This document shows, piece after piece, positions 1 through 46,573 of a stretch of 46,573 nucleotides of DNA. This DNA comes from Actinoallomurus sp. (lineage in GTDB: Bacteria > Actinomycetota > Actinomycetes > Streptosporangiales > Streptosporangiaceae). The notes beneath the pieces were generated by a model. The model was not told the DNA's origin, did not search any database, and saw only the letters and a list, made by a program, of their open reading frames with translations. Both the position numbers and the translations under genes were made by a program. Location of the stretch: the NCBI GenBank assembly GCA_025964625.1, contig JAOPYL010000004.1, positions 1 through 46,573 on the forward strand. The letters run 5' to 3'. Within the stretch, counting starts at the first letter, position 1; every line of letters starts with the position of its first letter.

Positions 1-1008
1 CATCTGACCGAGCACGGTGTCGTAGCGGCTGACGGTGTCGAGGTGCTGCTGGCCCTTGCTGCGCGGATCGTAGTAGCCCGGCTGCTTGATGTTGGCCGCG
101 AGCACCGCCGCCTGCTGAATCGTGAGGTCGGCGGCGTGCACGCCGTAGTACGCCTGGGCCGCGGCCTCGACGCCGTTCGCACCATGACCGAAGTAGATCG
201 TGTTGAGGTAGTTCTGCAGGATCGTGTTCTTGTCCTGCTGCTTGCCCACCTTGACGGCGATGAAGATCTCTTTGAACTTACGCGTGAACGTGCGCTGCTG
301 GTCGAGATAGGCGTTCTTCACGTACTGCTGGGTGATGGTGGAACCACCCTGGGTGTCGCCTCCGGACAGGTCGTTGATGACGGCGCGGGCGATGCCGCGT
401 GGCGAGATGGCCGCCTCGTTGTAGAAGTTGCGGTCCTCGATCGCGAGCGCGGCCCACTGCATGTGCGGACTGATCTTGTCGAGTGGCTCGATGGTCCGCG
501 TCGATCCGAGCTTGGCCAGCTGGGTCTTGCCGTCGCCGTAGAAGATCGTCGACCCCTGCTCTTTGGCCTGCGCCTGGACGGTCGGCACCGTCACCATGGC
601 ATATGCCACGCCGACCGTGCAGATCGCGGCGAGCGTGCCGATGCCGAACGTCGCGAGGACGACCTTCCACGAGGGCACGAAGCGGCGCCAGCCGGTCTTC
701 TTCGGCTTCCTGCCGCGTCGCCGGCGACCTCCGTCGTCGCCATTACCGCCCGCCCGCCTGCGACCCGGGCCGGAGCCACCCGGTCCACCCGGTCCACCCG
801 GCCGGCCGGGACCGCCACCTCCACCGAAGCCGGACGGCCCGCCGCCCGGCCCGCTGTATCCGCCCGGCGGTCCGCTGTATCCGCCCGGCGGTCCGCTGGG
901 CGACGCAGGGAAGTCCGACCGCCCGACCGGCGTCTGCGGCCTGGTCGGGGCGGGTCCATCCGATCCCGATGGACCGTACTCTGACCCGTAATCGCTGCTG
1001 TAACTCAC
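1..1008 (-). CDS. Class A penicillin-binding protein, N-terminal part (runs off the left edge)
   Basis: This is a bifunctional peptidoglycan synthase: the visible half is the glycosyltransferase family 51 (GT51) domain that polymerises lipid II outside the membrane; the transpeptidase half lies beyond position 1. I read it from a GTG at 1008 with GAGG upstream. The first ~105 residues are a cytosolic Gly/Pro-rich tail with a twice-repeated SGPPGGY unit, followed by a Lys/Arg patch. A single membrane helix lies at about residues 112–134. GT51 motifs follow: EDRNFY near residue 190 (catalytic Glu) and GGSTITQQ near 221. The 336 visible codons end in frame at the window edge. The DUF5318 gene lies 100 bp upstream on the same strand, as for ponA1/Rv0050 and Rv0049 in M. 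tuberculosis. Family call is firm; which PBP paralogue is inferred from synteny. Confidence 0.93.
   Translation of the reverse strand, partial: MSYSSDYGSEYGPSGSDGPAPTRPQTPVGRSDFPASPSGPPGGYSGPPGGYSGPGGGPSGFGGGGGPGRPGGPGGPGGSGPGRRRAGGNGDDGGRRRRGRKPKKTGWRRFVPSWKVVLATFGIGTLAAICTVGVAYAMVTVPTVQAQAKEQGSTIFYGDGKTQLAKLGSTRTIEPLDKISPHMQWAALAIEDRNFYNEAAISPRGIARAVINDLSGGDTQGGSTITQQYVKNAYLDQQRTFTRKFKEIFIAVKVGKQQDKNTILQNYLNTIYFGHGANGVEAAAQAYYGVHAADLTIQQAAVLAANIKQPGYYDPRSKGQQHLDTVSRYDTVLGQM
855..896 (-). repeat. Two-copy 21-bp tandem repeat inside the PBP tail
   Basis: A 21-bp unit is repeated directly, encoding SGPPGGY twice in the disordered N-terminal tail of the penicillin-binding protein. Such repeats can change copy number by slippage without breaking the frame. 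Confidence 0.7.
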
Positions 1009-1108
1009 GCGACCTCGTTCACTGGGGTACGGCGTCTTCGATCCGTCCGACAGTACTGGGTGGGCAAGTGAGCGCGACCGCCTGCCGGGGTTTCCGCGCT
1101 GGGAGCGG

Positions 1109-1507
1109 CTACTTGCGTGCGGTTCTGCCCTCGTCAGGGGCCGTGTCCCCATGTCCAAGTACGTACGAGAGCGTCAAGTGGTTCCAGGCACAACTTTGGC
1201 ATACTTCGACCACATATACCCGGAACTCCCCGAATTCACGGGCCATCTCCACCAGCTCGTCCGTCACCTTGACCCGTCCGGCGTAGCGGCCGAGCTCGTC
1301 TCCGTAGACATAGGTCACGTGGGTGAGCCGCTCCCTGCGGCAGACCGGGCAGATCTGGCCGGTGGGCTCGCCGTGGTACTTCGCGGCCCTCAGCAGGTAC
1401 GGATGGGCGTCGCAGGCGTCATCGACGGTCAACCCGCCGGAGGAGAGCTCGGCCAGGGTGGCACGGCGGGCGAGCCCGTAGTCGACGACAAGTCGCTGCG
1501 ACCACAT
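1109..1507 (-). CDS. DUF5318 family protein with two CxxC pairs
   Basis: A 132-aa soluble actinobacterial protein of unknown function, matching the DUF5318 family. Two Cys pairs, CPVC near residue 54 and CQSC near residue 104, are spaced like the knuckles of a zinc ribbon; metal binding is inferred, not shown. The start is the ATG at 1507 (MWSQRLVVDYG). It points toward the penicillin-binding protein and probably shares a transcript with it. It is divergent from the PadR gene; the 160-bp gap holds the PadR-type palindrome, so the pair may be co-regulated. The same four-gene set (ino1, PadR, this gene, PBP) is found in M. tuberculosis as Rv0046c–Rv0050. Confidence 0.85.
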   Translation of the reverse strand: MWSQRLVVDYGLARRATLAELSSGGLTVDDACDAHPYLLRAAKYHGEPTGQICPVCRRERLTHVTYVYGDELGRYAGRVKVTDELVEMAREFGEFRVYVVEVCQSCAWNHLTLSYVLGHGDTAPDEGRTARK

Positions 1508-1608
1508 GTCAGCAGACTACGACGGCCCGCAAGCCCCCTTCGCGCCGCCCGCCACCGACACGTCGCGGGTGCGGCTTGCGACCGCGAGTGGCTCCACGTA
1601 TCTTTCTG

Positions 1609-1644
1609 ATGTATCGAGTCGATACATTCGAGCGATACATCGAA
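1609..1644. promoter_or_regulatory. Likely PadR operator: 19-bp perfect palindrome plus a third half-site
   Basis: ATGTATCGAGTCGATACAT (1609–1627) is a perfect palindrome around one central base. The half CGATACAT recurs at 1633–1640, itself framed by TTCGA/TCGAA. PadR regulators typically bind ATGT…ACAT palindromes near their own promoter, and this one lies 41 bp before the PadR start. Autoregulation, and control of the divergent DUF5318–PBP pair, are inferences. Confidence 0.7.
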
Positions 1645-1667
1645 TCGAGCGGTCGAGTGGAGGGACC

Positions 1668-2237
1668 ATGAGAAGCAAGACCGGCGTGCTGGAATTCGCC
1701 GTGCTCGGGCTGCTCCACGAGTCCCCCATGCACGGGTATGAGCTGCGCAAGCGGCTGAACACCCTGCTCGGCATGTTCCGCGCGCTCTCCTACGGGTCGC
1801 TTTATCCGTGCCTGAAGCAGCTGCTCGCGCAGGGGCTGATCACGGAGGACCACCAGGAGCCCGCGGCGACGCGTCCGGGCGGCACTCGGCGCTCGAAGAT
1901 CGTGTACAAACTCACGGCCGAGGGGAAGGAGCGCCTGCAGGAGCTCCTCTCCGAGGCAGGCCCCGCGTCCTGGGAGGACGAGGGATTCGGAGTGCACTTC
2001 GCCTTCTTCGCCCAGACCCGCGCCGACGTACGGCTGCGGATCCTCGAAGGCCGGCGCAGCCGCCTCGAGGAACGGCTGGAGAGCGTACGCGCCGCACTGG
2101 CCCGTACGCGGGAGCGAGTCGACAACTACACGCTCGAGCTCCAGGAGCACGGGCTGGAGTCCGTCGAGCGCGAGGTCCGGTGGCTCAACGAGCTGATCGG
2201 GCGCGAGCGCGCACAACAAGCAGATGAGAATCGCTGA
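1668..2237 (+). CDS. PadR family transcriptional regulator
   Basis: A 189-aa winged-helix repressor. I chose the ATG at 1668, preceded by GGAGGG, because the protein then begins at the PadR fold ([27 protein letters not shown]); an upstream in-frame start would run through the operator. The N-terminal ~95 residues hold the winged helix, including the [12 protein letters not shown] recognition region and the [19 protein letters not shown] wing. The C-terminal part is a charged Vir-C-type dimerisation helix ([20 protein letters not shown]). The palindrome at 1609–1627 is the probable target. ino1 follows after 43 bp on the same strand, so inositol synthesis may be under the same control, as suggested by the conserved Rv0046c–Rv0047c pairing. 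Confidence 0.92.
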
Positions 2238-2280
2238 GGACGCCGGCGCGTCCCCGCACACAGAGAAAAGGAGCATCCGC

Positions 2281-3360
2281 ATGGGTTCAGTGCGCGTCGC
2301 CATCGTCGGTGTCGGCAACTGCGCGAGCTCGCTCGTTCAGGGAGTCGAGTACTACAAGGACGCCTCGCCCGACACTCGTGTCCCCGGCCTGATGCACGTC
2401 CAGTTCGGCGACTACCACGTCGGTGACGTGGAGTTCGTCGCCGCCTTCGACGTGGACGCCAAGAAGGTCGGCCGCGACCTCTCCGAGGCGATCGTCGCGA
2501 GCGAGAACAACACCATCAAGATCTGCGACGTGCCGCCGTCCGGCGTGACGGTGCAGCGCGGTCACACCTTCGACGGTCTCGGCGAGTACTACCGGGAGAT
2601 CATCCAGGAGTCCGACGAGAAGCCCGTCGACGTCGTCCGGGTCCTCAAGGAGACCAAGGTCGACGTGCTCGTCTCCTACCTGCCGGTGGGCTCCGAGGAC
2701 GCCGACCGCTTCTACGCCCAGTGTGCCCTGGACGCCAAGGTCGGCTTCGTCAACGCGCTGCCGGTGTTCATCGCCAGCGACCCCACGTGGGCCCAGAAGT
2801 TCACCGACGCCGGTGTCCCGATCGTCGGTGACGACATCAAGTCCCAGGTCGGCGCGACCATCACGCACCGCGTCATGGCCAAGCTGTTCGAGGACCGCGG
2901 TGTTGAGCTGCTGCGCACCTACCAGCTCAACTTCGGCGGGAACATGGACTTCATGAACATGCTGGAGCGCAAGCGGCTCCTGTCCAAGAAGATCTCCAAG
3001 ACCCAGTCGGTCACCTCGCAGATCCCGCACGAGATGGCAAAGGCCGACGTGCACATCGGCCCGTCCGACCACGTGCCGTGGCTCGACGACCGCAAGTGGG
3101 CCTACGTCCGCCTGGAGGGCAGGTCCTTCGGCGACACGCCGCTGAACCTGGAGTACAAGCTCGAGGTCTGGGACTCCCCGAACTCGGCCGGCGTCATCAT
3201 CGACGCGGTCCGCGCCGCCAAGATCGCCCAGGACCGCGGGATCGGCGGCCCGATCCTGTCGGCGAGCTCCTATTTCATGAAGTCGCCGCCGGTGCAGTAC
3301 AACGACGACGAGGCGCGCCAGGCCGTGGAGAGCTTCATCGCCGGCGACGTGGAGCGGTGA
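2281..3360 (+). CDS. ino1: myo-inositol-1-phosphate synthase
   Basis: Converts glucose 6-phosphate to 1L-myo-inositol 1-phosphate with NAD+ as a recycled cofactor; the product feeds phosphatidylinositol and mycothiol. The 359-aa protein is nearly colinear with M. tuberculosis Ino1: [16 protein letters not shown] is the Rossmann NAD-binding start, and [19 protein letters not shown] and the [17 protein letters not shown] block form the active site. It is the short actinobacterial type (~360 aa), not the ~530-aa eukaryotic type. The ATG at 2281 is used because AAAAGGAG lies at proper spacing; an in-frame start at 2224 would add 19 unconserved residues overlapping padR. A strong hairpin follows at 3429–3460. 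Confidence 0.97.
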
Positions 3361-3428
3361 GCTGAGCGAGGACGCGAGCCCGACCGTTCCGGTGCGAGCG
3401 ATGAGCTGACGAGTGAACGTTTCGCCCC

Positions 3429-3460
3429 AGGGGCCCGTACGCGACCGCGTGCGGGCCTCT
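3429..3460 (+). terminator. Hairpin after ino1
   Basis: A 14-bp stem (3429–3442 with 3447–3460, including G·U pairs) around a 4-nt loop. There is no T-run after it, which is common for actinomycete terminators. It sits 69 bp past the ino1 stop. Confidence 0.7.
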
Positions 3461-3928
3461 GGCATCTGTGGCCTGGCAATACACATCGCCACCCCGGGTT
3501 CGGACCCGCTTGACAGCTGATCGTACGCTTACGGCAGCCCGACCTCGATCACGGCGTTCACGCCCAGGTCCCGGGGTCGGGTCTGAGCGGAAAGCGGGCA
3601 GCGGACGGATCTCGGGTCAGGGTCCGGGCGTGTCACCATCGGGGAACAGGAGAGCGCGCACGAGATTGGTTGGACGCGTCACCGAGGAGTCTTTCCCCGG
3701 AAAACACGCACAGCAGCGTCCGTTTTACTGCCGGTTAGCGCAGCATCACGAGCTTGTCTCGCATTCTGCACGGTTGAGTAACCGGCCCCGGTCTTTACCA
3801 TTCTGAGCTGGACACCGAACAAAGCTCGCGGTGTTCTCCCACCTGAGACGTGCTGGGACCCGGCATGTCTGCGAACACCACGGCAACACCAAGCGTAAGA
3901 CGGCCGCGAGGCCGGATGGAGGGCGTAC
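3461..3928. other. 468-bp gene-free stretch before the ABC operon
   Basis: No convincing gene is seen: the open frames are Arg/Pro/Ser-rich and lack conserved motifs. It should contain the promoter for the lipoprotein gene, but I could not fix a −35/−10 pair with confidence. A GGAGGG ribosome-binding site lies just before the ATG at 3929. Confidence 0.5.
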
Positions 3929-5713
3929 ATGACTCGCAGAAAGACGGGGTTGAAGGCGGCTGCCGCTGTCGGCACACTCGCCGTCGGCCTTGCCGCCTGT
4001 GGCGGCGGTGGCTCCGGCGGCAGCCCGGACAGCGGCACGCCGAAGAAGGGCGGCACGCTGAAGGTCGCCGGCTCGTCGCTGCCCGACCACATCGACCCTG
4101 CCAGCGCCTACAGCTCGATCAACCAGGGGTTCTCCCGGAACTGGGCGCTAACGCTCTTCACCAACACGGCCTCGAACACCTTCAGTCAGACGATCCCTCT
4201 GGTCCCCGACGCCGCCGGCGACGTCCCGACGACGGACAACGGCGGGATCAGCAAGGACGGCAAGACCTACACGATCAAGCTGCGTGACGGTCTCAAGTGG
4301 AACACCCAGCCGGCCCGCCCGGTGACCGCCGCCGACTTCGTCCGCGGCCTGAAGCGCACCTGCAACCCGGCATCCCCCGCCGGCGCGCCCTACTACAACG
4401 ACCTCATCGTCGGCATGGACGCGTTCTGCAAGGGCTATGCCAAGGTGAACGCCAAGTCCGCGAGCGCCATGGCCGCCTTCCAGAACGGGCATGACATCGC
4501 GGGCTACACGGCCAAGGACGACAAGACCCTGGTCGTCAAGCTCAAGCAGCCGGCCGGCGACTTCCTCAACATCATCGCCATGTCGTTCGCCTCGGCCGCA
4601 CCGAAGGAGTACGACAACTACATCCCGGACAGCAAGGAGTTCCGTCAGCACACGGTCTCCGACGGCCCGTACCAGATGACGTCCTACGACGAGAAGAAGT
4701 TCATCCTCGACCGGAACCCCAACTGGGACGCCGCCTCGGACAAGGTTCGTAAGGCGTACGTCGACCGGATCGAGATCGACCTCGGCCAGGACTCCCCGGA
4801 CCAGGTCCAGCAGCAGCTGGAGCAGGGCACGGCGGACCTCGCCTGGGACCAGCCGGTGCCGACCACGTCCATCCCCCGCCTCGTCCAGGCCAAGGACGAC
4901 CGGTTCGCGGCGCGCGACAACCCGGGCGTGAATCCCTACATCGTGTTCAACATGCTGAGCCCGAACAACAAGGGCGCGCTGGGCAAGAAGCAGGTCCGGC
5001 AGGCCATCGAGTGGGCGATCGACAAGTCCGCCATCGCGAAGAACTACGGCGGCGAGCACGTCGCGCAGCCGGTGGGCTCCACCATCGCCCCGGGCAACGT
5101 CGGCTACGACGCCAACTTCAAGCCGTACGGCACCCCCGGCGACTCCGGCGACCCGGCCAAGTGCAAGACCCTCCTGGCCCAGGCCGGCTACCCGAACGGC
5201 CTGACGCTGAAGTTCCCCTACCGGACCAACAGCAACCACGCGAAGAACGCCCAGTCCATCCAGGCGAACCTCCAGGCGTGCGGCATCACCGCGCAGCTCA
5301 CGCCGGACACCAACGGCAACTTCTACGGCACGACGCTGGTCACCCCGTCCGACGCCAAGGCCGGCAAGTGGGACATCGCCGCGCCGGGCTGGGGTCCGGA
5401 CTGGTTCGGCAACAACGGGCGTTCCGGCCTGCAGCCGCTGTTCGACGGTCGTCTGTACGGCGCGAACTCCCCGGACTACGGCGGCTACAACGACCCGGCC
5501 ACCAACGCCCTGATCGACAAGGCGAACAAGACCACGACCCCGGAGCAGGCGCAGCAGGCCTGGGCCGCGGTCGACAAGCAGGTCATGGACGACGCCGCGA
5601 TCGTGCCGCTGATCACCCAGAAGTTCACGATGTACCAGTCGAAGCACGTGCACGGCGCCAAGTTCCTGCCCGCGTTCCAGACGTATGACTACAGCATGCT
5701 CTGGCTCTCCTAG
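3929..5713 (+). CDS. ABC transporter substrate-binding lipoprotein (family 5, peptide/nickel type)
   Basis: Captures the ligand at the outer face of the membrane for the importer encoded downstream. The 594-aa protein begins with KTGLKAAAAVGTLAVGLAAC, a lipoprotein signal peptide whose lipobox Cys is residue 24, followed by a Gly/Ser linker. It continues as an SBP_bac_5 fold: KKGGTLKVAG near the N-terminus, KDGKTYTIKLRDGLKW, DFVRGLKR, and VRQAIEWAIDKSAI. Its length is normal for DppA/OppA-like binding proteins. Ligand (oligopeptide, dipeptide or other) cannot be told. A hairpin at 5728–5765 separates it from the ATPase genes, which usually lets the binding protein be made in excess. Confidence 0.93.
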   Translation: MTRRKTGLKAAAAVGTLAVGLAACGGGGSGGSPDSGTPKKGGTLKVAGSSLPDHIDPASAYSSINQGFSRNWALTLFTNTASNTFSQTIPLVPDAAGDVPTTDNGGISKDGKTYTIKLRDGLKWNTQPARPVTAADFVRGLKRTCNPASPAGAPYYNDLIVGMDAFCKGYAKVNAKSASAMAAFQNGHDIAGYTAKDDKTLVVKLKQPAGDFLNIIAMSFASAAPKEYDNYIPDSKEFRQHTVSDGPYQMTSYDEKKFILDRNPNWDAASDKVRKAYVDRIEIDLGQDSPDQVQQQLEQGTADLAWDQPVPTTSIPRLVQAKDDRFAARDNPGVNPYIVFNMLSPNNKGALGKKQVRQAIEWAIDKSAIAKNYGGEHVAQPVGSTIAPGNVGYDANFKPYGTPGDSGDPAKCKTLLAQAGYPNGLTLKFPYRTNSNHAKNAQSIQANLQACGITAQLTPDTNGNFYGTTLVTPSDAKAGKWDIAAPGWGPDWFGNNGRSGLQPLFDGRLYGANSPDYGGYNDPATNALIDKANKTTTPEQAQQAWAAVDKQVMDDAAIVPLITQKFTMYQSKHVHGAKFLPAFQTYDYSMLWLS

Positions 5714-5727
5714 AGCCGGTCTGGTAA

Positions 5728-5765
5728 GACGGCCGGGTGCGCCGCACATGGCGTGCCCGGCCGTC
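5728..5765 (+). terminator. Hairpin between binding-protein and ATPase genes
   Basis: A 16-bp stem (5728–5743 with 5750–5765, two G·U pairs) with a 6-nt loop, 15 bp after the stop. It may end most transcripts or protect the 3' end of the lipoprotein mRNA, with read-through into the ATPase genes. Confidence 0.75.
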
Positions 5766-5872
5766 ATCATGCCAGGACGATGTCCCTGCCGGTCCCTTAC
5801 TCTGGGTAATCTTTCGGGGGCGCCCCAGCCCTGGCGTGCGTAACCCCTAGTTCAGTTCTCGAAGGGGAGGAA

Positions 5873-6910
5873 ATGAGCCTTCTCGAGGTCACAGACCTAA
5901 AGGTCTCCTTCAATACCTCGGACGGCGTCGTACAGGCGGTTCGCGGAGTCACGTTCAGCATCGACCGCGGCCAGACGCTCGGAATCGTCGGCGAGTCCGG
6001 CTCGGGCAAGAGTGTGAGCACCCAGACCCTCATGGGGCTCACCCCCGGCGCCAAGGTCGGCGGTCAGGCCCTCTTCGAAGGCCAGGATCTGCTGACGATG
6101 ACCCCCGACCAGCTCCGCCGGATCCGCGGGTCCCAGATCTCAATGATCTTCCAGGACCCGCTGTCCAGCCTGCATCCGCTGTACAAGGTCGGCTGGCAGA
6201 TCGTCGAGATGATCAAGGCCCACGAGCCTGGGGTCTCGAAGGCGGCGGCGCGCAAGCGGGCGATCGAGCTGCTCGGCATGGTCGGCATTCCCCAGCCGGA
6301 CCGGCGGGTGGATGACTTCCCCCACCAGTTCTCCGGCGGCATGCGGCAGCGCGCCATGATCGCCATGGCACTGGCGCTGAACCCGAAGCTCATCATCGCC
6401 GACGAGCCCACGACCGCCCTCGACGCCACCGTTCAGGCTCAGATCCTCGATCTGATGCTGCGCCTCCAGCGCGAGTTCGACACGGCGCTCATCATGATCA
6501 CCCACGATCTCGGTGTGATCGCCGACCTCGCCGACGACGTCCTGGTGATGTACGCCGGCAAGCCGGTCGAGCACACCGACCGGCGCACGCTCTACTACCG
6601 GCCCCACCACCCGTACACCGCGGGCCTGCTCCGGTCGATCCCCAGCGGGTCGGGCGGCAGGAACGACCGGCTGGTCCCCATCCCCGGGCAGCCGCCGAGC
6701 CTCATCAGCCCGCCCTCGGGGTGTTCCTTCCATCCGCGGTGCGCGTACACGATGGACCGCTGCGTCGTCGAGGAGCCCCCGCTGCGGCCGGTCGCCGACC
6801 GGCACCGGTCGGCGTGCTGGCTGCCCGATGAGGCGGTCGGGCTGTCCGCCGAGGTCGAGAACCTGCGCGGCATGGCCGTGGACCAGGGTCGGAAGGAGGC
6901 CTCGGCATGA
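5873..6910 (+). CDS. Peptide/nickel-type ABC transporter ATPase (DppD/OppD-like)
   Basis: First of two ATPases that power the importer. The 345-aa protein shows Walker A GESGSGKS (residues 40–47), the ABC signature FSGGMRQRA, Walker B LIIADEPTTALD and the switch His in MITHDLG. The C-terminus carries the oligopeptide/dipeptide-specific tail with the CSFHPRCAYTMDRC cysteine motif, which in this subfamily can bind an iron-sulfur cluster. The ATG at 5873 follows AAGGGGAGG. It overlaps the next gene by 4 nt (ATGA), so translation is coupled. Confidence 0.95.
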   Translation: MSLLEVTDLKVSFNTSDGVVQAVRGVTFSIDRGQTLGIVGESGSGKSVSTQTLMGLTPGAKVGGQALFEGQDLLTMTPDQLRRIRGSQISMIFQDPLSSLHPLYKVGWQIVEMIKAHEPGVSKAAARKRAIELLGMVGIPQPDRRVDDFPHQFSGGMRQRAMIAMALALNPKLIIADEPTTALDATVQAQILDLMLRLQREFDTALIMITHDLGVIADLADDVLVMYAGKPVEHTDRRTLYYRPHHPYTAGLLRSIPSGSGGRNDRLVPIPGQPPSLISPPSGCSFHPRCAYTMDRCVVEEPPLRPVADRHRSACWLPDEAVGLSAEVENLRGMAVDQGRKEASA

Positions 6911-7965
6911 GTGACGAGATCCTCGTCAAGGTAGAGAACGTCCGCAAGCACTTCCCCATCAAGCAGGGGATCCTCTTCAAACGCGAGGTCGCGCGCGTGC
7001 ACGCCGTCGACGGCGTGGACCTCGAGGTCCGCCGTGGCGAGACGCTCGGCATCGTGGGGGAGAGCGGCTGCGGCAAGTCGACCCTGGCCCGCTGCATCAC
7101 CGGGCTGCACTCCATCACCGACGGCCGGATCCTCTTCGAGGGCAAGGACATCGGCCGCGCGCCGGACAAGGCGTTCCGGCGCGACGTTCAGATGATCTTC
7201 CAGGATCCGTACGGCTCGCTGAACCCGCGACGCCGTGTCGGCTCGATCATCGCCGACCCCTTCGACATCCACGGCACCGCCACCGGCGCCGAGCGCAAGA
7301 AGCGGGTGCAGGAGCTGATGGAGCTCGTGGGCCTCAACCCCGAGCACTACAACCGGTTCCCGGCGGAGTTCTCCGGCGGTCAGCGCCAGCGCATCGGCGT
7401 CGCGCGCGCCCTGGCCCTGAAGCCCAAGCTGATCGTCTGTGACGAGCCGGTCTCCGCGCTCGACGTGTCGATCCAGGCGCAGGTGATCAACCTCCTGAAG
7501 GACCTGCAGGACGAGCTCGGGCTCACCTACATCTTCATCGCGCACGACCTGTCGGTGGTCCGCTACGTCTCGGACCGGGTCGCGGTCATGTACCTCGGCA
7601 AGGTCGGCGAGGCGGCCGAGGGCGAGGAGCTGTACGCCCGGCCTCGCCACCCGTACACCAACGCGCTCCTGTCGGCGGCCTCGGTCGCCGACCCGGACCG
7701 GGCGGAGAGGCGCGAGCGGATCATTCTCACCGGCGACGTCCCCTCGCCCATCAAGCCGCCGTCCGGCTGCCGCTTCCACACGCGCTGCCCGAAGGCCCAG
7801 GAGATCTGTGCCACGGCGGAGCCGCCGCTGACCGTGGCCGCCGGTGACACCGCCGGCCATCTGACCGCCTGCCACTTCCCGGTCGAGCTCGGCGAGCGCC
7901 TCGCCGAGGCGCACGCGGCGATCCAGCAGGAGTCCACCGAGCCCACCCTGGGGGTGACGGAATGA
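6907..7965 (+). CDS. Peptide/nickel-type ABC transporter ATPase (DppF/OppF-like)
   Basis: Second ATPase subunit of the importer, 352 aa. Walker A GESGCGKS starts at residue 51, the signature is FSGGQRQR, Walker B is LIVCDEPVSALD, and the switch His is in FIAHDLS. The AIKQGILFKR-type insertion near residues 17–26 and the C-terminal CRFHTRCPKAQEIC tail are typical of the OppF/DppF branch. It overlaps the gene before it and the permease after it by 4 nt each, which indicates a single translationally coupled operon and a heterodimeric ATPase. Confidence 0.95.
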   Translation: MSDEILVKVENVRKHFPIKQGILFKREVARVHAVDGVDLEVRRGETLGIVGESGCGKSTLARCITGLHSITDGRILFEGKDIGRAPDKAFRRDVQMIFQDPYGSLNPRRRVGSIIADPFDIHGTATGAERKKRVQELMELVGLNPEHYNRFPAEFSGGQRQRIGVARALALKPKLIVCDEPVSALDVSIQAQVINLLKDLQDELGLTYIFIAHDLSVVRYVSDRVAVMYLGKVGEAAEGEELYARPRHPYTNALLSAASVADPDRAERRERIILTGDVPSPIKPPSGCRFHTRCPKAQEICATAEPPLTVAAGDTAGHLTACHFPVELGERLAEAHAAIQQESTEPTLGVTE

Positions 7966-8924
7966 GCCTCAGCGAGCTCGCGGCCGACGCCGTCCCGGCC
8001 GACGTCGAGCCCACCGGCCGGCAGATTCAGGGCCGCAGCCCCTTCCGGCTCGCCCTGTCGCGCCTCCTGCACGACAAGATGGCGGTGATCTCCGTCATCG
8101 TCCTTTTCCTGATCGTGCTCTTCGCGGTGCTGGCTCCGTTGTTCGCGAGCATCACGCACCACCCGTACGGCGCGCAGTACCCCGACACCGCCCGCGACTC
8201 CTGGGGACTCCCCAAGGGGCCCAGCGGCGACTTCTGGCTGGGCGCCGACCCTCTCGGGCGGGACGTGCTCGTGCGGGCCGCGTACGGTGCGCGGATCTCG
8301 CTGGGCGTCGGCATCGCGGCGACCATCCTCTCGACCATCCTGGGCGTGATCATCGGCGTGCTGGCGGGGTTCGTCGGCGGCCTCGTCGACACGGTCCTGG
8401 CCCGCTTCATGGACGTCGTGCTGTCCTTCCCGTACCTCCTGGTCGCGATCGTGATCGCCACGACCTTCAAGCCGCACTCCACCTGGCTCAGCGTGCTCAT
8501 CACCATCGGGGTGATCGCCTTCTTCTCCTTCGCCGCCATGGCCCGCATCGTCCGCGGTCAGGTCATCTCGCTGAAGGAGAAGGAGTTCATCGAGGCCGCC
8601 CGGTCGCTGGGCGCGAGCCGGATGCGCATCATGTTCGTCGACATCGTGCCGAACCTGGTCGCTCCGGTCACCGTCCTCGGCTCGCTGCTGGTCCCGACCG
8701 CGATCGTCTTCGAGGCCACGCTGTCGTTCCTCGGAGTCGGTATCCAGCCGCCCATGCCCAGCTGGGGAAGCATGCTCAACGACGCCGACTACCGGAGCTC
8801 GCTGTGGCTCCTGTTCGTCCCGGGCGGGCTGCTGCTGCTGACGACCCTGGCCTTCAACCTGCTCGGAGACGGAATCCGCGACGCGTTCGACCCGCGCAGC
8901 GAGCGTCTCATCACCCGAAAGTAG
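7962..8924 (+). CDS. ABC transporter permease, DppC/OppC type
   Basis: One of two membrane subunits forming the transport channel. The 320-aa protein has an N-terminal cytosolic segment, a first helix (MAVISVIVLFLIVLFAVLAPLF), a periplasmic loop containing the DppC hallmark LGADPLGRDVLVRAAYGARISL, then five further helices. The EAA coupling loop EFIEAARSLGASRMRIMF contacts the ATPases. The ATG at 7962 overlaps the preceding stop by 4 nt. Unusually, the C-type permease gene precedes the B-type. Confidence 0.95.
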   Translation: MSLSELAADAVPADVEPTGRQIQGRSPFRLALSRLLHDKMAVISVIVLFLIVLFAVLAPLFASITHHPYGAQYPDTARDSWGLPKGPSGDFWLGADPLGRDVLVRAAYGARISLGVGIAATILSTILGVIIGVLAGFVGGLVDTVLARFMDVVLSFPYLLVAIVIATTFKPHSTWLSVLITIGVIAFFSFAAMARIVRGQVISLKEKEFIEAARSLGASRMRIMFVDIVPNLVAPVTVLGSLLVPTAIVFEATLSFLGVGIQPPMPSWGSMLNDADYRSSLWLLFVPGGLLLLTTLAFNLLGDGIRDAFDPRSERLITRK

Positions 8925-8933
8925 GTCCCCACG

Positions 8934-9893
8934 ATGTTTCGCTTCATCATCCGGCGGCTGCTGTTCGGGATCCTGGTTCTGTGGCTGGTGTCGTCGACCG
9001 TCTTCGGCCTCCTCCATCTGTCCCCGACACCGGTGGAGAAGATGATCGCGGGCCCCCGGGCCTCCGCCGCGACGGTCGCGCTGATCAGGCACAACCTGGG
9101 GCTGGACAGGCCGTTCCTGATTCAGTACTGGAGCTTCCTGAAGAACACCTTCACCGGCGACCTGGGGTACTCCTACGTCACCCAGTCGAAGGTCGCGTCC
9201 TTGATCGCGGACCGGCTGCCGGCCACCCTGTGGCTGGTGTTCGGCGCCGCCGTCCTGTGGTTCGTGGGCGGCATCACGACCGGTGTGCTCAGCGCCACCA
9301 AGGCGCGCGGCCTCCTCGACCGCGTCTCGACGGTGTTCGTGCTCATCGGCCTGTCCATCCCGCCGTTCCTGATGGCGCTCCTGCTGCTGTTCCTGTTCTT
9401 CACCAAGTTCGGCGACTGGGGCATCCACCTGTTCCAGCCCGGGCAGTACGTCTCGCCGCTCGCCGACCCGACGATGTTCCTGCAGCGCATGATCCTGCCG
9501 TGGCTCGCGCTGGCGTTCCTGATCGTCGCGACGTACACCCGGCTGACCCGCGGATCGATGATGGACGTCCTCAGTGAGGACTACATCCGCACGGCGCGGG
9601 CCAAGGGCCTGTCCGAGCGGCGGGTCGTCTACCGGCACGGCCTGCGCGCCGCGCTGACGCCCGTCATCACCCAGTTCGGCGTTGACCTGGGTGCGCTGAT
9701 CGGCTCGACGATCGTGACCGAGAAGGTGTTCGGCCTGCAGGGCATCGGCCAGCTCGTCTACTCGTCGATCGTCCAGGGCGACACCCCGGTGATCCTCGGC
9801 GTGACGCTGCTGACGGCGCTGTTCGTGGTCGTGGCGAACCTGATCGTCGACATCGGTTACTCCTTCCTCGATCCGCGCGTCCGCCTCGACTGA
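8934..9893 (+). CDS. ABC transporter permease, DppB/OppB type
   Basis: Second membrane subunit, 319 aa, with six predicted helices. The N-terminus MFRFIIRRLLFGILVLWLVS and the RHNLGLDRPFLIQYW loop are hallmarks of the B subunit; the EAA loop is DYIRTARAKGLSERRVVYRHGLR. It begins 9 nt after the previous gene and closes the operon, followed by a hairpin at 9931–9963. The common operon order is A-B-C-D-F; here it is A-D-F-C-B. Confidence 0.95.
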   Translation: MFRFIIRRLLFGILVLWLVSSTVFGLLHLSPTPVEKMIAGPRASAATVALIRHNLGLDRPFLIQYWSFLKNTFTGDLGYSYVTQSKVASLIADRLPATLWLVFGAAVLWFVGGITTGVLSATKARGLLDRVSTVFVLIGLSIPPFLMALLLLFLFFTKFGDWGIHLFQPGQYVSPLADPTMFLQRMILPWLALAFLIVATYTRLTRGSMMDVLSEDYIRTARAKGLSERRVVYRHGLRAALTPVITQFGVDLGALIGSTIVTEKVFGLQGIGQLVYSSIVQGDTPVILGVTLLTALFVVVANLIVDIGYSFLDPRVRLD

Positions 9894-9930
9894 GCGACGG
9901 CCGCGGCTCTGGACGGCCGCTCCGGCGAAT

Positions 9931-9963
9931 TCGGCCGGTCGCCCCCTGCGGGCGGCCGGCCGA
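9931..9963 (+). terminator. Hairpin closing the ABC operon
   Basis: A 14-bp G/C-rich stem (9931–9944 with 9950–9963, one G·U) and a 5-nt loop, 37 bp after the last permease stop. No T-run follows. Confidence 0.75.
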
Positions 9964-10000
9964 TTCCATGTCAGCCTCCCCCTGTTCGCTGATCTAGGCT

Positions 10001-11311
10001 GTGCCCGTGTCCTACGCGACGGACCTGCGACTGGTCATCAAGGGCCGGGACTTCCGCCGCCTGTTCGCCACGCGGGTGGTCTCCGCCCTGTCCGACGGCG
10101 TGTTCCAGGTGGGCGTCGCGGGATACGTCCTCTTCTCCCCCGAGCGGGAGGCCACCGCGGCGCAGGCGGCCGGCGCCGCGGCCGTGCTGCTGCTCCCCTA
10201 CTCGTTCCTCGGGCCGTTCGCCGGCGTCTTCATCGACCGGTGGCGGCGCCGCGAGATCCTCGTCTACGCCCCCCTGATCCGTGCTCTCGCGGTGGCCGGC
10301 ACGGCGGCGCTGCTCGCGTACGGCCATGACGGCGTCCTGTTCCTCCTCGCCGCGCTGATCGTGCTGGGCGTCAACCGGTTCTTCCTGTCGGCGTTGTCGG
10401 CCGCGCTCCCGCACGTGGTCGAGCGCCGTGAGCTGATCACCGCCAACGCGGTGTCGGTCACCTCGGGGACGATCGCGGCCTTCGCCGGGGCCGGCGTGGG
10501 ATACCCCCTGCGGCTGCTGTTCGGCGCCGACCGGCACGGCACCGCGCTGATCCTGCTCTGCGCCGCCGTCGCGTACGCCGCCACCGCGCTCGTCGCCAGG
10601 CCCCTCGGACGCGACCTGCTCGGCCCGGAGCTCCACGCGGCCCGGCCAGAGACCGGTGAGGCGGTGCGCCGCGTGCTCCGCGGGCTACTCGACGGCGCCC
10701 GCCACGTCCGTGAACGCCGGGCGGCCGCCGCCGCGCTCGGCGCGATCGGTGTCCACCGGTTCCTGTACGGCATCACGACGATCATGACCGTGCTGCTCTT
10801 CGGGAACTACTTCGCCAAGAGCGCCCAGGCCGGGATGGGCGGGTTCGCGATCGTCCTCGTCGTGTCCGGCATCGGCTACTTCCTGGCCGCCGTGATCACC
10901 CCTCCGATCACCGAGCGGATCCGCAAAGAGACGTGGATCACCATCCAGCTCGGGTTCGCCGCCGTGGCCGAGGTGGTCTTCGCCGCCCCGTTCTCCCCGA
11001 TCCCCTTCATCATGGGCGGCTTCCTGCTGGGCATCGTGTCCCAGGGCGTGAAGCTCTGCGTGGACACGATCGTGCAGACGGCCGTCCTCGACCCCTATCG
11101 GGGCCGGGTGTTCTCCTTGTACGACATGATCTTCAATGGCCTTTTCGTCGCCGGCTTCGCGGTCGCGGCCGCCATGCTGCCGCCCACCGGCAAGTCCTAC
11201 GCCGCGCTGGCCGTCATAGGTGGCGGCTACGCCCTCGGCGCACTCGGCTACTGGCTTGCCGCCAGAAACACACCGAGGCTTGCCACCGCCCGTAGTGACC
11301 TGAGGGCGTGA
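10001..11311 (+). CDS. Major facilitator superfamily transporter
   Basis: A 436-aa integral membrane protein with about 12 helices. The N-terminal RLFATRVVSALSDGVFQVGVAGYVLF and the loop FIDRWRRREILVYAPLIRA (the MFS motif A region between helices 2 and 3) place it with drug-exporter-like MFS proteins. Substrate is unknown. GTG codons at 10001 and 10007 are both possible starts; neither has a clear ribosome-binding site, so the transcript may be nearly leaderless. It converges on bioA, 82 bp away. A comparable MFS gene occurs near pcnA in streptomycetes, from memory of synteny. Confidence 0.88.
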   Translation: MPVSYATDLRLVIKGRDFRRLFATRVVSALSDGVFQVGVAGYVLFSPEREATAAQAAGAAAVLLLPYSFLGPFAGVFIDRWRRREILVYAPLIRALAVAGTAALLAYGHDGVLFLLAALIVLGVNRFFLSALSAALPHVVERRELITANAVSVTSGTIAAFAGAGVGYPLRLLFGADRHGTALILLCAAVAYAATALVARPLGRDLLGPELHAARPETGEAVRRVLRGLLDGARHVRERRAAAAALGAIGVHRFLYGITTIMTVLLFGNYFAKSAQAGMGGFAIVLVVSGIGYFLAAVITPPITERIRKETWITIQLGFAAVAEVVFAAPFSPIPFIMGGFLLGIVSQGVKLCVDTIVQTAVLDPYRGRVFSLYDMIFNGLFVAGFAVAAAMLPPTGKSYAALAVIGGGYALGALGYWLAARNTPRLATARSDLRA

Positions 11312-11336
11312 GCGAGCCCCCGGAGCAGAGGATCCC

Positions 11337-11399
11337 AGGTGACCCGTCGGCCCCGGCCGAGGGCGCGCCGGAGCCGGCGTCCCGCGTGTCCGGTCACCT
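11337..11399. repeat. Inverted repeat between MFS and bioA stops
   Basis: AGGTGACC at 11337–11344 pairs with GGTCACCT at 11392–11399 across 47 G/C-rich bases. The right arm contains the bioA stop codon. It could act as a weak bidirectional terminator between the convergent genes; the long loop makes this uncertain. Confidence 0.35.
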
Positions 11400-12662
11400 C
11401 GCCTCGGCGGCGGCCACCATGGCGTCGGTGATCCGGGCCACGTCGGCGGGGCCGGTGACGTAAGGCGGCATCGTGTAGATCAGGTTGCGGAACGGACGCA
11501 GCCACACGCCGTGCGCCATGACGACGTCCTGCACCGCGGCCACATCCACCGGAGCGGTGGTCTCGATCACCCCGATCGCGCCGAGCACCCGCACGTCGGT
11601 CACGCCGGGCAGGTGGCGCGCCGGCTCAAGCCCCTCGGTAAGCGACTTCTCGATGCCGGCGACCTCGGCCCGCCAGTCGCGCTCCCGCAGCAGGCCGATC
11701 GACGCCACGGCGGCCGCGCAGGCGAGGGGGTTGGCCATGTAGGTCGGGCCGTGCATCAGCACGCCCGCCTCGCCCTCGCTGATCCCGCGGGCGACCCGGT
11801 CGGTGCACAGGGTCGCCGCCATCGTCAGGTATCCGCCGGTGAGCGCCTTGCCCACGCACATGATGTCCGGGCTGACCCCCGCGTGCTCGCAGCCGAACAG
11901 CGTGCCGGTGCGCCCGAACCCGGTGGCGATCTCGTCGAGGATCAACAGCACGTCGTGGCCGTCGGCGAGTTCCCGCAGCGTGCGCAGCCAGGCCGGGTCG
12001 TAGAAGCGCATGCCGCCCGCGCCCTGCACGACCGGCTCCACGATGATCGCCGCGAGCTCGTGGGCGTGCACGGCCACCAGGCGTTCGAGTTCGGCGGCGT
12101 ACGCCGGCTCATGCCGCACGGGCGGCATCGGCGCGAACACGTGCCCCGGCAGCAGGTCGGCGAACAGCTCATGCATGCCGCCGACCGGGTCGCACACCGC
12201 CATCGCGCCGAACGTGTCGCCGTGGTAGCCGCCGCGCACGGTGAGCAGCCGCGACTTGGCCGTACGGCCCCGCGAGCGCCAGAACTGCAGCGCCATCTTG
12301 ATCGCGACCTCGACCGACACGGACCCGGAGTCGGCGAAGAACACCTTCGTGAGCGGCTCCGGCGTGATGTCGATCAGCAGCCGCGCCAGCCGTACGGCGA
12401 GCGGGTGGGTGAGGCCGCCGAACATCACGTGCGCCATGTCCTGGAGCTGACCGGCGACGGCCGCGTCGAGGACGGGATGGCGGTACCCGTGGATGGCCGC
12501 CCACCACGACGACATGCCGTCGACCAGCTCCCGGCCGTCGGCCAGCGTCAGGCGCACGCCCTTCGCCGACACGACGGGATGGACCGGCGCCGTCCCCGGC
12601 ATGGGGGCGTAGGGATGCCAGATGTGCTCCCGGTCGAACGCGAGCAGCTCCTCAGAGGACAT
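11394..12662 (-). CDS. bioA: Adenosylmethionine-8-amino-7-oxononanoate aminotransferase
   Basis: Transfers an amino group from S-adenosylmethionine to KAPA to give DAPA in biotin synthesis, using PLP in the cytosol. The 422-aa protein matches BioA throughout: [14 protein letters not shown] near the N-terminus, [20 protein letters not shown], the [11 protein letters not shown] motif, and [15 protein letters not shown] with the PLP lysine at residue 272. Length is normal. No bioF, bioD or bioB is nearby, so the rest of the pathway must be elsewhere or BioA is an isolated copy. Its promoter lies in the short 23-bp gap before pcnA, or it is read from pcnA, which runs in the opposite sense of none: both genes are on the minus strand, so bioA is downstream of pcnA and probably co-transcribed. 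Confidence 0.95.
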
Positions 12663-12685
12663 GCGTCAGAATGATGCACCCTCGG

Positions 12686-14113
12686 TCAGCCCTGGTCACG
12701 CGCCCACTCCCGGAGGGCCTGGGCGGCGGCCTCCTTGCCGATCGGGCCGCCGTCGAGCCGCAGGTCGAGCAGGAACTTGTAGGCCTTCCCGACGGCGGGT
12801 CCCGGCTCGATGCCGAGGATCTGCTGGATCTCGTTCCCGTCGAGTTCGGGGCGAATCCTGGCCAGCTCCTCCTCCTGCTCCAGCCTGGCGATCCGCCGCT
12901 CCAGCTCGTCATAGGTGCGGGCCAGGGCCGCCGCCTTGCGCTTGTTGCGGGTGGTGCAGTCGGCGCGGGTCAGCTTGTGCAGCCGGTGCAGCAGATGGCC
13001 GGCGTCGCGCACATATCGGCGCACCGCCGAGTCGGTCCACTCGCCCTTGCCGTACCCGTGGAAGCGCAGGTGCAGCTCGACCAGCCGGGACACGTCCGCG
13101 ATGATCTCCTTGGGGTACCGCAGCGCGGCGAGCCGGACCTTGCTCATCGACGCGCCCACGACCTCGTGGTGGTGGAACGTCACGCGGCCGCCCTCGACGA
13201 ACGACCGGGTCTTGGGCTTGCCGATATCGTGCAGCAGCGCGGCCAGCCGCAGGACCAGGTCCGGGCCTTCCTCCTCCTGCGCTATGGCCTGCTCCAGGAC
13301 GATCAGCGAATGGTCGTACACGTCCTTGTGCCGGTGATGCTCGTCGATCTCCAGGCGGAGCTTCGGCAGCTCCGGAAGCACCTGGTCGGCCAGGCCGGTG
13401 TCGACGAGGAGCGCGAGGCCGTCGCGGGGATGGGCGCCGGTCAGCAGCTTGGACAGCTCGTCGCGGATCCGCTCGGCCGAGACGATCTCGATGCGGCCCG
13501 CCATGGCCGTCATGGCCGCCACGACCGCCGGGTCGACGGTGAAGCCGAGCTGGGAGGCGAACCGGGCGGCCCGCAGCATCCGCAGCGGGTCGTCGCCGAA
13601 GGAGTCCTCGGGGCGTCCCGGCGTCCGGATCACCTTCGCCCGCAGGTCGTCCAGGCCGCCGTAGGGATCGACGAACTCGTGCCCGGGCAGCCGGGCGGCC
13701 ATCGCGTTCACCGCGAAGTCACGGCGCGCGAGGTCGTCGTCGAGCGACGTGCCGTACGCCACCTCCGGCTTGCGCGACTTCGGGTCGTAGGACTCACTCC
13801 GGTAGGTCGTGACCTCCACCCGGTGGTCTCCCTTGCGCAGGCCCACCGTGCCGAACTCGATGCCGATCGTCCATACGGCGTCCGCCCAGCCCTCGGCGAT
13901 CTCCAGGATTCGCTCCGGGTGGGCGTCGGTGGTGAAGTCGAGGTCGTTGACCGGCCGGCCCAGCAGGGCGTCCCTCACCGGACCGCCGACCAGGGCGAGT
14001 TCGTGTCCGGCGGCGGAGAACCGCCGGCCGAGCTCGTCGGCGAGTGGCGTCACGCGGCTCAGCAGCTGGGCGATGGCCGCGTGATGGTTCGAGGTCAGAT
14101 CGTCGTTCGGCAC
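12686..14113 (-). CDS. pcnA: CCA tRNA nucleotidyltransferase / polynucleotide adenylyltransferase family
   Basis: Adds or repairs the 3'-CCA of tRNAs. With the GTG at 14113 the protein is 475 aa, close to M. tuberculosis PcnA; a longer in-frame reading adds poorly conserved residues. The nucleotidyltransferase head shows GGPVRDALLG (residues 43–52) and DLDFTTD with catalytic carboxylates, then RRDFAVNAMA and EDSFGDDPLRMLRAARF. A C-terminal HD phosphohydrolase domain follows (LLHDIGKPKTR, and HHEVVGA). This activity matters here because tRNA-Ala at 46.3 kb has no encoded CCA. It is divergent from the YbaK-like gene. Whether it adds CCA or A tails is not readable from motifs alone. Confidence 0.93.
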   Translation of the reverse strand: MPNDDLTSNHHAAIAQLLSRVTPLADELGRRFSAAGHELALVGGPVRDALLGRPVNDLDFTTDAHPERILEIAEGWADAVWTIGIEFGTVGLRKGDHRVEVTTYRSESYDPKSRKPEVAYGTSLDDDLARRDFAVNAMAARLPGHEFVDPYGGLDDLRAKVIRTPGRPEDSFGDDPLRMLRAARFASQLGFTVDPAVVAAMTAMAGRIEIVSAERIRDELSKLLTGAHPRDGLALLVDTGLADQVLPELPKLRLEIDEHHRHKDVYDHSLIVLEQAIAQEEEGPDLVLRLAALLHDIGKPKTRSFVEGGRVTFHHHEVVGASMSKVRLAALRYPKEIIADVSRLVELHLRFHGYGKGEWTDSAVRRYVRDAGHLLHRLHKLTRADCTTRNKRKAAALARTYDELERRIARLEQEEELARIRPELDGNEIQQILGIEPGPAVGKAYKFLLDLRLDGGPIGKEAAAQALREWARDQG

Positions 14114-14229
14114 GGCAATCGAGCGTAGATCCTCGCAGGTGACAGACAAAATGAGAATGACCTCCCCCTTGATCCTCTTATGGGAGAAAATCGGGGTACG
14201 GTCGCAGAACAAGGCCACGGAGAACGACC

Positions 14230-14742
14230 ATGAAGGACGCACTCTCCATACATCACCTGCTGCTCGAGCGTCAGACGGCACACGAGATCGTGCGGCTGCC
14301 GCGCCACATCACCAGCGCGGACGAACTGCCCGAGGTGCTCGGCCTGCCGGCGCGCCGATGCCTGTGCACGCGCGTGTACGCCGATCGGGTCCTGACCACC
14401 GGCAACCTCGCGGCTGTGATCGTCGCCGCCGGAACCTGGCCGTCGCCGGACGTGGTGGCCGGTGCGCTGGACGTGCTCGCGGTGTGGCCCGCCCCCGATG
14501 ATCTGGTCAACGAGGCGACGGACTACGCGGCCGACCTGGTGGCTCCCCTGATGCTCCCGTCCGACATCATGATGCTGGTCGACCAGCGGGTGGCCCGCGT
14601 CGACGACGTTGTGTACACCGCGACCGGTGAGGCCTGCACCGCTCTCGGCATCCACACACTGGACCTGTTCGCGCTCTGCGAGGCCAGGCCGGTGCCGATC
14701 CCGCTCGTCGCCGGGGGCGCCCCCTGGAATCGTCCGGAGTAA
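14230..14742 (+). CDS. YbaK/EbsC-like (aminoacyl-tRNA deacylase-like) protein
   Basis: A 170-aa protein that fits the YbaK/aminoacyl-tRNA-editing fold: an N-terminal helix (HHLLLERQTAHEIVRLPRHI), a central strand region with LTTGNLAAVIVAAGTW, and a C-terminal block DLVAPLMLPSDIMMLVDQRVARVDDVVYTATGEACTALGI resembling the family's G-G-x-P and D-x-S/T core. In YbaK the conserved Lys after the first strands is catalytic; I do not see an obvious equivalent Lys here, so hydrolysis is doubtful. The start ATG follows GGAGAA. It is divergent from pcnA and 17 bp upstream of the NUDIX gene. The tRNA-related neighbour fits an editing or tRNA-sensing role, but this is inference. Confidence 0.7.
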   Translation: MKDALSIHHLLLERQTAHEIVRLPRHITSADELPEVLGLPARRCLCTRVYADRVLTTGNLAAVIVAAGTWPSPDVVAGALDVLAVWPAPDDLVNEATDYAADLVAPLMLPSDIMMLVDQRVARVDDVVYTATGEACTALGIHTLDLFALCEARPVPIPLVAGGAPWNRPE

Positions 14743-14759
14743 TGACCGAATACACATGA

Positions 14760-15260
14760 GTGGCTACTACCATTGCGGCCGTGCCCCGCCCGCGTAGACC
14801 GACTCGCCGACGGTTCCCCGGTCCGCCGGGCCGTCACCGTGAGGAGACGTCGGCCGGCGGCCTGGTCGTCGACGTCGCCGGTGCTCCGCGGGCCGCGCTG
14901 ATCGCGCGGTACGACCACGAAGGCCGGCTTCTGTGGTCGTTGCCCAAGGGCCACGTCGAGGCCGAGGAAACGATCGAGGAGGCGGCGGTGCGCGAGGTCG
15001 AGGAGGAGACCGGCATCCGCGGCCGGATCGTCGCCCCGCTCGGCGCCATCGACTACTGGTTCTCCGCCGACCGGCGCCGCATCCACAAGACGGTGCACCA
15101 CCATCTTCTGCTCGCCATCGGGGGGATCCTCTCGGACGCCGACCTGGAGGTCGCCAAGGTCGCGTGGGTCCCGCTCGACGAGGTGGCCGGCCGCCTCGCC
15201 CACGCGGACGAACGGCATCTCATGGTGAACGTGCCCACCCTGCTCGCGGGCACCACGTGA
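14760..15260 (+). CDS. NUDIX hydrolase (MutT4-like)
   Basis: Hydrolyses a nucleoside diphosphate linked to another moiety; substrate unknown. The 166-aa protein has a perfect NUDIX box, G64-x5-E70-x7-R78-E79-x2-E82-E83-x-G85-I86, with the metal-binding glutamates. The N-terminus is Arg/Pro-rich ([17 protein letters not shown]). GTG at 14760 is the start. It sits beside pcnA as mutT4 (Rv3908) does in M. tuberculosis. Its stop overlaps the GTG of the next gene (GTGA), so the two are translationally coupled. Confidence 0.9.
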
Positions 15261-17314
15261 GACGACTGCTCGCCTTCGTCGTTCCGCTGCTGCTCAGCGG
15301 AGGGCCCGCGCTCGCCGCGACGCCGGCCCACCCCGATTCCCGTTATGTCGCCCATGCCACCCTTTACCGCCAGCCAGCGGACAAGCTGCCCGTCGGCGTC
15401 ACCCTGAGCTCGGTCGGCCCCGGCAAGTACCTCACGACCGGCTCGACGCTGCGTGTGCGCGGTCAGGTGCTCAACCAGTCCGACGGCACGTACCAGCGGC
15501 TGTCGGCACGCCTCCGTTACAGCGGCCGCCCGTTCACCAGCCGGGGCGAGTTGGAGGCATACTCCGACGAAAAGGGCCTCGAACCGCAGCAGGCCGGGCC
15601 GCCCCGGCTCATCTCCACGGCCCTGCAGGCCGGCGGCCAGCAGGACTGGTCACTATCACTGCCGGTACGCCAGATGGGACTGCGCACCTTCGGCGTCTAC
15701 CCCGTCTCGGTGGAGGTCTACAACGCGGCCAACGTCGTCGTGGGCCGCCAGCGCACACTCGTCACGTACTACCCCAAGGGCACGGTCGCCAAGAAGACCA
15801 AGATCGCCTGGGTGTGGCCGATCGTCGACCAGCCGCATCGCGCGGACAACTCCACCTTCGTCGACGAGGGCCTCGAACGCCAGCTCGGCGGCGGCCGGCT
15901 CGCCGACCTCGTCACCGCGGCCGCCGGCACCACGACCCCCGTGAGCTGGCTCGTCGACCCCAGCCTGGTCGACGACGCGGCCCACATGGCCGACCCGAAC
16001 GGCTACACCCTCAAGAGCGGCGTGCAGCGGCCACAGATCGGCGCCGCGTCCAGCTGGCTCGCCTCGCTGCGCAGCGCGATCGGCGGCGAACGGCTGATCG
16101 CGACACCGTACGCCGATCCCGACGTGATGGCGCTCGCGCAGCACAACATGAGCAAGGACGTGAAGCTGGCCACCGACCCGGCGGTGCGCACCCTCGCCAA
16201 GGCCGGGCTGACCGGCGCGACCACCTCGGTGGCGATGCCCCCGGACGGGCTGGCCGACCAGGCCACGCTCGCCGCCCTGGTCGCGAGCGGATCCCGCACC
16301 ATCCTGCTGAGCAGTGCGATCCTGCCCGATGCCCAGGCCCAGACGTTCACCCCGAACCCCCTGGTGCGCAAGAACGTCTCCGGCTCGAACGTCAAGCTCA
16401 TCGCCTACGACGACACGCTGTACAAGGTGCTGTCCGCGGACATGAGCGAGCCGGGCAAGGCCGTCCTGGCCCAGCAGCGCTTTCTCGCCGAGACGGCCAT
16501 GATCACGGGTGAGCGGCCCCAGCAGTCCCGGACCGTGGTCGTCGCGCCGCCCCGCCGCTGGAGCCCCGACCCGGTGGTCGCCAAGACCCTGCTGAATTAC
16601 TCGGCCAAGGCGCCCTGGCTGCAGGCGGTCCCGCTCAGTGGCGTCGAGGCGCTGAGGCCGGTGAGCCGCACGTTCCAGCCGCAGAAGGACGATTCCGGCC
16701 TGAGCGGGTCCTACCTGCGGCAGGTCAAGGACCTGAACGGCCGGATCAGGCAGTTCAACTCGATCTTCCAGCTGTCGGACAGCGGCTTGGCGCTGGGCGT
16801 GCCGCGCGCCGAGTCGTCGGCGTGGAGCGGCCAGTCGCGACGTGGAGCGGCACTGCGCCAGACCCTGGACACCGAGCTGGGGCAGGCCGCCGCGAAGGTC
16901 AAGGTGCTCAACAACGGGATCACGCTGGTCGGCAAGTCCGCGCGAATCCCGATCACCATCTCCAACGGGCTCAGCAAGGGCACCGTGGTCGTCAAGCTGC
17001 ACGCCTACTCCCAGAACGACACGCGCCTGCGCGTGGACGGCATAGACCGCACGCTCACGCTCGACGCCGGGCACAAGGACCAGGTCACTCTCGACATGAA
17101 GGCCTCGGCCAACGGCCTCGCGTATGTCGACCTCGAGCTCCTGGCCCCCGACGGCCGCCCGTTCGGCGAGACGCGTGTGCTCCGCGTGCGCGCGACCGGC
17201 TACGGGCGGACGGCTCTCCTCATCACCGGCGTCTCACTTGCCGTACTCTTCCTCGGCGTCGGCATTCGCGTTCTACGGCGCAGAGCCGAGCGAGCGGAGG
17301 AGTCCGTTGACTGA
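15257..17314 (+). CDS. DUF6049 secreted/membrane-anchored protein
   Basis: A 685-aa envelope protein of unknown function (the Rv3909 position). Start GTG 15257 overlaps the NUDIX stop. It opens with a signal peptide ([20 protein letters not shown]) and ends with one membrane helix (about residues 650–672, [18 protein letters not shown]) and a short RRRAERAEE cytosolic tail. The bulk is thus extracellular. The conserved [19 protein letters not shown] segment near residue 178 is typical of the family. A C-terminal Ig-like part ([24 protein letters not shown]) lies before the anchor. Coupling to murJ suggests a role in wall precursor export or polymerisation. The family name is recalled rather than searched. 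Confidence 0.85.
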
Positions 17315-19028
17315 CGTGGAGCCGGGCGGGCCTGACATAACAGGCACCCTGCCGGACATTCCGGTAGTGCAGGAGGAGTCCTCCCGCGGCCGCGGGGTGG
17401 GCGGTGTGCTGCGGTCCAGCGCCGTCATGGCCGTGGGCACCGTGGCGTCCCGGCTGCTCGGCTTCGTCCGCAACGCGGTCATCGTCATCGCACTGGGCAC
17501 CGGCCCGCTCGGCGACGTCTACAACGTCGCGAACGCCTTCCCCAACATCGTGTTCGACATGCTGCTCGGCGGCGTCCTCACCGCCGTGCACGTACCCATG
17601 CTGGTCCGCGCGCTACAGAAGGACCGGGCGTACGGCGAGGAGTACGAGGCACGCCTGCTCACCATCGTGCTCGGCGGCCTGCTCGCCCTCACCGCGATCT
17701 CGATGCTCTGCGCGCCGCTCCTGGTCGACCTGTACGCCGGCGAGTTCACGCCCGCCCAGCACGACCTCGCCGTGATCTTCTCGCTGTTCTTCCTGCCGCA
17801 GATCTTCTTCTACGGCGTCAGCGCGCTGGCCGGCGCCTCGCTGAACGCACGCGGCAGCTTCGGCGCGCCGATGTGGACGCCTGTGCTGAACAGCGTCGTC
17901 GTCATCATCATCGGTGGCGCGTTCCTGCTCCTGGCGGGTCCCGGCGTCACCCCGTCGAGCATCAGCAGCGGTCAGATCACGCTGCTGGCCGGCGGCACCA
18001 CCCTCGGCATCGTCGTGCAGACGGTCGCGATGTGGCCGTCGCTACGCAGGGTCGGCTTCAGATACCGTCCGCGCTTCGACTTCCGCCGTGAGGAGCTCGC
18101 GCCGGTCGGTGGCATGGCGATGTGGACCCTGCTGTACGTCGCGATCATGCAGGTCGGCCTCGTGGTGAACACCAACATCGCCATCCGCGCGGGGGTGCGC
18201 GGCGTTCAGGAGCATCTCGGGTACGGCGTCGGCCTCACCCCGTGGAGCAACGCCTACCTGCTCTTCCAGCTGCCGTACGCCATCGTCGGCGTGTCGGTGA
18301 TGACGGCGCTCCTGCCCCGGATGAGCCGGAACGCCTCCGAACAGCGGCTCGACCTGGTCCGCCAGGACATGTCCTCGGGCTTGAACCTGTCATCGGTGAT
18401 CATCGTGCCGGCCGCGGCCCTGCTGTTCGCCCTCAGCCCCGAGCTGACCACCGCGTTCTTCGCGCACGGCTCGACCGGGCTGGCCGACGCGCTGATGATC
18501 GCCAACGTGGTGCAGGCGTTCTCCCTCGCGCTGGTGCCTTTCGCGGTCTTCCAGCTGCTGCTGCGGGTCTTCTACTCGCTGGCCGACACCCGCACGCCGG
18601 CGTTGATCGCGATCGGCAACACCACGATCAGCATCACCCTCGGCCTGGTCGGCTCCGTCACGCTGCCCACCGACATGATCGTCGAAGGAATCGCGATCGC
18701 GCTGGGCATTTCGTGGGCGGTCGGCTGCGTCCTCGCCGTCCTGATCCTGCGGCGCCGCCTGGCGGGATTCGGCGCGCGGCACATCGTGAGGACCCACCTC
18801 AAGATCGCCGTCGCGACCGTTCCGGCGTTCGCGTTCGCGCTCGGAGTGCACGAGCTGTTCCTCAAGCTTTTCTACTATCACCTGATCACATCGGTGGCCG
18901 CCCTGGCCATCGGCGGAGCGGGCGCCGGTGTGCTGTATGTCCTGGTTGCACGCAGGCTGCGGGTCGCCGAGGTGGAAACACTGACCCGGACCGTGATGGG
19001 CAGGTTGCCCGGACGTGTCTCAAGTTAG
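17307..19028 (+). CDS. murJ: Lipid II flippase MurJ (MviN)
   Basis: Flips the peptidoglycan precursor lipid II across the membrane. The 573-aa protein has a short cytosolic N-tail and about 14 helices of the MOP superfamily: SSAVMAVGTVASRLLGFVRNAVI, FPNIVFDMLLGGVLTAVHVPMLV, and LLFQLPYAIVGVSVMTALLPRMSR with the conserved C-terminal motif of the first lobe. I start it at TTG 17307 because GGAGGA precedes it at proper spacing and it overlaps the DUF6049 stop; GTG 17316 is the alternative. In mycobacteria MurJ is fused to a pseudokinase (Rv3910); here it ends after the transporter and the pseudokinase is a separate gene 190 bp on. Confidence 0.95.
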   Translation: MTDVEPGGPDITGTLPDIPVVQEESSRGRGVGGVLRSSAVMAVGTVASRLLGFVRNAVIVIALGTGPLGDVYNVANAFPNIVFDMLLGGVLTAVHVPMLVRALQKDRAYGEEYEARLLTIVLGGLLALTAISMLCAPLLVDLYAGEFTPAQHDLAVIFSLFFLPQIFFYGVSALAGASLNARGSFGAPMWTPVLNSVVVIIIGGAFLLLAGPGVTPSSISSGQITLLAGGTTLGIVVQTVAMWPSLRRVGFRYRPRFDFRREELAPVGGMAMWTLLYVAIMQVGLVVNTNIAIRAGVRGVQEHLGYGVGLTPWSNAYLLFQLPYAIVGVSVMTALLPRMSRNASEQRLDLVRQDMSSGLNLSSVIIVPAAALLFALSPELTTAFFAHGSTGLADALMIANVVQAFSLALVPFAVFQLLLRVFYSLADTRTPALIAIGNTTISITLGLVGSVTLPTDMIVEGIAIALGISWAVGCVLAVLILRRRLAGFGARHIVRTHLKIAVATVPAFAFALGVHELFLKLFYYHLITSVAALAIGGAGAGVLYVLVARRLRVAEVETLTRTVMGRLPGRVSS

Positions 19029-19035
19029 GAGATCA

Positions 19036-19072
19036 TACCCGTATGGTGGGAGAGCGCGACTATCTACGGGTA
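19036..19072 (+). repeat. 8-bp inverted repeat just after murJ
   Basis: TACCCGTA (19036–19043) and TACGGGTA (19065–19072) are exact reverse complements 21 bp apart. They begin 8 bp past the murJ stop. Either an operator or an mRNA hairpin is possible. Confidence 0.45.
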
Positions 19073-19183
19073 GTAACCCAGAGACGCTCCTCAAGCGTCC
19101 TACCATCGGGCGGAATGGTCGCGTATGCCCCGCCCACGAGGCATCGAGGGAGGGCCGAAGGCGTAAGGGAGCCACGGCACTGA
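19043..19183 (+). CDS. Possible 46-aa small ORF between murJ and the pseudokinase
   Basis: An ATG at 19043 follows TTAGGAGAT, a good ribosome-binding site, and opens a 46-codon frame (MVGERDYLRVVTQRR…). The product is basic and has no membrane helix or known motif. Third-position G/C is less biased than in the real genes around it. It may be a leader peptide or chance; I cannot separate these. Confidence 0.25.
   Translation: MVGERDYLRVVTQRRSSSVLPSGGMVAYAPPTRHRGRAEGVREPRH
19083..19099 (+). repeat. Small hairpin in the murJ–pseudokinase gap
   Basis: GACGCT-CCTCA-AGCGTC forms a 6-bp stem with a 5-nt loop, 135 bp before the pseudokinase start. It could be part of an attenuator or weak terminator. 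Confidence 0.35.
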
Positions 19184-19217
19184 TCATGGGACTCGATTAC
19201 CTGCGCCGGACGCCGCG

Positions 19218-20780
19218 TTGAGCACGTCCGTCATTGAACCCGGAACCCGCCTCGCCGGTCGTTACCGCTTGGACGACCGCGTGAGTGAAGCGGGTGGTTC
19301 CACATTCTGGAAAGCGACGGACGAGATCCTCGCCCGTCCTGTCGCCGTGCTCACCTTCGCCCCGGGCTTTCCCCGGGTCCACGAGGTGGTGACCGCGGCC
19401 CGCGCCGCCAGCCGGCTGACCGATCCACGGCTCACTCAGGTGTTCGACGCCGACGACAGCGGCGAGCGCGCCTACGTCGTCAGTGAGTGGGTCACCGGGG
19501 AGACGCTCGAAGACCTGCTCGCCGAGGGGCCCATGCAGTCCGACCGGGCGGCGGCGTTCCTCCTCGAGGCGGCCGAGGCGCTCACCTCCGCGCACGGCGC
19601 CGGCCTCGCCCATCTGTGCCTCACGCCGCACAACCTCGTCTGGACCAGTGGCGGCACCGTCAAGGTCACCGGCCTCGCCGTCGAGGCCGTGCTCTCCGGC
19701 ACGACCTCCGACACGCCCGCCCCGGAGGACACCGAGGGCCTGGGCCACATGCTGTACGCCGCGCTCACCGGCCACTGGAGCGGAGTGGAGGGCACCCGGT
19801 TGCCGGCAGCGCCGACCGGCTCCGACGGGCGTCCGCTCGCGCCCGGCCAGCTCCGGGCCGGCGTGCCGCACAACCTCGACCTCATCGTCTGCCGCGCCCT
19901 GCACATCCCCCTGCGCGGCGCGCAGGAGCCCCTCAGCACCCCGTCGGCCTTCGCGGACGCCCTCAGCCAGGTTCCGCGGTCTCCGCTGCCGTTCGTGCCG
20001 CTGGTGGGTTCCACACCACCCGCGGTGGTGGCACGCCCCGACATGCCGAACCAGACCGCGGCGATGTCCTCGCCCGTCGAATCGCTGTCGCGCACCGTGC
20101 CGGACGCCGCGCCATCGAGGCGCCCGCCCCGCACGTCGGGTGCGCCGGGCCCGTCTTCGGCCCGGCACACGACCGACGGCGGAGGCTCGATCAGCAAGTC
20201 CGCCGTCGCCGCCATCGCGGCCGGCGTCCTGCTCCTGGTGGTCATCGGCGGCTGGGGCCTGTCCCAGATGGGCGGCGGCGCCGGCGGCACGAACACCAAC
20301 ACCAAGCGCGGCACGCAGACCACCCCGGTCGCCCCGAAGTCGCCCACGAAGCTCACGCCGGCCGGTGCCAGCGCCTACGACAACCCGCCGCACCCGGACA
20401 CCTCCGCCCGCAGGGACCTCGACAAGGCCATCGACGGCAACCCGTCCACCTTCTGGACGACCCAGCACTACGGGAACGCCCACTTCGGCGGCTTTCGCCC
20501 GGGTATCGGGTTGGTGATCGACATGGGCAACCCCGTTACCGTCTCCAAGGTCAGGGTCACCATGCCGCCCGCGGACCAGCCCGGAACGGTGGAACTCCAT
20601 GTCGGCGACTCCGGGGACCCGAACGCGGCCAAGACCGACACGCGCGACGCGAGCGGCGCGTTCGACCTGAACGGCCGGCAGACCAAGGGCCGCTACGTCA
20701 CGCTGTGGTTCACCAAGCTCCCGCACGCCGGCGACTTCAGGATCAGGGTGAGCGACGTCTCGGTGTACGGAACCGACTGA
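19218..20780 (+). CDS. Membrane pseudokinase with C-terminal discoidin-like domain
   Basis: A 520-aa protein with a Hanks-type kinase fold at the N-terminus (GTRLAGRYRLDDRVSEAGGSTFWKATDEIL) that has lost catalysis. The VAIK lysine is replaced (RPVAVLTF), HRDLKPxN has become HLCLTPHN near residue 132, and DFG has become TGLA. A Pro/Ser linker leads to one membrane helix at about 330–349 and an extracellular discoidin-like (F5/8 type C) β-domain. This equals the C-terminal half of mycobacterial Rv3910, whose phosphorylated pseudokinase recruits FhaA to control MurJ. The TTG at 19218 is the only start after an in-frame stop at 19164; it has no clear ribosome-binding site and overlaps the stop of an 11-codon frame (ATG 19186), so coupling is possible. 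Confidence 0.88.
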   Translation: MSTSVIEPGTRLAGRYRLDDRVSEAGGSTFWKATDEILARPVAVLTFAPGFPRVHEVVTAARAASRLTDPRLTQVFDADDSGERAYVVSEWVTGETLEDLLAEGPMQSDRAAAFLLEAAEALTSAHGAGLAHLCLTPHNLVWTSGGTVKVTGLAVEAVLSGTTSDTPAPEDTEGLGHMLYAALTGHWSGVEGTRLPAAPTGSDGRPLAPGQLRAGVPHNLDLIVCRALHIPLRGAQEPLSTPSAFADALSQVPRSPLPFVPLVGSTPPAVVARPDMPNQTAAMSSPVESLSRTVPDAAPSRRPPRTSGAPGPSSARHTTDGGGSISKSAVAAIAAGVLLLVVIGGWGLSQMGGGAGGTNTNTKRGTQTTPVAPKSPTKLTPAGASAYDNPPHPDTSARRDLDKAIDGNPSTFWTTQHYGNAHFGGFRPGIGLVIDMGNPVTVSKVRVTMPPADQPGTVELHVGDSGDPNAAKTDTRDASGAFDLNGRQTKGRYVTLWFTKLPHAGDFRIRVSDVSVYGTD

Positions 20781-20989
20781 TCCCGTCAGAACGGGCATGA
20801 TCGAACGCGGACGGCTACCATCAGGTTCGTGCTGAAGGCCCCCCGAGACGTACTACCCGGTACTCCCCGCGAGACGTCAGAGCGCCTTACGGCGCCGCCA
20901 CACGCTCGTGCCGGCGCCGGCACGGGGAGCACGGAGTGGGCCCGGCACGCCATGAGCGATGTCGCCGGCTACGGAACGGGCTGACGAAT

Positions 20990-21619
20990 ATGGCGACCAT
21001 GCGCGGGGGACGCTCGGTCGAGGCTGTTCCGGACAAGGAACTGCTGTCGCGGCACGCGAGCGGTGACCCCCATGCGTTCGCCGAACTCGTACAGCGGCAC
21101 CGGGACCGGATGTGGGCCGTGGCGTTGCGCACGCTCGGCGACCAGGAGGAGGCCGCCGACGCGCTGCAGGACGCCTTCCTGTCGGCGTACCGCGCGGCCG
21201 GCCGGTTCCGCGGCGACGCCGCGGTCACCACGTGGCTGCACCGCATCGTCGTCAACGCCTGCCTCGACCGGGTGCGGCGCCGTTCGATCCGGCCGGTCGT
21301 GCCGATGGGCGACGACGCCACGCTCGACTCGGTCGCCCCGAAGAACACCGACCCGACCTCCGCGCACGAGCTTTCGCTGGACGTGAGCCAGGCGCTGCGG
21401 CGCATACCCTTCGAGCAGCGGGCCGCTCTCGTGCTCGTGGACATGATGGGGTACGCCGTCGACGACGCGGCCACGATCCTCGAGGTCCCGCCCGGCACGA
21501 TCAAGAGCCGCTGCGCGCGAGGCCGGGCACGGCTCGCGCCACTTCTTGGTCACTTGCGGAACCAGGGACGCGGCCCAGGCGTCGAATCTGCGGAGGAAGG
21601 AGGTGGCACACCCGCGTGA
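20990..21619 (+). CDS. sigM: ECF sigma factor, SigM type
   Basis: A 209-aa extracytoplasmic-function sigma factor. Region 2 (ELVQRHRDRMWAVALRTLGDQEEAADALQDAFLSAYRAAGRFRGDAAVTTWLHRIVVNACLDRVRRR) binds the −10 element and core RNA polymerase; region 4 (LRRIPFEQRAALVLVDMMGYAVDDAATILEVPPGTIKSR) is the −35-binding helix-turn-helix. I use ATG 20990; ATG 20999 and an upstream GTG are alternatives. Position between murJ/pseudokinase and trxB matches Rv3911 and SCO3892. The next gene, overlapping by 4 nt, is its zinc anti-sigma factor. Confidence 0.9.
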   Translation: MATMRGGRSVEAVPDKELLSRHASGDPHAFAELVQRHRDRMWAVALRTLGDQEEAADALQDAFLSAYRAAGRFRGDAAVTTWLHRIVVNACLDRVRRRSIRPVVPMGDDATLDSVAPKNTDPTSAHELSLDVSQALRRIPFEQRAALVLVDMMGYAVDDAATILEVPPGTIKSRCARGRARLAPLLGHLRNQGRGPGVESAEEGGGTPA

Positions 21620-22377
21620 CTGCAGCACATCTTGACCATGAAGCGCTGGCCGACTTCGCCGAGGGGATTCTCGACGACGCCACGGCCACGACCGCCGAAG
21701 AACACCTGGCCGACTGCGCCGACTGCCGCAAGCGCGCCGCCGAGGTGGCGGAGGTGTCCCGCGTACTCGCGGAGGCACCTACTCCGCCGATGCCCGCGCA
21801 CCTGGTAGACCGGCTCGACGCGGCGATCGCCGCCGAGGCCGCTTCGCATGTGCCCGCACACCGGCACGCCCGCAGGTTCCAGCTCCTCGCCGCGGCCGCC
21901 GCGGCGGTGGTCACGGTCGGCGGGGGAGCCGTCGCCGTCCGCACCGTCATGGACGACGGAGACTCCAACGGCGCGTCGGTCTCCCAGCCGCCGGTGGAGG
22001 AGCCCTCGCGCTCGCATGCCGCCGGCGTCCGGCCGAGGCCGCAGGCCGCCGGTTCGGTGCCGTACACCGTGGTTCACAGCGGCACGAAGTACACCGCCGC
22101 GGACCTGGGACCACAGGTCTCCGCGTCGCTGCCGAGGACCGCGCCCACCGGACCCCGCGCGCTCAGCGCGGCGGACGACTCGCTGAACGGCTGTATCGCC
22201 CGTGTGGGCGGTGGAAAGACCCCGCTGCTGGTCGATACGGCGGCGTACGAAGGCCGGTCCGCGACCGTCATCGCACTGCCCGGGAACGACGCCCGCCACG
22301 CGGACGTCTGGGTCGTCGGCCCGGGGTGCTCGGCCGCCGACACCGACCTGATCGCGCATCGGCAGGTCGCCCGCTGA
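21616..22377 (+). CDS. Zinc-binding anti-sigma factor of SigM
   Basis: A 253-aa single-pass membrane protein that should hold SigM inactive. The cytosolic N-terminus has the ZAS signature H30-x3-C34-x2-C37 after an amphipathic helix ([17 protein letters not shown]). A membrane helix lies near residues 92–112 ([21 protein letters not shown]), and the C-terminal ~140 residues are extracellular. GTG 21616 overlaps the sigM stop, and a strong GGAGGAAGGAGG site lies inside the sigM 3' end. The Cys ligands could make it thiol-responsive, which would fit the thioredoxin genes next door, but ZAS proteins are not all redox sensors. A strong terminator follows. Confidence 0.88.
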
Positions 22378-22389
22378 TCCATGCCCTAC

Positions 22390-22428
22390 CGAGGGCCGGC
22401 CCGTCCTGTTCGGACGGGCCGGCCCTCG
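22390..22428 (+). terminator. Strong hairpin after the sigM operon
   Basis: A perfect 17-bp stem (22390–22406 with 22412–22428) and a TGTTC loop, 12 bp past the anti-sigma stop. It separates the sigM unit from trxB. Confidence 0.88.
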
Positions 22429-22487
22429 TGTCCAGGATGCTGCTCGCGTAGAGAGGTTCCCCCGGCTCCGTGCCGGTGGCCTGTCCG

Positions 22488-22513
22488 GGAATCACGGCGG
22501 CCTAGGATCGGTT
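22488..22513 (+). promoter_or_regulatory. SigR-type promoter of trxB
   Basis: GGAAT at 22488–22492 and GTT at 22511–22513 are separated by exactly 18 bp, the consensus for the thiol-stress sigma factor SigR (SigH in mycobacteria). It lies 78 bp before the trxB start. In S. coelicolor trxBA is a known SigR target. Confidence 0.8.
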
Positions 22514-22591
22514 TACGCCCCTGCGGAGCCGAACGTCACCAGGCAAAGGCAACCGCAGGCTTCGCCGACAAGATCAGAAAGAGGCGCGACA

Positions 22592-23620
22592 GTGAGCGAC
22601 GTGCGTAACGTGATCATCATCGGGTCGGGGCCCGCGGGCTATACGGCCGCGATCTACGCCGCCCGTGGTGACCTCAAGCCCCTGGTCTTCGAAGGCGCCG
22701 TGACCGCGGGCGGCGCCCTGATGAACACGACCGAGGTGGAGAACTTCCCCGGCTTCCCGGACGGGATCCAGGGCCCCGACCTCATGGACAACATGCGGAA
22801 GCAGGCCGAGCGCTTCGGGGCGGAGCTCGTCACGGACGACGTCACCGAGGTCGATCTCACCGCGTCGCCGAAGGTCGTGAAGGTCGGCGACGAGACACAC
22901 CTCGCCAAGTCGGTCATCATCGCCACGGGCTCGAAGTACCGCGAGCTGGGGCTGCTGAGCGAGAAGAAGCTCGCCGGGCACGGCGTGTCCTGGTGCGCCA
23001 CCTGTGACGGCTTCTTCTTCCGCGACAAGGACATCGCCGTGATCGGCGGTGGCGACTCCGCCCTGGAAGAGGCCACCTTCCTGAGCCGGTTCGCCCGTTC
23101 TGTCACTGTGATCCACCGCCGCGACGAGCTCCGGGCCAGCAAGATCATGCAGGACCGGGCGTTCGCCACCGAAAAGATCCGTTTTGTCTGGGACTCCGAG
23201 GTCGTCGACATCCTGGGTGACGACCGCGTGGCGGGCATCCGGCTCCGAAACATCAAGACCGGCGAAGAGACCACCCTGGAGCTCTCCGGGGTGTTCATCG
23301 CCATCGGGCACGAGCCCCGTACGGAGCTGTTCGCCGGCCAGCTCGACCTCGACGACGAGGGCTACCTGGTCGTCAACGCACCGACCACGGAGACGAACGT
23401 CCCCGGTGTGTTCGGATCGGGTGACGTGGTCGACCACAGGTACCGCCAGGCGATCACGGCGGCCGGCACCGGCTCCGCGGCCGCGCTCGACGCGGAGCGC
23501 TGGCTGCAGGACCAGGGGACCGCGGAGCTCACTCCCCAGCTCGAAGGCGCGTCCCGGCCGGACGGCACGCCCCAGGCCCAGAGCGCTTCCCAGGCAGAGC
23601 CCACGCCCCAGCAGGCGTAA
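22592..23620 (+). CDS. trxB: Thioredoxin-disulfide reductase
   Basis: Uses NADPH and FAD to reduce thioredoxin. The 342-aa protein shows the FAD motif [15 protein letters not shown], the redox pair C135-A-T-C138 in WCATCDG, the NADPH motif [10 protein letters not shown] with HRRDELRAS, and the FAD-binding [23 protein letters not shown] 22592 is the start, with AGAGG before it. The ~35-aa C-terminal tail (Pro/Gln/Ser-rich) is longer than usual and is not conserved in the family. trxA follows 76 bp later. A SigR-type promoter precedes the gene. Confidence 0.97.
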
Positions 23621-23696
23621 GCGGCCGCGCGGGCGGGCCGCCGAGTCGGCGGCCCGGTCCGGCGGGAAGATTTCGCAGCACGAGTTAGGAGATCCT

Positions 23697-24017
23697 GTGG
23701 CAACCAAGGTCGTCACCGACGCCGACTTCGAGGTCGAGGTGCTGAAGAGCGACAAGCCGGTCCTGGTCGACTTCTGGGCGGAGTGGTGCGGGCCGTGCCG
23801 CCAGGTGGGCCCGATCCTCGAGGAGATCGCCGCCGAGCACGCCGAGAAGCTGTCCATCGTCAAGATCAACATCGACGAGAACCCATCGGTTCCGGCGAAG
23901 TACGGGATCATGCAGATCCCCACGATGAACGTCTTCCAGGGCGGCGAGGTCGTCAAGCAGATCATCGGGGCCAAGCCGAAGGCCGCACTGCTCAAGGAGC
24001 TCGGCGAATACATCTAG
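23697..24017 (+). CDS. trxA: Thioredoxin
   Basis: A 106-aa thioredoxin that reduces protein disulfides. The active site WCGPC has Cys31 and Cys34; FWAEWCGPCRQVGP and the cis-proline block IPTMNVFQGG are canonical. GTG 23697 follows TTAGGAG. It is the partner of trxB just upstream, and the pair ends at a strong T-tailed terminator. In M. tuberculosis the next gene would be cwlM; here it is absent. Confidence 0.96.
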   Translation: MATKVVTDADFEVEVLKSDKPVLVDFWAEWCGPCRQVGPILEEIAAEHAEKLSIVKINIDENPSVPAKYGIMQIPTMNVFQGGEVVKQIIGAKPKAALLKELGEYI

Positions 24018-24045
24018 GCCATCTGCGCCCTTCCGCGGTCTGCTG

Positions 24046-24080
24046 GCGACGGCCCCACGTCTCTGACGTGGGGCCGTCGC
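24046..24080 (+). terminator. Rho-independent terminator after trxA
   Basis: A perfect 15-bp stem (24046–24060 with 24066–24080), a CTCTG loop and a TATTTT tail. It is the clearest intrinsic terminator in the window. Confidence 0.93.
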
Positions 24081-24337
24081 TATTTTCACGCCTCCGGCCT
24101 GCGGAAACTCATGAGAGCCCCGCTGGTGGCCGAACGTGCGCCCCCTGATGCGATGTGATCAAGACGGCACCCCAGGCGCGCCTCGGCGCCCTGACACCCG
24201 GAAACGACCATCATGAGGCTCGGACTCAGGTCGAGCGATGGATTGACCACCGGACCGCGTGACGAATCCAATGACAAGCGGCGTGTCACCTTGCGTCTCG
24301 CATGATCATGACTTATCTCAAACGCACTGAGGCGCCT
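24081..24337. other. Gene-free gap between convergent trxA and GNAT genes
   Basis: I see no gene, RNA or repeat here. It has lower coding bias than its flanks. In mycobacteria cwlM lies at this position. Confidence 0.4.
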
Positions 24338-24955
24338 TCAGACGGGACGGAGCGCGCCCTCGGGTGACATCGATCCGAGAAGGCGTTCGAGGGCGACCTC
24401 GACGTCCTCACGCCACGACACGGCCGACTTGAGCTCGAGCCGCAGGCGCGGATAGCGATGGTGCGGCCGTACGGTCTTGAAGCCGACCGCGAGCATGTAC
24501 TCCGCGGGCATCACGCAGCCGGGCTTCTCCCACTTGAGGTCGCCGAAGGCCTCAATCGCCCGGAGTCCCCGCCGGGTCAGATCCTTGGCGACACCCTGCA
24601 CGAGCATTCGGCCCAGGCCGCCACCCTGGAATTCCGGGATGATGTGCGCGGTCATCATCAGTGCGGCGTCGGCACTGACCGGGCTCGTGGGGAACGCGAC
24701 CGAACGCGGAACGTACAGCGGAGGTGCGTACATCACGTAGCCGGCAGCCACTCCGTCGACATAGATGATCTTTCCGCAGCTGCCCCACTCCAGAAGCGTG
24801 GAGGAGATCCACGCCTCCTTCTCCAGCTCTGGATCGCCGCCGTCCTCGGCCCGCTGCCTGTTCACGGGATCGAGCTCCCAGAACACGCACCTGCGACATC
24901 GAGTCGGCAGATCGTCAAGATTGTCCAGCGTGACATTGACCAGACGACGCGACAC
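24338..24955 (-). CDS. GNAT family N-acetyltransferase
   Basis: A 205-aa protein with a GNAT core: the acetyl-CoA-binding motif A is IIPEFQGGGLGRMLVQGVAKDL (about residues 106–127), flanked by DGVAAGYVMYAPP and YMLAVGFKTVRPHHRYPRLRLEL. The N-terminal CRRCVFWELDP is characteristic of the group next to parB in actinomycetes. Substrate is unknown. It runs in the same direction as parB but downstream of it, after a 321-bp gap that holds a parS site. Confidence 0.87.
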   Translation of the reverse strand: MSRRLVNVTLDNLDDLPTRCRRCVFWELDPVNRQRAEDGGDPELEKEAWISSTLLEWGSCGKIIYVDGVAAGYVMYAPPLYVPRSVAFPTSPVSADAALMMTAHIIPEFQGGGLGRMLVQGVAKDLTRRGLRAIEAFGDLKWEKPGCVMPAEYMLAVGFKTVRPHHRYPRLRLELKSAVSWREDVEVALERLLGSMSPEGALRPV

Positions 24956-25066
24956 CGGCCAGGCCCCCTTCTTGGGCGGAGCGCCTTCATCACCAGGACC
25001 TATTCCCGCTCCGCGAGGATCTTAGAGCTTGAATTCGAACTCTCTGCTCCTGTACCGGCCGCCCCA

Positions 25067-25082
25067 CTGTTTCACGTGAAAC
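25067..25082. promoter_or_regulatory. parS: parS site next to parB
   Basis: The 14-bp core GTTTCACGTGAAAC (25068–25081) is perfect, with T on the left flank. ParB loads here and spreads to organise the origin region. Confidence 0.95.
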
Positions 25083-25136
25083 GCAACAGTGAGCCGGCGA
25101 TGCCCTGAACGCAGCAGTGAGCCGGCGATGCCCTGA
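25081..25136. repeat. 28-bp tandem duplication abutting parS
   Basis: Two direct copies, 25081–25108 and 25109–25136, differ at two positions. The core AGCCGGCGAT appears a third time at about 25155. The first copy starts inside the parS flank. No gene covers it. Confidence 0.85.
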
Positions 25137-25276
25137 GCAGAAGGCCGGCGGAGCCGGCGATCACCGCGGGCGGCTGCGGCAGTCGAACCGATGGGCCTCG
25201 CCGCCTGAACCGATGTACCTGGCCCTGCGACCGTCCCGCCGCCCCGCCGGCGGAGTCGGAAACGGCCGCTCCGCTC

Positions 25277-26233
25277 TCAGCGGGCGGCCGGGCCCTGCTC
25301 TCCGCCGGGGGTCATGGCCTCGATGATGCGCTCCAGGTCCTCGAGGGAGGCGAACTCCACCACGATCTTCCCCTTGCGGCGGCCGAGGTCGACGCTGACC
25401 TTGGTCTCGTACAGCTCGGAGAGTTCGGCGGCCAGCTCCCTGATCCGGGGGTTCACCGGCTTGGCGGCGGTCTTGCGGCGAGCGGTCTCCTTGGTGTCGC
25501 CGCCCTCGCCGAGCGCGATCATCTCCTCGACGGCCCGGACGGACAGCCCCTCGGCGACGATCCTGGCCGCCATCTGCTCCTGCCGCTCAGTGCCGTCCAG
25601 CCCCAGAAGGGCTCGCGCGTGCCCGGCGCTGAGGACTCCGGCGGCCACGCGCCGCTGCACGGCGGGCGGCAGGTTCAGGAGCCGGAGCGTATTGGTGATG
25701 TGCGGCCGGGAGCGCCCGACACGCGTCGCCAACTCCTCGTGCGTCGCACCGAAGTCATCGAGCAGCTGCTGGTAGGCGGCCGCCTCCTCCAGCGCGTTGA
25801 GCTGCTGCCGATGGAGGTTCTCCATCAGCGCGTCGCGCAGCATGTCGTCGTCGCCGGTGTCCCGGACGATCGCCGGGATCGTGTCGACGCCCGCGAGCTT
25901 GGAGGCGCGCAGGCGGCGCTCGCCCATGATGAGCTCATAGGCATCCGGAGTGAGCTCGCGTACGACGATCGGCTGGAGCAGGCCGACGATGCCGATCGAG
26001 GCGGCCAGCTCTTCCAGCGCTTCATCGTCGAAGGTCTGGCGTGGCTGCCGCGGGTTGGGAGTGATCGACGCGATGGGCAGCTCCGCGAAGTGCGCCCCGG
26101 CCACGAGCACCGGCGCGGAGCCTTCCGGCGTCGGCGTCTGCGCCGCATAGTCATGGGGAGCCGCCGGCTCCGCTGGCGCAGTGGGGATCAACGCCCCCAA
26201 GCCCTTGCCAAGCCCGCGTCGCTGCTGACTCAC
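25277..26233 (-). CDS. parB: Chromosome partitioning protein ParB
   Basis: A CTPase clamp that loads at parS and compacts the origin for segregation with ParA. The 318-aa protein begins [14 protein letters not shown], the ParA-activating tail. It has the CTP-binding boxes [21 protein letters not shown] and [12 protein letters not shown], then [21 protein letters not shown], and the parS-binding helix-turn-helix [26 protein letters not shown]. The C-terminal dimerisation domain ([19 protein letters not shown]) is present. GTG 26233 follows GGAGGA. The two parS cores in this window are its cis sites. parA is 278 bp upstream. Confidence 0.97.
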
Positions 26234-26254
26234 TTCGGTTCCTCCATGCCCCGA

Positions 26255-26274
26255 GAGCCGGGCCGTCCCGGCTC
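26255..26274 (-). repeat. Hairpin in the parA–parB gap
   Basis: GAGCCGGG-CCGT-CCCGGCTC, a perfect 8-bp stem, 21 bp upstream of the parB start in the transcribed direction. It may adjust parB expression. Confidence 0.4.
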
Positions 26275-26383
26275 GTTCGCGCCACTCACTCGTTCTCCTC
26301 GCCCGCGCTCGCCGGCGGCCTCCACGACGCTACGCCCAACCGGCCACGAGGCGGCCACGTGTCCTGCTCGCCGCGCTCGGCCG

Positions 26384-26423
26384 CCCGGCGGGAACGCACG
26401 ATGGCCCGGCGGGAGCGCACGAT
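26384..26423. repeat. 19-bp direct repeat in the parA–parB gap
   Basis: Two copies, 26384–26402 and 26405–26423, differ at one base and are 2 bp apart. They lie in a 278-bp gap that shows no gene of its own. Confidence 0.7.
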
Positions 26424-26511
26424 CGTGTTTCCAGCAGCCGCTCAGCTGTCCTCGCGGGCGCTCGCCGGCCGCGGCGGCGAAGGCGCCACACCGAGATGTT
26501 CGCCGCGTCCG

Positions 26512-27597
26512 TCACGGGCGCTCTTCCGCGCCGCGGTAGGCCATCTCCCGCGCCGCCTCGGTGTAGGCCAGCGCGCCGCTGGATCCCGGGTCGTACGTCA
26601 GCACCGACTCGCCGTAGCTGGGCGCCTCGGAGACGCGGACGCTGCGTGGGATGACGGTGCTGAGCACGAGCTCCGAGAAGTGAGTGCGCACCTCGTCGGC
26701 GACCTGTGCCGCCAGCCGCGTGCGGGCGTCGTACATCGTGAGGAGGATCGTGGACACCGTGAGGTTCGGGTTGAGGTGCTGCTTGACCAGATCGACCGTG
26801 TGCAGCAACTGGCTCAGGCCCTCCAGCGCGTAGTACTCCGTCTGGATCGGGATGAGCAACTCGTCGGTCCCCGTCAACGCGTTGATGGTGAGCAGGCCCA
26901 GGGACGGCGGGCAGTCGATGAGGACATAGTCGAACTTGTCCGTGTCGTAGGCCTCCAGCGCCCGCCGGAGGCGCGACTCACGCGCCACCATCGGCACGAG
27001 ATCGACCTCGGCGCCGGCCAGATGGAGAGTCGCGGGTGCGCAGTACAGATTCGGCACCCCCACGGCCGGCACGACGATGTCGTCGAACGGGCCGCCTTCG
27101 AGGATCACGTTGTAGACCGACGGAATGTCGCTGTGGTGCTCGACGCCCAGCGCGGTGGACGCGTTCCCCTGTGGATCGAGATCGACGACCAGCACGCGGG
27201 AGCCGTGCAACGCGAGGGCGGCGGCCAGGTTGACCGCGCTCGTCGTCTTACCCACTCCGCCCTTCTGGTTGGCGATCGTGATGACGCGGCACCGCGGCGG
27301 CTTGGGCCACTCCTTCTCCCCACGCTTCGCCAGCACCCGCAGCGCAGCTGCGGCGGCCTGCGCGATCGGCTGAACGGTTTCACGTGAAACATCGGCGGAC
27401 TTCAGCGCCTCACTTACCAATTTGGACTCCCCGTGGGCCGCATCACGCTGCGACGTCTCTTTGACAGGATCAGGAGGCGGACTCGCCGGAGGACTGACCG
27501 AAAGTGCCTCGTTGGAAGGCCAGCCGAGTCCGGAGGCATCCCGCGAAGGTGCCTGTGGGGCGCGGTCTGGCCAACCCAATCCCTGTGCCGTGGTCAA
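26512..27597 (-). CDS. parA: Chromosome partitioning ATPase ParA
   Basis: A deviant Walker ATPase that moves ParB–origin complexes. The 361-aa protein has Walker A' KGGVGKTTSAVNLA (near residue 112), A' motif DLDPQGNASTALG, and Walker B DYVLIDCPPSLG. The ~100-residue N-terminal extension is low-complexity, with GLGWP twice; it is absent in the minimal ParA. TTG 27597 is the start, with GGAAGAGG upstream, 6 nt after the rsmG stop. A parS core lies within the gene, at codons for VSRETV. Confidence 0.96.
   Translation of the reverse strand: MTTAQGLGWPDRAPQAPSRDASGLGWPSNEALSVSPPASPPPDPVKETSQRDAAHGESKLVSEALKSADVSRETVQPIAQAAAAALRVLAKRGEKEWPKPPRCRVITIANQKGGVGKTTSAVNLAAALALHGSRVLVVDLDPQGNASTALGVEHHSDIPSVYNVILEGGPFDDIVVPAVGVPNLYCAPATLHLAGAEVDLVPMVARESRLRRALEAYDTDKFDYVLIDCPPSLGLLTINALTGTDELLIPIQTEYYALEGLSQLLHTVDLVKQHLNPNLTVSTILLTMYDARTRLAAQVADEVRTHFSELVLSTVIPRSVRVSEAPSYGESVLTYDPGSSGALAYTEAAREMAYRGAEERP
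27376..27391. promoter_or_regulatory. parS: parS site inside parA
   Basis: The perfect core GTTTCACGTGAAAC (27377–27390) forms part of the parA coding sequence, about residues 70–74. It is 2.3 kb from the other core and 6.3 kb from oriC. Confidence 0.95.
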
Positions 27598-27603
27598 GGA
27601 CCG

Positions 27604-28311
27604 TCACCTCTTCCGTCCGTGCGCACCACCGCGCCGACGCCCGGCCCGACGGGAACCGGGCCGCCCCTTCGGCGGCCGCGGGGTCGTCCCGGCCACCGCT
27701 CGGACTATCGTCGTCGGCGGGTCGACCTTACCGCGACCCACGTGCAGGACCTCTGTTGTCAAAACCCCGAGTTCCTTCAGAACCGGGGCCGCCTCTTCGA
27801 GTTCGACAGAGGCACGCTCGCCCTTCAGCGCCAGCAGCTCGCCCCCGGGGCGGAGCAGCGGCAGCGCCCAGCCGGCCAGTCGCTCCAGTGGGGCGACGGC
27901 GCGTGCGGTGACGACATCGGCGGCGTACTCTCCCACGACCTCCTCCGCCCGGGCACGGCGAACAGAGACATTCGGCAGCGCGAGGAGGTCGATGCACTCC
28001 TGCAGGAAGACGGTGCGGCGTAGGAGCGGCTCGAGCAGCGTCACCGAGAGGTCGTCCCGCACGATCGCGAGCACGACACCGGGAAGGCCCGCACCCGATC
28101 CGACGTCGATGACGTCCGCGCCGGCCGGGATCACCTCGGCCATCACGGCGCAGTTGAGCAGATGCCGATCCCACAGGCGCTCCACCTCGCGGGGGCCGAT
28201 CAGGCCGCGCCCCACGCCAGGGCCGGCCAGGAACTCGGCGTACCTCTCAGCGGCGGGCAGCGCATCACCGAAGATCTCTCGGGCGATCGGCGGCGCAGGA
28301 ATCAGTGGCAT
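27604..28311 (-). CDS. rsmG: 16S rRNA (guanine-527-N7)-methyltransferase
   Basis: Methylates G527 of 16S rRNA with S-adenosylmethionine; its loss gives low-level streptomycin resistance. The 235-aa protein from ATG 28311 (MPLIPAPPIAREIFGD) aligns with Streptomyces RsmG. The SAM motif is VIDVGSGAGLPGVVLAI, preceded by LIGPREVERLWDRHLLNCAV. A longer reading from GTG 28380 adds 23 residues but lacks a ribosome-binding site. The Arg/Lys-rich C-terminus (RRAGRRRGGAHGRKR) is usual in actinomycetes. It is followed by parA on the same strand. Confidence 0.95.
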   Translation of the reverse strand: MPLIPAPPIAREIFGDALPAAERYAEFLAGPGVGRGLIGPREVERLWDRHLLNCAVMAEVIPAGADVIDVGSGAGLPGVVLAIVRDDLSVTLLEPLLRRTVFLQECIDLLALPNVSVRRARAEEVVGEYAADVVTARAVAPLERLAGWALPLLRPGGELLALKGERASVELEEAAPVLKELGVLTTEVLHVGRGKVDPPTTIVRAVAGTTPRPPKGRPGSRRAGRRRGGAHGRKR

Positions 28312-28551
28312 GGTCAGCGGCTCATAGGTCAGCGACTCGTTAGTGTCGTAGGGATCCCCACGGTTAACGAATGCTTCCACACGCGCGGCATCACGGAAAC
28401 GCCGACCCGCCCGCGCGTAGGAGTCCCCGCGTCACCGTGCCCGGACCCACGGCCCGGCGGTCTGAAAGCGAACCACGACGGCGCGCATAATCCTCGTATC
28501 GCGGGTAGGTCTTGGGCTGGCCGATCCATGCCCGGAAGGAGACGTCTCATC

Positions 28552-28893
28552 ATGGGTATTGGCACAGCTTTGGCGTTCATCGCCATCGGTGCGATCCTCG
28601 CCTTCGCGTTCCACTTCCACGTCAGCGGAATCGACGTGCAGATGATCGGGTGGATTCTGATCTTCGTGGGCGTGGCGATGTTGCTCATAACACTCATGTA
28701 CACCCGTCCGCGGCAAAGGCGGCAGGTTGTCGGTGTCGTCGAAGGTGAGCCCGGAGCTTACGCCAGCCAGGTGGAGGAGCCGCCGGTCGTGGAGCAGGTC
28801 GTGGAGCAACCGGTCGATCCCGTCGGGCCCGAAGGCCAGGCCCGTCCCGCCCCCCATCAGCGCCGCAATGCCCCCCGATACGGTCCCGAGTGA
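28552..28893 (+). CDS. DUF6458-like small membrane protein
   Basis: A 113-aa protein with two membrane helices: GIGTALAFIAIGAILAFAF and MIGWILIFVGVAMLLITLMY. The intervening GIDVQMIGW is typical of DUF6458. The C-terminal half is Glu/Val/Pro-rich (EEPPVVEQVVEQPVDPVGPEG) and probably cytosolic. ATG 28552 follows GGAAGGAGA. Function is unknown. It points away from rsmG, opposite to the surrounding leftward operon, and ends before a shared hairpin. Confidence 0.85.
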   Translation: MGIGTALAFIAIGAILAFAFHFHVSGIDVQMIGWILIFVGVAMLLITLMYTRPRQRRQVVGVVEGEPGAYASQVEEPPVVEQVVEQPVDPVGPEGQARPAPHQRRNAPRYGPE

Positions 28894-28965
28894 CCCAGCT
28901 CTGCGGGCATAACGGACCAGCCGCGTCATAATCGGCCGGACGAACGCCCGACCGGCTGAAAAAGA

Positions 28966-29004
28966 CGTACGGCCCCGCCACCGAGCTGGTGGCGGGGCCG
29001 TACG
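28966..29004. terminator. Bidirectional terminator between DUF6458 and jag
   Basis: A perfect 17-bp stem (28966–28982 with 28988–29004) around GAGCT. An A-run on the left gives a T-run for the leftward rpmH–jag transcript, so it mainly ends that operon. Confidence 0.9.
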
Positions 29005-29016
29005 GCGTTGGTCAGA

Positions 29017-29559
29017 TCACTTCACGTGGATGACGACGTAGCGGCTCGGCTCTTCGCCCTCCGACTCGCTGCGCAGCCCGAGCGCGGCCACCGCGTCGTG
29101 CACGACCTTGCGCTCGAACGGGGTCATGGGCGCCAGCGGCTTCGGCTCGCCGGTGCGCTTGACCTCCTCGGCCGTCTCCCGTCCGAGCTCGGTGAGCTCG
29201 GCGCGGCGCTGCTCGCGGAAGCCGCCCACGTCGAGCATCAGGCGGCTGCGCTCGCCCGTCTTGCGGTGCACGGCCAGGCGGGTCAGCTCCTGCAGCGCTT
29301 CGAGCACTTCGCCGTTCTTACCGACGAGCTCGTCGAGCGTCGCACCGACGACGGACACCATCGCGCGCTCCCCCTCGACGTCCATGTCGATGTCTCCGTC
29401 GAGGTCGGCGATGTCCAGGAGACCCTCGATGTAGTCAGCCGCGACCTCGCCCTCTTGCTCGAGCGCCTGGATGTCGACGGTCGCAGCTTCGGTGGTGTCG
29501 GCTTCGGCTTGGCTCACGCCGGGCTCCTCTTGCGTACTCGGGCTGGACTGAGAAGTCAC
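29017..29559 (-). CDS. jag: Jag/KhpB-like RNA-binding protein (KH and R3H domains)
   Basis: A 180-aa cytosolic RNA-binding protein. After an acidic tail, a KH-like domain covers about residues 50–110 (VGATLDELVGKNGEVLEALQELTRLAVHRKTG, with the GKNG-type loop), and the R3H domain lies at the C-terminus (MTPFERKVVHDAVAALGLRSESEGEEPSRYVVIH). The N-terminal Jag domain of Bacillus SpoIIIJ-associated protein is missing, as is normal in actinobacteria. Its GTG start is one base after the yidC stop, so the two are coupled. Confidence 0.92.
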   Translation of the reverse strand: MTSQSSPSTQEEPGVSQAEADTTEAATVDIQALEQEGEVAADYIEGLLDIADLDGDIDMDVEGERAMVSVVGATLDELVGKNGEVLEALQELTRLAVHRKTGERSRLMLDVGGFREQRRAELTELGRETAEEVKRTGEPKPLAPMTPFERKVVHDAVAALGLRSESEGEEPSRYVVIHVK

Positions 29560-29560
29560 G

Positions 29561-30595
29561 CTATCGCTTCCTCTTGCTCCGCGACTGGCGTGTCGGCTGC
29601 TGGCGCACGACCTTGGCCTGCGGCTCGGAAGGTGTGTCCACCGGCTCCGGCTCCGCCTTCTTCTTCACTTTGCCGAGCAGGCCGCCGCCGATGGACGCCT
29701 TGGGCGCACCGGCCTTGGCCACCGCGTTCGCGGTGCCCGTCCTGGCGCCCGCCTTGGCCCCGGCCTTGGCCACGCCCGCCTTCGCCGTCCCCGCCTGGGC
29801 GGCGCCGGCCGCCTGGTCGTCCGGGGAGGGCATGGGGTACTTCTTATAAACATAGTGCGACTGGGCGAGCGTCCACGAGTTGGTGGTCACCCAGTAGATC
29901 AGCACACCCAGCGGCAGCGTCAGGCCGAAGAGGCCGAACAGCGGCGAGAGATAGACCAGGAACTTCTGCGACTGCATCATCGGGTTGTCGGCCGTCATGC
30001 TCTGCATCGACCGGCCGACACTCGACTTCATGGTGAAGAACGTCGTCGTCGAGCTGATGATCACCGCGAGAGCGGCGACGGTCATCGCGCCGATGTGCCC
30101 TTGCTTGAACGCCTCGACGAAGGTCGTCGGGATGGCGGCCCCGAAGATGTGGGCGTGCTGGGCGCTGTGGATCAGGTCCGCCGACATGCCGTACTTGGAC
30201 TGGCCGGGCTTCGTGGTGGAGATGGCGCGCAGCACGTTGTACAGCGAGATGAAGATGGGGAACTGCACGACCAGGGGAAGGCACCCGGAGAGCGGGTTGG
30301 CGCCCGCCTCCTGGTAGAGCTTCATCATCTCCTGGTTGAGCCGCTGCTTGTCCTTCTTGTACTTCTTGCGCAGCGCCTGGACCTGGGGGTTCAGCTCCTG
30401 CATCTTCCGCGAGGCGTGAATCTGCTTCACGAACAACGGGAAGATGATGAGGCGCATGAGGACGGTCAGCAGGAAGATCGACAGGCCCCAGGCCCAGCCG
30501 CTGTCCGCAGGGAAGATCAGGCTGAGGCCCGCATGGATCTGGACGATCACCCAGGCGACGGCCTGAAAAAGCGGACCGAGAAAGCTGAGACTCAC
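29561..30595 (-). CDS. yidC: Membrane protein insertase YidC
   Basis: Inserts and folds membrane proteins, alone or with SecYEG. The 344-aa protein has the Gram-positive Oxa1-type core: GWAWGLSIFLLTVLMRLIIFPLFVKQ contains the catalytic groove Arg, followed by the coiled C1 loop (MQELNPQVQALRKKYKKDKQRLNQEMMKLYQEAGANPLSGCLPLVVQFPIF). Five helices are expected. The C-terminal ~90 residues are Ala/Lys/Gly-rich and end SRSKRKR, a ribosome-binding tail. GTG 30595. Confidence 0.96.
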   Translation of the reverse strand: MSLSFLGPLFQAVAWVIVQIHAGLSLIFPADSGWAWGLSIFLLTVLMRLIIFPLFVKQIHASRKMQELNPQVQALRKKYKKDKQRLNQEMMKLYQEAGANPLSGCLPLVVQFPIFISLYNVLRAISTTKPGQSKYGMSADLIHSAQHAHIFGAAIPTTFVEAFKQGHIGAMTVAALAVIISSTTTFFTMKSSVGRSMQSMTADNPMMQSQKFLVYLSPLFGLFGLTLPLGVLIYWVTTNSWTLAQSHYVYKKYPMPSPDDQAAGAAQAGTAKAGVAKAGAKAGARTGTANAVAKAGAPKASIGGGLLGKVKKKAEPEPVDTPSEPQAKVVRQQPTRQSRSKRKR

Positions 30596-30605
30596 CGGCT
30601 GGCTC

Positions 30606-30902
30606 CTAGTGCTCTCCGATAACAGTGCCGCTCGGGTGCGGCGCGAGATCTGATGGTCCTTCGCCCGTGCGCGGCGGCACGGGGTCGTACCCGCCCGGGT
30701 GGAAGGGATGGCAGCGGGCGATGCGGCGCGCGGTCAGCCAGCAGCCGCGGAGGGCTCCGTGCGTCCGCAGCGCCTCCAGGGCATAGGCGCTGCAGGTCGG
30801 CTGGTAGCGGCAGACGGGGCCGAACAGCGGGCTGATGAATCGACGGTAGAAGACGACCGGCAACATCAGGACCCGGGCTACGGGCGTCGGCTTGGCTGTC
30901 AT
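30606..30902 (-). CDS. yidD: Membrane protein insertion efficiency factor YidD
   Basis: A 98-aa accessory factor of YidC. The hallmark [57 protein letters not shown] is complete, with its conserved cysteines. The start overlaps the rnpA stop by 4 nt. The Pro/Gly-rich C-tail beyond DPVP is variable. Confidence 0.95.
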
Positions 30903-31258
30903 TTCCGCCTCTTGACCTCTCGCCGCAAAAGCCGGTCGAGTACCGCATCGAGATCCGCGGCGAGTTCGTCGTTGCGTGCGGTCGCCGCCTTGGGGTTGGC
31001 GCGCACCACAAGCAGGCTACCCGCTGGCAGTCGATGGAGGCGTTCGCGCACGATATGCCGGAGCCTGCGGCGTACTTTGTTCCGGATCACCGCGCCGCCG
31101 ACCGGACGGCCCACGGTGAAGCCCACTAGCGGGGGCTCATCGAGGTCGTCTCGCAACTGCAGATGCAGGACCAGGCGAGACCGCCCGGCACGATCGCCGC
31201 GCCGGACGGCCGAAGTGAAGTCTTCTCGCCGCCGCATCCGGTGGTCGGACGGCAGCAT
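30899..31258 (-). CDS. rnpA: Ribonuclease P protein component
   Basis: The protein subunit of RNase P, which matures tRNA 5' ends. The 119-aa basic protein opens with [21 protein letters not shown] and has the RNA-binding signature [18 protein letters not shown]. It is 12 bp downstream of rpmH and overlaps yidD. Confidence 0.96.
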
Positions 31259-31270
31259 GATCGCCCGCTG

Positions 31271-31408
31271 TCAGACCGCGACGCGAGTGCGTCCCTTGCG
31301 ACGGCGCGTGGAAAGGATGGCCCGCCCCGCCCGGGTGCGCATGCGGAGCCGGAAGCCGTGTTTCCTGTGCCGGCGGCGGTTGTTCGGCTGGTAAGTACGC
31401 TTGCTCAC
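31271..31408 (-). CDS. rpmH: 50S ribosomal protein L34
   Basis: A 45-aa ribosomal protein, [20 protein letters not shown]…, complete and typical. I use GTG 31408, with GGAG upstream; longer readings add unrelated residues. It is the first gene of the leftward rpmH–rnpA–yidD–yidC–jag operon. Confidence 0.97.
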
Positions 31409-31717
31409 TCGAAACTCCAGAGGGGTGCTGCGGTCAACGTTGCTATGTCGCATCACGGGCGCGTCGGCCCCCGTTGCGAGAGTCGGCGACCTGCGGGCAT
31501 GCAGCACCGCCGTCGATGCGACTCGACCGTCGTACGTTACGGTCTGGCCTGCCCCGCGGTCAAACGGAGCACCCTTGTCCACCGTCTTCCCCTACCGCGT
31601 GCACAAGTTGTGGACAACCCTGTGGATGACGCGTGAGAGAGTGGTCCACTGCAGGTGCGCGGGATGAGCCCGGCCAGTAGTGGGTCGCACCGGCGCTCTG
31701 AGGGAGGGAAAACCCAT
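31409..31717. promoter_or_regulatory. rpmH–dnaA divergent promoter region with DnaA boxes
   Basis: This 309-bp gap must hold the promoters of rpmH and dnaA. A perfect DnaA box (TTGTCCACA, reverse, 31609–31617) and near-boxes at 31575–31583 (TTGTCCACC) and 31621–31629 (reverse TCATCCACA) suggest autoregulation of dnaA. I could not fix −35/−10 elements. Confidence 0.75.
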
Positions 31718-33448
31718 ATGGACGGTCTGGACCTTGCACTGGTGTGGACCAGGGCGCTCGAGGCCCTTCCAGGCGACCTCCCGCCGCAGCACCGCGCATG
31801 GCTGTCCATGACCCGGCCACTGGCCCTGGTCGAGGACACCGCGCTGCTGGCCACGCCCAACGAGTTCGCCAAGGACGTTCTGGAGAACCGCCTTCGCCCG
31901 CTCATCACACAGGTCCTCTCCACCCAGCTCGGGCGGGATATCCGGGTGGCGGTCACCGTCCAGCCCGATCCGTCGCCGGGCGCCGACCGGCCGGTTCCGG
32001 CCGAGCCGGAGTCCGACCACGAACAGGCGCCGCGTGGTTCCGGCCCTTTCCCGGCCGAGTCGTCCGGCTATACCGGACCCCCCCTGCGCGGCCCGGCGGC
32101 CGACCCGCGCCCGTACCCCGGCGAACAGTACCCCGGTGAGCAGTACACGAGTGAGCCGTACCCGGGTGAGCGCTACACCGGCCATCAGTACACTCCCGCG
32201 GATCAGTACACCGGCGACCGGTACGGCGGCGAGCCGTACGGCAACCCGTTCCACCACGAGCCGCGGCGTCACGAGCAGCGGGGCCCTTCGAACCCGCGCG
32301 GCCCGCAGCGCGATCCGTTCGTGCCCACGCCCGGCGCCGCGCCGGGCGGAGGCTGGCAGCCCCGCCCGTCCTCCATGCAGCCAGAGAGCAAGGCCTCGAC
32401 GGAGCCCGCCCGGCTGAACCCGAAGTACACCTTCGACACGTTCGTGATCGGCTCGTCCAACCGGTTCGCGCACGCCGCCGCGGTGGCCGTGGCCGAGGCG
32501 CCGGCGAAGGCGTACAACCCGCTGTTCATCTACGGCGACTCCGGCCTCGGCAAGACGCACATGCTGCACGCGATCGGGCACTACGCGCAGAGTCTCTTCA
32601 ACGGCGCGCGGGTCCGTTACGTGAGCTCGGAGGAGTTCACGAACGACTTCATCAACGCCATTCGCGACGGCAAGGCCGACAACTTCCGCCGTCGCTACCG
32701 TGACATGGACATCCTGCTCGTCGACGACATCCAGTTCCTGGAGAACAAGGAGCAGACGCAGGAGGAGTTCTTCCACACCTTCAACACCCTCCACAACGCG
32801 AACAAGCAGATCGTCATCTCCAGTGACCGTGCGCCGAAACAGCTGGTGACGTTGGAGGACCGGTTGCGCAACCGGTTCGAGTGGGGCCTGATCACCGACG
32901 TCCAGCCCCCGGAGCTGGAGACCCGGATCGCGATTCTGCGCAAGAAGGCGGTTCAGGAGGGCCTTGTCGCGCCGCCCGAGGTCCTGGAGTACATCGCGTC
33001 GAAGATCTCCACCAACATCCGCGAGCTGGAGGGTGCGCTCATCCGCGTCACCGCGTTCGCCAGCCTCAACCGGCAGTCGGTGGACCTGCAGCTCGCCGAG
33101 ATCGTGCTCAAGGACCTGATCCCGAACGACACCGGCCCGGAGATCACCGCGGCCACGATCATGGCGCAGACGGCGACGTACTTCGGCATCGACATGGAGC
33201 AGCTCTGCGGGCCGTCCCGGTCGCGTGTCCTGGTCACCGCCCGGCAGATCGCGATGTACCTGTGCCGCGAGCTGACCGAGCTCTCGCTGCCCAAGATCGG
33301 CCAGCAGTTCGGCGGCCGGGACCACACAACGGTCATGCACGCCGAGAAGAAGATCCGGAAGCTCATGGCGGAGAAGCGGCCGATCTACAACCAGGTCACC
33401 GAGCTCACCAACCGCATCAAGCAGCAGGCACGCACCGGCGGGGCTTGA
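31718..33448 (+). CDS. dnaA: Chromosomal replication initiator DnaA
   Basis: Binds DnaA boxes at oriC and opens the duplex in its ATP form. The 576-aa protein has domain I (residues 1–85), a long linker domain II (about 86–230), AAA+ domain III with Walker [10 protein letters not shown] near 272 and Walker [10 protein letters not shown] near 331, and domain IV with the DNA-binding signature [15 protein letters not shown] near 532. The linker carries tyrosine-rich repeats ([20 protein letters not shown]…). It is longer than the ~450–510 aa of most bacteria but normal for Streptomyces-like DnaA. ATG 31718 follows GGGAGGG. Confidence 0.98.
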
Positions 33449-33801
33449 GTTGTCCCCACCGGTCCACAGGCGTCCACAGGACCTCCACACCGGTTATCCC
33501 GAGGTCGTGGATTACACAGGGTGGGGAAAACCCTGTGGATCAATCTCGGTGGACAACCGTGTGGATCGTGGGGGAGAAGCAGTGGACGAGATGGGGATGA
33601 CCGGTGGACGACCGGTGGACAGATTCCGTTCATCCTCAGGCATCCACCGATTCCACAGGGGCGATGCACAGCGGAGGTGGATGGAGATATGCGGTGTGAC
33701 CTGCGAAGACTAGGCTTCTCCACAGTATCCACGGTCCCTATGACGATGACTCCTGTTCTATCTACAAAGAAAGAAAAGACAAACGTAAGGAGACGGTCCA
33801 C
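33449..33801. other. oriC: Chromosomal replication origin oriC
   Basis: The 353 bp between dnaA and dnaN contain about a dozen boxes near TTGTCCACA/TTATCCACA. Forward-type matches: 33450, 33460, 33470, 33494, 33717 and 33725. Reverse-type: 33534, 33548, 33560, 33581, 33603 and 33614. The closest are GGTGGACAA at 33548 and TGTGGATCA at 33534. None is a perfect 9-mer, so initiation may rely on cooperative weak boxes. The stretch 33757–33790, A-rich and next to dnaN, is the only low-G/C segment and is the candidate unwinding element. Confidence 0.93.
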
Positions 33802-34923
33802 GTGAAGTTCCGCATCGATAGAGACGTCCTCGCAGACGCCGTTGCCTGGACCGCGCGAACATTGCCGGTCCGTCCACCCGTGCCCGTGCTCGCGGGCATG
33901 CTCATCGAGGCCGGGGACAACCTCAAGCTGTCGTCGTTCGACTACGAGGTCTCCGCTCAGATGACGATGGACATCGACGCCGACGAGCCGGGCACCGCAC
34001 TGGTGTCGGGGCGGCTCCTCGCCGAGATCTCCCGGAGTCTGCCCGCCCACCCCGTCGAGATCACCACCGACGGCGCGAAGGTGACGCTCAAGTGCGGCAC
34101 GGCGAAGTTCACACTGCTGACCATGCCCGTGGAGGACTACCCGAGCCTGCCCCCGATGCCGCCGGCCGCGGGCACGGTCGGCAGCGACGAGTTCGCGGCC
34201 GCCGTCGCCCAGGTGGCGCTCGCGGCGGGCCGTGACGACACTCTGCCGATGCTCACCGGCGTCCGCCTGGAGATCGAGGGCGAGACCGTGACGCTCGCCT
34301 CCACCGACCGCTACCGGCTCGCCGTCCGCCAGCTGCGCTGGAAGCCCGAGCGGCCCGACATCTCCTCGGTCGCCCTGGTGCCGGCCAAGACGCTCTCCGA
34401 CACCGCCAAGTCCCTGACCTCCGGCGCCGAGGTGTCGATCGCCCTTGCCTCCGGAGGCAGCGGCGAGGGCATGATCGGCTTCGAGGGTGGCGGCCGCCGT
34501 ACGACCACGCGCCTGCTCGACGCGGAGTTCGTGAAGTACCAGTCGCTGTGGCCGAAGGAGACCTCGGCGGTGGCCGAGGTCGAGACCGGACCCTTCGCGG
34601 AGGCGGTCAAGCGCGTCGGCCTGGTCGCGGAGAAGAACACACCGGTACGCCTGTCGTTCCGGCAGGGCGAGGTCGTCCTGGAGGCGGGCAGCGGAGACGA
34701 CGCACAGGCTGTGGAAGTCCTCGGCGCGTCCCTCGAGGGCCAGGACATCGACGTGGCCTTCAACCCGCACTTCCTGCTCGACGGCCTGAGCGCGATCGGT
34801 TCCGACGTCGCCCGCCTCGCGATGACGACCTCCACCAAGCCCGCGGTCATGACCGGCAAGCCCGCGAACGAGTCCGATCCGGACTACCGTTACCTGATCA
34901 TGCCGATCCGCCTGTCAAGCTGA
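33802..34923 (+). CDS. dnaN: DNA polymerase III sliding clamp (β subunit)
   Basis: Forms the ring that tethers DNA polymerase III to DNA. The 373-aa protein has the three clamp domains; conserved parts include LLAEISRSLPAHPVEI, FTLLTMPVEDYPSLP, LPMLTGVRLEIEGETVTLASTDRYRLAVR, and the C-terminal YLIMPIRLS, which lines the binding pocket. GTG 33802 follows AAGGAG. Confidence 0.98.
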   Translation: MKFRIDRDVLADAVAWTARTLPVRPPVPVLAGMLIEAGDNLKLSSFDYEVSAQMTMDIDADEPGTALVSGRLLAEISRSLPAHPVEITTDGAKVTLKCGTAKFTLLTMPVEDYPSLPPMPPAAGTVGSDEFAAAVAQVALAAGRDDTLPMLTGVRLEIEGETVTLASTDRYRLAVRQLRWKPERPDISSVALVPAKTLSDTAKSLTSGAEVSIALASGGSGEGMIGFEGGGRRTTTRLLDAEFVKYQSLWPKETSAVAEVETGPFAEAVKRVGLVAEKNTPVRLSFRQGEVVLEAGSGDDAQAVEVLGASLEGQDIDVAFNPHFLLDGLSAIGSDVARLAMTTSTKPAVMTGKPANESDPDYRYLIMPIRLSS

Positions 34924-34978
34924 TCAAAAGGGTCACTAGGCTCTTAAAGGACGGGGATCCCTTCTGAGGAGAACTCAC

Positions 34979-35899
34979 ATGGAACTGGGGATGATCGGCC
35001 TGGGCCGCATGGGCGGCAACATGGCCGAGCGCCTGCGCCGGGCCGGGCACACGGTCATCGGCTACGACCACGACCCGAAGATCAGTGACGTCGGGTCACT
35101 GCAGGAGCTCGTCCAGCGACTGACGACGCCGCGGGCGGTGTGGGTGATGGTGCCCGCGGGCGAGGCGACGCGCGCCACCATCGAGAGCCTCGGCGAGGCG
35201 CTCGACCCCGGCGATGTGGTCGTCGACGGAGGCAACTCCCACTACGCCGACGACCAGAAGCACGCGGCGCTGCTCGCCGAGAAGGGCATCGGCTTCGTCG
35301 ACGCCGGCGTCAGCGGCGGCGTCTGGGGCCTGGACAACGGCTATGCCCTCATGGTCGGCGGCGAGGACGAGCACGTGAAGCACCTGATGCCGATCTTTGA
35401 GGCGCTCAAGCCCCAGGGGGAGTTCGGGTTCGTGCACGCCGGCGAGGTGGGGGCCGGGCACTTCGCCAAGATGGTCCACAACGGCATCGAGTACGGCATG
35501 ATGCAGGCCTACGCCGAGGGCTGGGAGCTGCTGCAGGCCAGCGACCTCGTCAAGAACGTCCCGGAGACCTTCCACAGCTGGCGTGAGGGCACCGTCATCC
35601 GCTCCTGGCTGCTCGACCTGCTCGACCTGGCGCTGCACGACGACCCCGACCTGGCCAAGCTCAAGGGTTTCGCGCAGGACTCCGGCGAGGGCCGGTGGAC
35701 CGTGCAGGCCGCGGTGGACCTCGCAGTCCCGCTGCCCGTGATCACTGCCGCCCTGTACGCCAGGTTCGCCTCCCGCCAGGACGACTCGCCGGCGATGAAG
35801 TGTGTGGCCGCGCTGCGTAACCAGTTCGGCGGCCACGCGGTGGAGACCCAGAAGGGCGCCGACTCCCCCGGGGCCGACGTCACACCGCCTGCGACCTGA
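34979..35899 (+). CDS. gnd: 6-phosphogluconate dehydrogenase (short, decarboxylating type)
   Basis: Oxidises 6-phosphogluconate to ribulose 5-phosphate and CO2. The 306-aa protein is the short form, against ~470 aa for the classical enzyme: [17 protein letters not shown] binds the nucleotide, [11 protein letters not shown] and [19 protein letters not shown] hold the catalytic residues. Cofactor preference (NAD versus NADP) is not clear. Its place between dnaN and recF is conserved in actinomycetes, though no functional link to replication is known. Confidence 0.94.
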
Positions 35900-35956
35900 C
35901 CCACTCTCCCGGTCCGGTGCGGTCCGGTCCGGTGCGGGAGGGCACGGCGCTGGCGG

Positions 35957-35999
35957 TGTCCACAGAACCAGCGCTGGTTGTGCACAGCCTGGGGACAAC
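35957..35999. promoter_or_regulatory. DnaA-box-like pair around a 14-bp palindrome before recF
   Basis: AACCAGCGCTGGTT (35966–35979) is a perfect palindrome. On its left is GTGTCCACA (35957–35965) and on its right TTGTGCACA (35978–35986), each one base off a DnaA box. The arrangement lies about 2.2 kb from oriC. Confidence 0.5.
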
Positions 36000-36090
36000 T
36001 CGGGCGCATCCGCACGGCGCGCGAACCGCCGCGAGGTCGTACCGGCCGGACGGGCGCCGGCCGCCGCCCGCAGGGCCTACCCTCGTCCGG

Positions 36091-37212
36091 GTGTACGTCG
36101 CCCACCTAACGCTGCAGGACTTCCGGTCGTATGAGTCCGCCGAGATCGCCCTCGACCCGGGGATCAGCGCGTTCGTGGGCCCGAACGGCCAGGGCAAGAC
36201 CAATCTCGTCGAGGCCGTCGGCTACGTCGCCCTGCACGGCAGCCACCGCGTATCCACCGACGCGCCCCTGGTCAGGCACGGCGCACCCCGCGCGATCGTG
36301 CGGGCCGGAGTGGTCCGCGACGAGCGGAAGGCCCTGATCGAGCTTGAGATCAACCCGGGCCGGGCCAACCGCGCCCGGCTCAACCGGTCTCCGGTGCGGC
36401 GTCCCCGCGAGGTGCTGGGGATGCTGCGGACCGTGCTGTTCGCCCCCGAGGACCTCGTCCTGGTCAAGGGCGACCCCGGCGAGCGCCGCCGGTTCCTGGA
36501 CGAGCTGCTGACCATCCGCGCGCCGCGTTTCGCCGGCGTGCGGGCCGACTACGACCGGGTGCTCAAGCAGCGCAACGCCCTGCTGAAATCCGCGGCCGCG
36601 CACCGGCGGGCGCCCGGCCAGGAGGTCCTGAGCACGCTGGACGTGTGGAACACCCACCTGGCCCGCACCGGCGCCGAGCTGCTCGGCGCCAGGCTGGAGC
36701 TGGTCGCGTCGCTCCGCCCGCTGGTCGCCAAGGCCTACGCGGCACTCGCCCCCGGCGGCGTCGCCGACCTGGACTACCGCGCCTCGGCCGGGCAGGAGTT
36801 GTCCACAGACCGTGCGCAACTCGGCGAGACGCTGCTGGCCGCCATGGCCGAGGCACGCCGCGGCGAGCTGGAGCGGGGAGTCAGCCTGGTGGGCCCGCAC
36901 CGCGACGAGCTGCTGCTCGAACTGGGGGACCTGCCCGCCCGCGGGTACGCCAGTCACGGCGAGTCCTGGTCGTTCGCGCTGGCGTTGCGGCTGGCCTCGT
37001 TCGAGCTGCTGCGCGCCGACGGCGATGATCCTGTGCTGGTCCTCGACGACGTGTTCGCCGAGCTGGACACCGGACGTCGCACCCGCCTGGCCGAGCTGGT
37101 CGCGCCCGCCGAGCAGGTCCTGATCACCGCCGCCGTACCGGCCGACGTGCCGGAGCAGCTCAGCGGCGCGGCGTACGACGTCGCCGACGGGGAGGTCACA
37201 CGTGTCCGATGA
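36091..37212 (+). CDS. recF: DNA repair and replication protein RecF
   Basis: An SMC-like ATPase that loads RecA at gaps. The 373-aa protein from GTG 36091 ([19 protein letters not shown]) matches known RecF starts; an upstream in-frame start adds 58 low-complexity residues. Walker A is GPNGQGKT (30–37), the signature [15 protein letters not shown] lies near 302, and Walker B is [12 protein letters not shown]. It overlaps the next gene by 11 nt. Confidence 0.96.
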
Positions 37213-37714
37213 TCCACAAGATCCACAGTCTGTGGAAAAACCCAAGTCCGGCATCGAACTGGCACGGGAGGCCCTGGCCCAGGCCAAGGCGGATGCGAGG
37301 GAACGCGGCGCCCAGCCCGGGCAGGGGCGGAAGAAGAGGCGCAAGCCGGTAAGGGAGTCCGGGCGCGGCGGCGATCCGACCGCGTTCGGTCCCGCGATCC
37401 GCGAGCTGATGGCCGCCCGCGGCTGGCAGGAACGCGCCGCGGTGGGCGGCGTGTTCGGGCGCTGGCCGGAGATCGTCGGTCCGGAACTGGCCGAGCACAC
37501 GGCGCCGCAGACCTTCGAGGACGGCGTGCTCGTCGTCGCCGCCGACTCGACGACCTGGGCGACTCAGCTGCGCCTGCTCGCGTCGAACCTGGTCAAGCGG
37601 CTCAACGAGGACCTCGGACACGGCACCGTGCGACGGGTCAAGGTGGTGGGCCCGGCGTCCGGGCCGCGTGGCGGCGGCCGCCTGCGGGTCACCGGCGGAC
37701 GCCGCCGTACGTGA
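37202..37714 (+). CDS. dciA: DUF721 / DciA-like helicase-loading protein
   Basis: A 170-aa protein of the DUF721/DciA family (Rv0004 in M. tuberculosis), which interacts with and loads the replicative helicase DnaB in bacteria without DnaC. The N-terminal third is charged and flexible ([19 protein letters not shown]). The folded core covers about 60–145: [77 protein letters not shown] 37202 overlaps the recF stop. Its first codons contain DnaA-box-like DNA. Confidence 0.92.
37211..37236. promoter_or_regulatory. DnaA-box-like sequences at the recF/dciA overlap
   Basis: TGATCCACA-type and AGATCCACA-type boxes are followed by an exact inverted repeat CCACAG-T-CTGTGG (37223–37235). They are inside coding sequence but all fit the ATCCACA core of a DnaA box. 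Confidence 0.5.
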
Positions 37715-39972
<2,258 letters not shown>

Positions 39973-39982
39973 GGCCGGCAGC

Positions 39983-40010
39983 CGCGCGCCGGGGCACGGC
40001 CCGGCGCGCG
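39983..40010 (+). terminator. Hairpin between gyrB and gyrA
   Basis: A perfect 11-bp stem (39983–39993 with 40000–40010) around GCACGG. It may reduce read-through or mark mRNA processing rather than fully stop transcription. Confidence 0.65.
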
Positions 40011-40057
40011 CCCGCCGCCCGTACGACTTCAAGCTGGAACTGGAAGAGGTCTTTTAG

Positions 40058-42574
<2,517 letters not shown>

Positions 42575-42623
42575 GTCACCTGATAGCGCGTCAGGGGATG
42601 CGTCGCCTTCCCGGGGAGGTCAT

Positions 42624-43505
42624 ATGACGGCCAACGCCGGCAAAGGCGGCGGGAAGTCCGGGCAGCGTTCGACCCGGGCGGGCGCCAAGAGCGGCCAGCC
42701 GCGGAAGAAGACCAGCGTCGCCAAGCCGCCGAGCGACGAGGTGACCCTCAAGACCACCAGCGACGTGACCAACGGCTCTCAGCCCTCCGACAAGGCCGAG
42801 GAGACGCCAGGCAGGAAGGTCGCCGGCTACGGGCCCGCGGACGAGGCGACGACGGAGGACTCGGGCGCCAGGCTGCCCGCGTTCAGCGCGTCAAAGGACG
42901 ACGAGCCCGCCAAGGAGTCGCCGAAGACGGGGGAGCCCGCCCCCAGTTCGGGTAGGAGCCCGGCCATGGACGTTTCCGCGCCTACCCCCGGTTTCGAGCC
43001 CTCCACTCCGCCTGCCGACAACCCCTCACGTACGCCGGGCAAGGCCGCCTTCGACGCGGCCGCCAAGGTCTCCAAGCTGACCGGAGCCCTGCGCAAGCCC
43101 GACAATACTTCCGGGGGCCGGAAGGCCCCGCGAAAGGCCCACCTGCAGGTGGCACGGCTCGAGCCGTGGTCGGTGATGAAGTTCAGCTTCGTGATGTCCC
43201 TGGTGTGCTTCCTCGTGCTGTTCGTCGCGGTCGTCGTGCTGTACGTCATCCTGTCCGGGCTCGGCGTCTTCGACGCACTGTCGAACACGATCCGGGACCT
43301 GACCTCCAACGACCAGGGCAAGAGCGGCGGCATCAACCCGGCAAGCTGGTTCTCGGCGGCGCGCATCCTCAGCTACACGGCGCTGATCGGCGTCCTGAAC
43401 GTCCTCCTCATCACCGCCCTGGCCACCGTCTGGTCCGTCATCTACAACATGGCCGCCGACCTGGTCGGCGGGGTGGAGGTCACCCTGAAGGAGGCCGACC
43501 AGTAG
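42624..43505 (+). CDS. DUF3566 transmembrane protein
   Basis: A 293-aa protein at the position of Rv0007. The first ~180 residues are a disordered Ser/Pro/Lys-rich cytosolic region. The DUF3566 domain follows: RLEPWSVMKFSFVMSLVCFLVLFVAVVVLYVIL is the first helix, NDQGKSGGINPASWFSAARIL the loop, and IGVLNVLLITALATVWSVIYNMAADLVGGVEVTL the second helix. Function is unknown; the link to gyrA and tRNA-Ile is conserved in actinobacteria. ATG 42624 follows GGGGAGG; a longer reading overlaps gyrA. Confidence 0.93.
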   Translation: MTANAGKGGGKSGQRSTRAGAKSGQPRKKTSVAKPPSDEVTLKTTSDVTNGSQPSDKAEETPGRKVAGYGPADEATTEDSGARLPAFSASKDDEPAKESPKTGEPAPSSGRSPAMDVSAPTPGFEPSTPPADNPSRTPGKAAFDAAAKVSKLTGALRKPDNTSGGRKAPRKAHLQVARLEPWSVMKFSFVMSLVCFLVLFVAVVVLYVILSGLGVFDALSNTIRDLTSNDQGKSGGINPASWFSAARILSYTALIGVLNVLLITALATVWSVIYNMAADLVGGVEVTLKEADQ

Positions 43506-43616
43506 CCTGCGGCCGCGCCGCCTCGGGAAGCCGGATCAATTACCGGTTAGGGGCGGCGATCGGGTACTGTTTCTCGACGTCGCCCTATGGTCCTTCCCGA
43601 CCTGGAGCAGCTGCAC

Positions 43617-43693
43617 GGGCCTATAGCTCAGTCGGTTAGAGCGCATCCCTGATAAGGATGAGGCCGGAGGTTCAAGTCCTCCTAGGCCCACCA
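43617..43693 (+). tRNA. tRNA-Ile (anticodon GAT)
   Basis: The 77-nt cloverleaf closes with acceptor GGGCCTA/TAGGCCC, discriminator A and an encoded CCA. The D-arm GCTC…GAGC, the anticodon loop CTGATAA and TΨC loop TTCAAGT are all present. Confidence 0.97.
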
Positions 43694-43701
43694 GTCAGCA
43701 G

Positions 43702-43739
43702 ACGAGGAAACCCCCGCCATGGCGCGGGGGTTTCCTCGT
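43702..43739 (+). terminator. Terminator after tRNA-Ile
   Basis: A perfect 16-bp stem (43702–43717 with 43724–43739) around CATGGC, 9 bp after the tRNA. It contains GGGGGTTT in the right arm. Confidence 0.93.
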
Positions 43740-43874
43740 TGTGGGAGAAAGACGAGAGCCCGATGCGTACGAGCCCGTGCGCGCCTCGGATCGGCAGACC
43801 CCGTAGATGCCGAACGCGCCGGCGCCGCGGGGGGGCGATGCCGACGCGTCCTGGAAACGCTATGAGTACGAGGG

Positions 43875-43896
43875 GGTACCGCTTACCAGCGGTACC
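43875..43896 (-). terminator. Hairpin overlapping the stop of the 57-aa gene
   Basis: GGTACCGCT-TACC-AGCGGTACC is a perfect 9-bp inverted repeat that contains the TAA stop (43883–43885) of the leftward small gene. It may stall or end its transcript. Confidence 0.5.
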
Positions 43897-44056
43897 AGCG
43901 GCCCCGCCCGCCGCCCGCCGCCCCGGCTCCCCGGAACACGAATCCGAGCAGCCACAGAACCAGGACGACGAGTGCGATCCACCACAGGATGTGGATCGCA
44001 AAACCCGCGCCACCGAGGATCAGCGCAAGCAAAAGAACCGCTATGACGATGCCCAT
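43883..44056 (-). CDS. 57-aa hydrophobic membrane protein
   Basis: A small protein with two adjacent hydrophobic helices: GIVIAVLLLALILGGAGFAIHIL and WWIALVVLVLWLLGFVF, then a Gly/Arg tail ending RGRWYRW. It resembles the 'hydrophobic protein' family common in streptomycetes. ATG 44056 follows AAGGGAG. A weak σB-like pattern (GTTT…GGGGAT) lies upstream on the same strand, and would suggest stress induction, but I would not rely on it. Function is unknown. Confidence 0.82.
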   Translation of the reverse strand: MGIVIAVLLLALILGGAGFAIHILWWIALVVLVLWLLGFVFRGAGAAGGGRGRWYRW

Positions 44057-44304
44057 TGAAGTCTCCCTTCAGGTATGCAACTCATAGATCCCCCCACGTA
44101 GAGGACTAAACCTCTGAGGATCAACCTCCGACCGTGACTGCCGACACGGGTCTGTAGCGACACCGATACCCCGCGAGCGGATGTGAATACACCCACTGCC
44201 CGTGCCCGGAGCCGAATGTCACTGATGTGGATCATTGGCCGACAGGCCTGGGACGCGGCCAGGACCAGGTCGTCGAAGAGGTCAGAAGGTGAACCCGCCG
44301 GTGT
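44057..44304. other. Gap holding two small GAGG/CCTC hairpins
   Basis: AGAGG-ACTAAA-CCTCT (44100–44115) and GAGG-ATCAA-CCTC (44116–44128) lie upstream of the 57-aa gene. No coding sequence is evident; frames here have poor codon bias. Confidence 0.4.
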
Positions 44305-44937
44305 TCAGCAGTGGTTGAGCAGTGAGGTGAGGGCGTTCTTCTCAGCGGTGTTCACCGCGAGTCCCCACACGTACTTCACGTTCACGTAGGCGCGGGCGTA
44401 CGTGCAGCGGAAGGCGTGCCGCGGGGGCAGCCAGCGAGCCGGGTCCTTGCCGCCCTTCTTCTCGTTGATCGGGTGGTCGGCGGTCCACAGCTCGGCGTGC
44501 TTGAGATCGTTGGCGAACGCGCGGCGCTTGGCCGTGGTCCAGTACCTCGCGCCGGAGCGCCACGCTTCGGCCAGCGCTACGAGATGCTCGATGTCGATCT
44601 TGTGTGGGCTGGTCACCGTCTTGCCGTCGTACGGGCTGTACCAGCGGCCTTTGGTCGGATAGCAGTCGGAACCGACGCGCACCCCCTGGCCGTCACGCTG
44701 CAGCACGACCTCGCGCGTGCTGCAGCCATGGCCCTGGTCGATCCAGTGCGGGAACTTGGCCCTGCTGTATCCGGACAGCGAGGTTTCCTTCCTGACCTTG
44801 AGCTTGGCCAGTTCCTTCTTGGCCGTCGTCACGGCGGGGGGCGGAGGCGGTGCGGCGGACGCGGGTGAGGCGACGAGGACGGTGGCGGTCAGCGGGATGG
44901 CGGACAGGATTGCGGCAGCGGCGAAGGCACGCTTCAC
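44305..44937 (-). CDS. Secreted HNH-type nuclease (DUF1524/GmrSD-like)
   Basis: A 210-aa extracellular protein. From GTG 44937 (AAGGAG upstream) it opens with a signal peptide (KRAFAAAAILSAIPLTATVLVASPASA-A), followed by a Pro stretch. The nuclease core holds DIEHLVALAEAWRSGA with the metal-binding His, then NDLKHAELWTADHPINEKKGGKDPARWLPP, and the Asn/Lys of the HNH motif. Cysteines C near 72 and 92 probably form a disulfide. The family occurs widely in actinomycetes, probably for extracellular DNA use; this is inference. A longer reading of the frame upstream has no signal peptide and is not used. Confidence 0.88.
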   Translation of the reverse strand: MKRAFAAAAILSAIPLTATVLVASPASAAPPPPPAVTTAKKELAKLKVRKETSLSGYSRAKFPHWIDQGHGCSTREVVLQRDGQGVRVGSDCYPTKGRWYSPYDGKTVTSPHKIDIEHLVALAEAWRSGARYWTTAKRRAFANDLKHAELWTADHPINEKKGGKDPARWLPPRHAFRCTYARAYVNVKYVWGLAVNTAEKNALTSLLNHC

Positions 44938-45395
44938 GGCAATCTCCTTTCTCGGGTTCTCTACGGGTGAGAGTCGCGCCCGAGCACCACCGTCCGGTAA
45001 GCACACAGTGGATCCAAGATGGCGGTGTGTGACCGCATATGGCCTGATTCTTAGTGTTTCCAGGCTTTCGTGGTGGGCAACGCAAGCGGCGGTCACGGTC
45101 GGGTCATGACGCCGTGCCGCTGTCGCGTGATGGGGTCGCCGGTCCACGTGAACAATCCACAGGCCTGTGGACAAGTCTGTGTGGCGCCTATGGAAGGCTT
45201 ACGGACAAGCAGATCAGGAGGCTAGGTGCGCGCCGAGTTATCCACAGGTGGGGACGATTCGGCTGCCAGGCCGTGCGTTGAAGAACCACGGGAGTCACAT
45301 GATCGACAACGCGCGGGGGGGAAGCGGCGCGGCCTACCGCAACGGTTGCTAGGCTGCGAGACGCACTGCTAGTCGAAGTTTGAAGGGGTTCCACC
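44938..45395. promoter_or_regulatory. DnaA-box cluster in a 458-bp gene-free region
   Basis: Two perfect DnaA boxes, TTGTCCACA (reverse, 45166–45174) and TTATCCACA (45238–45246), plus CAATCCACA (45153–45161). The first and third flank an exact palindrome CCACAGGCCTGTGG (45157–45170). An 8-bp inverted repeat GTGACCGC/GCGGTCAC lies between about 45028 and 45097. The region must also carry promoters of the nuclease and DLW genes. It is 11.5 kb from oriC. Confidence 0.75.
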
Positions 45396-45515
45396 GTGAA
45401 GAAGCTCATCGTTCTTGCGCTGGTCGCCCTCGGTGGATTCGCGGTCTGGCGTCGGCTTCAGCAGGACCGGGCCGAGCTCGACCTGTGGACCGAGGCGACG
45501 TCGGCGGACAGCTGA
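45396..45515 (+). CDS. DLW-39 family small protein
   Basis: A 39-aa protein ending in the family signature: KKLIVLALVALGGFAVWRRLQQDRAELDLWTEATSADS. It has one short membrane helix, then a charged segment with the invariant D-L-W. GTG 45396 follows GAAGGGG. Its length of exactly 39 residues fits the actinobacterial family named for it. The position between tRNA-Ile and tRNA-Ala is conserved. Function is unknown. Confidence 0.9.
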   Translation: MKKLIVLALVALGGFAVWRRLQQDRAELDLWTEATSADS

Positions 45516-45555
45516 GAGACGACTTAGGTACCGGCGGGGAGCATGGAGGGCGGGC

Positions 45556-46269
45556 GTGGGCGACACAGCGCGGATCACGCTCGCCTGCCTTGACCTCGCC
45601 GGTACGACCGTGGCGGACGGCGGGGTCGTCGAGATGGCCTTCGCCGAGGCGCTCGCAACTCAGGGCATCGTTCCCCGGACCGAGGCGTACGACCGCGCCA
45701 TGGCCCGGGTGCACGCCGCACGAGGCCAGTCGAAGCTCGCCATCTTCCGTGAGGTCATCTCCGACGAGGACCGCGCCCAGGCGGCCAACCATTCCTTCGA
45801 TCGGGCCTACGACTCCGTCATCGACCGTGTCGGCCTGACGCCGGTCCCCGGCGCCGAGGACGCCATCGACCGGCTCGCCGACTCCGGCATGCACGTCTGC
45901 CTGATGACGGGCTTCGGCCGTACGACCCTGGGCCGCGTGATCGACACGCTCGGCTGGTGGAAGCGGGCCGACCTCCTCCTCTGCCCCGACGACGTCGGCG
46001 GCCGCGGCCGCCCGTACCCCGACATGATCCTCACCGCCGCGCTTCGGCTCCAGATCGAGGACGTCCGCGCCATCGCGGTCTGCGGCGACACCGAGAGCGA
46101 CATCCGCAGCGGCCGCCGCGCCGGCGCCTCCATCGTCGCGGGCACGCTCACCGGCGTCCACGACCGCGACCGCCTCCAGGCCGCCGGCGCCACCCATGTG
46201 ATCGACAGCATCGCCGACCTACCGGACATCGTCCTCCGCACGAGCGCGGCAGTGCCCGCGCCCCGGTAG
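45556..46269 (+). CDS. Phosphonatase-like HAD hydrolase
   Basis: A 237-aa haloacid dehalogenase-family hydrolase. Motif I is D13-L-A-G-T-T: Ala replaces the second Asp of typical phosphatases, as in phosphonoacetaldehyde hydrolase. Motif II is LMTGFGRTTL, and motif III is CGDTESDIRSGRRAG. The cap has RGQSKLAIF, resembling the Schiff-base Lys loop of phosphonatase. This fits the 'phosphonatase-like hydrolase' family; a true phosphonoacetaldehyde substrate is unproven and no phn genes are nearby. GTG 45556 follows GGAGGG. Confidence 0.88.
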   Translation: MGDTARITLACLDLAGTTVADGGVVEMAFAEALATQGIVPRTEAYDRAMARVHAARGQSKLAIFREVISDEDRAQAANHSFDRAYDSVIDRVGLTPVPGAEDAIDRLADSGMHVCLMTGFGRTTLGRVIDTLGWWKRADLLLCPDDVGGRGRPYPDMILTAALRLQIEDVRAIAVCGDTESDIRSGRRAGASIVAGTLTGVHDRDRLQAAGATHVIDSIADLPDIVLRTSAAVPAPR

Positions 46270-46288
46270 GCTGTTCTCCACCCTTCTC

Positions 46289-46361
46289 GGGGCCTTAGCT
46301 CAGTTGGTAGAGCGCCTGCTTTGCAAGCAGGAAGTCAGGGGTTCGAATCCCCTAGGCTCCA
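46289..46361 (+). tRNA. tRNA-Ala (anticodon TGC)
   Basis: 73 nt, acceptor GGGGCCT/AGGCTCC (one G·U), D-arm GCTC…GAGC, anticodon loop TTTGCAA and TΨC loop TTCGAAT. CCA is not encoded (ACA follows the discriminator), so the pcnA product must add it. Its 3' end is the probable attachment site for the neighbouring integrase. Confidence 0.96.
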
Positions 46362-46445
46362 CAAGCCAGAACGCCTCCCCCCGGATCATGGACGGGGGCG
46401 TTCGTGCCATTAAGCCACTGGGACCAGCACCCCGCCGCGCCGTCG

Positions 46446-46573
46446 TCATCGTCCGGTCTCTCCGCCTTGACCCGTGTCGAGGGCATCGGTGATCTTGCGG
46501 TCAGTGTCGCGTGTCGCATGCTCGTAGATGAGCGCTGCTCGATCGCTGTCATGGCCCATCCGTGCCTTGAGGT
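46446..46573 (-). CDS. Tyrosine recombinase (integrase), C-terminal fragment
   Basis: The last 41 residues of a site-specific recombinase: LKARMGHDSDRAALIYEHATRD carries the G-H of the catalytic pocket and the nucleophilic Tyr (A-L-I-Y-E-H-A-T), followed by a short tail and a TGA at 46448. The protein runs off the right edge. It faces the tRNA-Ala gene, 84 bp away, the usual layout for an element integrated at a tRNA 3' end. Whether the gene is intact cannot be seen. Confidence 0.85.
   Translation of the reverse strand, partial: LKARMGHDSDRAALIYEHATRDTDRKITDALDTGQGGETGR

Follow-up and report, generated by a model that had tools for sequence, protein, structure and literature searches.

The DNA analysed here (the window, 46,573 bases) is a whole contig whose right end falls inside an integrase gene, and we conclude, with a probability of about 0.85, that an actinomycete integrative (and conjugative) element (AICE), or a decayed remnant of one, has its attL junction at this end. 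The window holds a tRNA-Ala gene faced by the C-terminus of a tyrosine recombinase (Table 1), and in relatives the same anatomy occurs together with direct repeats of the tRNA 3′ part and with AICE genes. Judged by these relatives, the window would contain the edge of an element from a clade whose complete members are AICEs, and it is a probable AICE-type candidate, of a kind already known and with an ordinary arrangement.

Table 1. Features at the right end of the window
Feature	Position	Strand	Basis or remark
Left-flank gene, relatives of which adjoin this tRNA in other genomes	45556-46269	+	ORF 45415-46269
tRNA-Ala, anticodon TGC; integration target	46289-46362	+	ARAGORN
Predicted attL core, tRNA nucleotides 32-74, 43 bp	46320-46362	+	inferred from second copies in relatives
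Inverted repeat (hairpin) between att core and integrase stop, 13-pair stem	46370-46402		covariation, fold
Putative element-arm motif TTCGTGCCATTA	46401-46412	+	starts 39 bases past the tRNA end
Tyrosine recombinase (integrase), final 41 codons and stop, cut by the contig end	46446-46571	-	

Both the tRNA and the recombinase had been proposed by the first-pass annotation, and both stand. The tRNA called by ARAGORN is also matched by the Rfam tRNA model RF00005 over 46289-46361 (E 3.7e-15), and the integrase, which had been placed about 84 bp away and facing the tRNA, is convergent to it across a spacer of 83 bp. Read on the minus strand from 46571 to 46449, the fragment is LKARMGHDSDRAALIYEHATRDTDRKITDALDTGQGGETGR, followed by a stop codon at 46448-46446. 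It aligns with residues 335-373 of the full-length integrase of Nonomuraea deserti KC310 (G010), a member of the same family as the host, the Streptosporangiaceae (67% identity; E 1.8e-10 when the own genome was searched), and it contains an MGH box and an IY tyrosine, which we take to be the catalytic boxes of tyrosine recombinases; with Pfam, the 41-aa fragment alone gave no match at E ≤ 0.001. AICEs have a site-specific recombinase beside the attachment site, and in the window this place is taken by a tyrosine-recombinase C-terminus of 41 codons. The arrangement of tRNA and integrase is likewise present in the same-genus genome G003, with 77% DNA identity over window positions 46242-46571 and 85% identity between the two integrases over 33 aa. 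An alignment of the window with 11 relatives spans the tRNA, the hairpin and the integrase end; the integrase tail of the window has a gap of 2 bases, absent from the other 11 aligned sequences, which alters the final residues, downstream of the tyrosine. Among 61 genomes of the family, tRNA and integrase end were recovered in one match in the own genome (G000) and in at least 4 of the 60 others (G010, G053, G071, G073), and a further partial tRNA copy on the same contig and strand, at most 20 kb from the tRNA, is present in at least 7 of the 60, including G010, G012, G027, G030, G037, G053 and G073.

When named genomes were scanned with the N. deserti integrase, 21 loci were returned, which give the patterns of one query and not a census. 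Ten of them, from nine genomes, are at least 80% identical to the query (L102-L106, L108, L110, L115, L118 and L119; L102 is the query's own locus and the same as L058, and L115 is also from N. deserti). A tRNA-Ala(TGC) lies within 300 bp downstream in nine of these ten loci, and in L115 a 41-bp partial tRNA-Ala copy stands in place of the whole tRNA. Eight of the 11 remaining loci are found by a tRNA-Gly (four CCC, three GCC and one TCC), with the tRNA on the upstream side of the integrase gene in the three GCC cases; L113, L116 and L117 have no tRNA within 300 bp of the integrase. A relative from N. gerenzanensis in the plasmid collection faces a tRNA-Gly(CCC). The tree was built from 25 of 26 fragments, the 33 aa of the window falling below the 35-aa limit, and is also without L120 (no fragment), L102 (identical with L058) and the G012 integrase (L062). 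In it the tRNA-Ala users of this clade are gathered in a single group, to which the pieces L115 and L117 also belong (12 rows, support 94/98), and the tRNA-Gly users are placed apart from this group and spread over several others. The integrase alignment was reduced from seven sequences to four, two rows being divergent or frame-broken and the window piece short. Clade and target are not exclusively linked, as the same tRNA-Ala is also occupied by a frame-broken integrase in G012 (about 51-56% identical) and by a distant one (30%) in G019, from another family.

We predicted the attL core at tRNA nucleotides 32-74 because relatives have second copies of about this 3′ part of the tRNA. The tRNA-Ala loci of 12 relatives were inspected over up to 40 kb each, and a downstream second copy was found in six (G001, G006, G010, G011, G012 and G019) and not in the other six (G002, G003, G004, G005, G007 and G008), the search in G003 and G008 being limited by contigs that stop less than 3 kb from the tRNA. 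By BLAST the copies begin at tRNA nucleotides 27-34 and end at 73 or 74, some of them extending a few bases past the tRNA end; the G019 copy begins at nucleotide 46 by BLAST and at about 29 when compared letter by letter. Five of the nine named tRNA-Ala loci also have a second copy (N. deserti, N. harbinensis, M. malaysiensis, N. maritima and Spongiactinospora), and none was found in the other four within about 10 kb each. The N. deserti locus is counted in both sets, its copy being read through L058, and the N. harbinensis copy is cut by the end of L106 and whole in L117. The proposal that an element edge lies at the tRNA 3′ end is upheld by these relatives, which share the integrase clade, the convergent orientation and repeats starting at about nucleotide 32. 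The repeat itself had been expected at about 46330-46361; the relatives, which do have a repeat of the tRNA 3′ part, suggest 46320-46362.

Two of the relatives have more than one further copy. In G006 (L056, 5460-9600), the tRNA-Ala 3′ part occurs three times in about 4 kb, the tRNA included, and a fourth, weaker copy (84% over 43 nt) follows 4 kb on, at G006:C1:3343680-3343722; an IS110-type transposase and small genes are found between the copies, and L056 and L057 contain no related integrase. In G011 (L060, 2145-15409) there are three tandem copies, again with the tRNA included, and the following 60 nt are also repeated, identically in two copies and with one mismatch in the third; therefore, the repeat unit in L060 extends past the tRNA.

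The body of such an element can be read in N. deserti, where the tRNA-derived copies are 14.1 kb apart and enclose the integrase, an excisionase (TIGR01764, 1.2e-16), RepSA (PF20199, 5e-106), an FtsK/SpoIIIE translocase, a GntR/UTRA regulator, a helix-turn-helix protein and a flavoprotein. AICE replication initiators are of the RepSA, RepAM or primase-polymerase type; the N. deserti RepSA is above the Pfam cut-off and far below the NCBIfam RepSA equivalog cut-off (33 vs 700 bits). Genes for int, repSA and tra occur together in five of the nine named tRNA-Ala loci (L102-L106, with an L106 integrase that lacks about 65 internal residues), and the other four are decayed (L108, L110, L118 and L119); a partial RepSA is present in a sixth of the nine. 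In L119 (N. glycinis), an ORF at about 9240-10120 fuses part of RepSA to the last 40 integrase residues, a pattern that a deletion would leave and a case of decay at this site. The genes examined in the islands of relatives, called there and in the flanks by a rough method based on GC content by codon position, belong to known, mostly ordinary families: transposases, an O-acyltransferase with an AlgX-like partner, a sigma factor, a dehydrogenase, a kinase and a helicase. Against defence models, the kinase (best 1.4e-58) and the helicase (best 1.5e-22) match many via general domains. The kinase of the tandem island at this tRNA in G012 (L062, 6108-8252) matches PD-T4-6-type kinase models of PADLOC (1.4e-58), and it may be a plain Ser/Thr kinase.

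The complete relatives at this tRNA are similar to AICEs of the pSAM2 kind, as far as these are described in the available text of the survey PMC3218068, with the order int-xis-RepSA-FtsK/TraB-GntR and, in N. deserti, tRNA-derived repeats at both ends, whereas in the own genome the integrase end alone is assembled. The same text states that most AICE tyrosine recombinases integrate in tRNA 3′ ends and that close integrases usually share a target; the target here is tRNA-Ala(TGC), and the word Ala is absent from the survey's main text. pMR2 of Micromonospora rosaria (NC_006910) has the relative gene order in common with them, with FtsK/SpoIIIE, a replication initiator, an excisionase and an integrase, but its integrase is only 36.7% identical to that of N. 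deserti and falls outside the tRNA-Ala group in the tree. In Streptomyces, rows of AICEs or their remnants at one tRNA, flanked by direct repeats, have been termed accretion (PMC9513070, available text), and the tRNA-Ala of the relatives resembles such sites in having several elements or remnants in a row with direct repeats. The Streptomyces example given in that text is a tRNA-Arg, in contrast to the tRNA-Ala(TGC) seen here mostly in Streptosporangiaceae.

From these comparisons we infer how the junction may have formed. A tyrosine recombinase that uses tRNA-Ala(TGC) would have recombined a core of about 43 bp (nucleotides 32-74) between a circular element and the chromosomal tRNA gene, which would stay whole because the element supplied its 3′ half, together with the hairpin just after it. 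The body would lie beyond the contig end, where the integrase would be followed by xis, an initiator of the RepSA type and an FtsK/TraB translocase; a complete element would then have an attR copy, at a distance of perhaps 10-14 kb, and may still be mobile.

The hairpin begins 7 bases past the core. When 11 distinct sequences are compared, 90.9% of the cells are paired, which none of 500 shuffles matched, and this share falls to 43-48% if the partners are shifted by 1-3 columns; the pairing had been picked by eye from the same sequences on which it was tested. The 24 cells changed on both sides and the covariation score of 0.438 were each reached by 0 of 500 shuffles as well, and two further measures are not above the shuffles, namely the 6 pairs with change on both sides (198/500) and the 11 further pair types (316/500). 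In the window itself the stem has only a moderate advantage over shuffled sequence, with a fold of -23.1 kcal/mol and a z of -2.25 (8 of 200 shuffles as good), or a z of -1.6 over 60 nt with simple shuffles. Different stable hairpins stand right after the core on the attR sides of several loci, with z values from simple shuffles of -5.6 in N. deserti, -4.6 in M. malaysiensis, -4.1 in N. harbinensis and -2.6 in Spongiactinospora; the attR side of N. maritima has no stable hairpin (z -0.3, also simple shuffles).

Of the arm motif, the pattern G[GT]GCCATTA has a single occurrence on the two window strands together (93,146 bases). The hairpin's motif TTCG[GT]GCCATTA, or a variant, takes the corresponding position at 15 of 21 tRNA-Ala loci, many of which had been chosen for their integrase; the six loci without it are G005, G006, G008, G011, G012 and G019. 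In the same-genus genomes G002, G004 and G007, both hairpin and arm motif are present beside this tRNA, and a full-length integrase query found no match in the 20-40 kb by the tRNA. An intrinsic-terminator scan of 45400-46573 gave no T-tailed site, and no T-tract follows the hairpin; therefore, the case for a terminator role is made by position, covariation and presence without an integrase. With these in mind, the hairpin is probably a terminator for the tRNA and for the convergent int, which the element may have supplied and which may be kept after decay. Its persistence after decay would explain why it is found in the three same-genus genomes with no detectable integrase there. A tentative generalization, to which we give about one chance in three, is that the arm of the Streptosporangiaceae tRNA-Ala(TGC) AICE clade carries the tRNA 3′ half and a replacement terminator, which is swapped in and outlasts decay of the element. 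The reverse, that the element picked up a host terminator, is possible.

We searched the own genome (375 contigs, 5.84 Mb; the seven same-genus relatives have 7.6-11 Mb) for the rest of the element. The window is contig C290 in full, so the rightward extension suggested by the first-pass annotation has no sequence to run into in this assembly. Outside tRNA genes there is no second att copy at up to 3 mismatches over 23 bases, the N. deserti integrase query found no contig with the remainder of this integrase, and no contig continues the last 24 bases of the window within 3 mismatches. RepSA has no match in this genome, and all seven same-genus genomes have one somewhere; FtsK/TraB gave distant matches only, on other contigs (30% at C185, 34% at C275). 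Either the assembly has lost the body of the element, or the element in the window is a remnant. Two integrase pieces were considered as the missing part and rejected: a truncated one near the left end of C362, which is 29% identical to that of N. deserti and whose frame breaks before the contig end, and one near the end of C285 (71% identical in DNA), which is a separate remnant at a tRNA-Gly. The latter (C285:26025-26690, L007:6026-6691) is a sister-clade remnant at tRNA-Gly(CCC), with a truncated integrase C-terminus between two 43-bp copies of the tRNA 3′ part that differ by 1 mismatch and start 594 bp apart. On the 7.6-kb contig C185 (4206-7173, L218), a distant integrase (27%) and the FtsK/TraB-like gene lie about 1 kb apart and are possibly another AICE of this genome.

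A decayed, immobile remnant, that is, an integrase stub by the tRNA with an attR nearby or none, is a sub-case that overlaps with the attL reading, and we put it at slightly below even odds. Remnants of this kind are known from relatives, as in the N. glycinis int that is reduced to 40 residues and fused to part of rep, in the frame-broken integrase stubs of Spongiactinospora (about 77 residues) and G001, and in the hairpin and arm motif left without an integrase match in G002, G004 and G007; the own genome adds the tRNA-Gly remnant with its closely spaced repeats. The lack of RepSA in the own assembly and the frame change in the integrase tail of the window point in the same direction. However, the reading frame of the 41 codons is uninterrupted as far as the contig end and retains the conserved boxes, and the accessory body may simply be missing from an assembly that is so fragmented and smaller than those of the genus.

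A prophage or phage satellite using the same tRNA is unlikely. The N. deserti integrase does match 1,509 phage records, the best place of each being below 60% identity, and the mycobacteriophage Ms6 uses tRNA-Ala 3′ ends in mycobacteria (PMC1762012, available text). In that text, however, the Ms6 core is 26 bp long and lies in the T-loop, and its unmodified vectors integrate in the GGC gene of M. smegmatis and the CGC gene of BCG, not in a TGC gene. Identity to the integrase query is 51% for the best of 80 IMG/VR loci, among the matches listed, whereas it is at least 80% for the close relatives at this tRNA, five of nine of which have RepSA and FtsK/TraB. A 35-base stretch of the integrase end has no exact match in viral contigs, and Pfam found no phage structural families among nine N. 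deserti proteins and ten from other islands. That the assembly joined the tRNA to a stray integrase piece would fit a contig that stops inside the integrase gene, but we regard it as very improbable, given that order, spacing and orientation are the same in G003 and the other aligned relatives.

The flanks of the attL junction agree with the earlier claim that the conserved region ends here, as the left-flank gene is shared with relatives and the right flank splits into two blocks (G001, G004 and G007 vs G002, G005 and G006). The left-flank gene is presumably a HAD-type hydrolase; its start codon and its likeness to the relatives' cluster c0, which is found in 10 loci and in G005 lies about 6 kb from the tRNA, were both picked by eye. 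As for genes of the relatives' right flank, a DUF5682 gene had no match in the own genome in a search run without a positive control, and a PAC2 gene on contig C101 lies near a different tRNA-Ala (GGC) and does not bridge the gap.

For the window, the finding mainly marks where the chromosome stops being core. More widely, this tRNA-Ala is a recurrent landing site, and a target and core (about tRNA nucleotides 32-74) are suggested for an integrase clade with possible use as an integration tool for Nonomuraea and related actinomycetes. If the hairpin reading is true, the element would replace the terminator of the tRNA as well as its 3′ end.
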